DNA of 43,138 bases, taken from Sedimenticola thiotaurini. Its GTDB lineage: Bacteria > Pseudomonadota > Gammaproteobacteria > Chromatiales > Chromatiaceae. Each line of letters begins with the position of its first letter. The stretch's first letter is position 1. The position numbers were made by a program, and so were the translations under genes. A model generated the notes under the pieces. That model was not told where the DNA came from. It did not search any database and saw only the letters and a program-made list of their open reading frames with translations. Where the stretch lies: the NCBI GenBank assembly GCA_011051715.1, contig DRKP01000123.1, positions 1 through 43,138 of the forward strand. The letters run 5' to 3'. Below, in pieces: positions 1-43,138 of the stretch.

Positions 1-4
1 GGCG

Positions 5-1018
5 ATGAAAAAGGGATTGACCCTGCTGCTGTTGTGGTTGTCGATGACCGCCCTGCCGGCGACACTGCAGTCCGCCGAGACGCTGAAACTGTTTCGCATC
101 GGCACCGGCGGCGAAGGTGGCACCTACTATCCGATAGGGCAACTGATCGCCCGCGCCACCAGCGGCCCGCCCGGGGCGGCAGGGTGCCGCGACGAAGAGC
201 CCTGTGGTGTTCCGGGTCTGCTAGCCGTCGCCCAGGCCGCCAACGGATCGGTGGCCAATGTCGCCGACATCCAGCGGGGCATCCTGGAATCCGGATTCTC
301 CCAGTCCGACGTGGCCCACTGGGCCTACACCGGCAGCGAGACCTTCCGGGGAGAGCCCCCGATGCATCGCCTGCGAACCATCGCCAGCCTCTACTCGGAG
401 AGCATCCACCTGGTGACCCGCCGCGGCTCGGGGATCCGCGGCATACGCGATCTGAAGGGCCGCCGGGTGGCCCTGGACGAACCCGGATCCGGCACCCTGA
501 TCGACGCCGAGATCCTGCTGCGGGCCTTCGGATTGTCGCGCGAGAACATGACCATCGAGTACGCCAAGTATGAACTGGCGGCGAAAAAGATGCGCAACGG
601 CAGTCTCGACGCCTTCTTCATCGTGGCCGGCTACCCCGCCAAGGCGATCAGCCGGCTGTTGCGGGATGAGGGCATCGATCTGGTCCCGATCGAGGGTCCG
701 GAGGTCGATGCGATCCTTCGCGATTACCCGTTCTTCTCCAGCGGCGAGATCCCGGCCGGCGCCTACCGGGGCCTGACACGGGCGATCCCCACCATCAACG
801 TGCGGGCCCAGTGGCTCACCAGTGCGGCGCTCGACGACGAGCTGATCTACCGGATCACCCGGAACCTGTGGAGCAGCCGTTCCCTGCGCATGTTGCGGGA
901 GGGCCACCCGAAGGGACGGGAGATCCGGCTCGACCACGCCCTCGATGCGCTGGCGGTTCCACTGCACCCCGGCGCGGCCAGGTTCTATCGTGAACAGGGC
1001 ATGCTGAAGGATTCCTGA
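5..1018 (+). CDS. TAXI-family TRAP solute-binding protein
   Basis: Periplasmic substrate-binding protein of the TAXI group (TRAP-associated extracytoplasmic immunogenic; COG2358), 337 aa. Residues 1 to about 24 form a signal peptide: a KK start, a Leu-rich core and an Ala/Ser cleavage region before AETLK. The mature protein opens with the family glycine motif GTGGEGGTYYPIG. Typical downstream blocks include GSVANVADIQ, the segment around SIHLVTRRGSGI and HPGAARFYREQG near the C-terminus. A short insert carries two Cys (GCRDEEPCG), possibly a disulfide. The gene ends 15 bp before a membrane GGDEF-EAL gene on the same strand rather than before a permease. It may therefore act as a ligand sensor for that enzyme as well as, or instead of, delivering substrate; this is inference. 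The ligand is unknown. The start lies four bases inside the window, so the upstream region is not visible. Confidence 0.9.
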   Translation: MKKGLTLLLLWLSMTALPATLQSAETLKLFRIGTGGEGGTYYPIGQLIARATSGPPGAAGCRDEEPCGVPGLLAVAQAANGSVANVADIQRGILESGFSQSDVAHWAYTGSETFRGEPPMHRLRTIASLYSESIHLVTRRGSGIRGIRDLKGRRVALDEPGSGTLIDAEILLRAFGLSRENMTIEYAKYELAAKKMRNGSLDAFFIVAGYPAKAISRLLRDEGIDLVPIEGPEVDAILRDYPFFSSGEIPAGAYRGLTRAIPTINVRAQWLTSAALDDELIYRITRNLWSSRSLRMLREGHPKGREIRLDHALDALAVPLHPGAARFYREQGMLKDS

Positions 1019-1033
1019 CCCGCCCCTCTCCGC

Positions 1034-2989
1034 ATGGATCTGAAAGCCCTCCGCCTCTCCAGCTCCTCGCTCACCTCCCTGGTGCTGATCCTGTTCATCC
1101 TGATCTCCACCGGCGCCATCATCTACTACGCCCAGTCGACGCTGGGGGAGATCGAGGACGCGCTGCCGGTGCAGCTGGCGCAGCAGGAGAGCGACGTGAT
1201 CACCCTGGTGACCGGGGTGAACGACCTGAAACACGGGATCCGCCTGGCGCGGGCACAGCTCCCCGACGCCGACATCCAGGGACTGCGGGCGCAGCTGGAG
1301 GTGATCCATGCGCAGCTGCAGCAGATCCGGGAAAAATACAGTTTCCGTGACCTGATCGGGGTCTCATCCATCCACGCCCTGTTCAACCCGATGCTCTACG
1401 ACGTGCAGAAGTGGCTGACCGATGGCGTCTACAACCTGGCGCCCGGCAGCGATGCCGTGTTGAGGATCGCCGAGCTGCGCGTGAGCGATGCCCTGCGGGA
1501 GGCGCGGAGCCTGTCTGCCGAGGCCTCCAACACCTCCTTCCGGATCCTGTCGGCGCAGGCCAGCCGGATGCGTCGCTTTCGCACCGTGGCGACCGCCATG
1601 CTGGGAGCCATGACCCTGTTGTCGCTGGCCCTGATCTATTTCGTTCTGCATCAGCAACGTACCATGCTGGCCCTGCGCGACAGCGAGGAACAGATCCGGT
1701 ACCGCGCCAACCACGACCTGCTCACCGGCCTGCCGAACCGTGCCAGCTTCATCGAGCACCTGGAGGAGGCGGTGGGCATCAGCCGCCGGCGCAACTCCCA
1801 GATCGCTCTCCTGTTCATCGACCTGGACCGCTTCAAGACCATCAACGACACCCTCGGACACGCCGTCGGAGACCAGCTGATCCGGGAGGTCGGTGAACGC
1901 ATCCGCCAGTGCGTCCGGGCCACCGATGTGGTGGCCCGGCTCGGGGGAGACGAGTTCACGGTGCTGCTGCAGGATGCCAGCGACGTGCTGCAGGTCTCCC
2001 TCATCGCCAGAAACATCATCGACCAGATCGCCTGGCCGTTTCAGCTGGAGGGACACGAGGTGTTCACCAGCGCCAGCATCGGCGTCACCGTCTGCCCGGG
2101 AGACAGCAGTGACACCACCACCCTGCTGAAGAACGCCGACATGGCGATGTATCAGGCCAAGGAGAAGGGGCGCAACACCTTCCGCTTCTTCACCAGCCGG
2201 ATGACCCAGCGGGCGGAGGAGTTCCTCAGCATCGACAAGGACCTGCGCCGGGCCCTGGAACAGGGGGAGCTGTCGATCGAATATCAGCCCATCTTCCGCC
2301 TCGCCGACCGGCAACTGGTCGGGGTGGAGGCGTTGCTGCGCTGGAACCACCCGGAGCGGGGGCTGATCGCACCCGATACCTTCATCCCGGTGGCGGAGGA
2401 GACCGGACTGATCCTGGATCTCGGATACTGGGTCCTGAGCGAGGCCTGCCTGCAGATGAGCCGGTGGCACACGCATCAGCCACTGTATCTCTCGGTCAAC
2501 GTCTCGATGCGCCAGTTCATGGGGGGATTCGGCCCGAACCAGATGCGATGGATTCTGGAGGAGAGCGCTCTTCCAGCCGACCGGCTGGTGCTGGAGATCA
2601 CCGAATCCCTGCTGATGGAGGACAGCAGCAAGGTCCACGGGGCGTTGCAGGATCTGCACCGGATGGGGATCAGACTGGCGGTGGACGATTTTGGAACCGG
2701 CTACTCGGCACTCAAGTACCTGCGCGATTTTCCGGTCGACACCCTGAAGATCGACCGCTCCTTCGTGCAGAACCTGAACGGAGGCAACGGCGGGGTCAGC
2801 CTGGTCGAGACCATTATCGCCATGGCCCGGGGCATGGATCTCGTTGTGGTGGCCGAAGGGGTCGAGGACGCGCATCAGGAGGAGGTCCTGCGGCGGCTGG
2901 GATGCGAGATGGTCCAGGGTTTCTACTACAGCCGGCCACTAACGCCCGGTGCCCTGGAGACGCTGCTGCGGGAACAGCTCGCCTCCTGA
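1034..2989 (+). CDS. Membrane GGDEF-EAL cyclic-di-GMP enzyme
   Basis: Bifunctional c-di-GMP signalling protein, 651 aa. A first membrane segment (about residues 13-32) and a second (about 183-205) enclose a helical periplasmic region of about 150 residues. The cytoplasmic GGDEF domain carries GGDEF at 304-308, preceded by an RxxD product-inhibition site (RATD). The EAL domain starts with EAL at 432-434 and keeps the usual acidic and Asn residues (NVSMRQF, LEITES, DDFGTGYS, LKIDRSF, AEGVE, QGFYYS). Both synthesis (2 GTP to c-di-GMP) and hydrolysis (to pGpG) therefore look possible, and net activity cannot be read from sequence. The gene follows a TAXI binding protein by 15 bp, so the periplasmic region may sense that protein in its liganded state (inference). 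The ATG at 1034 has no strong Shine-Dalgarno sequence but gives a proper N-terminal anchor. Confidence 0.93.
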   Translation: MDLKALRLSSSSLTSLVLILFILISTGAIIYYAQSTLGEIEDALPVQLAQQESDVITLVTGVNDLKHGIRLARAQLPDADIQGLRAQLEVIHAQLQQIREKYSFRDLIGVSSIHALFNPMLYDVQKWLTDGVYNLAPGSDAVLRIAELRVSDALREARSLSAEASNTSFRILSAQASRMRRFRTVATAMLGAMTLLSLALIYFVLHQQRTMLALRDSEEQIRYRANHDLLTGLPNRASFIEHLEEAVGISRRRNSQIALLFIDLDRFKTINDTLGHAVGDQLIREVGERIRQCVRATDVVARLGGDEFTVLLQDASDVLQVSLIARNIIDQIAWPFQLEGHEVFTSASIGVTVCPGDSSDTTTLLKNADMAMYQAKEKGRNTFRFFTSRMTQRAEEFLSIDKDLRRALEQGELSIEYQPIFRLADRQLVGVEALLRWNHPERGLIAPDTFIPVAEETGLILDLGYWVLSEACLQMSRWHTHQPLYLSVNVSMRQFMGGFGPNQMRWILEESALPADRLVLEITESLLMEDSSKVHGALQDLHRMGIRLAVDDFGTGYSALKYLRDFPVDTLKIDRSFVQNLNGGNGGVSLVETIIAMARGMDLVVVAEGVEDAHQEEVLRRLGCEMVQGFYYSRPLTPGALETLLREQLAS

Positions 2990-3017
2990 CCCCGGCACCA
3001 CCACCCCCTTCCGGCCG

Positions 3018-3341
3018 ATGAAGAAACCCGACACCCGCACCGCCATGGCACGCCTGATCGGCGAGATCCGGGCCGCCCTCCCGTTCGATGCCCCGGAGAC
3101 CAGGTACTGTGGCGACGACTGCCGCTTCTGCGCGCCGAAGCTGCTGGCCTACCTGGAGTCCGAGCTTGAGGAGTGGGAACAGCGACTGGCCGACGGCGGC
3201 AGACCGGACTTCGGCGACCTCAACCGGCTCGCCCGCAGCGCCCGCCGGATCCACCGGGCGCTGCAGCGGAACGGGCTGCTGCCGGCGTCAGCCGCCGATG
3301 CCGGCCAGGAACACGACCGCCAGACCGAGAACGAGCCATAG
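3018..3341 (+). CDS. Small protein with CxxxCxxC motif, unknown function
   Basis: A predicted 107-aa soluble protein that I do not recognise. Cys31, Cys35 and Cys38 form a CGDDCRFC cluster followed by an acidic amphipathic helix (LESELEEWEQRL) and a basic helix (ARSARRIHRALQR). The cluster could bind a metal or an Fe-S centre. The spacing equals that of radical SAM enzymes, but the protein is far too short for that fold. It starts 28 bp after the GGDEF-EAL gene on the same strand and may be co-transcribed with it. Its last 54 bp overlap the 3' end of the convergent TRAP permease gene. The ATG at 3018 lacks a clear ribosome-binding site, and an in-frame ATG at 3045 is an alternative. Coding potential is supported by the ordered helices and Cys cluster rather than by homology, so confidence is moderate. 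Confidence 0.6.
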   Translation: MKKPDTRTAMARLIGEIRAALPFDAPETRYCGDDCRFCAPKLLAYLESELEEWEQRLADGGRPDFGDLNRLARSARRIHRALQRNGLLPASAADAGQEHDRQTENEP

Positions 3342-5066
3342 CGGCCGCAACCACCACTCTCCGCCACCGATCAGGGCCCGGCTCATGAACCACAGACCCA
3401 GCCCCACCTTGGCGAAGGCGAGCAGGGCCGCCGCCAGCCCCTGCCCGGGGTGGATCAGGGCCGGATTGGCGACGAAGGCCAGTGGCACCACATAGAGCCC
3501 GAGCCCCAGCCGCATCGACTGTCCCGCCACCGGCACCCAGGGCGTCTGCGCCATGCCGGCGGCGATGAACACGGTGCCGCAGACCGGCGGCGTGATGGTG
3601 GAGAGCAGGGCGTACCAGAACACGAACAGGTGGGCATTCAGGGGCGCCATGCCCAGCTCCTGCAGCGCCGGTCCGGCGACCGAGATGCAGATCACATAGG
3701 CGGCCGTGGTTGGCACCTCCATGCCCAGGATCAGGCAGGCCAGGGCGGTGAGCAGCAGCGCGATCCAGAGCTGGCCACCGGAGAGCCCGATGATCACCGA
3801 GGTGACCTTGATCCCCAGCCCGGTCTGGTTGAGCACGCCGATCACCAGGCCGGCGCAGATGATGATGGCGGCGATGGTGGCGATCTGGCTGGCGGCGCCG
3901 ACACAGGCGGCGGTCAGGCGCCGCCGCCAGCGCCCCGGGGAGGGCCGGTAGTCCTCGTCCAGCAGCAGCAACAGGGCCGAGGTGAAGATGGCACCGGCGG
4001 CAGCGTACTGGGGCGTGTAGCCGGTCAGGAACAGCACCCCGAGCAGCACCGAGAACGGCAATACGAAGAAGGGCGCCAGCCGCAGTACCCGCCGTCCCGG
4101 CGGGATCTGCTCCCGAGACATCGGCAGCAGACCGTAGCGGCGGGCGAACAGGTCCACCCCGGCCCAGGCGGCGAAGAAGAACAGGATCGCCGGCAGCAGG
4201 GCGGCCGACATCACCTCGGTATAGGAGATGCGCAGCAGCTCCATCATCACGAAGGCACCGGCCCCCATCAGCGGCGGCATGATCTGCCCCCCGCTGGAAG
4301 CCACCGCCTCCACCGCCGCGGCGAAACCGGGTGGGTAGCCGAGCCGCTTCATCACCGGCAGGGTGATGGCGCCGGTGGAGGCGACATTGGCCGAGGCGGA
4401 GCCGGAGATGGAACCGAAGAAGGCGGACGAGAGCACCGACACCTTGGCCGCGCCGGCGCGGAACCGGCCGGCCAGCCGGATGGCCAGGGCCATGAACGCC
4501 TCCCCTCCCTCGCCGGCGCCGATGAAGGCGCCGAGGATGACGAACACCGCCACCACGTTGACCGAGACCCCGGTGAGAGGGCCCCAGATCCCCCCCTCGG
4601 CGATGGTCAGGGTACCGAGAAAACTGCCCAGGGGCAGGCCGGGGTGACCGAACTGGCCCGGCAGGTACTGCCCCAGCAGACCATAGGAGAGGGCGATCAC
4701 CGCGACGATCGGCAGCGCCAGCTTGATCGCCCGGCGGGCCATCTCCAGCACCACCAGGATGAGGCCGATCCCGAGCAGGTACTGTCCCGGCCCTTCCAGA
4801 TAGCCGTACTGCTCCACCAGCTGATCACGGTTGAAGGCGATGTAGAGACTGGCGAAGATGCCGAAGGCCCCGATCAGCCAGCTCAGCAGACGCCGCGATG
4901 GCGGGCCGCCGACCCCCACCCAGAACACCCAGGGCAGGGCCAGCGCCAGGTGCAGCGGGCGGCTGACCAGGTTCGGGATCAGGCCGCTGAAGACCAGGTA
5001 GAGATGGAAGCCGACGCTGGCTGTTGCCAGGGCGACGACGGCACTGCGAACGGGTGAGAAGGGCAC
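3288..5066 (-). CDS. TRAP transporter fused permease (TAXI type)
   Basis: Fused small (4TM, DctQ-like) and large (12TM, DctM-like) TRAP permease, 592 aa, driving ion-coupled uptake of a substrate delivered by a TAXI binding protein. Hydrophobic segments run through the whole protein. The DctM-like core contains ASANVASTGAITLPVM and GGQIMPPLMGAGAFVMMELL, typical of the family's membrane re-entrant regions, and a later copy with EVPTTAAYVICISVAGPAL. The start at 5066 is GTG with a poor ribosome-binding site. The gene lies 46 bp downstream of the binding-protein gene at 5113-6087, with a strong stem-loop between them, so the two form one transport operon. The length is slightly short compared with many fused TRAP permeases. 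Its 3' end overlaps the small Cys-motif gene on the other strand. The substrate cannot be deduced. Confidence 0.92.
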   Translation of the reverse strand: MPFSPVRSAVVALATASVGFHLYLVFSGLIPNLVSRPLHLALALPWVFWVGVGGPPSRRLLSWLIGAFGIFASLYIAFNRDQLVEQYGYLEGPGQYLLGIGLILVVLEMARRAIKLALPIVAVIALSYGLLGQYLPGQFGHPGLPLGSFLGTLTIAEGGIWGPLTGVSVNVVAVFVILGAFIGAGEGGEAFMALAIRLAGRFRAGAAKVSVLSSAFFGSISGSASANVASTGAITLPVMKRLGYPPGFAAAVEAVASSGGQIMPPLMGAGAFVMMELLRISYTEVMSAALLPAILFFFAAWAGVDLFARRYGLLPMSREQIPPGRRVLRLAPFFVLPFSVLLGVLFLTGYTPQYAAAGAIFTSALLLLLDEDYRPSPGRWRRRLTAACVGAASQIATIAAIIICAGLVIGVLNQTGLGIKVTSVIIGLSGGQLWIALLLTALACLILGMEVPTTAAYVICISVAGPALQELGMAPLNAHLFVFWYALLSTITPPVCGTVFIAAGMAQTPWVPVAGQSMRLGLGLYVVPLAFVANPALIHPGQGLAAALLAFAKVGLGLWFMSRALIGGGEWWLRPLWLVLGLAVVFLAGIGG

Positions 5067-5076
5067 GGGATGGAGA

Positions 5077-5101
5077 CGCCGGCCCGGAACAGGGGCCGGC
5101 G
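5077..5101 (-). promoter_or_regulatory. Intercistronic stem-loop between TRAP binding protein and permease
   Basis: A perfect 9-bp GC stem (5077-5085 with 5093-5101) closes a 7-nt loop. It sits between the stop codon of the binding-protein gene (5113) and the GTG start of the permease (5066). No T-run follows on the minus strand, so it is probably not a full intrinsic terminator. By analogy with other binding-protein operons it may protect the upstream mRNA from 3' exonucleases or lower permease expression; this is inference. Confidence 0.6.
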
Positions 5102-5112
5102 CCGCTGTGACG

Positions 5113-6087
5113 TTACTGCAGCGATTCCGGGATCTTTACGCCCCGCTCCCGGTAGTAGCGCAACGCCCCCGGATGCAGCTTCGCACCCAGGGTCTTCAGT
5201 TCCTCGAAGGTGACCGCGTTCCACCAGGGGTTGGCCTCGCCCAGGGCCTGCTTCTGCTCCCAGAACGCCCTGGTCAGGCGATAGGCGGTGTCGTCGTCCA
5301 TGGCGGTGGTGGTGTAGGCCCCCACCGGCAGCGAGGTGGTGACCACGTCGTAATCCACCCCGGGGTAGGTACCGGCCGGGATCACCAGGCGGGTGCGGCC
5401 GGTCTTCTTCACCTGTTCGTCGGTCATGCTCAGCAGACGGATCGGCGTACCCGCCGCGGCCTCGATCACATTTGGCGCCGGATAGGAGCCGGCGGTGGCG
5501 AAACCGTCGATCTGGCCGTTCTTGAGTGCCGCGACCGCCGCGTTCAGCTCCACGTCGACCAGGTCCACCTTGCCCTCCAGTCCGAACAGCTTGAGGTACT
5601 TGGCCGCCTCGCGGGCGCCGAACGAGCCCTTGCCGATGAGAAAGCGCTTGCCGGCCAGGTCGGCGAAGCGGTCGATGCCGGCATCGGCCCGCACCACCAG
5701 GTGCATGGTCAGGGAGGGGATGACGAAGAGGGAGCGGATCTCCTGATAGCGGGGACTGGCATCCTTGAACATCTTCTTGCCGGCCTGGGCCAGCCGGATC
5801 AGCACCGGTGGTGTGGTGAAGACGTAGTTGCCGCTGCGGTTGGCCACCTCCTTCACGTTCTGGACCGAACCCTGGCTCTCCTCCACGGTCACGATCATGT
5901 CGCCACCGGTGGCGCGCTTGACCGCCTCGGCGATCTGCACCGCCATCTGGTAGTAGGAGGAGGTGGACTTGGCCGACTTGTAGGTGACGCGCGTCCCGGC
6001 GGAGGCGGCGGTCACCACCAGCAGTGAAGAGAGGGCGGCCAGCAGCAGGCCGCGCACCAGGTTGCGACGGGATCTTGAGTGGTTCAT
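5113..6087 (-). CDS. TAXI-family TRAP solute-binding protein (divergent)
   Basis: Exported binding protein, 324 aa, first gene of the TRAP operon. Residues 1 to about 30 form a signal peptide: an Arg-rich start, LLLAALSSLLVV and an ASAG cleavage site. The protein keeps the TAXI layout: an N-terminal YYQMAVQIAEAVKR helix, ESQGSVQNVKEV, DLAGKRFLIGKGSFG, ALKNGQIDGFATAGSYPAP and the C-terminal LHPGALRYYRERG. The first lobe has KSAKSTSSYYQ in place of the glycine-rich GTGGxGGTYYP motif seen in the TAXI protein at position 5, so the two proteins probably bind different ligands. The ATG at 6087 is the natural start for the signal peptide. The fused permease gene follows 46 bp downstream. Confidence 0.9.
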   Translation of the reverse strand: MNHSRSRRNLVRGLLLAALSSLLVVTAASAGTRVTYKSAKSTSSYYQMAVQIAEAVKRATGGDMIVTVEESQGSVQNVKEVANRSGNYVFTTPPVLIRLAQAGKKMFKDASPRYQEIRSLFVIPSLTMHLVVRADAGIDRFADLAGKRFLIGKGSFGAREAAKYLKLFGLEGKVDLVDVELNAAVAALKNGQIDGFATAGSYPAPNVIEAAAGTPIRLLSMTDEQVKKTGRTRLVIPAGTYPGVDYDVVTTSLPVGAYTTTAMDDDTAYRLTRAFWEQKQALGEANPWWNAVTFEELKTLGAKLHPGALRYYRERGVKIPESLQ

Positions 6088-6178
6088 GGCATCGATGGTC
6101 CGTTGTGGTTCCGGATGGATCCGCAGATCCTACAACAGATCCACCACTCCATGCTGCCCCCGATTCACAGCACGCCTG

Positions 6179-7618
6179 TCACTGGAGATATTCGCGCAAC
6201 CGCTCCGCCATCGCCTGGGGGGTGATGCCGTGGGCGAACTTGGTGATGAAACGCCCGTCCGGACCGATCAGGTAGACGCTGGCGGTATGGTCCATCAGGT
6301 AGAGTTCCGGATCGCCCCCCTCCTCCACCACCTTCTCGTACCGCACCCGGTACTCCTTCGCCAGCTTCTCGGTCATCGCCTTGCTGCCCACCAGGCCGAT
6401 CAGGCGATCGTTGAAGAACGGCACGTACTTGGCCATCTTCTCCACGGTATCGCGCTCCGGATCGATGGTGATGAAGTAGGGCTGTATCCGGTCCGCCAGC
6501 GGGCCGAGCTGGTCCAGCGCCAGCGACATGGTCTGCAGCGAGGTGGGGCAGATGTCCGGACAGTAGGTGTAGCCGAAATAGAGCAGGCTGTAGTGGCCCA
6601 GGAGGTCCTCTTCGGTCACCAGCCGGCCGTTGTGGTCGGTGAGCATGAAGCGGCCACCGATGGTCTCGCCGGGCTGCAGCTCGTCGGCGGCCCCGGCCTG
6701 GGCGGCGGCCGCCTCCAGGATCGGCTGCTCGGCGTTGACGCACTTGCGGATCACGTCGGTATTGTGGCGCATCAGCTGATCATAGAGCTGCGGACCCGGT
6801 TCCAGCCCCAGGCCGAAGCTGTCCAGTTCCCCGACGTTGATGCCGGTGCCGCTGGTGAGCAGTTCCAGCTCGGGGGTGGGCAGCCCCTTCTCGGTCAGCA
6901 GGCAGTTGACCTGTCCGTCACGAATGGCCGCCCGCGCCTGCAGCAGCCTGACCGCATCCACCGGCTGCGGCGGCAGGGGTGAGAGGACCATCCTCGTCTT
7001 CAGTGCATAGGCCTGCTCGAAATACTGTTGGGTGTCGTAGTAGAGGATCACCGCACCGCCCTTCATGCCGCGATAGCCGTACTCCAGCATCCGGTCCATC
7101 TCCGCGGCCTGGGCGAACACCTTGTCCCGGTTGCGGCGGTACAGGTGGGCACGTCCGGGATCGGCGGCCATCAGTACCCGGGTCAGTTCGTCGATCATCA
7201 TCAGGCCGTTGCGGCTGTCCAGCCAGAAGAAGGGATCCAGCCGGTCGTCCCTCTCCCGGTCGGGCAGCACCTTCAGTGCCGGCCGGTCCAGCAGGGCGAC
7301 CACGTGCCTGTCCGGCAGCTCCTGCCGCAGGGGTTCCACCAGGAACGCCTCCAGCTCCGGTCCCACCCAGACCACCAGGTTGGCCTCCTGCAGCTGCTTC
7401 TTCTGCGCCTCGCTCAACTGGTAACCATAGGGTGTCTCGTCACCATCGAGCAGCAGCACCGGCGACTCCACTCCCTGCATCAGCGCGGCCAGGATCGAGT
7501 GCACCGGCCGGATGCTCGCCACCACCTTGAACTCCCCCGCCGGCGACGCTACAGGGACGAGAACTAGGAGAAACAGGATGGCGGCCAGGCAGCGGCCGCT
7601 GCAGGAATGTAGTTTCAT
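6179..7618 (-). CDS. Exported fusion: ZnuA-like binding domain plus SCO/SenC domain
   Basis: A two-domain exported protein, 479 aa from ATG 7618; an in-frame GTG at 7630 is possible. After a signal peptide (to about residue 27), residues 30-300 resemble cluster A-I metal-binding proteins such as ZnuA: VVASIRPVHSIL, LSEAQKKQLQEANLVVWVG, a WLD block and a YFEQAYAL block. Only His40 of the usual zinc ligands remains. The DPHIWLD His is Phe (DPFFWLD), the later HDAYGYF-type His is Tyr (YYDTQQYF), and the PHHY site is PYGY. Residues about 315-478 are a SCO1/SenC/PrrC thioredoxin-like domain with CPDIC (Cys353, Cys357) and His444, the complete copper-binding set. SCO proteins deliver copper to the CuA site of cytochrome oxidase or act as thiol reductases. 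The binding half may carry another metal, a metal-chaperone complex or no metal. It lies just after the small exported protein at 7634-7990. Confidence 0.85.
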   Translation of the reverse strand: MKLHSCSGRCLAAILFLLVLVPVASPAGEFKVVASIRPVHSILAALMQGVESPVLLLDGDETPYGYQLSEAQKKQLQEANLVVWVGPELEAFLVEPLRQELPDRHVVALLDRPALKVLPDRERDDRLDPFFWLDSRNGLMMIDELTRVLMAADPGRAHLYRRNRDKVFAQAAEMDRMLEYGYRGMKGGAVILYYDTQQYFEQAYALKTRMVLSPLPPQPVDAVRLLQARAAIRDGQVNCLLTEKGLPTPELELLTSGTGINVGELDSFGLGLEPGPQLYDQLMRHNTDVIRKCVNAEQPILEAAAAQAGAADELQPGETIGGRFMLTDHNGRLVTEEDLLGHYSLLYFGYTYCPDICPTSLQTMSLALDQLGPLADRIQPYFITIDPERDTVEKMAKYVPFFNDRLIGLVGSKAMTEKLAKEYRVRYEKVVEEGGDPELYLMDHTASVYLIGPDGRFITKFAHGITPQAMAERLREYLQ

Positions 7619-7633
7619 GATTGGAGTCACCCG

Positions 7634-7990
7634 TTACTGTTCGTTTATGGATCTGCCGAAGGCACGCTCGAGCACCCGGAGCGCCTCGCCCACCCGCTGG
7701 TCGAAGGCCGCCTTGTCGGGACAGTCCGACTTCTCGGCGATGAAGCGGAGGAAGGATTCGTTGGTGGCATCGTCGAACCCCTGTCCCAGGGCGCGGCGCC
7801 TGGGCAGTACCTCCACCAGGGCCCGTTTCATGCGCCGGGTCTGATCCAGGTAACGGCAGTGCAGGGCGATGCCGTTGAGTTCGCCCAGCCCCCCGATCGC
7901 CCGGTACTGGTCGTCGGTGATCGCGCTGGCGGCCCCGGCCCGGAGAAGGCACACCACCACTCCGACACTGATCGCTGCTGTTGGTTTCAT
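7634..7990 (-). CDS. Small exported protein, unknown function
   Basis: A 118-aa protein with a signal peptide (about residues 1-23, ending GAASA before ITDDQY). I do not recognise the family. The mature part is mostly helical and charged and has two Cys (LHCRYLD and SDCPDK), which could form a disulfide bond. The ATG at 7990 is chosen because GGGAGG lies 6-10 bases upstream; a longer frame to 8032 is open but lacks this signal and would bury the signal peptide. The gene ends 15 bp before the ZnuA-like/SCO fusion gene and is probably transcribed with it, which suggests, without proof, a role in the same periplasmic metal or redox process. Confidence 0.75.
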   Translation of the reverse strand: MKPTAAISVGVVVCLLRAGAASAITDDQYRAIGGLGELNGIALHCRYLDQTRRMKRALVEVLPRRRALGQGFDDATNESFLRFIAEKSDCPDKAAFDQRVGEALRVLERAFGRSINEQ

Positions 7991-8129
7991 GGTCCTCCCG
8001 AACGAGTCGTGCAGGGTTGCTTCGGCAGCCACCGATTGTAGGGGAGCCGGGGGGAATGTGAACTGTTTCAGATCAAATCGGTGTCGCTGGCGGGTGGCCC
8101 GCCAGGGAATCCGAACCAGCCCGTTGTTT

Positions 8130-8164
8130 CGTCATTCCGGCCTGCAGCGGGATGACGGGTCGTC
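8130..8164. repeat. Dispersed palindromic repeat, collapsed copy
   Basis: GTCATTCCG and CGGGATGAC form a 9-bp stem with one G-T pair around GCCTGCAG, followed by GACGGGTCGT. The same blocks recur at 13999-14079, 17631-17697 and 40845-40872. Here the left and right halves of the longer element appear fused. It lies between the mrfB 3' end and the small exported protein gene, in the 218-bp gap 7991-8208. Confidence 0.65.
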
Positions 8165-8165
8165 C

Positions 8166-8210
8166 AGGGCCTGTCGCCACCAACCCGGAGGGTTCTTGGC
8201 GACAGGCCCT
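8166..8210 (-). terminator. Long hairpin at the mrfB stop codon
   Basis: A perfect 14-bp stem (8166-8179 with 8197-8210) is topped by a second short stem, AACCC/GGGTT. The mrfB stop codon (8209-8211) lies inside the descending arm. No U-run follows on the minus strand, so it is either a weak terminator or an mRNA 3'-end stabiliser. It separates mrfAB from the next minus-strand operon. Confidence 0.55.
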
Positions 8211-9417
8211 AGAGCAGGGGAAGGGTGGTATCGCCGGCATCGTCGGCCGGACGCCGGCCGAGCTTGCGGCCGAGCCGGTTCTGGCGGCGCTCCCGGTCCG
8301 GGCCCGGTGGCAGCCGCCTGGTCTGTTCCCAGGCCGCCCGCAGATCCCCGGTCACGTGTTCGTGGTACTTGGCCAGCTCCTCTCCGGCACCGGCATCGCC
8401 CTGCGCCGCCAGCCGCTGCCAGATCGCCACCGCCTGCCGCAGGCGGCCCTGACGGCGCAGCAGCCGCGCCAGTTGCCGCAGCGCATCCTGTCCCAGATGG
8501 TCCCGGCTCCGTTGCAGCAGCTCCACCGCCCGCTCCCTCTCCCCCGCCCGTTCCACCGCCGCTGCCACCGCCGCCGGGTCGGCCCCGTTGGCCAATGGAT
8601 CCCGGTAGACCCGCTCCAGCCCGGGCAGCAGCCGGGCGAGGGCGACGATGTCGTCGCGGTTGTGGGCACAGGTCCGTGCCAGCCGCGCCGTCTCCCCCCG
8701 GCGCAGCCAGTCGAGCCAGGCCCCGGGGGCCTCGGCACCCGGGAGGTCGTCCCGGCGCCGGAACCCGAGCAGACGCTGTTCCGCAGTCTGCAGGCGGCAG
8801 TCCGGCCAGGCAGACCCGAAGGCGCGGCGCACCGGATGGAGCAGATCCAGGTGGGGCAGCCCGGACAACGGATCCGCCACCCGGTTGAGGCGGAAGCGGG
8901 CAGAGAGAAACGGCAGGTCGAACCCCTTGCCGTTGTAACTGACCAGCACCCGTTCAGGCCCGATCCGGCCAGCCACCTGCTGCAGCATCGACCGCTCACC
9001 GGAGAAACGGGTGACCAGGTACTGACACAGCTCCAGTCCGCCATCGGCCATCAGCCGCGCCAGGCCGAGCAGGAACACCAGGGTCCCGCTGCCTCCGGCC
9101 AGGCCGGTGGTCTCGGTATCGATGAACAGCAGGCGGCCGGGATCGACACCGGCAGCGGCGCCGGCCCAGGACGGGGAGAGGGGCGCCCGGCACTGCCCCA
9201 CATCCCCGCTCCGCAACCGGTGGCGGAGCAGCACCACGCCCGGGGCGGTGACCTGTCCCCCCAGCGCCCGGGCCAGAAGCCGGTCGTCCCGTTCCGCCGC
9301 CTCCTGCGGCCGGCGACGGCGCAGGCGCAGGCGCTCGATCCGCAGCGCCAGATCGTCGCTGTTCCGCGCCACGGGCGCCTGCCCCCGCAGCCGCTGCAGT
9401 CGTTCCCTAAGCTCCAT
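8209..9417 (-). CDS. mrfB: MrfB/YprB-like DEDD exonuclease with TPR-like tail
   Basis: Exonuclease of the RNase_H_2 family (YprB/MrfB group), 402 aa; Bacillus MrfB is of similar size. The nuclease core has FIDTETTG (first Asp/Glu pair), VSYNGKGFDLPF (second Asp) and HNRDDI (last Asp), the DEDD metal ligands. The N-terminal ~95 residues are Arg-rich. After about residue 270 the protein becomes helical with Leu/Arg/Ala repeats resembling TPR units. In Bacillus subtilis MrfA helicase and MrfB exonuclease act together in repair of mitomycin C lesions, independent of UvrABC. Here the start codon overlaps the end of the helicase gene by 11 bp, giving tight translational coupling and supporting the same partnership. 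A long hairpin covers the stop codon. Confidence 0.88.
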   Translation of the reverse strand: MELRERLQRLRGQAPVARNSDDLALRIERLRLRRRRPQEAAERDDRLLARALGGQVTAPGVVLLRHRLRSGDVGQCRAPLSPSWAGAAAGVDPGRLLFIDTETTGLAGGSGTLVFLLGLARLMADGGLELCQYLVTRFSGERSMLQQVAGRIGPERVLVSYNGKGFDLPFLSARFRLNRVADPLSGLPHLDLLHPVRRAFGSAWPDCRLQTAEQRLLGFRRRDDLPGAEAPGAWLDWLRRGETARLARTCAHNRDDIVALARLLPGLERVYRDPLANGADPAAVAAAVERAGERERAVELLQRSRDHLGQDALRQLARLLRRQGRLRQAVAIWQRLAAQGDAGAGEELAKYHEHVTGDLRAAWEQTRRLPPGPDRERRQNRLGRKLGRRPADDAGDTTLPLL

Positions 9418-11800
9418 GCATCAGCTCCAGGATACGGCGGGCGGCCTTCCGCGCCGAGTGGCCCCGCTGTTCATCGGCGGCCAGGATCGGACCGACGCAG
9501 GCAGGGCAGCCGAAGCGGCAGCCGCAGCCGTCGATCAGCGCCCCGGCATCCTCCAGCAATTGCCTCTGCCGTTCATAGAGGGCGGGCGCCAGCCCGATGC
9601 CCCCCGGGCAGTTGTCATAGAGAAACAGGGTGGGGGCGAAGCGGCGCTGCAGCGCCGGATCGAGCTCCCCTGGCCCGGCGCTGTGGAGAGTACCGCGTCC
9701 GTCGGCGCCGACGACGGCGGACCATGTCCCCTCGCCGTCGCCCACCGCCCGGCCAAGGTCCGCCGGTTCGGTCATCAGCCGCAGGACCGCCACCTGGTGC
9801 AGTGCGAAGGCGGCGCCGAGAAAACCGTCCAGTGCCTGCTGACGACTGGGAAAGGCCGCCTCCAGCCGCTGCGCTGGCAGCTGCCACCAGAGGGCGCTGG
9901 TATGCATCTCCTGGTCCGGCAGATCGATGCGGCCGAAGCCGACGTTCTCGTGACTGTAGTAGCGGATCTTCTTGTAACCCGCCACCCGGCGCACCAGGTG
10001 CACCTCGCCATGGGCGGCGACCGCATCCGGCCCCTCCTGTCGCTCAAACCGCTCCAGGATCTTCAGCCGGGTGTAGTCGATGGCATCGGTGTAGTAGTCG
10101 GCCCGGGTGCTGCGCACGAACGCCTTGCGCCCGGCCCAGTCCAGCCGCTCCACCTGGTAGGGACTGGACTGGACCATGTAGATCGCCCCCTCGTAGAGGG
10201 TCATGGGCGCAGCGCTGTAGTCGACCTCGGCGATCACCCTCTTGCCGCCGTCGCTGATGTCGATCACCACGAAGTTGCCCTCCGCCACCGAGCGCAGGGA
10301 GACGCTGTTGGCCGGATAGCTGTCGGCCACCCAGTGCCAGCGCTCCCCCTCCCGGTGCAGCACCCCCTCCTCCACCAGATAGTCGAGCAGCGCCGCCGGG
10401 TCCCCGCTGCCGAAGCGCTCGCCACGGTGGAACGGCAGCTCGAAGGCGGCGCAGCGGACGTGGTCGAGCAGTATCAGCAGCTGGTCCGGGTCGATCCGCG
10501 CACTCTCCGGCGGTGCGCCGAGGAAGAACTCCGGGTTGCGCACCATGTACTGGTCGAGGGCATCGCTGCCGGCCACCAGTACGCCCAGGGCGGGCCGGTC
10601 ACGCCGCCCCGCCCGGCCCAGCCGCTGCCAGGTGGCGGCCACGGTGCCGGGATAGCCGTTGAGCAGGCACACGTCCAGGCTGCCGATATCCACTCCCAGC
10701 TCCAGGGCCGAGGTGGTGACCACGCAGTCGATCTGCCCCTGCCGCAGCCGCCCCTCGACGGCGCGCCGCTCCCGCGGCAGGTAGCCGCCGCGGTAGGCGG
10801 CCACCCGGGGTGGCCGGCGCGGATCCCGGTCGAAACGGTCCTTCAGGTACCTGGTCAACACCTCCACCTGCAGCCGGCTGCGGGCGAAGACGATGCTCTT
10901 CAATCCCAGGGCGGTTGCACGACGGGCGATGCGGACGGTCTGGGAGCGGGCCGAGGCGCGGATACCGAGATCCGCATTCACCACCGGCGGGTTCCACAGC
11001 AGCAGACGCTTCTCGCCGCTGGGCGCGCCGCTGCGATCGATCAGCTGCACCGGGCGACCGGTGAGACGCCCCGCCAGTTCACCGGGGTTGGCGATGGTGG
11101 CGGAGGTGAGGATGAAGCGGGGTTCACTGCCATAGAAGGCACAGATCCGCAGCAGCCGCCGCAGCAGATTGGCCATGTGGGAACCGAACACGCCGCGGTA
11201 ACCGTGCATCTCGTCGATCACCACGAAGCGCAGCGATTCCAGGAAGCGGGCCCACTTGGTGTGATGGGGGAGGATCCCCTGGTGCAGCATGTCCGGGTTG
11301 GAGACGACGATGTCGCCGCGGCTGCGCACCGCCCGGCGTGCGTCGCCGGGGGTGTCGCCATCGAAGGTGAAGGCGCCCACCCCCAGTCCACCGCACCGGT
11401 TCAGCTCGGTCAGCTCCGTCACCTGGTCCTGGGACAGGGCCTTGGTGGGAAACAGGTAGAGCGCGGTGGCCTCCCGCTGCAGTACCGACTGCAGCACCGG
11501 CAGGTTGTAGCAGAGGGTCTTGCCGGATGCCGTCGGGGTGACGATCACCACGTCCTGATCGCGGCCGATGCGCTCCCAGACCTCGTGCTGATGGCGGTAG
11601 AGGCGGCGGATGCCACGCCCCGCGAGGGCCCGGCGCAGGCGCGGGTCGAGCCCGTCGGGAAGGGGAAGATACTCGCCGGCCCGGGCCGGCTGGTGCATCT
11701 CACCGGTGATCCGTTCCGGGTGGAGCCGTTTGAGCAGCCGGGCCAGGTCGTCGGCATCCTGTGCCTGCGGGGGGTGCGCCTGCTGAGTCTGTGCGTTCAT
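9407..11800 (-). CDS. mrfA: MrfA/YprA-like superfamily 2 DNA helicase
   Basis: DEAD/DEAH-box type DNA helicase with a C-terminal DUF1998-type zinc-binding region, 797 aa. The first RecA domain has Walker A TPTASGKT, motif Ia FPTKALSQDQ, the Walker B box IDEMH (a DExH variant with Met) and TSATI. The second has TSALELGVDIG and QRLGRAGR. Near the C-terminus four Cys in GCGCRFGCPAC match the zinc site of MrfA. The Bacillus enzyme is a 3'-5' helicase that works with MrfB on crosslink or monoadduct damage. The ATG at 11800 has GGAG directly adjacent, an unusually short spacing, so initiation may be weak or begin elsewhere. It is the first gene of a two-gene unit and divergent from ppk2. Confidence 0.9.
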   Translation of the reverse strand: MNAQTQQAHPPQAQDADDLARLLKRLHPERITGEMHQPARAGEYLPLPDGLDPRLRRALAGRGIRRLYRHQHEVWERIGRDQDVVIVTPTASGKTLCYNLPVLQSVLQREATALYLFPTKALSQDQVTELTELNRCGGLGVGAFTFDGDTPGDARRAVRSRGDIVVSNPDMLHQGILPHHTKWARFLESLRFVVIDEMHGYRGVFGSHMANLLRRLLRICAFYGSEPRFILTSATIANPGELAGRLTGRPVQLIDRSGAPSGEKRLLLWNPPVVNADLGIRASARSQTVRIARRATALGLKSIVFARSRLQVEVLTRYLKDRFDRDPRRPPRVAAYRGGYLPRERRAVEGRLRQGQIDCVVTTSALELGVDIGSLDVCLLNGYPGTVAATWQRLGRAGRRDRPALGVLVAGSDALDQYMVRNPEFFLGAPPESARIDPDQLLILLDHVRCAAFELPFHRGERFGSGDPAALLDYLVEEGVLHREGERWHWVADSYPANSVSLRSVAEGNFVVIDISDGGKRVIAEVDYSAAPMTLYEGAIYMVQSSPYQVERLDWAGRKAFVRSTRADYYTDAIDYTRLKILERFERQEGPDAVAAHGEVHLVRRVAGYKKIRYYSHENVGFGRIDLPDQEMHTSALWWQLPAQRLEAAFPSRQQALDGFLGAAFALHQVAVLRLMTEPADLGRAVGDGEGTWSAVVGADGRGTLHSAGPGELDPALQRRFAPTLFLYDNCPGGIGLAPALYERQRQLLEDAGALIDGCGCRFGCPACVGPILAADEQRGHSARKAARRILELMHGA

Positions 11801-11892
11801 CTCCGGGACCGGTTAAGCTGTTGCTGGTACGGAATCAGAGATTAACCACCCGGGGGGCTCAAACCATGAGCCCGCCGGCAGGAGACACGGTC

Positions 11893-12765
11893 ATGTTCGA
11901 AGCCATCCCCAGTCCCTACCTCGTTCCCTTCGACGGCTCCTTCCAGCGCCGCAGGATGCCGACCAGGCCGCCCGGGGGGAGCGGCAGCAAGAAGGCCCTG
12001 AAGCGGGAGCTGGCCGGTTACGTGGAGCAACTGGACGAGCTGCAGCGGGTGCTCTACGCCCACGACCGTTACTCCATTCTGCTGGTGTTCCAGGCGATGG
12101 ACGCGGCCGGCAAGGACGGCACCATCCGGGCGGTGATGAGCGGGCTCAACCCGGCCGGCTGCCAGGTCTACTCGTTCAAGCAGCCGAGCAGCGAGGAATT
12201 GGAGCACGATTTTCTCTGGCGCACCGCCCGCCGCCTGCCCGAGCGGGGACGCATCGGCGTGTTCAACCGCAGTTACTACGAGGAAGTACTGGTGGTGCGG
12301 GTGCACCCCGAGTATCTGGAGAACCAGCACCTGCCACGGCCGCTGAACCGCAAGGGGATCTGGAAACAGCGCTTCCGCTCGATCCTGGACCACGAGCACC
12401 ACCTGGCGCGAAACGGCACCGTGATCCTGAAGTTCTGGCTCAACGTCTCGCGGGAGGAGCAGAAACGGCGCTTTCTGTCACGCCTGGACGAGCCCCAGAA
12501 GAACTGGAAGTTTTCCTCCAGCGACGTGCGGGAGCGGGGCTGGTGGGACGACTACATGAAGGCCTACGAGAAGGCACTGCGCGCCACCTCCCGCCCCTGG
12601 GCCCCCTGGTATGCGATCCCCGCCGACGACAAGCCGTACATGCGGGTGCAGGTGGCGAAGATCCTCACCGACACCCTGAACAGCCTGGATCTGCACTATC
12701 CCCGGGTGGACGAAAAGGAACGGGCCCGGTTCGACGAGATGCGGCGACTGCTGGAACAGGAGTGA
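11893..12765 (+). CDS. ppk2: PPK2-family polyphosphate kinase
   Basis: Nucleotide:polyphosphate phosphotransferase, 290 aa, of the PPK2-related group (TIGR03709-like, close to class III enzymes). It transfers phosphate between polyphosphate and AMP/ADP or other nucleotides. Seen in sequence: the N-terminal YLVPFDGSF, Walker A region FQAMDAAGKDGTIR, the lid sequence around LWRTARRLPERGRIG, the Walker B-like FNRSYYEEVLVVRVHP and, near the C-terminus, RPWAPWYAIPADDKPYMR. The ATG at 11893 is preferred because AGGAGA lies about 9 bp upstream; an earlier ATG at 11866 would add nine residues. It is divergent from mrfA across a 92-bp gap. Direction (polyP use or synthesis) cannot be set from sequence, but single-domain enzymes of this group mostly consume polyP. 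Confidence 0.92.
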   Translation: MFEAIPSPYLVPFDGSFQRRRMPTRPPGGSGSKKALKRELAGYVEQLDELQRVLYAHDRYSILLVFQAMDAAGKDGTIRAVMSGLNPAGCQVYSFKQPSSEELEHDFLWRTARRLPERGRIGVFNRSYYEEVLVVRVHPEYLENQHLPRPLNRKGIWKQRFRSILDHEHHLARNGTVILKFWLNVSREEQKRRFLSRLDEPQKNWKFSSSDVRERGWWDDYMKAYEKALRATSRPWAPWYAIPADDKPYMRVQVAKILTDTLNSLDLHYPRVDEKERARFDEMRRLLEQE

Positions 12766-12819
12766 GCGGGACATGCCGGCCGGGACGTCCCCGACCGGGC
12801 CGTCACCGCCGTCCGGCGC

Positions 12820-13152
12820 TCACTGGGGGATGTGCTCTTGTGCCTTCTGGTTCTGCTGGGGCGCGGCATAGCCGTAGGGGGGGTAGCCGTAGCCGTAGGG
12901 ATATCCGCCCCAGCCATAGGCCGGACCATACCCCCAGCCGGGACCACCCCAGCCGGGGCCCCAGCCCCGGTAGCCGTAGGGGCCACCCCAGCGGTCATAG
13001 TAGTAGTCATCATAGTGGCGGTCGCTGCCGAACCACTTGGATGGATTGAACATGTTGAACATGTTGCCGGCGGCCGCACTCGGCAGATAGGCCACCGAGG
13101 CCATACCGACCGCCAGAGTGGAACCCAGGAGTAGGATCGCTTTCTTATTCAC
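12820..13152 (-). CDS. Probable sulfur globule protein (Gly/Tyr/Pro-rich, exported)
   Basis: A 110-aa exported protein with a signal peptide (to about residue 28, ending SAAAG) and a mature part dominated by Gly, Tyr, Pro and Trp. The start of the mature protein, NMFNMFNPSKWFGSDR, followed by a DDYYYDR block and Gly-Tyr-Pro-Trp repeats, resembles the sulfur globule proteins of purple sulfur bacteria and other sulfur-oxidising gammaproteobacteria. Those proteins coat periplasmic elemental sulfur. A second GTG at 13161 is in frame, but GAGGT lies directly against it and 9 bp before the GTG at 13152, so the latter is chosen. The gene stands alone between convergent ppk2 and the repeat protein gene. 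Low-complexity composition makes remote homology uncertain; a generic Gly/Tyr-rich envelope protein is the alternative. Confidence 0.72.
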   Translation of the reverse strand: MNKKAILLLGSTLAVGMASVAYLPSAAAGNMFNMFNPSKWFGSDRHYDDYYYDRWGGPYGYRGWGPGWGGPGWGYGPAYGWGGYPYGYGYPPYGYAAPQQNQKAQEHIPQ

Positions 13153-13207
13153 CGTCCGCACACCTCGTCGTCGCTGGAACCAGAATGGAATGAATCAGCC
13201 CGGATCT

Positions 13208-13237
13208 TTTTTAACACCGCCGCTTCCCCAGGGTCAA
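13208..13237 (-). promoter_or_regulatory. Candidate sigma-70 promoter of the sulfur globule-like gene
   Basis: On the minus strand a -35-like TTGACC (13232-13237) is followed after 18 bp by TAAAAA (13208-13213). The expected transcription start is about 50 bp before the GTG start at 13152. Five of six and four of six consensus bases match; the AT-rich patch stands out from its GC-rich surroundings. No start-site evidence is available. Confidence 0.4.
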
Positions 13238-13254
13238 TGTACCGCACCGCCGGA

Positions 13255-13944
13255 TCACGGCTTGTGCTGATCACAGGAGAGAAACGACCGGGTCCCGGGG
13301 GTGCTCACATAGGAGACCAGGCAGGTGGTGGCCGCGGCGGTGTCCTCGATCTTGCGCACCACCAGGTCACCCTCTTTCAGGGAGGCGGTCTGGTAGAGCC
13401 CGCCCTTGCCGTCGGGGATGGAGTCGTAGCAGGCCACCGACGGACTGGTTCCCTTGGTCCTGACGTAGGCCACCAGGCAGATCTTGTTGTTGCCCCTGTC
13501 CAGGATCTTGCGGATGTCGAGATCACCCTCGCGCAGGTGCCCCGACTCCACCATGTTGTCCTTGGTGCGCTGGGTATTGGGATAGCAGGTCACCGCCGGC
13601 GAGGTCCCCGGCGTGGAGACGTAGGCGACCAGGCAGTACATGTTGTTCTTGGTGTCGTCCAGTTTCCGGATCACCAGGTCGTCCACCTTGAGATGACCGA
13701 CCTGGAACAGGCTGGCGCCGAACCCCTCCGCCGCGTGGTAGCAGCGCACCACCGGGCTGGTCCCCTTGGTCTGGACATAGAAGGCGAGGCAGGTCCGGTT
13801 GCTGCCCAGATCGGTGATGTTCCTGACCACCAGGTTGTGCTCCTTCATCTCACCGGTCTGAACCAGCAGCGACGACTTGTACTCTCCCGCCTGCAGCAGC
13901 AGCGGCAGCACCAGTACCGCGAACGCGAACCATGCTCTCATCAT
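13255..13944 (-). CDS. Secreted protein of four 52-residue tandem repeats
   Basis: A 229-aa protein of unknown function with a signal peptide (about residues 1-20, ending LLQAG). The mature part is four tandem repeats with an exact 52-residue period, the last one truncated after its second Cys. Each unit reads roughly GHLKEGDLVIRKIxD, a short polar segment, then CLVAYVSTPGTSPxVxC. Two Cys, 16 residues apart, occur in every repeat, so one disulfide per unit in an oxidised periplasmic or outer environment is likely. Alternating hydrophobic residues suggest a beta fold such as a propeller or solenoid. The gene lies on the same strand as, and 103 bp upstream of, the sulfur globule-like gene, but the gap holds a promoter-like sequence, so co-transcription is uncertain. 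I know no name for this family. Confidence 0.85.
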   Translation of the reverse strand: MMRAWFAFAVLVLPLLLQAGEYKSSLLVQTGEMKEHNLVVRNITDLGSNRTCLAFYVQTKGTSPVVRCYHAAEGFGASLFQVGHLKVDDLVIRKLDDTKNNMYCLVAYVSTPGTSPAVTCYPNTQRTKDNMVESGHLREGDLDIRKILDRGNNKICLVAYVRTKGTSPSVACYDSIPDGKGGLYQTASLKEGDLVVRKIEDTAAATTCLVSYVSTPGTRSFLSCDQHKP

Positions 13945-14270
13945 CCTGTCTCCCCCTCTCGGTCCGATTGGTAGGGAACTCCCTCGACGGGCCCCTCTTC
14001 GTCATTCCGGCAACGGCCGGAATCCATGCCCCTCAACCGTGCGGATCCCGGCCTGTACCTGTGTGACGGGTCGTTCCGGCACTCCCCGGGGAACCCGGAG
14101 CGTTACCGTTCCACCGCCTGCCGACACCCCCTGGTCCGACGCCGCCTGCTCCCGCGCCAGCGCCCGGCGGCCGGATCGTTCCGGGCCTGCTTCACTCCCC
14201 CGTTCCCCGAATTGAAGACCAGCGACGCGGGAAAATCAATTCCGGCCGATGACGCCGCGGCCGGCAATCA
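13945..14270. other. Intergenic region, 326 bp
   Basis: The left part holds the dispersed palindromic repeat at 13999-14079. The rest (14080-14270) contains no convincing gene, RNA or terminator. The start region of the 52-residue repeat protein (ATG at 13942-13944) has a GA-rich ribosome-binding site, and its promoter is not obvious. Confidence 0.6.
13999..14079. repeat. Dispersed palindromic repeat, full copy
   Basis: The left half is CGTCATTCCGG with a short loop and CCGGAATCCA; the right half is GGATCCCGGCCTG followed by TGACGGGTCGTTCC. The two halves are themselves roughly complementary, so the element can fold into a long cruciform-like hairpin. Other copies occur at 8130-8164, 17631-17697 and 40845-40872. 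It resembles REP/MITE-type gammaproteobacterial intergenic repeats; no transposase is present. Confidence 0.7.
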
Positions 14271-15548
14271 TCAGCGGTCGGTGAGCTTGAACTCGATGCG
14301 CCGGTTGCGCTGGTAGGCCTCGGGGGTGTCGCCGGGATCGACCGGGTGGAACTCGCCGAAGCCGGTGGCGGCGAGGCGGTCAGCGGGGATCCCCTGGGAG
14401 ATCAGATAGCGCACCACGGAGACGGCACGGGCGGTGGAGAGTTCCCAGTTGGAGGGAAACTGATCGGTATGGATCGGCTGGCGGTCGGTGTGACCGTCCA
14501 CCCGCAGGATCCAGCTCACTTCCGGCGGGATATGGGCGGCGATCTCGCGCAGGGTGCGGGCGAGCTTGGACAGCTCCCGCTTTCCCGCCTCACCCAGGGT
14601 GGCGGACCCGGATTCGAACAGCAGCTCCGACGGGAACACGAAGCGGTCGCCCACCACGCGGATGTTGGGATTGTCCGCCAGCACCTCGCGCAACCGGCCG
14701 AAGAACTCGGAGCGGTACTTCTTCAGTTCGTTCACCTGCTTCGCCAGCAGGATGTTGAGGCGCTTGCTCAGTTCGCCGATCTTCACCTCCTGCTCGGCGC
14801 TCTCCAGCTCCTTCAGCTGCAGCGCGCGGGCGATCACCGTCAGCTGCTTGCGCAGGGCGGTGATCTGGCGGTTGAGCAGGGCCACCTGGGCCTGGGCCTT
14901 GGTGGTGAGCTCCTTCTCCTGCTCCAGGGCCTCCTTGTCCGAGCGGGTGATGGCGAACAGCTCCTGGATGCGGATGTCGCGCCGGTCGATCTCCTGCTGG
15001 GCCAGCAGGGTGCGCTCCTCGGCATCGGCCAGTTTCGCCTGCAGCGCCTTGCTGCGGTCCCGCAGCACCCCGACCTGGCCCTGGCTGGCCGCCAGCGAGG
15101 TGCCGAGGCGGGCCACGTCCGCCTCCAGCGAGCGGCGCAGTTTCCGCAGGGCGTCGATGTCCTGCTGCAGCGAGGCGAGAGTGCGCAGCTGCAGCTCGAT
15201 CTTCTCCCGGTCCGCCGCCACCGTCTTGTTCAGCCGCTCCACCTCGCCGTAGAGCTCGTACTGTTTCTCCAGGCTCAGGCTGTACTGTTCCGACAGGTGG
15301 CCGACCTTGTCCTGCAACTGGCGGCTGCGCTCCTTCTCCGAGCCGAGCAGGCTGGTGATCTCGGCCAGGCGCGCATTGAGCTCGTCCAGTTCGCTCTCCC
15401 GGTTGGACAGGGTCTCTGCCAGGAACACCTGGGCCAGGGTGAAGATCAGCAGGGTGAAGATGACCAGCATCAGCAGCGCCGACAGGGCATCCACGTAGCC
15501 CGGCCAGATGTTGATGGCGGTCCTCAGTCGGCGGCGGCTGGCAAGCAT
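14271..15548 (-). CDS. MotB/OmpA-like coiled-coil peptidoglycan-anchored protein
   Basis: A 425-aa inner-membrane protein of MotB/ZorB-like layout. There is a short cytoplasmic start, one membrane helix (about residues 18-44) that begins with Tyr-Val-Asp, a long coiled coil (about 50-290; Glu/Leu/Arg/Lys heptads) and a C-terminal OmpA-type domain (about 300-420) with ELLFESGSATL, VDGHTDRQPI and NRRIEFKL. Asp20 at the entry of the helix occupies the position of the proton-binding Asp of MotB. The OmpA domain should grip peptidoglycan across the periplasm, with the coiled coil acting as a spacer far longer than in flagellar MotB. It lies 24 bp after the MotA/ExbB-like gene, and the two must form one ion-driven complex. 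No flagellar genes are nearby, so the task is unknown. Confidence 0.88.
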   Translation of the reverse strand: MLASRRRLRTAINIWPGYVDALSALLMLVIFTLLIFTLAQVFLAETLSNRESELDELNARLAEITSLLGSEKERSRQLQDKVGHLSEQYSLSLEKQYELYGEVERLNKTVAADREKIELQLRTLASLQQDIDALRKLRRSLEADVARLGTSLAASQGQVGVLRDRSKALQAKLADAEERTLLAQQEIDRRDIRIQELFAITRSDKEALEQEKELTTKAQAQVALLNRQITALRKQLTVIARALQLKELESAEQEVKIGELSKRLNILLAKQVNELKKYRSEFFGRLREVLADNPNIRVVGDRFVFPSELLFESGSATLGEAGKRELSKLARTLREIAAHIPPEVSWILRVDGHTDRQPIHTDQFPSNWELSTARAVSVVRYLISQGIPADRLAATGFGEFHPVDPGDTPEAYQRNRRIEFKLTDR

Positions 15549-15572
15549 GGGTCGGGGGATCGGCGCCGGGGA

Positions 15573-16415
15573 TCAGTCGTCCGCCCGGGTCTGGCCGGAG
15601 AGCCGTTCACGCAGGGCACGGTTCTCCTTCTGCAGCTCGGCGATCAGGTCGCTCATGTCGACATGGGGCTCGTCCGGGCGGGCGGCCATGGCCGCCTCCT
15701 CGATGCTGTCGGGCTCGTCGATCAGGTGGGTGACACCGGAGAGCCACTCCTCCAGGCCGTCGTAGAAGCGGTTCTGGGCGTGGCCCGCCTGGATGTCCAG
15801 AAAGCCCAGCACCAGGGAGCCGCCGAGACCGAACAGGGAGGAGCTGAAGGCGGTGCCCATGCCCGCCAGCGGCTTCAGCAGGCCCGCCTTCAGATCGGCG
15901 AATACCTGGTTGAAGTCGCCCTGCCCCACGTCCAGCCCCATGATCACCCGGCCCACCGCGTCGATGGTTCCGAGCAGACCCCAGAAGGTGCCGAGCAGGC
16001 CCAGGAACACCAGCAGGCCGATCATGTAGCGGGAGATCTCGCGCGATTCGTCGAGGCGACTGCGGATGCCGTCGAGCACGGTGCGCAGGGAGAGGGCGGA
16101 CATGCTGAAACGGTCGTGCTTGACGTGGCTGTCCAGGTTCTTCGCCAGCGGCTTCAGCAGCCGCGGCTCGCGCTTCAGGGAAAGTCCGGTCTGACCGGTG
16201 CGGAAGACCTTGATCCATTCCAGTTCCGGGCGCAGGATCAGCACCTGGCGGAAGGTGATCAGCACGCCGACCAGGAGCACCGCCAGGATCAGGGCGTTGA
16301 ACACCCAGTTGGCCATGAAGGCACCCTTCAGCGGCTGGTACAGCAGGCTGCAGACGCCGCCGACGATGGCCAGAAAGATCACCATCCAGAAAAGGGTGTG
16401 TCGTGGATTGTACAT
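15573..16415 (-). CDS. MotA/TolQ/ExbB-like proton-channel protein
   Basis: A 280-aa inner-membrane protein of the MotA/TolQ/ExbB superfamily. Two N-terminal helices (about residues 8-27 and 37-57) are followed by a cytoplasmic region and two further helices holding the family signature: LVFLGLLGTFWGLLGTI and GMGTAFSSSLFGLGGSLVLGFLDI. The C-terminal 60 residues are charged and probably coiled coil. Together with the downstream OmpA-domain protein it should form a five-plus-two ion-driven rotary or force-transmitting unit. The ATG at 16415 has only a weak ribosome-binding site. Paired genes of this type occur in many proteobacteria outside flagellar loci; the related ZorA-ZorB pair belongs to Zorya phage defence, but no ZorC, ZorD or ZorE is present here. 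Confidence 0.88.
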   Translation of the reverse strand: MYNPRHTLFWMVIFLAIVGGVCSLLYQPLKGAFMANWVFNALILAVLLVGVLITFRQVLILRPELEWIKVFRTGQTGLSLKREPRLLKPLAKNLDSHVKHDRFSMSALSLRTVLDGIRSRLDESREISRYMIGLLVFLGLLGTFWGLLGTIDAVGRVIMGLDVGQGDFNQVFADLKAGLLKPLAGMGTAFSSSLFGLGGSLVLGFLDIQAGHAQNRFYDGLEEWLSGVTHLIDEPDSIEEAAMAARPDEPHVDMSDLIAELQKENRALRERLSGQTRADD

Positions 16416-16595
16416 AGGGTGCCCCGGTGGAGACGCTGCGGCCTGTCACGCCCGGCCGCTGTCGCGTCGGGCCTCTGTCCCATCCGCCCCGGCCGTGCGC
16501 AACGGCGGCGGATTCCGTCGTCGGGGAAACATAACACAACCGGAGGAAACTGGGGATACGGCTGGTTCACCATCACCACAACTCCCGCTGCCACC

Positions 16596-17576
16596 ATGTT
16601 GCGACTGCTCCTCGCCCTGTTGATCCTCGCCACCTCCCCGCCGGCCCGGACCGGTGGACAGGAGGTGGGCACGGTCACCCGGCTCGCCAGCGGGTGGGAC
16701 AGCGGTGACCGCTACATGGGTATCCGGCTGCTCGGCAGCCTGGTCCTCTCCGGCGACGAACGGCTGGCCGAGCTGTCGGACCTGGCGTGGGACCGGGACG
16801 AGGGGATACTGTACGCGGTCTCCGATCGCGGCTGGCTGTTGCATCTGCGCCCGCAGTTCGACTACCAGGGCCGGCTCTCCGGAATGGTCCTGCTGCGCGG
16901 CATGCCACTGCTGGACAGGAAAGGGCGCCGGCTGAAGAAATGGCAGCGGGATGCGGAGGGGATGGCCGCGACCGGCGCCGATAACGGCATCCGCGGCGAC
17001 ACCCGCCTGCTGATCTCGTTCGAGGGCCGCAATCAGGTCGACCTCTACGATCCCGATGGCAGCTTCCAGGGCAGCGTCGCCCTGCCCGACGCCCTGCGCG
17101 AACCGGGCCTCTACCGGGGGCGCAACAAGGGCCTGGAGGCCCTCGCCCTGCATCCGCGGCTGGGTCTGCTGACCGGACCGGAGCTGCCGGTCAGGGATCA
17201 CTCCATCCCCATCATCGACCAGTCGGGCCGGCGCTGGCGCTACCGGACCTTCGAGCCCGACGGTGCCCTGGTGGCGCTGGAGACGATGCCGGACGGCGCG
17301 GTGCTGGTACTGGAGCGCGCCTTCACTCCGCCTTTCTCGCCCTGGGTCATCACCCTCTCCCGCATCGCACCGGACGAGGCCAACGCCGGCACCGAACTGC
17401 CGGCCCGGCTGCTGGCCCGCTTCGACAGTACCGAGGGGTGGCGGGTGAACAATTTCGAGGGGCTGGCGCGGCACCGCGGCAATCGCTACTTCATGGTCAG
17501 CGACGATGGTGGCCACCCGCTGCTGGAGACCCAGCTGCTCTATTTCGAGGTGTTGCCGGAACGACGGAGCCAGTGA
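16596..17576 (+). CDS. Exported phytase-like esterase-domain protein
   Basis: A 326-aa exported protein of the phytase-like / esterase-like family (PF13449 type). A short signal peptide (LLLALLILATSPPA) precedes a beta-propeller-like domain. Family features seen are LSDLAWDRDEGILYAVSDRG, DAEGMAA, NKGLEALALHP, the region around ALVALETMPDGAVLVLER, NNFEGLAR and FMVSDDGG, which carry the acidic residues expected to bind calcium. Activity is uncertain: characterised members are few, and the name reflects fold similarity to phytases rather than proven phosphate release. The ATG at 16596 fits the signal peptide. The gene is divergent from the MotA-like gene across 180 bp and is followed by a repeat-rich gap. 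Confidence 0.82.
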   Translation: MLRLLLALLILATSPPARTGGQEVGTVTRLASGWDSGDRYMGIRLLGSLVLSGDERLAELSDLAWDRDEGILYAVSDRGWLLHLRPQFDYQGRLSGMVLLRGMPLLDRKGRRLKKWQRDAEGMAATGADNGIRGDTRLLISFEGRNQVDLYDPDGSFQGSVALPDALREPGLYRGRNKGLEALALHPRLGLLTGPELPVRDHSIPIIDQSGRRWRYRTFEPDGALVALETMPDGAVLVLERAFTPPFSPWVITLSRIAPDEANAGTELPARLLARFDSTEGWRVNNFEGLARHRGNRYFMVSDDGGHPLLETQLLYFEVLPERRSQ

Positions 17577-17630
17577 GCCGGTGCCGCGCATCGGCCCCTC
17601 CGGGGATACCGCCAACGGGTCATTTTCCAT

Positions 17631-17697
17631 CGTTCCGGCGCCGGCCCGATTCCATTTGGATAAACCACCTGGACCCCGGCCTGCGCCGGGATGACGT
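17631..17697. repeat. Dispersed palindromic repeat, copy with intact right half
   Basis: CGTTCCGGCGCCGGCCCGAT and TCCA form a degenerate left half; after a short AT-rich centre the right half reads CTGGACCCCGGCCTG, GCGCCGGGATGACG. Compare 13999-14079. It lies in the 359-bp gap 17577-17935 between the esterase and tesA genes. Confidence 0.65.
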
Positions 17698-17745
17698 ATC
17701 GTTGTTTTGGAGATCCTGCAATGGGGGGGTTGAGATCGTGACCGT

Positions 17746-17867
17746 TCACCACAGAGCCACAGAGATTATTGAATTTTGTCTGGAGTACTGAAACAAAAAC
17801 CTGTAGTTGGTTCGGCCTATGTCAGTTTTCGCAAGAAACCTCTGTGTACTCTGTGGCTCTGTGGTGA
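17746..17867. repeat. CACAGAG inverted-repeat element
   Basis: Perfect 19-bp inverted repeats (17746-17764 and 17849-17867; core ACCACAGAGCCACAGAG) flank an 84-bp AT-rich centre that contrasts with the GC-rich surroundings. There is no coding frame of note inside. The structure is that of a small non-autonomous element or a large RNA hairpin. The rest of the gap to tesA (17868-17935) shows nothing recognisable. Confidence 0.75.
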
Positions 17868-17935
17868 TCTGAATGGTTACTTGAGATCTTACAACGGGCC
17901 GGGATGACGCGGCTGCCGGTGGCGAGAGGGGGTGT

Positions 17936-18574
17936 TCAGCTCTCTTCGCCCCCCTCTGCCGCTGTCAGCAGGGGTTCCAGCGCGGGCCAGACGTTCTCCA
18001 GCAGACGCGGCTGGGCGGCGGCGTTGGGATGCAGGCCGTCCGCCTGCATCAGCTGCGGATCGCGCGCCACCCCCTCGAGCAGGAAGGGGACCAGGGGCAC
18101 CCCCTTTTCCTGCGCCAGGTCCAGGTACATGGCGCGGAACTTCCCGGTGTACAGGGGTCCGAGATTGGGAGGCATCCGCATTCCCAGCAGCAGCACCCGG
18201 GCGCCGGCCTGCCGGCCCAGATCGATCATGCGGGCGAGATTCCTCTTTGCCTGCTCCAGGCTGAGGCCGCGCAGGCCGTCGTTGGCCCCCAGCTCCAGGA
18301 TCAGGATGGCCGGCCGGTACCGCTCCAGCGCCGCCGGCAGCCGCGTCAGTCCCCCGGCGGTGGTGTCACCGGATATACTGGCGTTGGCCACCTGGTGCGG
18401 GTGGCCACGCTCACGCAGGCGTCGTTGCAGCAATGCAGTCCAGCCCGCCGCGGGATCGATTCCGTAGGCGGCACTGAGGCTGTCGCCGAAGACCAGCACG
18501 ACCGGCGCCTCGCCGGCCTGGGTGGGAAGATGTGCCATCAGGATCAACCAGAGACTCAGGAGCACTCGTTTCAT
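17936..18574 (-). CDS. tesA: SGNH/GDSL esterase TesA (thioesterase I / lysophospholipase L1)
   Basis: A periplasmic SGNH hydrolase, 212 aa, matching E. coli TesA in length and in place next to ybbA. A signal peptide (about residues 1-20) precedes VFGDSLSAAYG with nucleophile Ser32. The oxyanion residues lie in ASISGDTTAGG and LGANDGLRG; the catalytic Asp and His are in DGLHPN near the C-terminus. The TesA family hydrolyses acyl-CoA and acyl-ACP thioesters, lysophospholipids and arylesters. The start codon at 18572-18574 overlaps the ATG of the divergent ybbA gene (18573-18575) in one CATG, so each promoter must lie within the other's coding region. The frame stays open to 18895, but that extension is ybbA antisense. 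Confidence 0.93.
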   Translation of the reverse strand: MKRVLLSLWLILMAHLPTQAGEAPVVLVFGDSLSAAYGIDPAAGWTALLQRRLRERGHPHQVANASISGDTTAGGLTRLPAALERYRPAILILELGANDGLRGLSLEQAKRNLARMIDLGRQAGARVLLLGMRMPPNLGPLYTGKFRAMYLDLAQEKGVPLVPFLLEGVARDPQLMQADGLHPNAAAQPRLLENVWPALEPLLTAAEGGEES

Positions 18575-19268
18575 GGAGACCCATTCTACCCCGGCCGCTC
18601 CCCTGTTGCGCGCCGAGAACCTGGGCAAACGGGTGCAGGGTCCCGAGGGTCCACTGGTGATCCTGCAGGGGGTGACCATGGAGCTGCGCCACGGCGAGGC
18701 GGTCGCCATCCTCGGTGCCTCGGGCTCCGGCAAGTCCACCCTGCTCGGCCTGCTGGCCGGTCTCGACAGCCCCAGCACCGGTGAGACGTGGTTGTTCGGA
18801 ACCGCCCTCGGCGGTCTGGACGAGGACGGTCGTGCCGCCCTGCGCGCCGGCCGGGTCGGCTTTGTGTTCCAGTCATTCCAGCTGCTCACCAGCATGACCG
18901 CGCTGGAGAACGTGATGCTGCCGCTGGAGCTGGCCGGTGTGGCGGACCCGCGGAAGGCCGCAGAGGCGACGCTGGCGGAGATCGGCCTGGGACAGCGCCT
19001 GCACCACTACCCGGCCCAGCTCTCCGGCGGTGAACAGCAGCGGGTCGCCATCGCCCGCGCCTTTGCCCCCCGCCCCGCCCTGCTGTTCGCCGACGAGCCC
19101 ACCGGATCCCTGGACCAGGCCACCGGCCGGCGTATCTCCGAGCTGTTGTTCCGGATGCGCGAGTCCAGCGGGGCCACCCTGCTGCTGGTCACCCACGACC
19201 CAGGGCTGGCCGCCGCCTGTGATCGCCGCCTGCAGCTGGACCAGGGCCGGCTGGTGCCGCCGTCGTGA
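18573..19268 (+). CDS. ybbA: ABC transporter ATPase YbbA (LolD/MacB type)
   Basis: ATP-binding subunit, 231 aa, of a MacB/LolD-type ABC system. Walker A GASGSGKST, signature LSGGEQQRVAIARAF and Walker B LLFADEPTGSLD are intact, and the His loop VTHD is near the C-terminus. AGGAG lies about 10 bp before the ATG at 18573. It overlaps the YbbP permease gene by 4 bp (GTGA). E. coli ybbA-ybbP has the same order and is also divergent from tesA. The substrate is not established in the family; export or extraction of lipid-linked molecules is usually suggested because of relatedness to LolCDE, and TesA proximity is suggestive but not proof. Confidence 0.93.
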   Translation: METHSTPAAPLLRAENLGKRVQGPEGPLVILQGVTMELRHGEAVAILGASGSGKSTLLGLLAGLDSPSTGETWLFGTALGGLDEDGRAALRAGRVGFVFQSFQLLTSMTALENVMLPLELAGVADPRKAAEATLAEIGLGQRLHHYPAQLSGGEQQRVAIARAFAPRPALLFADEPTGSLDQATGRRISELLFRMRESSGATLLLVTHDPGLAAACDRRLQLDQGRLVPPS

Positions 19269-21754
19269 ACCGCTGGCGCTTTGCCCTGCGCCTGTTCCGG
19301 CGCGACTGGCGCCACCCGGAGTTGCGGCTGCTGGGGCTGGCCCTGGTGGTGGCGGTGGCGGCGGTCACCGCCGTCGGCTTCTTCACCGACCGGGTCGACC
19401 GGGCGATGGCGCTGCAGGCCAGCCAGGTGCTGGCCGCCGACCTGCAGCTCTCCAGCCACGACCCGATCCCTCCCCGCTACACCGACGAGGCCCGGCGCCT
19501 GGGCCTGCAGACGACCCGGACGCTGCGCTTTCCCAGCGTGCTGGTGAACGGGGACCGGACCCTGCTGGTGGAGGTCAAGGCGGTGGGCCCGGACTATCCC
19601 TTGCGGGGCGAACTGCGGGTGCGGAAATCGCCGGGCTCTGCCGGGCAGCCGGTCCAACACGGGCCGGAGCCGGGACGGCTGTGGGCCCAGGCACGGGTAT
19701 TCGACAGCCTGGGACTGCGACCGGGCGCGACGCTGGAGCTGGGCCGCAGCCGCTTCACCGTCAGCCGGGTGCTGAGTCGCGACAGCACCGAGGCGGCCAA
19801 CCTGTTCCGCATCGGTCCCGGTGTGCTGATGGCGCTGGCGGACCTGCCGGCGACCGGCCTGGTCACCCCGGCCAGCCGGGTCGACCACCGGCTGCTGGTG
19901 GCCGGAGACAGGGCGGCGGTGAACCGCTACCTGGAGTGGGCCCGGCGCGACCTGCCGGCCGGTCTCTCCCTGGTCCACACCAGCAATGCCCGTCCGCAGC
20001 TGCGCCGGGCCCTGGACCGGGGCGGCCGCTTCCTCGCCCTGGCCTCGCTGATGGCGGTACTGGTGGCGGCGGCGGCCATCGCCCTGTCGGGCCACCGCTT
20101 CCTCGAGCGGCAGGCCGACGCCACGGCCATCCTGCGCTGTCTCGGCGCCTCCCGCGGCCTGATCCTGCAGACCCTGGTGCTGCGGCTGCTGCTGCTGGGG
20201 CTGATGGCGGCGCTGGCCGGCTCCCTGCTCGGCTGGCTGGCCCAGTTCCTGCTCGCCGGGATGCTGGCCGACTGGTTCGGCGCACCGCTGCCGGCCGCCG
20301 GCCCGGCCCCGCTGCTGCTGGGTCTGGGTACCGCCCTGATCAGCCTGCTCGGCTTCGCCCTCCCGCCGATGCTGCGTCTCGGTGCGGTGCCGCCACTGCG
20401 GGTCCTGCGCCGGGACCTGGCGCCGCCGCCCCTGTCCAGCTGGCTCACCGGTCTGACCGCCCTGCTGGCGATCGCGCTGCTGATGCTGTGGCAGGCGGGG
20501 GAGCCGAAGCTGGCCGGGCTGGTGATCGGCGGCACCCTGGTGACCCTGGGCGTGCTGCTGGCCGGCGGCCGCCTGCTGGTGTGGCTGCTCACGCCGCTGC
20601 GCCGCCACGGCCACGGCATCTGGCGCTACGGCCTGGCCGGGCTGGCGCGCAACCCGGCCATGACCAGCCTGCAGCTGGCCGGGTTCGGTCTCGGCATCCT
20701 GGCGCTGCTGCTGCTGGCGGTGGTGCGCCTGGATCTGCTCGACGCCTGGGACCGGAGCATCCCGGAACGGGCGCCGAACCAGTTCCTGATCAACATCCAG
20801 CCGGACCAGGTGCAGGCGCTGCAGTCGTTTCTCGCCGCTGAGGGGCTGCCGGACGCCGGCTTCCACCCCATGCTGCGGGCCCGGCTGACCGGGATCGGTG
20901 ACCGCCGGGTACGGATCGACGACTACAGTGACGACCGGGCCCGGCGGCTGGTGGCGCGCGACTTCAACCTCTCTTACGGCATGGAACTGGCGCCGGACAA
21001 CACCATCGTCGCCGGCCGCTGGTGGCAGCCGGGGCAGGAGGACGAGCCCCTGTTCTCGGTGGAACAGGAGCTGGCCCGCACCCTCGGCATCCGTCGCGGC
21101 GACCGGCTGCGCTTCCGCATCGCCGGCCGCGAGCTGGAAGGCAGGGTGGCCAGCCTGCGCCGGGTGCAGTGGGACAGCTTCCGTCCCAACTTCTTCGTCA
21201 TCGGCACGCCGGGACTGCTGCAGGGGTACCCCACCACCTATATCACCAGCTTCCACCTCCCGCCGGGGCGGGAGCCGGTCCTGTCGCGGCTGGTGGGCCG
21301 CTTCCCGGCGGTGACCGTGATCGACGTCAGTGCCCTGATGACCCAGGTGCGGGAGATCATCACCCGTGGTGCCCAGGCGGTGGAATACGTCTTCGCCTTC
21401 ACCCTGGTCGCCGGCCTGCTGGTGCTTGCCGCCGGGATCCAGGCGAGCCGCGAGCACCGGCGCCAGGAGTCGGCCATCCTGCGCACCCTGGGACTGCGCC
21501 GTCGGGCACTGCTGCAGGCGGTGGGGATCGAGTTCTTCACCCTCGGCCTGCTGGCCGGGCTGCTCGCCTCGCTCTGCGCCGGTGCCACCGGCTGGCTCAT
21601 CGCCCGCGAGCTGTTCGGCCTGGACTACCCCTTCAATCCCGGCCTCTGGCTGGTGGGCCTGGGCGCCAGTGCCCTCGGCATCGGCCTGGCCGGCCTGGCC
21701 GCCACCTGGCCGCTGGTGGTGCACCCGCCACTGCAGACCCTGAGAGAGGGATGA
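19265..21754 (+). CDS. ybbP: ABC transporter permease YbbP (FtsX family)
   Basis: Permease of 829 aa with the duplicated FtsX/MacB layout. Membrane helix 1 is close to the N-terminus (LLGLALVVAVAAVTAVGFF), followed by a periplasmic domain (about residues 45-255), an FtsX-like three-helix block (about 255-380), further helices around 390-440 and 450-500, a second periplasmic region (about 510-690) and a final FtsX block (about 705-815). It starts with GTG at 19265, overlapping ybbA by GTGA, and ends overlapping the polB start by ATGA, so the three genes are translationally coupled. It should work with YbbA as a mechanotransmission-type complex; the exported or extracted molecule is unknown. 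Confidence 0.92.
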   Translation: MNRWRFALRLFRRDWRHPELRLLGLALVVAVAAVTAVGFFTDRVDRAMALQASQVLAADLQLSSHDPIPPRYTDEARRLGLQTTRTLRFPSVLVNGDRTLLVEVKAVGPDYPLRGELRVRKSPGSAGQPVQHGPEPGRLWAQARVFDSLGLRPGATLELGRSRFTVSRVLSRDSTEAANLFRIGPGVLMALADLPATGLVTPASRVDHRLLVAGDRAAVNRYLEWARRDLPAGLSLVHTSNARPQLRRALDRGGRFLALASLMAVLVAAAAIALSGHRFLERQADATAILRCLGASRGLILQTLVLRLLLLGLMAALAGSLLGWLAQFLLAGMLADWFGAPLPAAGPAPLLLGLGTALISLLGFALPPMLRLGAVPPLRVLRRDLAPPPLSSWLTGLTALLAIALLMLWQAGEPKLAGLVIGGTLVTLGVLLAGGRLLVWLLTPLRRHGHGIWRYGLAGLARNPAMTSLQLAGFGLGILALLLLAVVRLDLLDAWDRSIPERAPNQFLINIQPDQVQALQSFLAAEGLPDAGFHPMLRARLTGIGDRRVRIDDYSDDRARRLVARDFNLSYGMELAPDNTIVAGRWWQPGQEDEPLFSVEQELARTLGIRRGDRLRFRIAGRELEGRVASLRRVQWDSFRPNFFVIGTPGLLQGYPTTYITSFHLPPGREPVLSRLVGRFPAVTVIDVSALMTQVREIITRGAQAVEYVFAFTLVAGLLVLAAGIQASREHRRQESAILRTLGLRRRALLQAVGIEFFTLGLLAGLLASLCAGATGWLIARELFGLDYPFNPGLWLVGLGASALGIGLAGLAATWPLVVHPPLQTLREG

Positions 21755-24087
21755 CCCCCCGGCCGATGGAGCGGATCGAAGGTTTCCTGCTGACGCGCCA
21801 CTGGCACGACCGCCCGGACGGCCTGGAGCTGCGCTTCTGGGCCTGCACCGGACGCGGCCCGCTGGAACTGGTCTATCCGGGCCAGGAGGCGGTCTGCTTC
21901 GTCGAACGCACGGTCGCGCCGGAACGGCTGCCCCTGCCCCCCTCCTCGTACCGGCGCCGCCCGCTCGCCCTGCAGACCCTGGAGGGGACACCGGTGGATG
22001 CCCTCTATCTCCCCCGCCTGCAGCAGCTGCAGCGGTTGCGTGAGCTGGCCGGACGCCGCCACATCCGCCTGTGCGAGGCGGACGTGAAGCCGGCGGACCG
22101 GTTCCTGATGGAGCGCTTCGTCACCGCCCCGTTCCGCGCCGAGGGCAGGATCGAGCGGGCCAGTGGCGGGCACCTGCGCATGGTCGGTGCCCGCCTGGCC
22201 CCGGCCGACCACCGGCCACGGCCGAGCTGGCTCAGCCTGGACATCGAGACCGACGGCCGGCGCGGCCCCATCCTCTCCATCGCCTGGAGCGGCCAGGGCC
22301 GGGAGGCGGTCCTGATGCAGGGGAACGGGGAGGAGTGGCCGGCGGACCATGGCCTGCCGATCCACTGGTTCCCGGACGAACGGGCGCTGCTGCAGGGCCT
22401 CGTCGAGCAGCTGCGGGAGCAGGATCCCGACCTGATCCTGGGGTGGAACCTGATCAACTTCGACCTCGACTACCTGGAACGGCGCTGCCGCCGTCACGGC
22501 CTGCCGTTCGCCATCGGCCGCGACGGCGGCAACGCCCGCATCCTGGCACCGCGCCGGAGCGGCCAGCCGCGCATCGCCTCGATTCCGGGACGTGTGGCGC
22601 TGGACGGCATCGAGCAGCTGCGCGCCGCCTTCTGGTCGTTCGACAGCTTCGCCCTGGACCACGTCGCCCGGCAACTGCTGGGACAGGGCAAGCTGATCGG
22701 TGACGAGGAGGACCGCATCGGTGAGATCCGCCGCCGCTTCCGGGAAGACCGCATCGGCCTGGCGCGTTACAACCTGGAGGACTGCCGCCTGGTGGAGCGG
22801 ATCTTCGACCACACGCGGCTGATCGACTTCTGCCTGCAGCGCGCCCGCCTGACCGGCCTCACCCTGGGCCGGCAGGGCGGTTCGGTGGCCGCCTTCGACA
22901 ACCTCTACCTGCCACGGCTGCACCGGGCCGGCGTGGTGGCCTGGGACATCGGCAGCTTCGAGTTCGACGCCAGCAGCCCGGGCGGTTACGTGATGGAGTC
23001 CAGCCCAGGCCTCTACGACAACGTGCTGGTGCTGGACTTCAAGAGCCTCTACCCCAGCATCATCCGCACCTTTCTCATCGACCCCCTGGGCATGGCCCGG
23101 GCCGGCGACGACGCGGTGCCCGGGTTCCTCGGGGCGCGGTTCTCCCGCCACCAGCACATCCTGCCCGCTGTCATCGAGGCCCTGTGGCAGGAGCGGGAGG
23201 CGGCCCGGCGCGACCACGACGCCCCCCTCTCCCAGGCGGTGAAGATCCTGATGAACTCCTTCTACGGTGTGCTCGGGGCCGACGGCTGCCGCTTCCGCAA
23301 CCCCGCCCTGACCAGCAGCATCACCCGCCGCGGCCACTGGATCATCACCCGCAGCCGGGACTGGATCGAGGACCAGGGGCTGCGCGTGATCTACGGCGAC
23401 ACCGACTCCCTGTTCGTGCTGCTCGGTCCCGGCGTGGACGAGGCCGGCGCCCGCCACCGGGGCGCCGCGCTGGCCACGGGCCTGAACCGCTGGTGGGAGC
23501 AGCGGATCCGGGAGGAGTTCGGGCTGGAGAGCCGGCTGGAGATCGAGTTCGAGACCCACTACCTGCGCTTCCTGATGCCCACCGTCCGCGGCTCCGACAC
23601 CGGCAGCAAGAAGCGTTACGCCGGCGTGGTGCGGGACGGGGACGGCACGCTGCAGGTGCGGTTCAAGGGCCTGGAGAGCGTGCGCAGCGACTGGACCCCC
23701 CTGGCCCGGCGTTTCCAGCAGGAGCTGTACCGGCGCATCTTCTTCGACCGCCCCTACGACGACTACATCCGGCAGACGGTGCGGCAGTTGCGCGCTGGCG
23801 AACTGGACCGGGAACTGGTCTACCGCAAACGCCTGCGCCGCCCCCTGGAGAGCTATCGCCGCAACGTCCCGCCGCAGGTGCAGGCGGCGCGCAAGTCCCA
23901 CCGCCCGGGGCGCGTGGTCCACTACCTGATCACCGTCGACGGCCCCGAACCCCTGGACAACCACCACAGCCCCATCGACTACGACCACTACATCGAGCGC
24001 CAGCTGGCGCCGGCGGCGGACGGAATCCTGCATTTCCTGAAACGGGAGTTCCGCCACATCGTCGACGATCAGCTGGCGCTGTTCTGA
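21751..24087 (+). CDS. polB: DNA polymerase II (family B)
   Basis: Replicative-type family B polymerase, 778 aa (E. coli PolB is 783). The 3'-5' exonuclease domain shows Exo I LDIETDG (Asp164, Glu166), Exo II GWNLINFDLDYL and Exo III YNLEDCRLV. The polymerase domain shows motif A DFKSLYPSI (Asp429), motif B KILMNSFYGVLG and motif C YGDTDS (Asp550, Asp552). All catalytic residues are intact, so a proofreading enzyme used in translesion synthesis and replication restart is expected; in E. coli it is SOS-induced. Here it is the last gene of the ybbA-ybbP-polB unit and its ATG overlaps the ybbP stop. No LexA box is visible directly upstream, so SOS control would have to act from the ybbA promoter or an internal one. 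Confidence 0.96.
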   Translation: MTPRPMERIEGFLLTRHWHDRPDGLELRFWACTGRGPLELVYPGQEAVCFVERTVAPERLPLPPSSYRRRPLALQTLEGTPVDALYLPRLQQLQRLRELAGRRHIRLCEADVKPADRFLMERFVTAPFRAEGRIERASGGHLRMVGARLAPADHRPRPSWLSLDIETDGRRGPILSIAWSGQGREAVLMQGNGEEWPADHGLPIHWFPDERALLQGLVEQLREQDPDLILGWNLINFDLDYLERRCRRHGLPFAIGRDGGNARILAPRRSGQPRIASIPGRVALDGIEQLRAAFWSFDSFALDHVARQLLGQGKLIGDEEDRIGEIRRRFREDRIGLARYNLEDCRLVERIFDHTRLIDFCLQRARLTGLTLGRQGGSVAAFDNLYLPRLHRAGVVAWDIGSFEFDASSPGGYVMESSPGLYDNVLVLDFKSLYPSIIRTFLIDPLGMARAGDDAVPGFLGARFSRHQHILPAVIEALWQEREAARRDHDAPLSQAVKILMNSFYGVLGADGCRFRNPALTSSITRRGHWIITRSRDWIEDQGLRVIYGDTDSLFVLLGPGVDEAGARHRGAALATGLNRWWEQRIREEFGLESRLEIEFETHYLRFLMPTVRGSDTGSKKRYAGVVRDGDGTLQVRFKGLESVRSDWTPLARRFQQELYRRIFFDRPYDDYIRQTVRQLRAGELDRELVYRKRLRRPLESYRRNVPPQVQAARKSHRPGRVVHYLITVDGPEPLDNHHSPIDYDHYIERQLAPAADGILHFLKREFRHIVDDQLALF

Positions 24088-24129
24088 TCCAGAACCGCCA
24101 GCTTCGGGTTCAGGCTGCCGGCCGGCCTC

Positions 24130-25467
24130 TCATTCCTCCGTCTCCCCCTCTCCCGGCAGCTCGATCTCCACCCGCAGGCCACCCAGCTCGTCCGAGCGGC
24201 TGAACCGCATGCGACCGCCATAGAGTTTGACGATGTCGCCGACGATGGCCAGGCCCAGGCCGTGGCCCTCCACCTCCTCGTCCAGCCGGGTGCCGCGGCG
24301 GGTCAGGTAGTCGATATCGGCATCGCGCAGACCGGTGCCGTCGTCCTCCACCCGGATGTGGATACGACGGCCGCCGGAGATACGGCAGCGCACCCGCCCG
24401 GCGGCCCACTTGCAGGCGTTGTCGAGCAGGTTGCCGAGCAGTTCCAGCATGTCCTCCCGGTCACCGAAGGGGCGCACCGCCGGCTCCACCCGGCAGTCGA
24501 CCACCAGCCGGCGTGGACGATGGACCTGCTGCAGCACCTCGACCAGGTCCGGCATCTCCGCCGCGGCATCGAAGCGCCGGCCGGATAGGCCGCTGCCCGC
24601 CAGCCGGGCCCGCTTCAGCTCCCGCTCCATCAACTGGCGGATGCGCTCGACCTGGCGCGCCGCCAGCCGCTGCTCGCGTCCCGCGTCCGGCGGGGCGTCG
24701 TCGAAGTACTGGGCCAGCAGGTTGAGCGGCCCCTTCAGCGCATGGGCCAGATTGCCGAGGGCATTGCGCGACCGCTCCAGCCGGCGCGCCAGCTGGCGCA
24801 GCAGTCTGTTCAGTTCCCGCACCAGCGGCAGCACCTCGGCCGGCACCTCCTCGGAGAGGGCGGTCACCTCACCCTGCTCCAGCCGCCGGACGTCGTCGCC
24901 GATCCGCTGCAGCGGCCGGAACGAGCGCCGCACCACCAGGCTCTGCACCAGCAGCAGGGCGACCAGCCCGCCGGCGGCGAGCAGGGCGAACCAGCCGCTG
25001 AAACGGTCCCGCTCCAGGTGCACCGGGGTCATGTCCTCCGCCACCGCCAGGGTGAACCGGTGGCCCTGCTTGCGGTATCCCCTGGCCAGCAGCAGCACCG
25101 GCTGGCCGGCGGGACCCGCCACCAGTTCCAGCCGGCGCCCGCCAGGCTCCAGTCGCGGGATCTCCAGGTCCTGGTCCCACAGGGAACGGGAACGCAGCAG
25201 GGTGCCGTCCCGGAAACGGATCACGTAGTAGTGACCGGAGAGGGGCTGGGCATAGAGCTGGCTGATGCGGCGCCACTGCACCTCGTTGCCGTCGGCGCGG
25301 AACACCATGGCCGCGAGCACCGCCTCGGCATCATGCTCAAGGCGGGAGGCGACGAAACTCTCCGTCATCCGGCTCAGGGCCTGGCCGCCGATCAGCCAGA
25401 TGGCGCCCATCAGCAGCACCAGGGCGATGGACAGCCCCAGCTGCAGGCGCCGCTCCAGGGATCTCAC
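24130..25467 (-). CDS. PhoQ-like sensor histidine kinase
   Basis: A membrane histidine kinase, 445 aa, starting at GTG 25467, which overlaps the response regulator stop by 4 bp (GTGA). Two membrane helices (about residues 8-29 and 165-190) enclose a periplasmic sensor domain. A HAMP-like segment follows, then the dimerisation/His box [13 protein letters not shown], which resembles the PhoQ H-box with Lys and Pro after the His, and the catalytic ATPase domain with [10 protein letters not shown] (N-box), DDGTGL (G1) and GHGLGLAIV (G2). It should phosphorylate the response regulator encoded just upstream. The ligand is unknown: PhoQ relatives sense divalent cations, acid pH or cationic peptides. 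The gene is convergent with polB across a short gap. Confidence 0.92.
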
Positions 25468-26132
25468 ACCGCCTCCTCCCGGAATACGTACCCCTGGCCG
25501 CGGCGGGTCTGGATGCGCTCCTTCCCCAGCTTCTCCCGCAGCCGCCGTACGTAGACCTCGATCAGGTTGCTGTCGCGGTCGAAATCGCCCTCGTAGACGT
25601 GTTCGATCAGGCGCGTCTTCGACAGCACCTTGCCGGGGTGGAGCATGAAATAGCGCAGCAGGCGGAACTCGGTACCGGTCAGCTCCACCTGGCTGCCGTC
25701 GGCGAGCACCACCCGCTGGCGCTCCTCGTCCAGGGTGAGATCGCCACACACCACCTGGCCACCCGGCCGGTCATGGCTGCGCCGGATCAGGGCCTGGATC
25801 CGGACCAGCAGCTCCTCCACGTGGAACGGCTTGCCCAGGTAGTCGTCGGCCCCGGCCTTGAATCCCTCCACCCGCTCGTGCCAGGCGTCGCGGGCGGTGA
25901 GCACGATCACCGGCAGCCGGCTGCCCCGGCGGCGCCAGCTGGCCAGCACCTCGAGGCCGCTGCGGCCGGGCAGCCCCAGGTCCAGCACCACCAGGTCGTA
26001 GGGCTCAACGTCGCCCAGGTACTCGGCATCGATGCCATTGTCGGCCAGGTCCACGGCGTAGCCCTGCTGCAGCAGGCGCCGCTGCAGCGATTCGGCCAGC
26101 AGCCGGTCGTCCTCTACCAGCAACAGGCGCAT
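25464..26132 (-). CDS. OmpR/PhoP-family response regulator
   Basis: A 222-aa two-component regulator. The receiver domain (about residues 1-115) has the acidic pair Asp8-Asp9, phosphoacceptor Asp51 in VVLDLGLPG, Thr in VLTAR and Lys in GKPF. The C-terminal winged helix (about 125-220) has [19 protein letters not shown], the recognition helix [14 protein letters not shown] and RGQGY. It is the middle gene of a PepSY-regulator-kinase unit, starting 3 bp after the PepSY gene. Target promoters were not identified; the sequence in front of the PepSY gene and of the RND operon shows no clear direct repeat of the PhoP type. Confidence 0.95.
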
Positions 26133-26135
26133 GCC

Positions 26136-26441
26136 TCACTCCTCCTGCGCACGGTCCAGGATCTCACCGCTGGCGGCATCGATGCGGTACTCCCATACCC
26201 GGCCGGAATCGTCCAGCAGTTCGATCTCGTAGCGGTAGCCGCCATCCTCCTGCTCCAGTTCCACCTCCAGCACCCGCCCGCGGCGGCGCTGCTGCAGACG
26301 GTCGAGCACCTGCGGCAGCGGCAGGATCTCCCCCCGCTGCACCAGAGCCCGGGAACGTTCGTAGTCCGGTTCGTCGTTGTCTGCGCCCGCCGTCGCCGCC
26401 ACCAGCAGCACGATCACGCACCATCCCCTGCTGATTCCCAT
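26136..26441 (-). CDS. Exported PepSY-domain protein
   Basis: A 101-aa exported protein: a signal peptide (about residues 1-20), then a single PepSY domain with the usual helix (QVLDRLQQRRRGRVLEVELEQ) and the strand pair YRYEIELLDDSGRVWEYRIDAASGEIL. PepSY domains are found in peptidase inhibitors and as periplasmic accessory sensors. Such a gene directly ahead of a two-component pair is a common arrangement, and it is often a strongly induced target of that pair. The ATG at 26441 is preceded by GGTGAGGC. The regulator gene follows after 3 bp. A 139-bp gap with no obvious structure separates it from the RND gene. Confidence 0.85.
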   Translation of the reverse strand: MGISRGWCVIVLLVAATAGADNDEPDYERSRALVQRGEILPLPQVLDRLQQRRRGRVLEVELEQEDGGYRYEIELLDDSGRVWEYRIDAASGEILDRAQEE

Positions 26442-26580
26442 CTGCCTCACCCCGCAGCGGATCCCGGGTTCCGCTGCCGCTCTGTCGCATGGATGGAGTG
26501 TAACTGGAAAAGGTGAAACCAGGCTGAACAGAGGCCGCCGGTACGCGACCGGGGGGCGTGACGGGGCACTGGCCGCAGTT

Positions 26581-29500
26581 CTATGGGTTGGTGGTTCTCC
26601 GGCGCAGGCGCCACCGGCCGAGGCGGGCGAGGCCGCCCTCGACCAGGGAGTAGACCGCCGGGACCACCACCAGGGTGAGCAGGGTGGAACTGACCATGCC
26701 ACCGATCACCGCCACCGCCAGCGGCCCGTTGGTGTCGGCACCGGCACCGTAGCCCAGGGCCGCCGGCAGCATCACGATGATGATGGTCATGGAGGTCATC
26801 AGCACCGGTCGCAGGCGAACCGGACAGGCGCTCAGCAGCGCCTGGTCGATGCCGTCGCCCCGGGCCCGCTGCTGGTTGGTGAGATCCACCAGCAGGATGG
26901 AGTTCTTCGCCACCAGCCCCATCAGCAGCACCAGTCCGATCATGGAGAAGATGTTCAGCGACATGCCGAACAGCCACAGGGCGGCGATGCCGCCGACGAT
27001 GGCCAGCGGCTGGGCCACCATGATCACCAGCGGCTGGATGAAGGAGTCGAACTGGCTCGCCAGTACCATGTAGACCAGAACGATGGCGGTGACGAAGGCG
27101 AACAGCATGTAGCGGGTGGTCTTGCCGAACTCCTCCGCCCGGCCGATCATCTTCACCGAAAACCCCGGCGGCAGGATCTCGGCCGCGGCCGCCCGCACCC
27201 GGTCAACCGCCTCGCCCAGGGAGATGGTGGGAGTGCTGAAGAAGTTGCCGGAATAGGCCAGGTCGAAACGGGTCACCACCGCCGGCCCGATGCCCTCCAC
27301 CACCCGGGCCACCGAGTCCAGACGCACCAGCTGCCCGTTGCGCCCCTTCAGGTAGATCCGTTTCAGGTCGTCGGGACTGCGGAAGCTCCCCTCTTCCGCC
27401 TTCAGCCGCACGTCGTAACGTTCGCCGTCACCCGGCAGGTCGTTGTACTTGGCCACGTTCATGCCGCCGGCCAGGACATTCACCGCCAGGGCGATGTCCC
27501 GGGTGGAGAGGCCCACGTCCGCCGCCCGGGTGCGGTCGATGTCCAGGGTCAGCTGGGGCAGGTCCAGTTGCAGGTCCAGATCCACCCGGCCCAGCTCCGG
27601 AATCCGGTCCAGGCGCTCCAGCAGCCGGTGGCTCAACTCCGCCACCCGGTCCACCTGGGGCCCGAGCAGCACGAACTGCAACGGCTCCCCGCGCTGGCCA
27701 CCCAGCGGCGGTACCGGCGACGGGAACGCCTCCACGCCGGGAATGGTCGCCAGCTCGCCCCGCAACCGGTCGATCAGGTCGTACATGTGCAGACTGCGCC
27801 CGGCACGCGGCGTCAGGCGCACGAACACCTCACCGCGGTTGGCCTGGCCGGTGACGCCGGTGCCGATGGTGGAGAAGTAGCTGGCGACCTCCGGGTGCCC
27901 CTGCAGGATGCGCTCGATCTCGCGCAGGCGGCCGTCGGTATAGGCCAGGCTGGATCCGAGGGGGGTCTTGAAGTTGATCAGGAAACGCCCCTCGTCCTCC
28001 TTCGGCAGGAAGCCCTTGCCGATCCCCTGCATGAAGTAACCGGTGGGCCAGACCGCGGCGATGGTGAGCACCACCACCAGCAGCCGGTAACGCAGCGCCC
28101 CGCGCAGCAGCAGCCGGTAGAACCGCTCGAGCAGCTGGAAAGCGCCCTCGAGCAGGCGGTACAACAGGCCGTGCTGACGGCTCACCTGGAGGTAGCGGGA
28201 GCAGAGCATCGGCGTCAGGCTGACCGAGACGAACAGGGACACCAGCACGCCGATGGTGACCACCACGGCGAAGGAGCGGAAGAACTGGCCGATGATCCCC
28301 TCCATGAAGATCACCGGGGCAAAGATGGAGACCAGGGTGAGACTGGCGGCCATCACCGCGAACACCACCTGGTTGGTGCCCTCGCGGGCGGCGCTGACCG
28401 GGTCCGGATCGATCTCCTCCCGGTGGCGGTAGATGTTCTCCAGCACCACGATGGCGTCGTCCACCACGATGCCGATCAGCAGCAGCAGGCCGAGCAGGGT
28501 CATGGTGTTGAAGGTGTAGCCGGCGAAATACATGGCCGCCACCGCCCCCAGCAGGGAGACCGGGATGGCCAGGGCGATGATGGCGGTGGCGCGCAGGCTC
28601 TTCAGGAACAGCCACACCACCAGGGCGGTGAGCAGGGTGCCGAGCACCAGGTGCTCCTCCAGCGCCGCCACCAGCTCCTCGATCAGGTCGGCGTCATTGG
28701 CGGCGATGCTCAGGGTCAGCCCCGGCGGCAGCTGGGGCCGGATCTCCTTCTCCAGCCGCTCCAGCACCGCCTCGACGATGGCCACCGCGTTGGCACCCGT
28801 GACCTTGACGATACCCAGCCCCACCGCCGGCGCGCCATCGTAGCGGGCCAGCCGCCGCTCGTCCTCCAGGCCGTCCTCGATGCGGGCGATGTCGGCCAGC
28901 CGGATCGGGGCACCCTCGCGGTAGGAGACGATCAGCCGGCGCAGGTCGGACGGCCGGTGGAACTCCAGGTCGAGCTTGATCAGCTGCTCGGTATCGCCCC
29001 CCACCAGGAAGCCGCCGGGCAGCTGGAAATGCTCGGCGGCGAAGGCGCGGATCAGGTCCTGGGTGGTGACGCCATAGGCGTTCATCTTCTCCACATCCAG
29101 GTTGACCCGGATGGTGCGGTCACGGCGCCCGCCCAGGCGCACCTCTCCGACACCGTCGATGTTCTCCAGCCGCTTCTTGATCACGGTGCGGGCGTACTGG
29201 TTGAGCTGCTGGATGGTGCGATCGCCGGTGAGGGTGAGCCACATCACCGGGATGGCGCCGAACTCCACCTTGGCCACCACCGGCGGGTCGGCGTCCCCCG
29301 GCAGGTTGCGCAGCACCTGGTTCACCTTCGCCTGCACCTCGTTGAAGGCGACGTCGATGTCCTTGGTCAGCTTGAAGGTGACCCGCACCACCGAGGCACC
29401 GGGAGAAGAGGCCGACTGTACGTGCTCGATGCCGGGCACGCTGTTGACCGCGGTCTCGATCAGGTTGGTGATGCTGGCGTCGATGATCTCCGGATTGGCC

Positions 29501-29658
29501 CCCGGCAGGGTGGTGGTGATGGAGATCATGGGGAACTCGATATAGGGATAACGATCCACCCCGATGCGTTCGTAGCTGACCACCCCGAACAGCACCAGCA
29601 CGCCGCTGAGCATCCACGCCAGGACGTGGCGGTTGATGGAGAGCTCGGGCAGGGTCAT
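26581..29658 (-). CDS. RND efflux pump inner-membrane subunit (HAE1 family)
   Basis: A proton-driven export protein, 1025 aa, of the AcrB/MexB-like hydrophobe/amphiphile efflux family. It has an N-terminal membrane helix, two large periplasmic loops, and central and C-terminal membrane blocks. The helix carrying GIVVDDAIVVLENIYR holds the paired Asp of the proton relay, and a matching Lys region should lie near residue 940. The ATG at 29658 overlaps the adaptor gene stop (ATGA). It forms a three-gene operon with the MFP adaptor and the TetR regulator. No outer-membrane channel gene is present, so the pump probably borrows a TolC-like protein from elsewhere. Substrate class is not readable; heavy-metal (CusA-type) specificity is not suggested by the sequence. 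Confidence 0.94.
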   Translation of the reverse strand: MTLPELSINRHVLAWMLSGVLVLFGVVSYERIGVDRYPYIEFPMISITTTLPGANPEIIDASITNLIETAVNSVPGIEHVQSASSPGASVVRVTFKLTKDIDVAFNEVQAKVNQVLRNLPGDADPPVVAKVEFGAIPVMWLTLTGDRTIQQLNQYARTVIKKRLENIDGVGEVRLGGRRDRTIRVNLDVEKMNAYGVTTQDLIRAFAAEHFQLPGGFLVGGDTEQLIKLDLEFHRPSDLRRLIVSYREGAPIRLADIARIEDGLEDERRLARYDGAPAVGLGIVKVTGANAVAIVEAVLERLEKEIRPQLPPGLTLSIAANDADLIEELVAALEEHLVLGTLLTALVVWLFLKSLRATAIIALAIPVSLLGAVAAMYFAGYTFNTMTLLGLLLLIGIVVDDAIVVLENIYRHREEIDPDPVSAAREGTNQVVFAVMAASLTLVSIFAPVIFMEGIIGQFFRSFAVVVTIGVLVSLFVSVSLTPMLCSRYLQVSRQHGLLYRLLEGAFQLLERFYRLLLRGALRYRLLVVVLTIAAVWPTGYFMQGIGKGFLPKEDEGRFLINFKTPLGSSLAYTDGRLREIERILQGHPEVASYFSTIGTGVTGQANRGEVFVRLTPRAGRSLHMYDLIDRLRGELATIPGVEAFPSPVPPLGGQRGEPLQFVLLGPQVDRVAELSHRLLERLDRIPELGRVDLDLQLDLPQLTLDIDRTRAADVGLSTRDIALAVNVLAGGMNVAKYNDLPGDGERYDVRLKAEEGSFRSPDDLKRIYLKGRNGQLVRLDSVARVVEGIGPAVVTRFDLAYSGNFFSTPTISLGEAVDRVRAAAAEILPPGFSVKMIGRAEEFGKTTRYMLFAFVTAIVLVYMVLASQFDSFIQPLVIMVAQPLAIVGGIAALWLFGMSLNIFSMIGLVLLMGLVAKNSILLVDLTNQQRARGDGIDQALLSACPVRLRPVLMTSMTIIIVMLPAALGYGAGADTNGPLAVAVIGGMVSSTLLTLVVVPAVYSLVEGGLARLGRWRLRRRTTNP

Positions 29659-30725
29659 GGCCGGGCGACCCGTACCCGCGCGCCATCGGTGAGGAAGCCG
29701 GCGCCGTCCACCGCCAGCTCCTGCCCGGCGGTGAGACCGTGGGTGATCTCCACCATGCCGTCGAGACGGAGGCCGGTCCGGACCACCTGCTGGCGCACGC
29801 GATCGCCGTCGATCAGGTAGACCACGTCACCTGCGGGACGCTTGATCACGCTGATCTCCGGCACCACCACGGCACCGTCACGACGCTCCACCCGCACCCT
29901 GCCGGTGACACTGGCGCCGGGATCCCAGGGCCCGGGGTTGTCGACGTCGATGATCACCTCGATGGAACGGTTGGCGACGGTGATCACCGGACGGATCTCG
30001 GTGATCCTGCCGGTCACGGTCAGATCGGGTGCCACCGGGCTGTCGAGCCGCGCCGGGAGCCCCACCCTGAGTCGTCCCACCAGGCTCTCCGGATAGGGCA
30101 GCTTCACCCGCAGCCGTTTCAGACTGGTGATGTGGAACAGCGGGGTGCCGGCCTTCACATAGTCGCCGACGGAGACGAAGCGCCGGTCGACCCGTCCCGC
30201 CACCGGACTGAGGATCCCGGTCTTCTCCAGCTTGCGCCGCGCCTGCTGCAACCGCACCCGGGAGGAGAGAAGCTGGGCATCGAGTGCGCCGAGCTGGGCC
30301 TCGGCATCGTCCAGCGCCGACTGGCTGGTGGAGTTCTGCTGCACCAGCCGGCGCAGGCGGCCCACCTTCAGCTTCTGCGCCCGGACCAGCGCCTGCAGAC
30401 GCTGGATATCCGCCTCGGCCGCCTGCTGCTCGAGCAGGAAATCGGTCCGGTCGAGCCCGAGCAGGGGCTGGTCCCGCTGCACCCGGTCGCCCACGTCGGC
30501 ATGGATGACGACGATGCGCCCACCCACCTCGGCCGCCACCGTCGGCGCGGTTCGCGCCTGCAACTGCCCCACCGAGGTCTCCCACACCTCCAGGTCCCGC
30601 AGCCCGGCGCGGGTGGTCGTCACCACCGTGACGCGGGAACCCGCCGCCTGTTCCTCAGGGGCGGCCATGGCCGCCAGGGGCAGCCACAGGCAGATCAGCA
30701 TCAGGGTGCTCGCAAGGCGCATCAT
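29655..30725 (-). CDS. RND periplasmic adaptor (MFP subunit)
   Basis: A membrane fusion protein, 356 aa. Signal peptide residues 1 to about 21, then a beta-barrel/lipoyl start (ARTAPTVAAEVGGRIVVIHADVGDRVQRDQPLLGLD), an alpha-hairpin (about residues 95-165, with coiled-coil heptads), a second lipoyl half (ILSPVAGRVDRRFVSVGDYV) and a C-terminal barrel and membrane-proximal domain. There is no N-terminal lipobox Cys, so it is probably anchored by the signal or soluble. The ATG overlaps the TetR stop by 4 bp, and its own stop overlaps the RND gene by 4 bp, giving strong coupling. Confidence 0.93.
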   Translation of the reverse strand: MMRLASTLMLICLWLPLAAMAAPEEQAAGSRVTVVTTTRAGLRDLEVWETSVGQLQARTAPTVAAEVGGRIVVIHADVGDRVQRDQPLLGLDRTDFLLEQQAAEADIQRLQALVRAQKLKVGRLRRLVQQNSTSQSALDDAEAQLGALDAQLLSSRVRLQQARRKLEKTGILSPVAGRVDRRFVSVGDYVKAGTPLFHITSLKRLRVKLPYPESLVGRLRVGLPARLDSPVAPDLTVTGRITEIRPVITVANRSIEVIIDVDNPGPWDPGASVTGRVRVERRDGAVVVPEISVIKRPAGDVVYLIDGDRVRQQVVRTGLRLDGMVEITHGLTAGQELAVDGAGFLTDGARVRVARP

Positions 30726-31393
30726 GGGGTGTCTCCATCACCGGTTACGTCATCCCGGACCGGGTCGGCCCGGGCGCCTGTCAGCAGCAGCCGGAACAGC
30801 TCCCGAACGAACTGGTCCGGATCCCGGGCGAAGCCGGCATCGGTCAGGTGGGGCATCACCGAACGGGTCTGGAAGTAGAAGTTGTTGGCGCCCACCAGCA
30901 GGTGGGCCAGCAGGGCGGGTTCGAAGTCGTCCCGCAGCAGTCCTTCCCGCTGGCCCTCGGCCACCAGCCCCACGATGCGGTCGGAATACCCGGTCAGCAC
31001 CTGCTCCGCCAGCTCCCGGCCCTCGGTCGCATCGGCCTCGGTCACCTCGCGCAGGATCAGGCGTGCGGCCCGGGGATTGTCGATCAGGCCCTGGAGATGG
31101 GAGGCGGCGAAATAGGCCAGCCGCTGGACGGCATTGCGCCCGTCGCTTCCGCCGGCGGGGGACAGGCCGGCTGTGGTGCGCCCGCACACCCGGTGCAATA
31201 CCGCCAGGTAGAGTCCCTTCTTGGAGCCGAAATGGTGGAACACATTGGCCTTGCTGACCGCTGCCAGGCGGGCGATGCCGTTGATCGAGGCGGCAGCGAA
31301 ACCCTTCTCCGAGAACAGCTGCTCGGCGGCGTCCAGGATGGACTGTTCGGCGAGGGTGCCGGCCGGCGGCTGCGATGGTGCGGTTGCCTGCAT
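30722..31393 (-). CDS. TetR/AcrR-family repressor of the RND operon
   Basis: A 223-aa TetR-type regulator. The N-terminal helix-turn-helix (about residues 18-60) reads ILDAAEQLFSEKGFAAAS, then INGIARLAAVSKANVFHHFG; the rest is the helical ligand-binding and dimer domain, with a TetR_C-like segment. It is the first gene of the operon with the adaptor and pump, so it probably represses its own transcription until a pump substrate binds. The ATG at 31393 has AGGACT 8 bp upstream. An earlier ATG at 31471 lies within the -10 box and is therefore excluded. A palindromic operator is present upstream. Confidence 0.93.
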   Translation of the reverse strand: MQATAPSQPPAGTLAEQSILDAAEQLFSEKGFAAASINGIARLAAVSKANVFHHFGSKKGLYLAVLHRVCGRTTAGLSPAGGSDGRNAVQRLAYFAASHLQGLIDNPRAARLILREVTEADATEGRELAEQVLTGYSDRIVGLVAEGQREGLLRDDFEPALLAHLLVGANNFYFQTRSVMPHLTDAGFARDPDQFVRELFRLLLTGARADPVRDDVTGDGDTP

Positions 31394-31452
31394 TGGGGAG
31401 TCCTGTGCAGATGGATCCGGCCGGCGGCTGGCCCTGCAGGGGACACTGCGCT

Positions 31453-31498
31453 GACCGATCGGTCGGTCCATTGTATCGGGTAGGATGGGGGTTCTCAA
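31453..31498 (-). promoter_or_regulatory. Promoter and TetR-type operator of the RND operon
   Basis: On the minus strand TTGAGA (31493-31498) and TACAAT (31470-31475) are separated by exactly 17 bp, a good sigma-70 promoter. The perfect palindrome GACCGATCGGTC (31453-31464), with a further GGTC beside it, covers the predicted transcription start, the classic position for a self-regulating TetR repressor. The operator was found by eye; binding is inferred. Confidence 0.68.
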
Positions 31499-31548
31499 AC
31501 CGGCTGCCCCCTGTTTCCGGGGCAACCCCACGACTGGAGACCGACACC

Positions 31549-31881
31549 ATGGGAACGGAAACACGACGCAACAGGATCGGCCCCGGCCTGGTCATTGGAG
31601 CCATCCTGCTGGCAGCCGGCCAAGGCAACGCCCTGGCCGGTGAGGAGGGGCGCTACCGCGCCATCGTGCTGCAGGAGGGGGGCGCCAGCAACAACTCGGC
31701 CACGCTGGCGCCCAAGGTGTTCATCATGGACACCCGGGACGGGCACATGTGGACCTGGGAACAGAACTCCCGCATCACCACCCCAAGGGGAGGCCTGACC
31801 TTCGGCAATGCCCTGATCTACCAGGGCCGGGTCAAGCCGGGCGAGCGGCCGGGGGACGTGGTGCTGCAGCAGCAGCGCTGA
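31549..31881 (+). CDS. Small exported protein, unknown function
   Basis: A 110-aa protein with a signal peptide (about residues 1-30, ending ALAG) and a short, beta-rich mature part containing YRAIVLQEG, KVFIMDTRDGHMWTWEQ and the tail RVKPGERPGDVVLQ. I do not recognise a characterised family. The ATG at 31549 is preceded by GGAGA. It is divergent from the TetR gene, and the operon promoter lies about 50-80 bp upstream, so a regulatory link is possible but not shown. A weak stem (TGCCCC/GGGGCA, 31505-31524) precedes the start. Confidence 0.7.
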   Translation: MGTETRRNRIGPGLVIGAILLAAGQGNALAGEEGRYRAIVLQEGGASNNSATLAPKVFIMDTRDGHMWTWEQNSRITTPRGGLTFGNALIYQGRVKPGERPGDVVLQQQR

Positions 31882-31923
31882 CCGCCGGAGCCGGGGGCCC
31901 GAAGCGCCGACCCCGGCCGGTCG

Positions 31924-32535
31924 TCACATACCGAAGTTGAATTCCTCGCTGGCGGTGACGCCGCTGGCGCGAACCTGGCGCAGGGCGGCGGCATATTCCA
32001 GCAGGATCCCCAGGGACCAGTCGATGCGCCGGCGGAAGTAGTCGTCGGCATCGGCATCGTTGGCGGCCGGATCGTCGTTCAGCACCGATTCGACATGGCG
32101 GATGATCAGCTGTTCGGGAATGTAGCAGATGCGGTTGTTCTTGTAGCTGCTCATGCGCAGCTCGGCCACCGGATAGGCGCCGCCGTCGGCCGAGGAGACG
32201 GTGACGATGAGGGCCGGCTTGTGCCCCACCTCCGCCTTGCCCAGCAGCAGGAACAGGTTCTTCAGGCCGGCGGGGACCTGGCCGTGCCACTCGGGGGCGA
32301 TCACCACGAAGGCGTCGCTGGCCGCCATCTGCCGCTTCACCGGATCCAGCAGCTCGCGCCATTTCGGCCCGCCCTCCCACACTCCCTGATCCCACAACGG
32401 CAGCGGGTTGCCCGCCAGGCTGTAGACATCGGCCTCGACATCCGGCCGCTGCTGCAGTCGCCGGCGGATGTGGTGCGCCACCTTGGCGCTCTGGGACGGG
32501 TCACGGTGACTGCCGCTGATGATGGTGATTCGCAT
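31924..32535 (-). CDS. NADPH-dependent FMN reductase / flavodoxin-fold oxidoreductase
   Basis: A 203-aa flavodoxin-like protein of the NADPH-dependent FMN reductase type. The N-terminal phosphate-binding loop is ISGSHRDPSQSAKVAHHI; APEWHGQVPAGLKNLFLLL is the flavin ring-binding block. It probably reduces FMN or quinones. The ATG at 32535 follows GGGAGC; the frame continues upstream to 32598 without a better start. It is the last gene before the convergent small exported protein, and a GC-rich 7-bp stem (31890-31917) between them could serve both as a terminator. It has no clear operon partner: galU is downstream of it on the map but has its own start. Confidence 0.85.
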   Translation of the reverse strand: MRITIISGSHRDPSQSAKVAHHIRRRLQQRPDVEADVYSLAGNPLPLWDQGVWEGGPKWRELLDPVKRQMAASDAFVVIAPEWHGQVPAGLKNLFLLLGKAEVGHKPALIVTVSSADGGAYPVAELRMSSYKNNRICYIPEQLIIRHVESVLNDDPAANDADADDYFRRRIDWSLGILLEYAAALRQVRASGVTASEEFNFGM

Positions 32536-32626
32536 GGGGGGCTCCCGATGATGCTGACAGAGAGAGACAAGATACCCCTTCCGGTGGGTCGTCTGCATCC
32601 TTTTCAGGTGGCCGGGAGCCGCCGGT

Positions 32627-33505
32627 TCAGCCCTGGCCGTAGCGCTGGCGCAGCCAGGCCTGGAACTCCTCGCCCAGGTGATGGTGCTGCACCGCGTAGT
32701 CCACCGTCGCCTGCAGGTAGCCCAGCTTGCTGCCGCAGTCGTAACGTACCCCCTCGAAGGTGTAGGCCATCACCGGCTCCTTCTGCAGCAGCCGGGCGAT
32801 GCCGTCGGTCAGCTGGATCTCGCCACCGGCGCCGCGGCCGGTCCGGACCAGTTCGCGGAAGATACCGGGGGTGAGAAGATAACGACCCACCACCCCGCGG
32901 TTGGACGGCGCCTCGGCCGGCGCCGGTTTCTCCACGATCCCCCGGACCGGCACCAGCCGGCCATCGCCATCGGTGGCGACGATACCGTAGCTGGCGGTCT
33001 CCTCCGGCGGCACCTGCTCGGTGGCCAGGATGCTGCACCTGGTCTGCTGGAACTGCTCCACCATCTGTGCCAGGCAGCCGCGCTCGCCGTCGTCGATCAG
33101 GTCGTCGGCCAGGATCACGGCAAAGGGTTCGTCGCCCACCACCGGCTCGGCGCAGAGTACCGCGTGTCCCAGTCCCAGCGGCATGTTCTGGCGGATGAAG
33201 ACGCAGGAGACGTGGGGCGGGGTGATGTTGCGCACCAGCCGCAGCATCTCCTCCTTGTTTCTCGACTCCAGTTCATGCTCCAGCTCGTAGGCGGTGTCGA
33301 AATGGTTGCTGATCGCGGTCTTGTTGCGGCCGGTGACGAACACCATCACCTCCACGCCCGCGGCCACCGCCTCCTCCACCGCGTACTGGATCAGCGGCTT
33401 GTCGACCACCGGCAGCATCTCCTTCGGGCTCGCCTTGGTGGCCGGAAGAAAACGGGTGCCCAGGCCTGCCACCGGAAACACCGCCTTGCGAATCGATCGG
33501 GTCAT
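32627..33505 (-). CDS. galU: UTP-glucose-1-phosphate uridylyltransferase GalU
   Basis: A 292-aa nucleotidyltransferase that makes UDP-glucose from UTP and glucose 1-phosphate. The signature [19 protein letters not shown] is at residues 14-32. [23 protein letters not shown], the region [14 protein letters not shown] and [12 protein letters not shown] near the C-terminus are all typical. GAGGAGAG precedes the ATG. It lies 77 bp downstream of malQ on the same strand and may belong to the glycogen/maltodextrin group, but it also supplies UDP-glucose for cell-wall and exopolysaccharide synthesis. Confidence 0.97.
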
Positions 33506-33582
33506 GCTCTCTCTCCTCGGGTCCGGAGCGGGACGATAGGGAAACTGCCGCTGGCGCCGCTGGATACCGGGCCCTGCCGTGA

Positions 33583-35058
33583 TCAGCGGGGTGCCAGCCG
33601 GCCGTACATCTCCACCCGCTGATACAGGCGCAGGGCCAGGTCCTCTTCCACCTGCGCCCAGTCGAAACGCCAGCGCCAGTTGCCCTCGGTGGTGCCGGGC
33701 AGGTTCATGCGGCCGCTGCTGTCGAGTCCGAGCACGTCCTGCATCGGCAGGATGGCGAGGCGTGAGCGCGATGCCAGGGCAGCGCGGATCAACGGCCAGG
33801 GCATCACCTCGCGGGAGCGGCCCAGGTACTCGTCCACGTAACGACGCTGGCCGTCGTCCAGGGACAGGTACCAGCCGCGGGTGGTGTCGTTGTCGTGGGT
33901 GCCGGTATAGACCACCGAGTTGCGCTCGTGGCGAAACGGCAGGTAGGGGTTGCTGGACTCGCCGGAAAAGGCGAACTGCAGGATCTTCATCCCCGGCAGG
34001 CCGTACTTGAGCCGCAACGCCTCCACCTCGGGCGTGATGATGCCGAGATCCTCGGCCACCAGCGGCAGCGGATCATAGATCTGGTGCAGCCGCTCGAACA
34101 GGGCATCGCCGGGGGCGCTCATCCAGTGACCGTTGATCGCGTTGTCGTCCTCCGCCGGGATGGCCCAGAACGACTCGAAGCCGCGGAAGTGGTCGATGCG
34201 CACCAGGTCGAACAGCTGCAGCTGGGTGCGCATGCGCTCCTCCCAGAAGGAGAAGCCGTCCGCCTCCATCGCCTCCCAGCGGTAGAGGGGGTTGCCCCAG
34301 CGCTGACCGGTGGCGGAGAAATAGTCCGGCGGCACGCCGGCGACCATCTCCGGATGCCCCGCCGCATCGAGCATGAACATGTCCCGGTGGGTCCATACCT
34401 CGGCGCTGTCATGGGCGACGAAGATCGGCATGTCGCCGAACAGCCACACCCCGCGTTCGTTGGCATACGCCTTCAGCGCCTGCCACTGGCGGAAGAACAG
34501 GTGCTGTTCGAACTGGATGTAACCGATCGCCTGGGTCAGCCGCTCGCGCACCCGGCGCAGGGTGTCCGGATCGCGGTCGCGCAGCGGCTTTGGCCACTCC
34601 CACCAGCAGCTGCCCTGCTCCTCGTGCAGGGCCCGGAACAGGGCATACTCGGGCAACCACGGCTGTCGTTCCACGAACGCCCGCAGCTCGTCGTGCCGGC
34701 CCGGATCGGCACTGCGCTGGAACTCGCGCCAGGCCCGCAGCAGCAGGCGTCGCTTCTCGGCGTCGCTGATCGAGTCGGGTGCCAGCGCCTCGGCGGGCAG
34801 CCAGCCCTCCTCCACCAGCGGCTCCAGGCTGATGAAGCGGGGATTGCCGGCGTGCATCGAGCTGGACTGGTAGGGGGAGCCGTCGAACTGGGTCGGCCCG
34901 ATGGGCAGCATCTGCCACACGCTCATGCCGGAGACCTGGAGGAAATCGACAAAGTGGCGCGCCTCGCTGCCCATGTCCCCGGTCTCCCCCGGCCCGGGCA
35001 GCGAGCTCAGGTGCAGCAGCAGCCCGGCCCGGCGCGCCTGGATATCCCCTTCGATCAT
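33583..35058 (-). CDS. malQ: 4-alpha-glucanotransferase (amylomaltase)
   Basis: A 491-aa GH77 disproportionating enzyme that transfers maltooligosaccharide chains. Family features: the N-terminal [34 protein letters not shown]-like block (here [14 protein letters not shown]), [31 protein letters not shown] with the catalytic Asp, [16 protein letters not shown] with the acid/base Glu, and [10 protein letters not shown] with the third acid. The ATG at 35058 is preferred over the GTG at 35064 because AGGGAC has normal spacing to it. It starts just after the GH57 gene (13-bp gap from stop to start) and is surely co-transcribed. It would recycle glycogen or maltodextrin chains. Confidence 0.95.
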
Positions 35059-35071
35059 CGCCACGTCCCTG

Positions 35072-36775
35072 TCAGCTGTTCTGCCGCATCACGCCACCCA
35101 GATCCGGATCGCCACTGCCGTGGGCGAACACCTCGCCCAGATAGTCCGGTGGCGTCTCGCCGAGCAGCCGGTACAGCTGGGTGAGCTGCAGCCGGAACAG
35201 ACGCTCGAAGTCGCTCACCGTCTCCCCCGGGTTGTAGTCACCGAACCACCAGAACCAGTCGGAACCCTCGCAACGGGCCAGCTGGCAGGCCGCCCGCTCC
35301 TGCTGCGCCTGGTCCAGTGTCCCGGCCTCCAGCACCCGGTCGTAGGCCTGCTTCGCCTCCACCAGCATGTCCCAGGCCCGGTTCTTGTCCTTGTCGCCGA
35401 TCCAGGTGGAGAAGGTGCCATAGACCCAGCTGCCCGCCACCATCTCCTCCAGGGTGTCCGCCCTGTGGCCCCGTTTCCCGACGATATCGGCAAAGGTGGT
35501 CAGCTGCAGGTCCGGATGTTCCGCCAGCCGCCGGTAGAGGGCGGTGAGGAAGAAACAGCCGTTGCGCGGATAGTATTCCCACGCATTCTCGCCATCCATG
35601 ATGATCGAGACCACCCGGTTGCCAACGCCACGGGTGGCCTGGGCGATGTTCTCCAGATTGTGGATCAGGTTGCCGACGGCATCATCGGCATGCCAGCTGG
35701 AATAGGTGAAACCGATCAGGTCGGAGAGACCGTCGTCACGGAAGAAGCAGTTGAGCTTGCCCTCGCCGAGACGGTAGGGCCGGTGCACCCAGTCCTCCTC
35801 CAGGGCCTGGCCGCCGCTGAATGCCTGCAGGCTGTTGTGCAGCACCTGCTGGCCACTGGCGGCCCATTGGAACCCCTCCTCCTCCAGCAGGCGCAGGGTC
35901 TCGCTGCTGACCCCGCCCTCGGCCGGCCAGCAGCCCGTGGGCCGATGGCCGAAGTGACGCTGGAACACCTCGATCCCCTTGCGGATGTGCCAGCGTGCGC
36001 GGGGCTCCCCGCCGGGGTAGATCGGCGACTCCGGCAGGGCCACCTCCGGCATCGCCTCGCGGGCGGAGTGGAAATCGAGCAGCAGCGGGATGATCGGATG
36101 GGCGTAGGGGGTGACCGACAGCTCGACCCGACCCTGCTCCGCCAGCCGGCGATAGCGCGGGATCAGCCCGCTGATCAGCTCGCCGATGGCCTCCACCAGC
36201 CGCCGCCGGTCATCAGCATCGTAACCGATGCGCTTCTTCTCCAGCGAGCGGATGCGGATATCGTTGATCCGGGCGCTCTCCCCCATCCACGCCAGGTGGT
36301 ACCAGACCAGCAGGTCGGCCAGGTACTGGTCGTTCAGGTACATGGAGGTCTCGCCGTGCTCGTCGATCCAGGCGGCCATGTCCGCCAGCCGGCGGAAGGT
36401 GCGGAAGCGGTTGATCATGTTGTCGCGGTTGGCCCGCACACAGGCCCGGACCAGGGCCCGGCGCGAGACCTGGTCCGCCGGCAGCCCGGGACCCGCCAGC
36501 GCCGCCAGCAGCGGGTCCCGGATCAGCCTCCCCCGCTCCAGCCAGGCGCGGATCTGCCGCTCGTACTCGTCCAGCTGCTCCAGCAGCACCGGCGCGAAGT
36601 TGACCACCGCCCGGGCATCCGGATTGTCCTCCAGGTGGGAGGCCATGTCGGCGTAGTCCTTGATTCCGTGCAGATAGACCCACGGCAGCTGGAAGTCACC
36701 GTCCTCCGGTCCGCGGTAGTCGGGCTGGTGCATGTGCCAGCACAGCACCACTCTCAATGGCGCCTCAGCGGACAT
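35072..36775 (-). CDS. GH57 glycoside hydrolase
   Basis: A 567-aa retaining glycoside hydrolase of family 57. Recognised blocks are [11 protein letters not shown] (region 1), [17 protein letters not shown] with the likely nucleophile Glu (region 3), and [17 protein letters not shown] with the likely acid/base Asp (region 4); the DGENxWExY form is that of amylase/amylopullulanase-type members rather than the GH57 branching enzymes. The substrate is therefore probably an alpha-glucan, in line with the flanking malQ and glgC genes. AGGTG lies 8 bp before the ATG, which overlaps the end of glgC by 11 bp. Exact reaction (hydrolase or transferase) is not determined. Confidence 0.9.
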
Positions 36776-38033
36776 AGTTCAGCACCTGCCCCAGCATCTC
36801 CGGCGTCACCAGCACCACCCCGCCCTCGGAGACCTCGAAGCGCTCGGCATCGGCCTGGGGATCCTGGCCGATGTGGGTCCCCTCGGGGATCTGGCAGCCG
36901 CGATCGATGATCGCCTTTGTTATGCGGCAGTGGCGACCGACCCGCACGTCCGGAAGGATCACCGAGTCTTCGATCCTGGAATAGGAGTTGAGGCGGACAT
37001 TGGAGAACAGCAGCGAGTTGCGCACCACCGAACCGGAGATGATGCAGCCGCCGGAGACCATCGAGTCCACCGCCATGCCCCGGCGATCGTCGTCGTCGAA
37101 GATGAACTTGGCCGGCGGCAGCTGCTCCTGGTAGGTCCAGATCGGCCAGGTCTTGTCGTACAGGTTCAGTTCCGGCGTCACTCCGATCAGTTCCAGGTTG
37201 GCGGACCAGAAGGCATCCAGGGTCCCCACGTCGCGCCAGTAGGCCTGTTCGCCGCTGTTCGGATCGCGGAAGGCGTAGGACATCACCCGGTACGGCTTGA
37301 TCACCGACGGGATGATGTCCTTGCCGAAGTCGTGGGTGGAGTTGGGCATGTCGGCATCCTTGATCAGCTGCTCGAACAGGAAGGCGGCATTGAACACGTA
37401 AATGCCCATGGATGCGAGCGCCTTGTCCGTGCTTCCCGGCATCGGTTTCGGGTTCTCCGGCTTTTCGTTGAACTCCAGCACCCGGCCCTCGTCGTCCACC
37501 GACATGACGCCGAAGCTCTTGGCCGTCTCCAGGTCCACCTCGATGCAGCTCACCGTCATGTCGGCACCGCTCTCCACGTGGCGCGCGATCATGGCGCCGT
37601 AGTCCATGCGGTAGATGTGGTCACCGGCCAGCACCAGGATGTAGTCGGGATTGTGATTGCGGAAGATGTCCAGGTTCTGATAGATGGCGTCGGCGGTGCC
37701 GGCATACCAGTTGTTCTCGATCCGCTGCTGCGCCGGCAGCAGCTCGACGAACTCGCCGAACTCGCCGCGCAGGAAACTCCAGCCGCGCTGGATGTGCAGG
37801 ATCAGGGAGTGGGCCTTGTACTGGGTCAGCACGCCGATCTGGCGGATGCCGGAGTTGATGCAGTTGGAGAGGGGGAAATCGATGATTCGGAACTTGCCGC
37901 CGAACGGAACCGCCGGCTTGGAGCGCCACTTGGTCAGATGCTTGAGCCGGGATCCGCGACCACCGGCAAGGACCAGCGCCAGGGTGCTCTTCGTCAGTCG
38001 GCTCACGAAACGGGGGTCCTGTTTGGCAGTCAT
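36765..38033 (-). CDS. glgC: Glucose-1-phosphate adenylyltransferase GlgC
   Basis: A 422-aa ADP-glucose pyrophosphorylase catalysing the committing step of bacterial glycogen synthesis. Recognised are [16 protein letters not shown] (nucleotide loop), [20 protein letters not shown], the Gly/Trp blocks [15 protein letters not shown] and [31 protein letters not shown] with the substrate Lys, and the C-terminal left-handed beta-helix ([17 protein letters not shown]). The ATG at 38033 has a strong AAGGAGGAG 7-15 bp upstream; the longer frame to 38063 is only leader. The enzyme opens an operon with the GH57, malQ and perhaps galU genes. Regulation by metabolites (fructose 1,6-bisphosphate) is expected from the family. 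Confidence 0.97.
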
Positions 38034-38084
38034 TGCAAGCTCCTCCTTCCTTCTCTCCGCCACGGGGTGGCAGTGTGCCAGAAA

Positions 38085-38135
38085 CCGTATTCGAGGGTAC
38101 TGTACGGATGTAATTCAGTATATGCTAACATGCCT
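38085..38135. promoter_or_regulatory. AT-rich divergent promoter region of glgC and glgB
   Basis: The gap between the glgC and glgB starts is 164 bp and GC-rich except for this island. TATACT on the minus strand and TATATGC on the plus strand (both within 38117-38125) are -10-like; no convincing -35 boxes accompany them, so an activator may be needed. Assigned from composition and position only. Confidence 0.35.
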
Positions 38136-38197
38136 TGAGGTTGCTGCAGATCAGTGGCACAGGCAGCCCTCCCCTTCCCCGACCCCGGAACCGGCCC

Positions 38198-40369
38198 ATG
38201 GACAGAGAGCAGCTCGAAGAACCCCTCCTCCGCATCATCGAGGCACGCCACCACGACCCGTTCGAGGTGCTGGGGCGCCATGTCCATGGCGACCAGGCAG
38301 TGGTGCGGGTATTCCTGCCGCTGGCGCAACAGGCACGCATCGTCGGGCCCAACCTGAGCCTGCAGCGCATCGAGGGGACCGACCTGTTCGAGGGCTTCGG
38401 CAGCATCGACGAGATCCCCGAGCGCTACCGCATCGCCTGGACCGATCATCTCGGCCACGGCCACAGCTACCATGACCCCTACTGTTTTCCGCCCCAGGTG
38501 CCCGAATTCGACCTGCACCTGTTCGGCCAGGGACGTCACTGGCACGCCTACCGGATACTGGGCGCCCACGCCCACAGCGCCGACGGCGTGGACGGCACCC
38601 TGTTCGCGGTCTGGGCCCCCAATGCCGAGCGGGTCAGCGTGATCGGGGACTTCAACCACTGGGACGGACGCGTCCACCCCATGCGCAGCCGCGGCGGCAC
38701 CGGGGTGTGGGAGCTGTTCCTGCCGGAGGTCGGTGCCGGCAGCCTGTACCGGTTCGAGATCCGCTCCCGCCAGGGTGAGATCCTGGTGAAGAACGACCCC
38801 TACGCCAACCACTTCCAGGTGCGCCCGGAGAACGCCTGTATCATCACCGCTCCCAGCGAGCACCGCTGGGAGGACGACGACTGGCTGCGCAGTCGCTCCG
38901 ACGCCGACTGGCAGCGGGCACCGCTGTCTATCTACGAGGTCCACCTCGGCTCCTGGCAGCGGGACGAGGCCGGCAACTTCCTCAACTACCGGGAGCTGGC
39001 CCGGCGGCTGGCGGACTATGTCACGAAACAGGGCTTCACCCACATCGAGCTGCTGCCGGTGACCGAGCATCCGTTCGACGGGTCCTGGGGCTACCAGACC
39101 ACCGGCTACTTCGCCCCCACCAGCCGCTTCGGCAGCCCGGACGACTTCCGCTGGTTCGTCGATCACCTGCACCAGCGCGGCATCGGCATCCTGCTGGACT
39201 GGGTGCCGGCCCACTTTCCCAAGGACGCCCACGCCCTGGCCCGCTTCGACGGCACCGCCCTGTACGAACACGAGGATCCGCGCAAGGGGGAGCACCGGGA
39301 CTGGGGCACCCTGATCTTCAACTACGGCCGCGAGGAGGTGCGCAACTTCCTGCTCGCCTCCGCCGTCTACTGGCTGGAGGAGTTCCACCTGGACGGCCTG
39401 CGGGTGGACGCGGTCGCCTCCATGCTCTACCTCGACTACTCCCGGGATCCGGGGGACTGGGTGCCCAACCAGTACGGCGGCCGCGAGAACCTGGAGGCGG
39501 TCGACTTCCTGCGCCACCTCAACGAGGTGACCCACGAGCAGCACCCGGGCACCCTGATGATCGCCGAGGAGTCCACCGCCTGGCCCCAGGTGTCACGCCC
39601 CACCTGGCTCGGCGGCCTCGGCTTCAGCATGAAATGGAACATGGGCTGGATGCACGACACCCTGGCCTACTTCGCCAAGGATCCGGTCTATCGCCACTTC
39701 CATCACGACCTGCTCACCTTCGGCCTGCTCTACTGCTTCACCGAAAACTTCGTGCTGCCCTTCTCCCACGACGAGGTGGTTCACGGCAAGGGCTCGCTGC
39801 TGGACAAGATGGTGGGCGACGACTGGCAGCGTTTCGCCTCCCTGCGCCTGCTCTACAGCTATATGTTCACCTATCCCGGCAAGAAGCTGCAGTTCATGGG
39901 CAACGAATTCGCCCAGGGCCGGGAATGGAACGAGGCGGGCGAGCTGGACTGGCACCTGCTGGGACGGCCCCAGCACCAGGGGATCCACGCCCTGAGCGCC
40001 GAGCTCAACCGGCTCTACCGCGAGGTCCCGGCACTGCACGAGCTCGACTTCGATGCCGGCGGTTTCGAGTGGATCGACTGCCATGACGCCAGCCAGTCCA
40101 CCCTCTCCTATCTGCGCTGGGCACGGGACGGCAGCTTCGTGGTGGTGGTGCTCAACTTCACCCCGGTGCCACGGGAGCGGTACCGCATCGGCGTGCCGCG
40201 GGCCGGCGTCTACCGGGAGCTGTTCAACTCCGACTCCGAGTTCTATCACGGCAGCAACATGGGCAACGGCGGCCATGTGGTATCGGAGGAGATCCCCTGG
40301 ATGAACCAGGAGCACTCCCTCGAGCTGACCCTGCCGCCACTGGGGGCCCTGATCCTGCAGCAGGTGTGA
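38198..40369 (+). CDS. glgB: 1,4-alpha-glucan branching enzyme GlgB
   Basis: A 723-aa GH13 enzyme that introduces alpha-1,6 branches in glycogen; E. coli GlgB is 728 aa. The N-terminal part contains the N1 and CBM48 modules ([34 protein letters not shown]). The catalytic barrel follows with [27 protein letters not shown] (nucleophile Asp404), [10 protein letters not shown] (acid/base Glu457) and [12 protein letters not shown] (third Asp). The C-terminal beta domain ends with [10 protein letters not shown]. The ATG at 38198 gives the usual family start, although its ribosome-binding site is weak; a TTG at 38135 is in frame. It is divergent from glgC. No glgA, glgP or glgX gene is in the window. 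Confidence 0.96.
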
Positions 40370-40389
40370 CCGGGCCGGGGCCAGGCACC

Positions 40390-40830
40390 ACCTTGTCTTC
40401 GCGTGATGACTTCACGCTCCATGAACAGTTCTCGCCAAGGCGCAAAGGACGCAAAGAGCACGGAGATTCTCCTGCTCCCCTGAATGGATACCTTGGCGAC
40501 CTTAGCGCCCTCCGCGTCTTTGCGAGAGGATTTCCCGTTCCATGAATAATTCTCGCCAAGGCGCAAAGGACGCCAAGAGCGCAGAGGTTTTCCTGCCCCC
40601 CTGAATGAGCACCTTGGCGACCTTCGCGCCCTCTGCGTCTTCGCGAGAGAACGTTCCAGCCGCAAGAAGATTCTCGCCAAGGCGCAAAGGACGCAAAGAG
40701 CACGAAGATCCTCCTGCTCCCCTGAATGAACACCTTGGCGCCCTCCGCGTCTTCGTGAGAGGACTTCCCTCCCCTTGGCGAATCCCCGCCAGGGCGCAAA
40801 GAGCCCAACGACGTCCGGAACGACCCACCA
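40390..40830. repeat. 121-bp tandem repeat array
   Basis: Three units begin with TTCTCGCCAAGGCGCAAAGG at 40429, 40550 and 40671, exactly 121 bp apart. A partial unit precedes them (from 40390) and a degraded one follows (40780-40830). Each unit also contains roughly complementary arms: CTCGCCAAGGCGCAAAGGAC near the start and ACCTTGGCGACC with GCGTCTTCGCGAGAG near the end, so each may fold into a hairpin. The open frames on the minus strand through this stretch are only translated repeat. The surrounding gap 40370-40971 has no other gene. Confidence 0.85.
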
Positions 40831-40844
40831 AGCCCTTCTTCTTT

Positions 40845-40872
40845 CGTCATTCCGGCGCAGGCCGGAATCCAG
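40845..40872. repeat. Dispersed palindromic repeat, left half
   Basis: CGTCATTCCGGCGC and AGGCCGGAATCCAG form a stem of the same family as 13999-14079. Here only the left half is present. It lies directly after the 121-bp repeat array. The remaining 100 bp up to the LysE gene contain nothing I can name. Confidence 0.7.
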
Positions 40873-40971
40873 CAGATTCAACCACCGGGATTGAAGTCTG
40901 TTCAGGGGTCCCCTGGAAAGCTTGGGAATTCCCGGAAACGAACACCGGCGCAGAAACCCCGCCTGTGGTGA

Positions 40972-41607
40972 CTACCTCTCGGTCAGGGCAAGGCGGATCC
41001 CGAGGGTCACGAACAGGGCGCCGAGTCCCCGGTCCAGCCACATCCCGATCTTCCGGTTGTTCTTCAACGAATCGGTCAGCCAGCCACCGGCGAGCACCAG
41101 GGGCGGTTCGATGAAGGCCGCCACGACGATGATCAGGATCCCGTGGAGGGACAACTGCGCCCAGACCGGCCCCGCCTCCCGGACCACGAACTGGGGGAGA
41201 AAGGCCAGGAAGAAGACCGCAACCTTGGGATTGAGGGCCGCTACCAGGATACCCTGGCGATAGATCCTGCCATGGCCCTGGTCGCCGGAGACATCGTCAC
41301 GGATAAAGCTGCCTCCCGACGATCCCAGTGCCTGGATACCCAGCCAGACCAGGTAGGCCGCGCCGGCCCATTTCACCACCGAGAAGGCGACTGCCGAGGT
41401 GGCCAGGATTGCCGACAGGCCGACCGCAGCCATGAGGACGTGCATCAGGGCGCCGGTCCAGATGCCGAACATGGCGGCAAATCCGGACCGGGTGCCACCC
41501 CGCGCAGTCTGCCCGAGAATGAACGCCATGTCCGGACCGGGCGACAGGTTCAACAGTACCGCAGCGGTGAGAAAAGTGGTCCAGTGAAGGAAGGTGTAAT
41601 CGAACAT
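40972..41607 (-). CDS. LysE/RhtB-family amino acid exporter
   Basis: A 211-aa membrane exporter of the LysE/RhtB superfamily with about six membrane helices. The N-terminal signature reads NLSPGPDMAFILGQTARGG, and the middle part has AYLVWLGIQALGS and ALNPKVAVFFLAFLPQF, both typical. Members export homoserine, threonine, lysine, arginine or related compounds; the substrate cannot be stated. The ATG at 41607 fits the family N-terminus (MFDYTFLHW); the frame is open to 41754 but without plausible signal. It stands alone, divergent from the pit gene and after the tandem repeats. Confidence 0.92.
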   Translation of the reverse strand: MFDYTFLHWTTFLTAAVLLNLSPGPDMAFILGQTARGGTRSGFAAMFGIWTGALMHVLMAAVGLSAILATSAVAFSVVKWAGAAYLVWLGIQALGSSGGSFIRDDVSGDQGHGRIYRQGILVAALNPKVAVFFLAFLPQFVVREAGPVWAQLSLHGILIIVVAAFIEPPLVLAGGWLTDSLKNNRKIGMWLDRGLGALFVTLGIRLALTER

Positions 41608-41753
41608 GGACTGGGTCCGGCAGGAGGGAGGCTCTCCCGTATCTATCACATTCCACCGAACCGGGCCACCCCCACTGCCCCTGCCAGGGCAAGTTGATCG
41701 GTGGCATCCCAACGGCGTAAGCTTGCCCGGTTCCCGGCTCCTGAGAGGTGGCA

Positions 41754-42794
41754 ATGGACGTCCTTCTGATTCTGGCCATCGTCACCGTGGCGATCATCGT
41801 CTTCTTCGACTACACCAACGGCTTTCACGATGCCTCCAACATCGTCGCCACGGTGATCGCCTCGCGCGCGATGACGCCGATCCAGGCGGTGATCGTGGTC
41901 GCGGTCTTCGAGTTTCTCGGTCCCTTGCTCGGCGGCACGGCGGTCGCCGACACCATCGGGACATTCGTGAATATCTCGGATCTGGCCGAGCTGCCTTCGA
42001 TGGTGGTCATCCTGTGCGGGATCTGCGGTGCCATCGCGTGGAACCTGGTGACCTGGTGGTTCGGCATCCCCTCCTCCTCCTCGCACGCCCTGGTCGGTGG
42101 ACTGGCCGGGGCCGTCATCGTGGCGGCGGGTGCGGATCACGTGGTCTGGGGGCTGCAGGAGCTGGGCCAGGGACGCCTGACCGGCGTCACCAAGGTGTTG
42201 CTGGCACTGATCATCTCCCCCATCATCGGCTTCTGGGTCGGCTTCGTGATCCACCGCTGGATGGGGCTCCTGCTGCGTGGCGCACGTCCATCGGTCAACC
42301 GGTACCTGCGCGGCACCCAGTTCTTCACCGCCGCCGGGCTGGCCTTCGCCCACGGCGCCAACGACGCCCAGAAGAGCATGGGTGTGATCACCATGGTGCT
42401 GCTCCTGGGTGGTTTCATCCCGCGATTCGACGTGCCCTTCTGGGTGGTGCTGACCTGCGCCACCGCGATCACCCTGGGCATCATGTCCGGCGGCTGGCGC
42501 ATCGTCCGCACGGTTGGCTTCGGCATCTACAAGGTGCGGCCGCTGCATGCGGTGGATGCCCAGCTGACCTCCGGCGCGGTGATCTTCGGCGCCGCGGTGG
42601 TCGGCGCCCCGGTATCGACCACCCACGTGGTCAGTTCGTCGATCATGGGGATCGGGGCCTCGGAACGCCCAAAGGCGGTACGCTGGGCCAAGGCGCGGGA
42701 TATCGTGACCACCTGGGTGATCACCATCCCCGGTGCCGCCACCGCATCCATCGCAACCTACTATCTGGTCCACTTCACCACCGGCGTGGCCTAA
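41754..42794 (+). CDS. pit: Low-affinity inorganic phosphate transporter (Pit family)
   Basis: A 346-aa Pit/PiT-type permease coupling phosphate (often as metal phosphate) to proton symport, with about ten membrane helices. Both family signature repeats are present: DYTNGFHDASNIVATV near the N-terminus and FAHGANDAQKSMGVI in the second half, followed by GAPVSTTHVVSSSIMG. The ATG at 41754 is preferred over the GTG at 41748 because GAGAGGTGG is just upstream. It lies 16 bp before a DUF47 gene, the usual Pit accessory partner. A 7-bp inverted repeat (GGGCAAG, 41687-41693; CTTGCCC, 41722-41728) lies in the upstream gap and may be regulatory. Confidence 0.95.
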   Translation: MDVLLILAIVTVAIIVFFDYTNGFHDASNIVATVIASRAMTPIQAVIVVAVFEFLGPLLGGTAVADTIGTFVNISDLAELPSMVVILCGICGAIAWNLVTWWFGIPSSSSHALVGGLAGAVIVAAGADHVVWGLQELGQGRLTGVTKVLLALIISPIIGFWVGFVIHRWMGLLLRGARPSVNRYLRGTQFFTAAGLAFAHGANDAQKSMGVITMVLLLGGFIPRFDVPFWVVLTCATAITLGIMSGGWRIVRTVGFGIYKVRPLHAVDAQLTSGAVIFGAAVVGAPVSTTHVVSSSIMGIGASERPKAVRWAKARDIVTTWVITIPGAATASIATYYLVHFTTGVA

Positions 42795-42810
42795 CCAGGA
42801 GACCGATATC

Positions 42811-43138
42811 ATGAGCAACAGGGAATCCGGCATCGTGCGGCTGATCGACAGGGTGTTCCCCCGCATGCCCAACTTCTACCATCTGATCGACGAACAGTGT
42901 GACCAGTGCGTCGCAGGGATGGAGGTGTTCGTCGCCTACATGGAGAGCGGTGATGAGGAACTGGCCAACGAGGTGCGGCTGATGGAAAAACAGGGAGATG
43001 AGCTGAAGGCGCGCAATATCTCGATCCTGGACAGCGCTTTCGCCACGCCGATCGATCGCGAGGACATCTACCGGGCCATCGTCAGCATCGACCACATCCT
43101 GAACTATGCCAAGACCACGGTGCGGGAGATCGAGGTAC
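42811..43138 (+). CDS. DUF47/PhoU-like Pit accessory protein (partial)
   Basis: The first 109 codons of a DUF47-family protein (PhoU-like, PF01865), cut by the window end. The visible part is all helical: it starts MSNRESGIVRLIDRVFPRMP, and continues with FYHLIDEQCDQCVAGMEVF and RLMEKQGDELKARNISILD, then TPIDREDIYRAIVSIDHILN, where the acidic EDI/D-I-D region corresponds to the metal-binding blocks of the family. Such proteins bind iron or other metals at helix bundles and probably adjust the activity of the adjoining Pit transporter. CAGGAGA precedes the ATG at 42811. Confidence 0.9.
   Translation, partial: MSNRESGIVRLIDRVFPRMPNFYHLIDEQCDQCVAGMEVFVAYMESGDEELANEVRLMEKQGDELKARNISILDSAFATPIDREDIYRAIVSIDHILNYAKTTVREIEV

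Follow-up and report, generated by a model that had tools for sequence, protein, structure and literature searches.

Clade II N2O reducers are a sink for a greenhouse gas, and the assembly of the CuA centre of nitrous oxide reductase (NosZ) is less settled than that of CuZ. SCO proteins, which carry a CxxxC motif and a distal histidine in the SCO1/SenC domain, classically serve CuA of cytochrome oxidase; described examples are SenC2 of Paracoccus denitrificans and Blr1131 (PDB 4wbj and 4txo), which we take to be ScoI of Bradyrhizobium. The cluster A-I binding proteins of the ZnuA type (PF01297; PDB 2xh8 and 2osv) have a C-terminal cysteine pair and three aligned histidines that we take to be the zinc ligands. 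Periplasmic copper supply to NosZ involves NosL, NosDFY and PCuAC. In the excerpts of PMC7558416 used here, deletion of senC2 (SCO type), of pcuC or of a gene of unknown function in Paracoccus lowers N2O reduction at low copper, and the assembly of NosZ CuA is described as closer to that of cytochrome oxidase, with NosL serving CuZ. An excerpt of PMC6530538 reports that loss of NosL in copper-limited Paracoccus empties CuA as well as CuZ; on this showing, a separate loader for CuA is not a necessity in every case. For haloarchaea, a part of PMC11218638 cites previous studies for an SCO step in the maturation of NosZ CuA and states that evidence for such a role of the SCO induced in that study is lacking. 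A precedent for fused accessory proteins, with different domains, is provided by the NosB–NosL fusions of some clade II nos clusters, as described in part of PMC9697520.

Analysis of positions 1 to 43,138 of contig DRKP01000123.1 of Sedimenticola thiotaurini (GCA_011051715.1; forward strand; 43,138 nucleotides, the whole stretch being called the window below) revealed a gene that joins two of these families. The original prediction had placed a fusion of a ZnuA-like and an SCO domain at 6179–7618, and this is borne out by a single minus-strand frame that stays open for 479 codons and contains both Pfam domains above their cut-offs (Table 1); the plus-strand reading of the same segment is broken by stops. 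Profile searches matched the ZnuA-like domain to the ZnuA structure 2xh8 (E 8.7e-34) over the whole domain and the SCO domain to 4wbj (E 5.9e-51). The window fusion did not reach the NCBIfam ZnuA equivalog cut-off (100.6 bits versus 268), and an AlphaFold model of the fusion (four rows) had a pLDDT of 46.8, too poor for use. The protein differs from SCO1/SenC chaperones in the ZnuA-like domain at its N-terminus and in having a small partner of its own. Unlike ZnuA, it has its zinc histidines replaced, an SCO domain attached and no ABC partner at the locus: no ABC permease or ATPase was found among the flanking genes with Pfam and NCBIfam models, as had been anticipated. The genes that follow downstream are of the TRAP type instead, one for a TAXI-type binding protein and one for a fused permease.

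Table 1. Features of the fusion gene, its upstream partner and the preceding region in the window
Feature	Position	Strand	Remark
ZnuA-like/SCO fusion gene, 479 aa	6179..7618	-	ATG at 7618, stop 6181–6179
Hydrophobic N-terminal stretch, probable Sec signal peptide, residues about 1–27	7538..7618	-	judged from sequence
ZnuA-like (PF01297) domain, residues 32–293	6740..7525	-	Pfam ZnuA 113.4 bits, cut-off 29
Tyr64, replacing first ZnuA zinc His	7427..7429	-	His in 3/48 fusions, 28/28 ordinary ZnuA rows
Phe130, replacing second zinc His	7229..7231	-	His in 2/48 fusions, 28/28 ordinary ZnuA rows
Tyr194, replacing third zinc His	7037..7039	-	His in 12/48 fusions, 28/28 ordinary ZnuA rows
Cys239, first of ZnuA-type Cys pair	6902..6904	-	Cys in 48/48 fusions
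Cys293, second of ZnuA-type Cys pair	6740..6742	-	Cys in 48/48 fusions
SCO1/SenC (PF02630) domain, residues 321–457	6248..6658	-	Pfam SCO1-SenC 162.8 bits, cut-off 22.8
SCO CxxxC motif, Cys353–Cys357	6548..6562	-	48/48 fusions
SCO copper-ligand His444	6287..6289	-	47/47 readable fusions; one ORF truncated there
118-aa exported two-Cys protein (Cys45, Cys90), upstream partner	7634..7990	-	predicted four-helix bundle
Weak FNR/DNR-like site, 2 mismatches	8063..8076	-	73 bases upstream of small gene's ATG

The fusion is not confined to the window. A first search of 55 genomes, its own included, returned seven further full-length fusions with 43–57% identity, and three came from scanning genome contigs, in Chromatiaceae UWMA-0197 and two Sedimenticola MAGs. 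Among 49 chosen loci of the module, by which we mean the fusion gene and its small upstream partner, there are 48 uninterrupted fusion ORFs of more than 400 aa, window included; two of these (L181 and L191) end at contig edges, and the 49th locus (L170) is truncated too far to be included. Not in this set are one of the three fusions from the contig scan (L008), whose contig appears, by its length and match positions, to be that of L169; the split genes found in G020; loci where no SBP (ZnuA-like) domain is adjacent; the contig-end loci L131 and L202; and the later-found L212 and L214. The original prediction had proposed a search for the same domain order in other genomes and had named a frameshift joining two genes as a possible artefact. 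The order recurs in all 48 collected ORFs, which rules out the artefact and indicates that the fusion is more than chance.

In one genome (G020; L039:7887–9319) the fusion is present as two overlapping ORFs. We considered whether this split is ancestral and dropped the idea: four genomes of the same genus have uninterrupted genes with SBP domains 91–95% alike, and the tree places G020 among them, so the split is probably a recent frameshift or an assembly error. Plasmid records gave 499 matches, none of which covered 80% of the query, and the best 10 of the 499 lay in the ZnuA range. No description of the fusion or of the nosZ link described below was found in open-access titles and abstract openings, a scope that leaves subscription papers mostly outside.

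In the SCO half, the full Cys-Cys-His copper set that had been predicted is present throughout (Cys353 and Cys357 in every fusion, His444 in every readable one). In a tree, the 57 rows of module SCO domains are separated from 12 other SCO rows by a branch with a support of 100; two SCO genes enter this tree twice under different loci, and the 12 other rows represent 11 distinct genes. The ZnuA-like half, for which Tyr64, Phe130 and Tyr194 were placed by alignment with ZnuA structures, has all three zinc histidines replaced in the window. The picture of an altered ZnuA-type domain on an intact SCO domain therefore stands, as does the claimed loss of zinc ligands, with one correction: His40, which had been read as the single retained ligand, occurs in 24 of the 28 ordinary ZnuA rows, in which the three zinc histidines are always intact, and it is thus not a remnant ligand. 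Across the 48 fusions, none of the zinc histidines is kept in 34, one in 12, two in one and three in one. The fusion with all three belongs to G427 (L184, ORF 1378–2829), and none of the other four collected fusions of its genus has two or three.

The ordinary ZnuA rows represent 27 distinct genes (L045 equals L164, and the duplicate was dropped for the tree); L142, at first counted among them, was moved to the new group. A quick tree calculated without the three zinc columns separated 51 SBP domains of the new group from the 27 ordinary ZnuAs with a branch support of 100. The new group also has its own signature, consisting of Lys116 (51/51 versus 1/27 in ordinary ZnuAs), Arg164 (49/51 versus 0/27), Tyr182 (50/51 versus 0/27) and Gln202 (50/51 versus 1/27), together with a new histidine, His158 (46/51 versus 2/27). 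No newly conserved cysteine was found in the group, and the Met47 and Met283 columns are partly common to ZnuA. Because these domains form a separate branch with conserved residues of their own, the ZnuA-like half seems to have changed its function rather than merely decayed.

The original prediction had also pointed to an exported protein with two cysteines before the fusion, and this gene has a signal-like N-terminus and ends fifteen bases upstream of the fusion. What had not been foreseen is its constancy, nor the link to clade II NosZ. The small gene lies upstream on the same strand, with a gap of at most 193 bases, in 48/48 fusion loci; in 18 of these the two genes overlap by four bases. 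Cys45 and Cys90 are present at all 49 loci. No Pfam or NCBIfam family matched the small protein at E values up to 1. The small protein was modelled as a four-helix bundle (pLDDT 84.6), which gave 17 PDB matches at E up to 10 and none at 0.001. In two genomes of different families the small protein is fused to SCO in one ORF (G351, L134:9377–10270, 297 aa; G402, L199:2527–3384, 285 aa), thus suggesting that it cooperates directly with the SCO domain. In six others (G047, G158, G023, G435, G466 and G855) the small gene precedes an SCO gene without an intervening SBP domain. G047 and G351 keep a new-group SBP elsewhere in the genome, and no SBP match was found at 1e-30 in G158, G023, G435 and G466. 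G402 has a ZnuA-like match of ordinary strength only (173.7 bits; C1:3786314–3787138), about 13 kb from nosZ.

Comparison of genome samples revealed that the small gene accompanies clade II NosZ, with NosZ clades assigned by bits per position. In a family sample of 146 genomes, clade II NosZ is present in 41 of the 47 small-gene carriers (the gene of one, G014, being interrupted by a contig end) and in 19 of the 99 non-carriers (Fisher 2e-15). These 60 genomes comprise 56 over the cut-off and four partial matches, and a strict count without the latter leaves the result unchanged (40/47 versus 16/99). As genomes within a genus can be almost identical and then do not count as independent, kinship was handled at the genus level, without a species tree, where the association is 18/20 versus 9/41 (p 7e-7). 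In a class sample of 369 genomes, for which only matches over the cut-off were used (21 genomes with clade II NosZ), 10 of 11 strong carriers and 11 of 358 other genomes have clade II NosZ (p 3e-13); two of the non-carriers (G100 and G164) have partial NosZ matches that look clade II. G165 (E 8.5e-4, 20.4 bits) was taken as a chance match to the small gene and excluded from this count. A phylum sample of 398 genomes added three carriers, two outside the class (G590 and G608) and one inside (G855), all with NosZ over the clade II cut-off.

With two carriers (G000 and G007) common to the family and class samples, the combined set is 59 carrier genomes, of which 52 have clade II NosZ. The remainder are G006 (99% complete) and six genomes that are 70–87% complete (G436, G456, G477, G480, G498 and G240); in G240 the module occurs with clade I-type NosZ only. 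In three families of the class sample the small gene is found in a genome with clade II NosZ (G158, G282 and G186), and relatives with clade I-type NosZ only (G368; G170 and G378; G392) lack it. The small gene is missing from 19/60 (family) and 11/21 (class) genomes with clade II NosZ and is therefore not required by every such enzyme. Some of these absences reflect draft gaps, since in G011, among the 19, an SCO fragment that resembles the fusion lies where a contig begins.

The genes are also frequently adjacent. Models for NosD, NosL and NosZ, together with a ferredoxin model of the NapH type that also scored over cut-off, served to identify the genes of nos clusters; the NapG-type ferredoxin model stayed below its cut-off, and NosB was deduced from a motif described in the excerpt of PMC9697520. 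The small gene lies less than 10 kb from nosZ in 16 of the 41 family genomes with both, across six genera. In fourteen of these 16, small gene, fusion and nosZ follow one another on one strand, and nosZ comes about 1.8 kb later (G020, with its split fusion, among them); G016 has the module and nosZ in divergent orientation, and the module of G010 sits at the far end of the cluster. The other 25 are unlinked, five having both on the same contig more than 1 Mb apart and 20 on different contigs. Elsewhere, the nos cluster of G186, G282 and G855 has the module after it, and in G135 and G251 the small gene shares a contig with nosZ at a distance of about 18 kb. NosL, NosDFY and PCuAC are neighbours of the module in part of the genomes; the module proteins come from different families. 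G006 has a nosY–small gene–fusion arrangement and lacks NosZ, which looks like the leftover of a nos cluster.

Module and nosZ lie on different contigs in the window's own genome, the nos cluster being located on contig C66. Beyond nosY, this contig contains an unknown ORF of 187 aa in which the motif CDLRAGPC occurs, a separate SCO gene and a PCuAC gene (L070:1438–3188). The SCO and PCuAC make up a second copper-chaperone set in this genome, so the window module is not the sole candidate for its NosZ.

We propose that the module acts in the periplasm to mature clade II (Sec-exported) NosZ, most likely its CuA centre, and give this reading a probability of about two in three. CuA is inferred as the target from the SCO-type precedents and from the resemblance of NosZ CuA assembly to that of cytochrome oxidase. 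A mechanism is proposed where the SCO half, with its Cys-x3-Cys motif and histidine, would bind copper or reduce the two CuA cysteines, while the ZnuA-derived half, having given up its zinc site in most members, would hold a protein partner near it; this partner could be apo-NosZ, the small protein or a donor chaperone. The small four-helix protein with its two cysteines may act directly with the SCO domain. A more detailed scheme is a dedicated CuA-loading complex in which the ZnuA-derived domain docks apo-NosZ, the SCO domain reduces and fills CuA, and the small protein is a copper or thiol partner; we regard this as tentative and rather doubtful. The proposal provides two concrete candidate genes for NosZ maturation, one of them without a Pfam or NCBIfam match, and a putative case of a binding protein, its metal site mostly lost, that was recruited beside a copper chaperone.

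The same genes could instead encode a general SCO-type assembly factor for CuA of cytochrome c oxidase, the classical SCO client, with the nosZ link reflecting lifestyle. Separation of the module from nosZ in 25 of the 41 family genomes with both fits such a factor; however, the proximity of module and nosZ in six of the family's genera, its position after nos clusters in G186, G282 and G855, and its absence from relatives with clade I-type NosZ only in three families make this explanation unlikely. The module could also aid NosZ at another step and carry no copper, by reducing disulfides of NosL, PCuAC or NosZ itself, or c-type cytochromes. The two invariant cysteines of the small protein point in this direction, as does the company of thiol-redox genes: among the neighbourhoods annotated for such genes, the module of G590 follows DsbA- and DsbB-type genes, while the lone SBP gene of G047 follows DsbA-type and DsbD-type genes. 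These neighbours fit copper loading and cysteine reduction alike, but the invariant copper histidine of the SCO domain (47/47) would be superfluous in a pure thiol reductase, and we consider a role confined to thiols rather unlikely.

A further alternative is that the ZnuA half still binds metal, at the old site or a remodelled one, and that the protein senses or scavenges zinc or copper. The three histidines of the G427 fusion and the two of one other fusion are consistent with this, as is the nearly invariant His40, and the newly conserved His158 adds to its weight. Yet 34 of the 48 fusions have none of the zinc histidines, no new cysteine has become conserved, the methionine columns 47 and 283 are shared in part with ZnuA, and the window gene has no neighbouring ABC permease, so that a metal-binding role appears very unlikely.

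Several minor observations were made in the window and at related loci. In the window, two related binding proteins are encoded on opposite strands (5–1018, plus; 5113–6087, minus, the second TAXI-type), and the fused TRAP permease (3288–5066, minus) sits between them. An exported-looking 229-aa protein (13255–13944, minus) appears to consist of four imperfect repeats of about 48 aa with a cysteine pair in each, and matches no Pfam family above its cut-off. In one lineage, conserved unknown genes precede the small gene (L030:3443–7415, with parts in L007, L009 and L179), one of which resembles a radical SAM protein by eye. Two similar transposase-like ORFs, also recognized by eye, are found near the nosY–small gene–fusion arrangement of G006 (L036 / L084). 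Inside a nos cluster, two related 342-aa ORFs with the same N-terminus (L032:3489–4517 and 5106–6134) are perhaps a duplicated mobile element.

The region before the small gene was scored against what we take to be an FNR/DNR-like consensus. The site in the window is not significant alone, as about ten equally good sites occur there. Across the 49 loci, an exact palindrome lies upstream of the small gene in six, against 0.02 expected from two-base block shuffles, but four of these six come from one genus and three of the four are near-identical.
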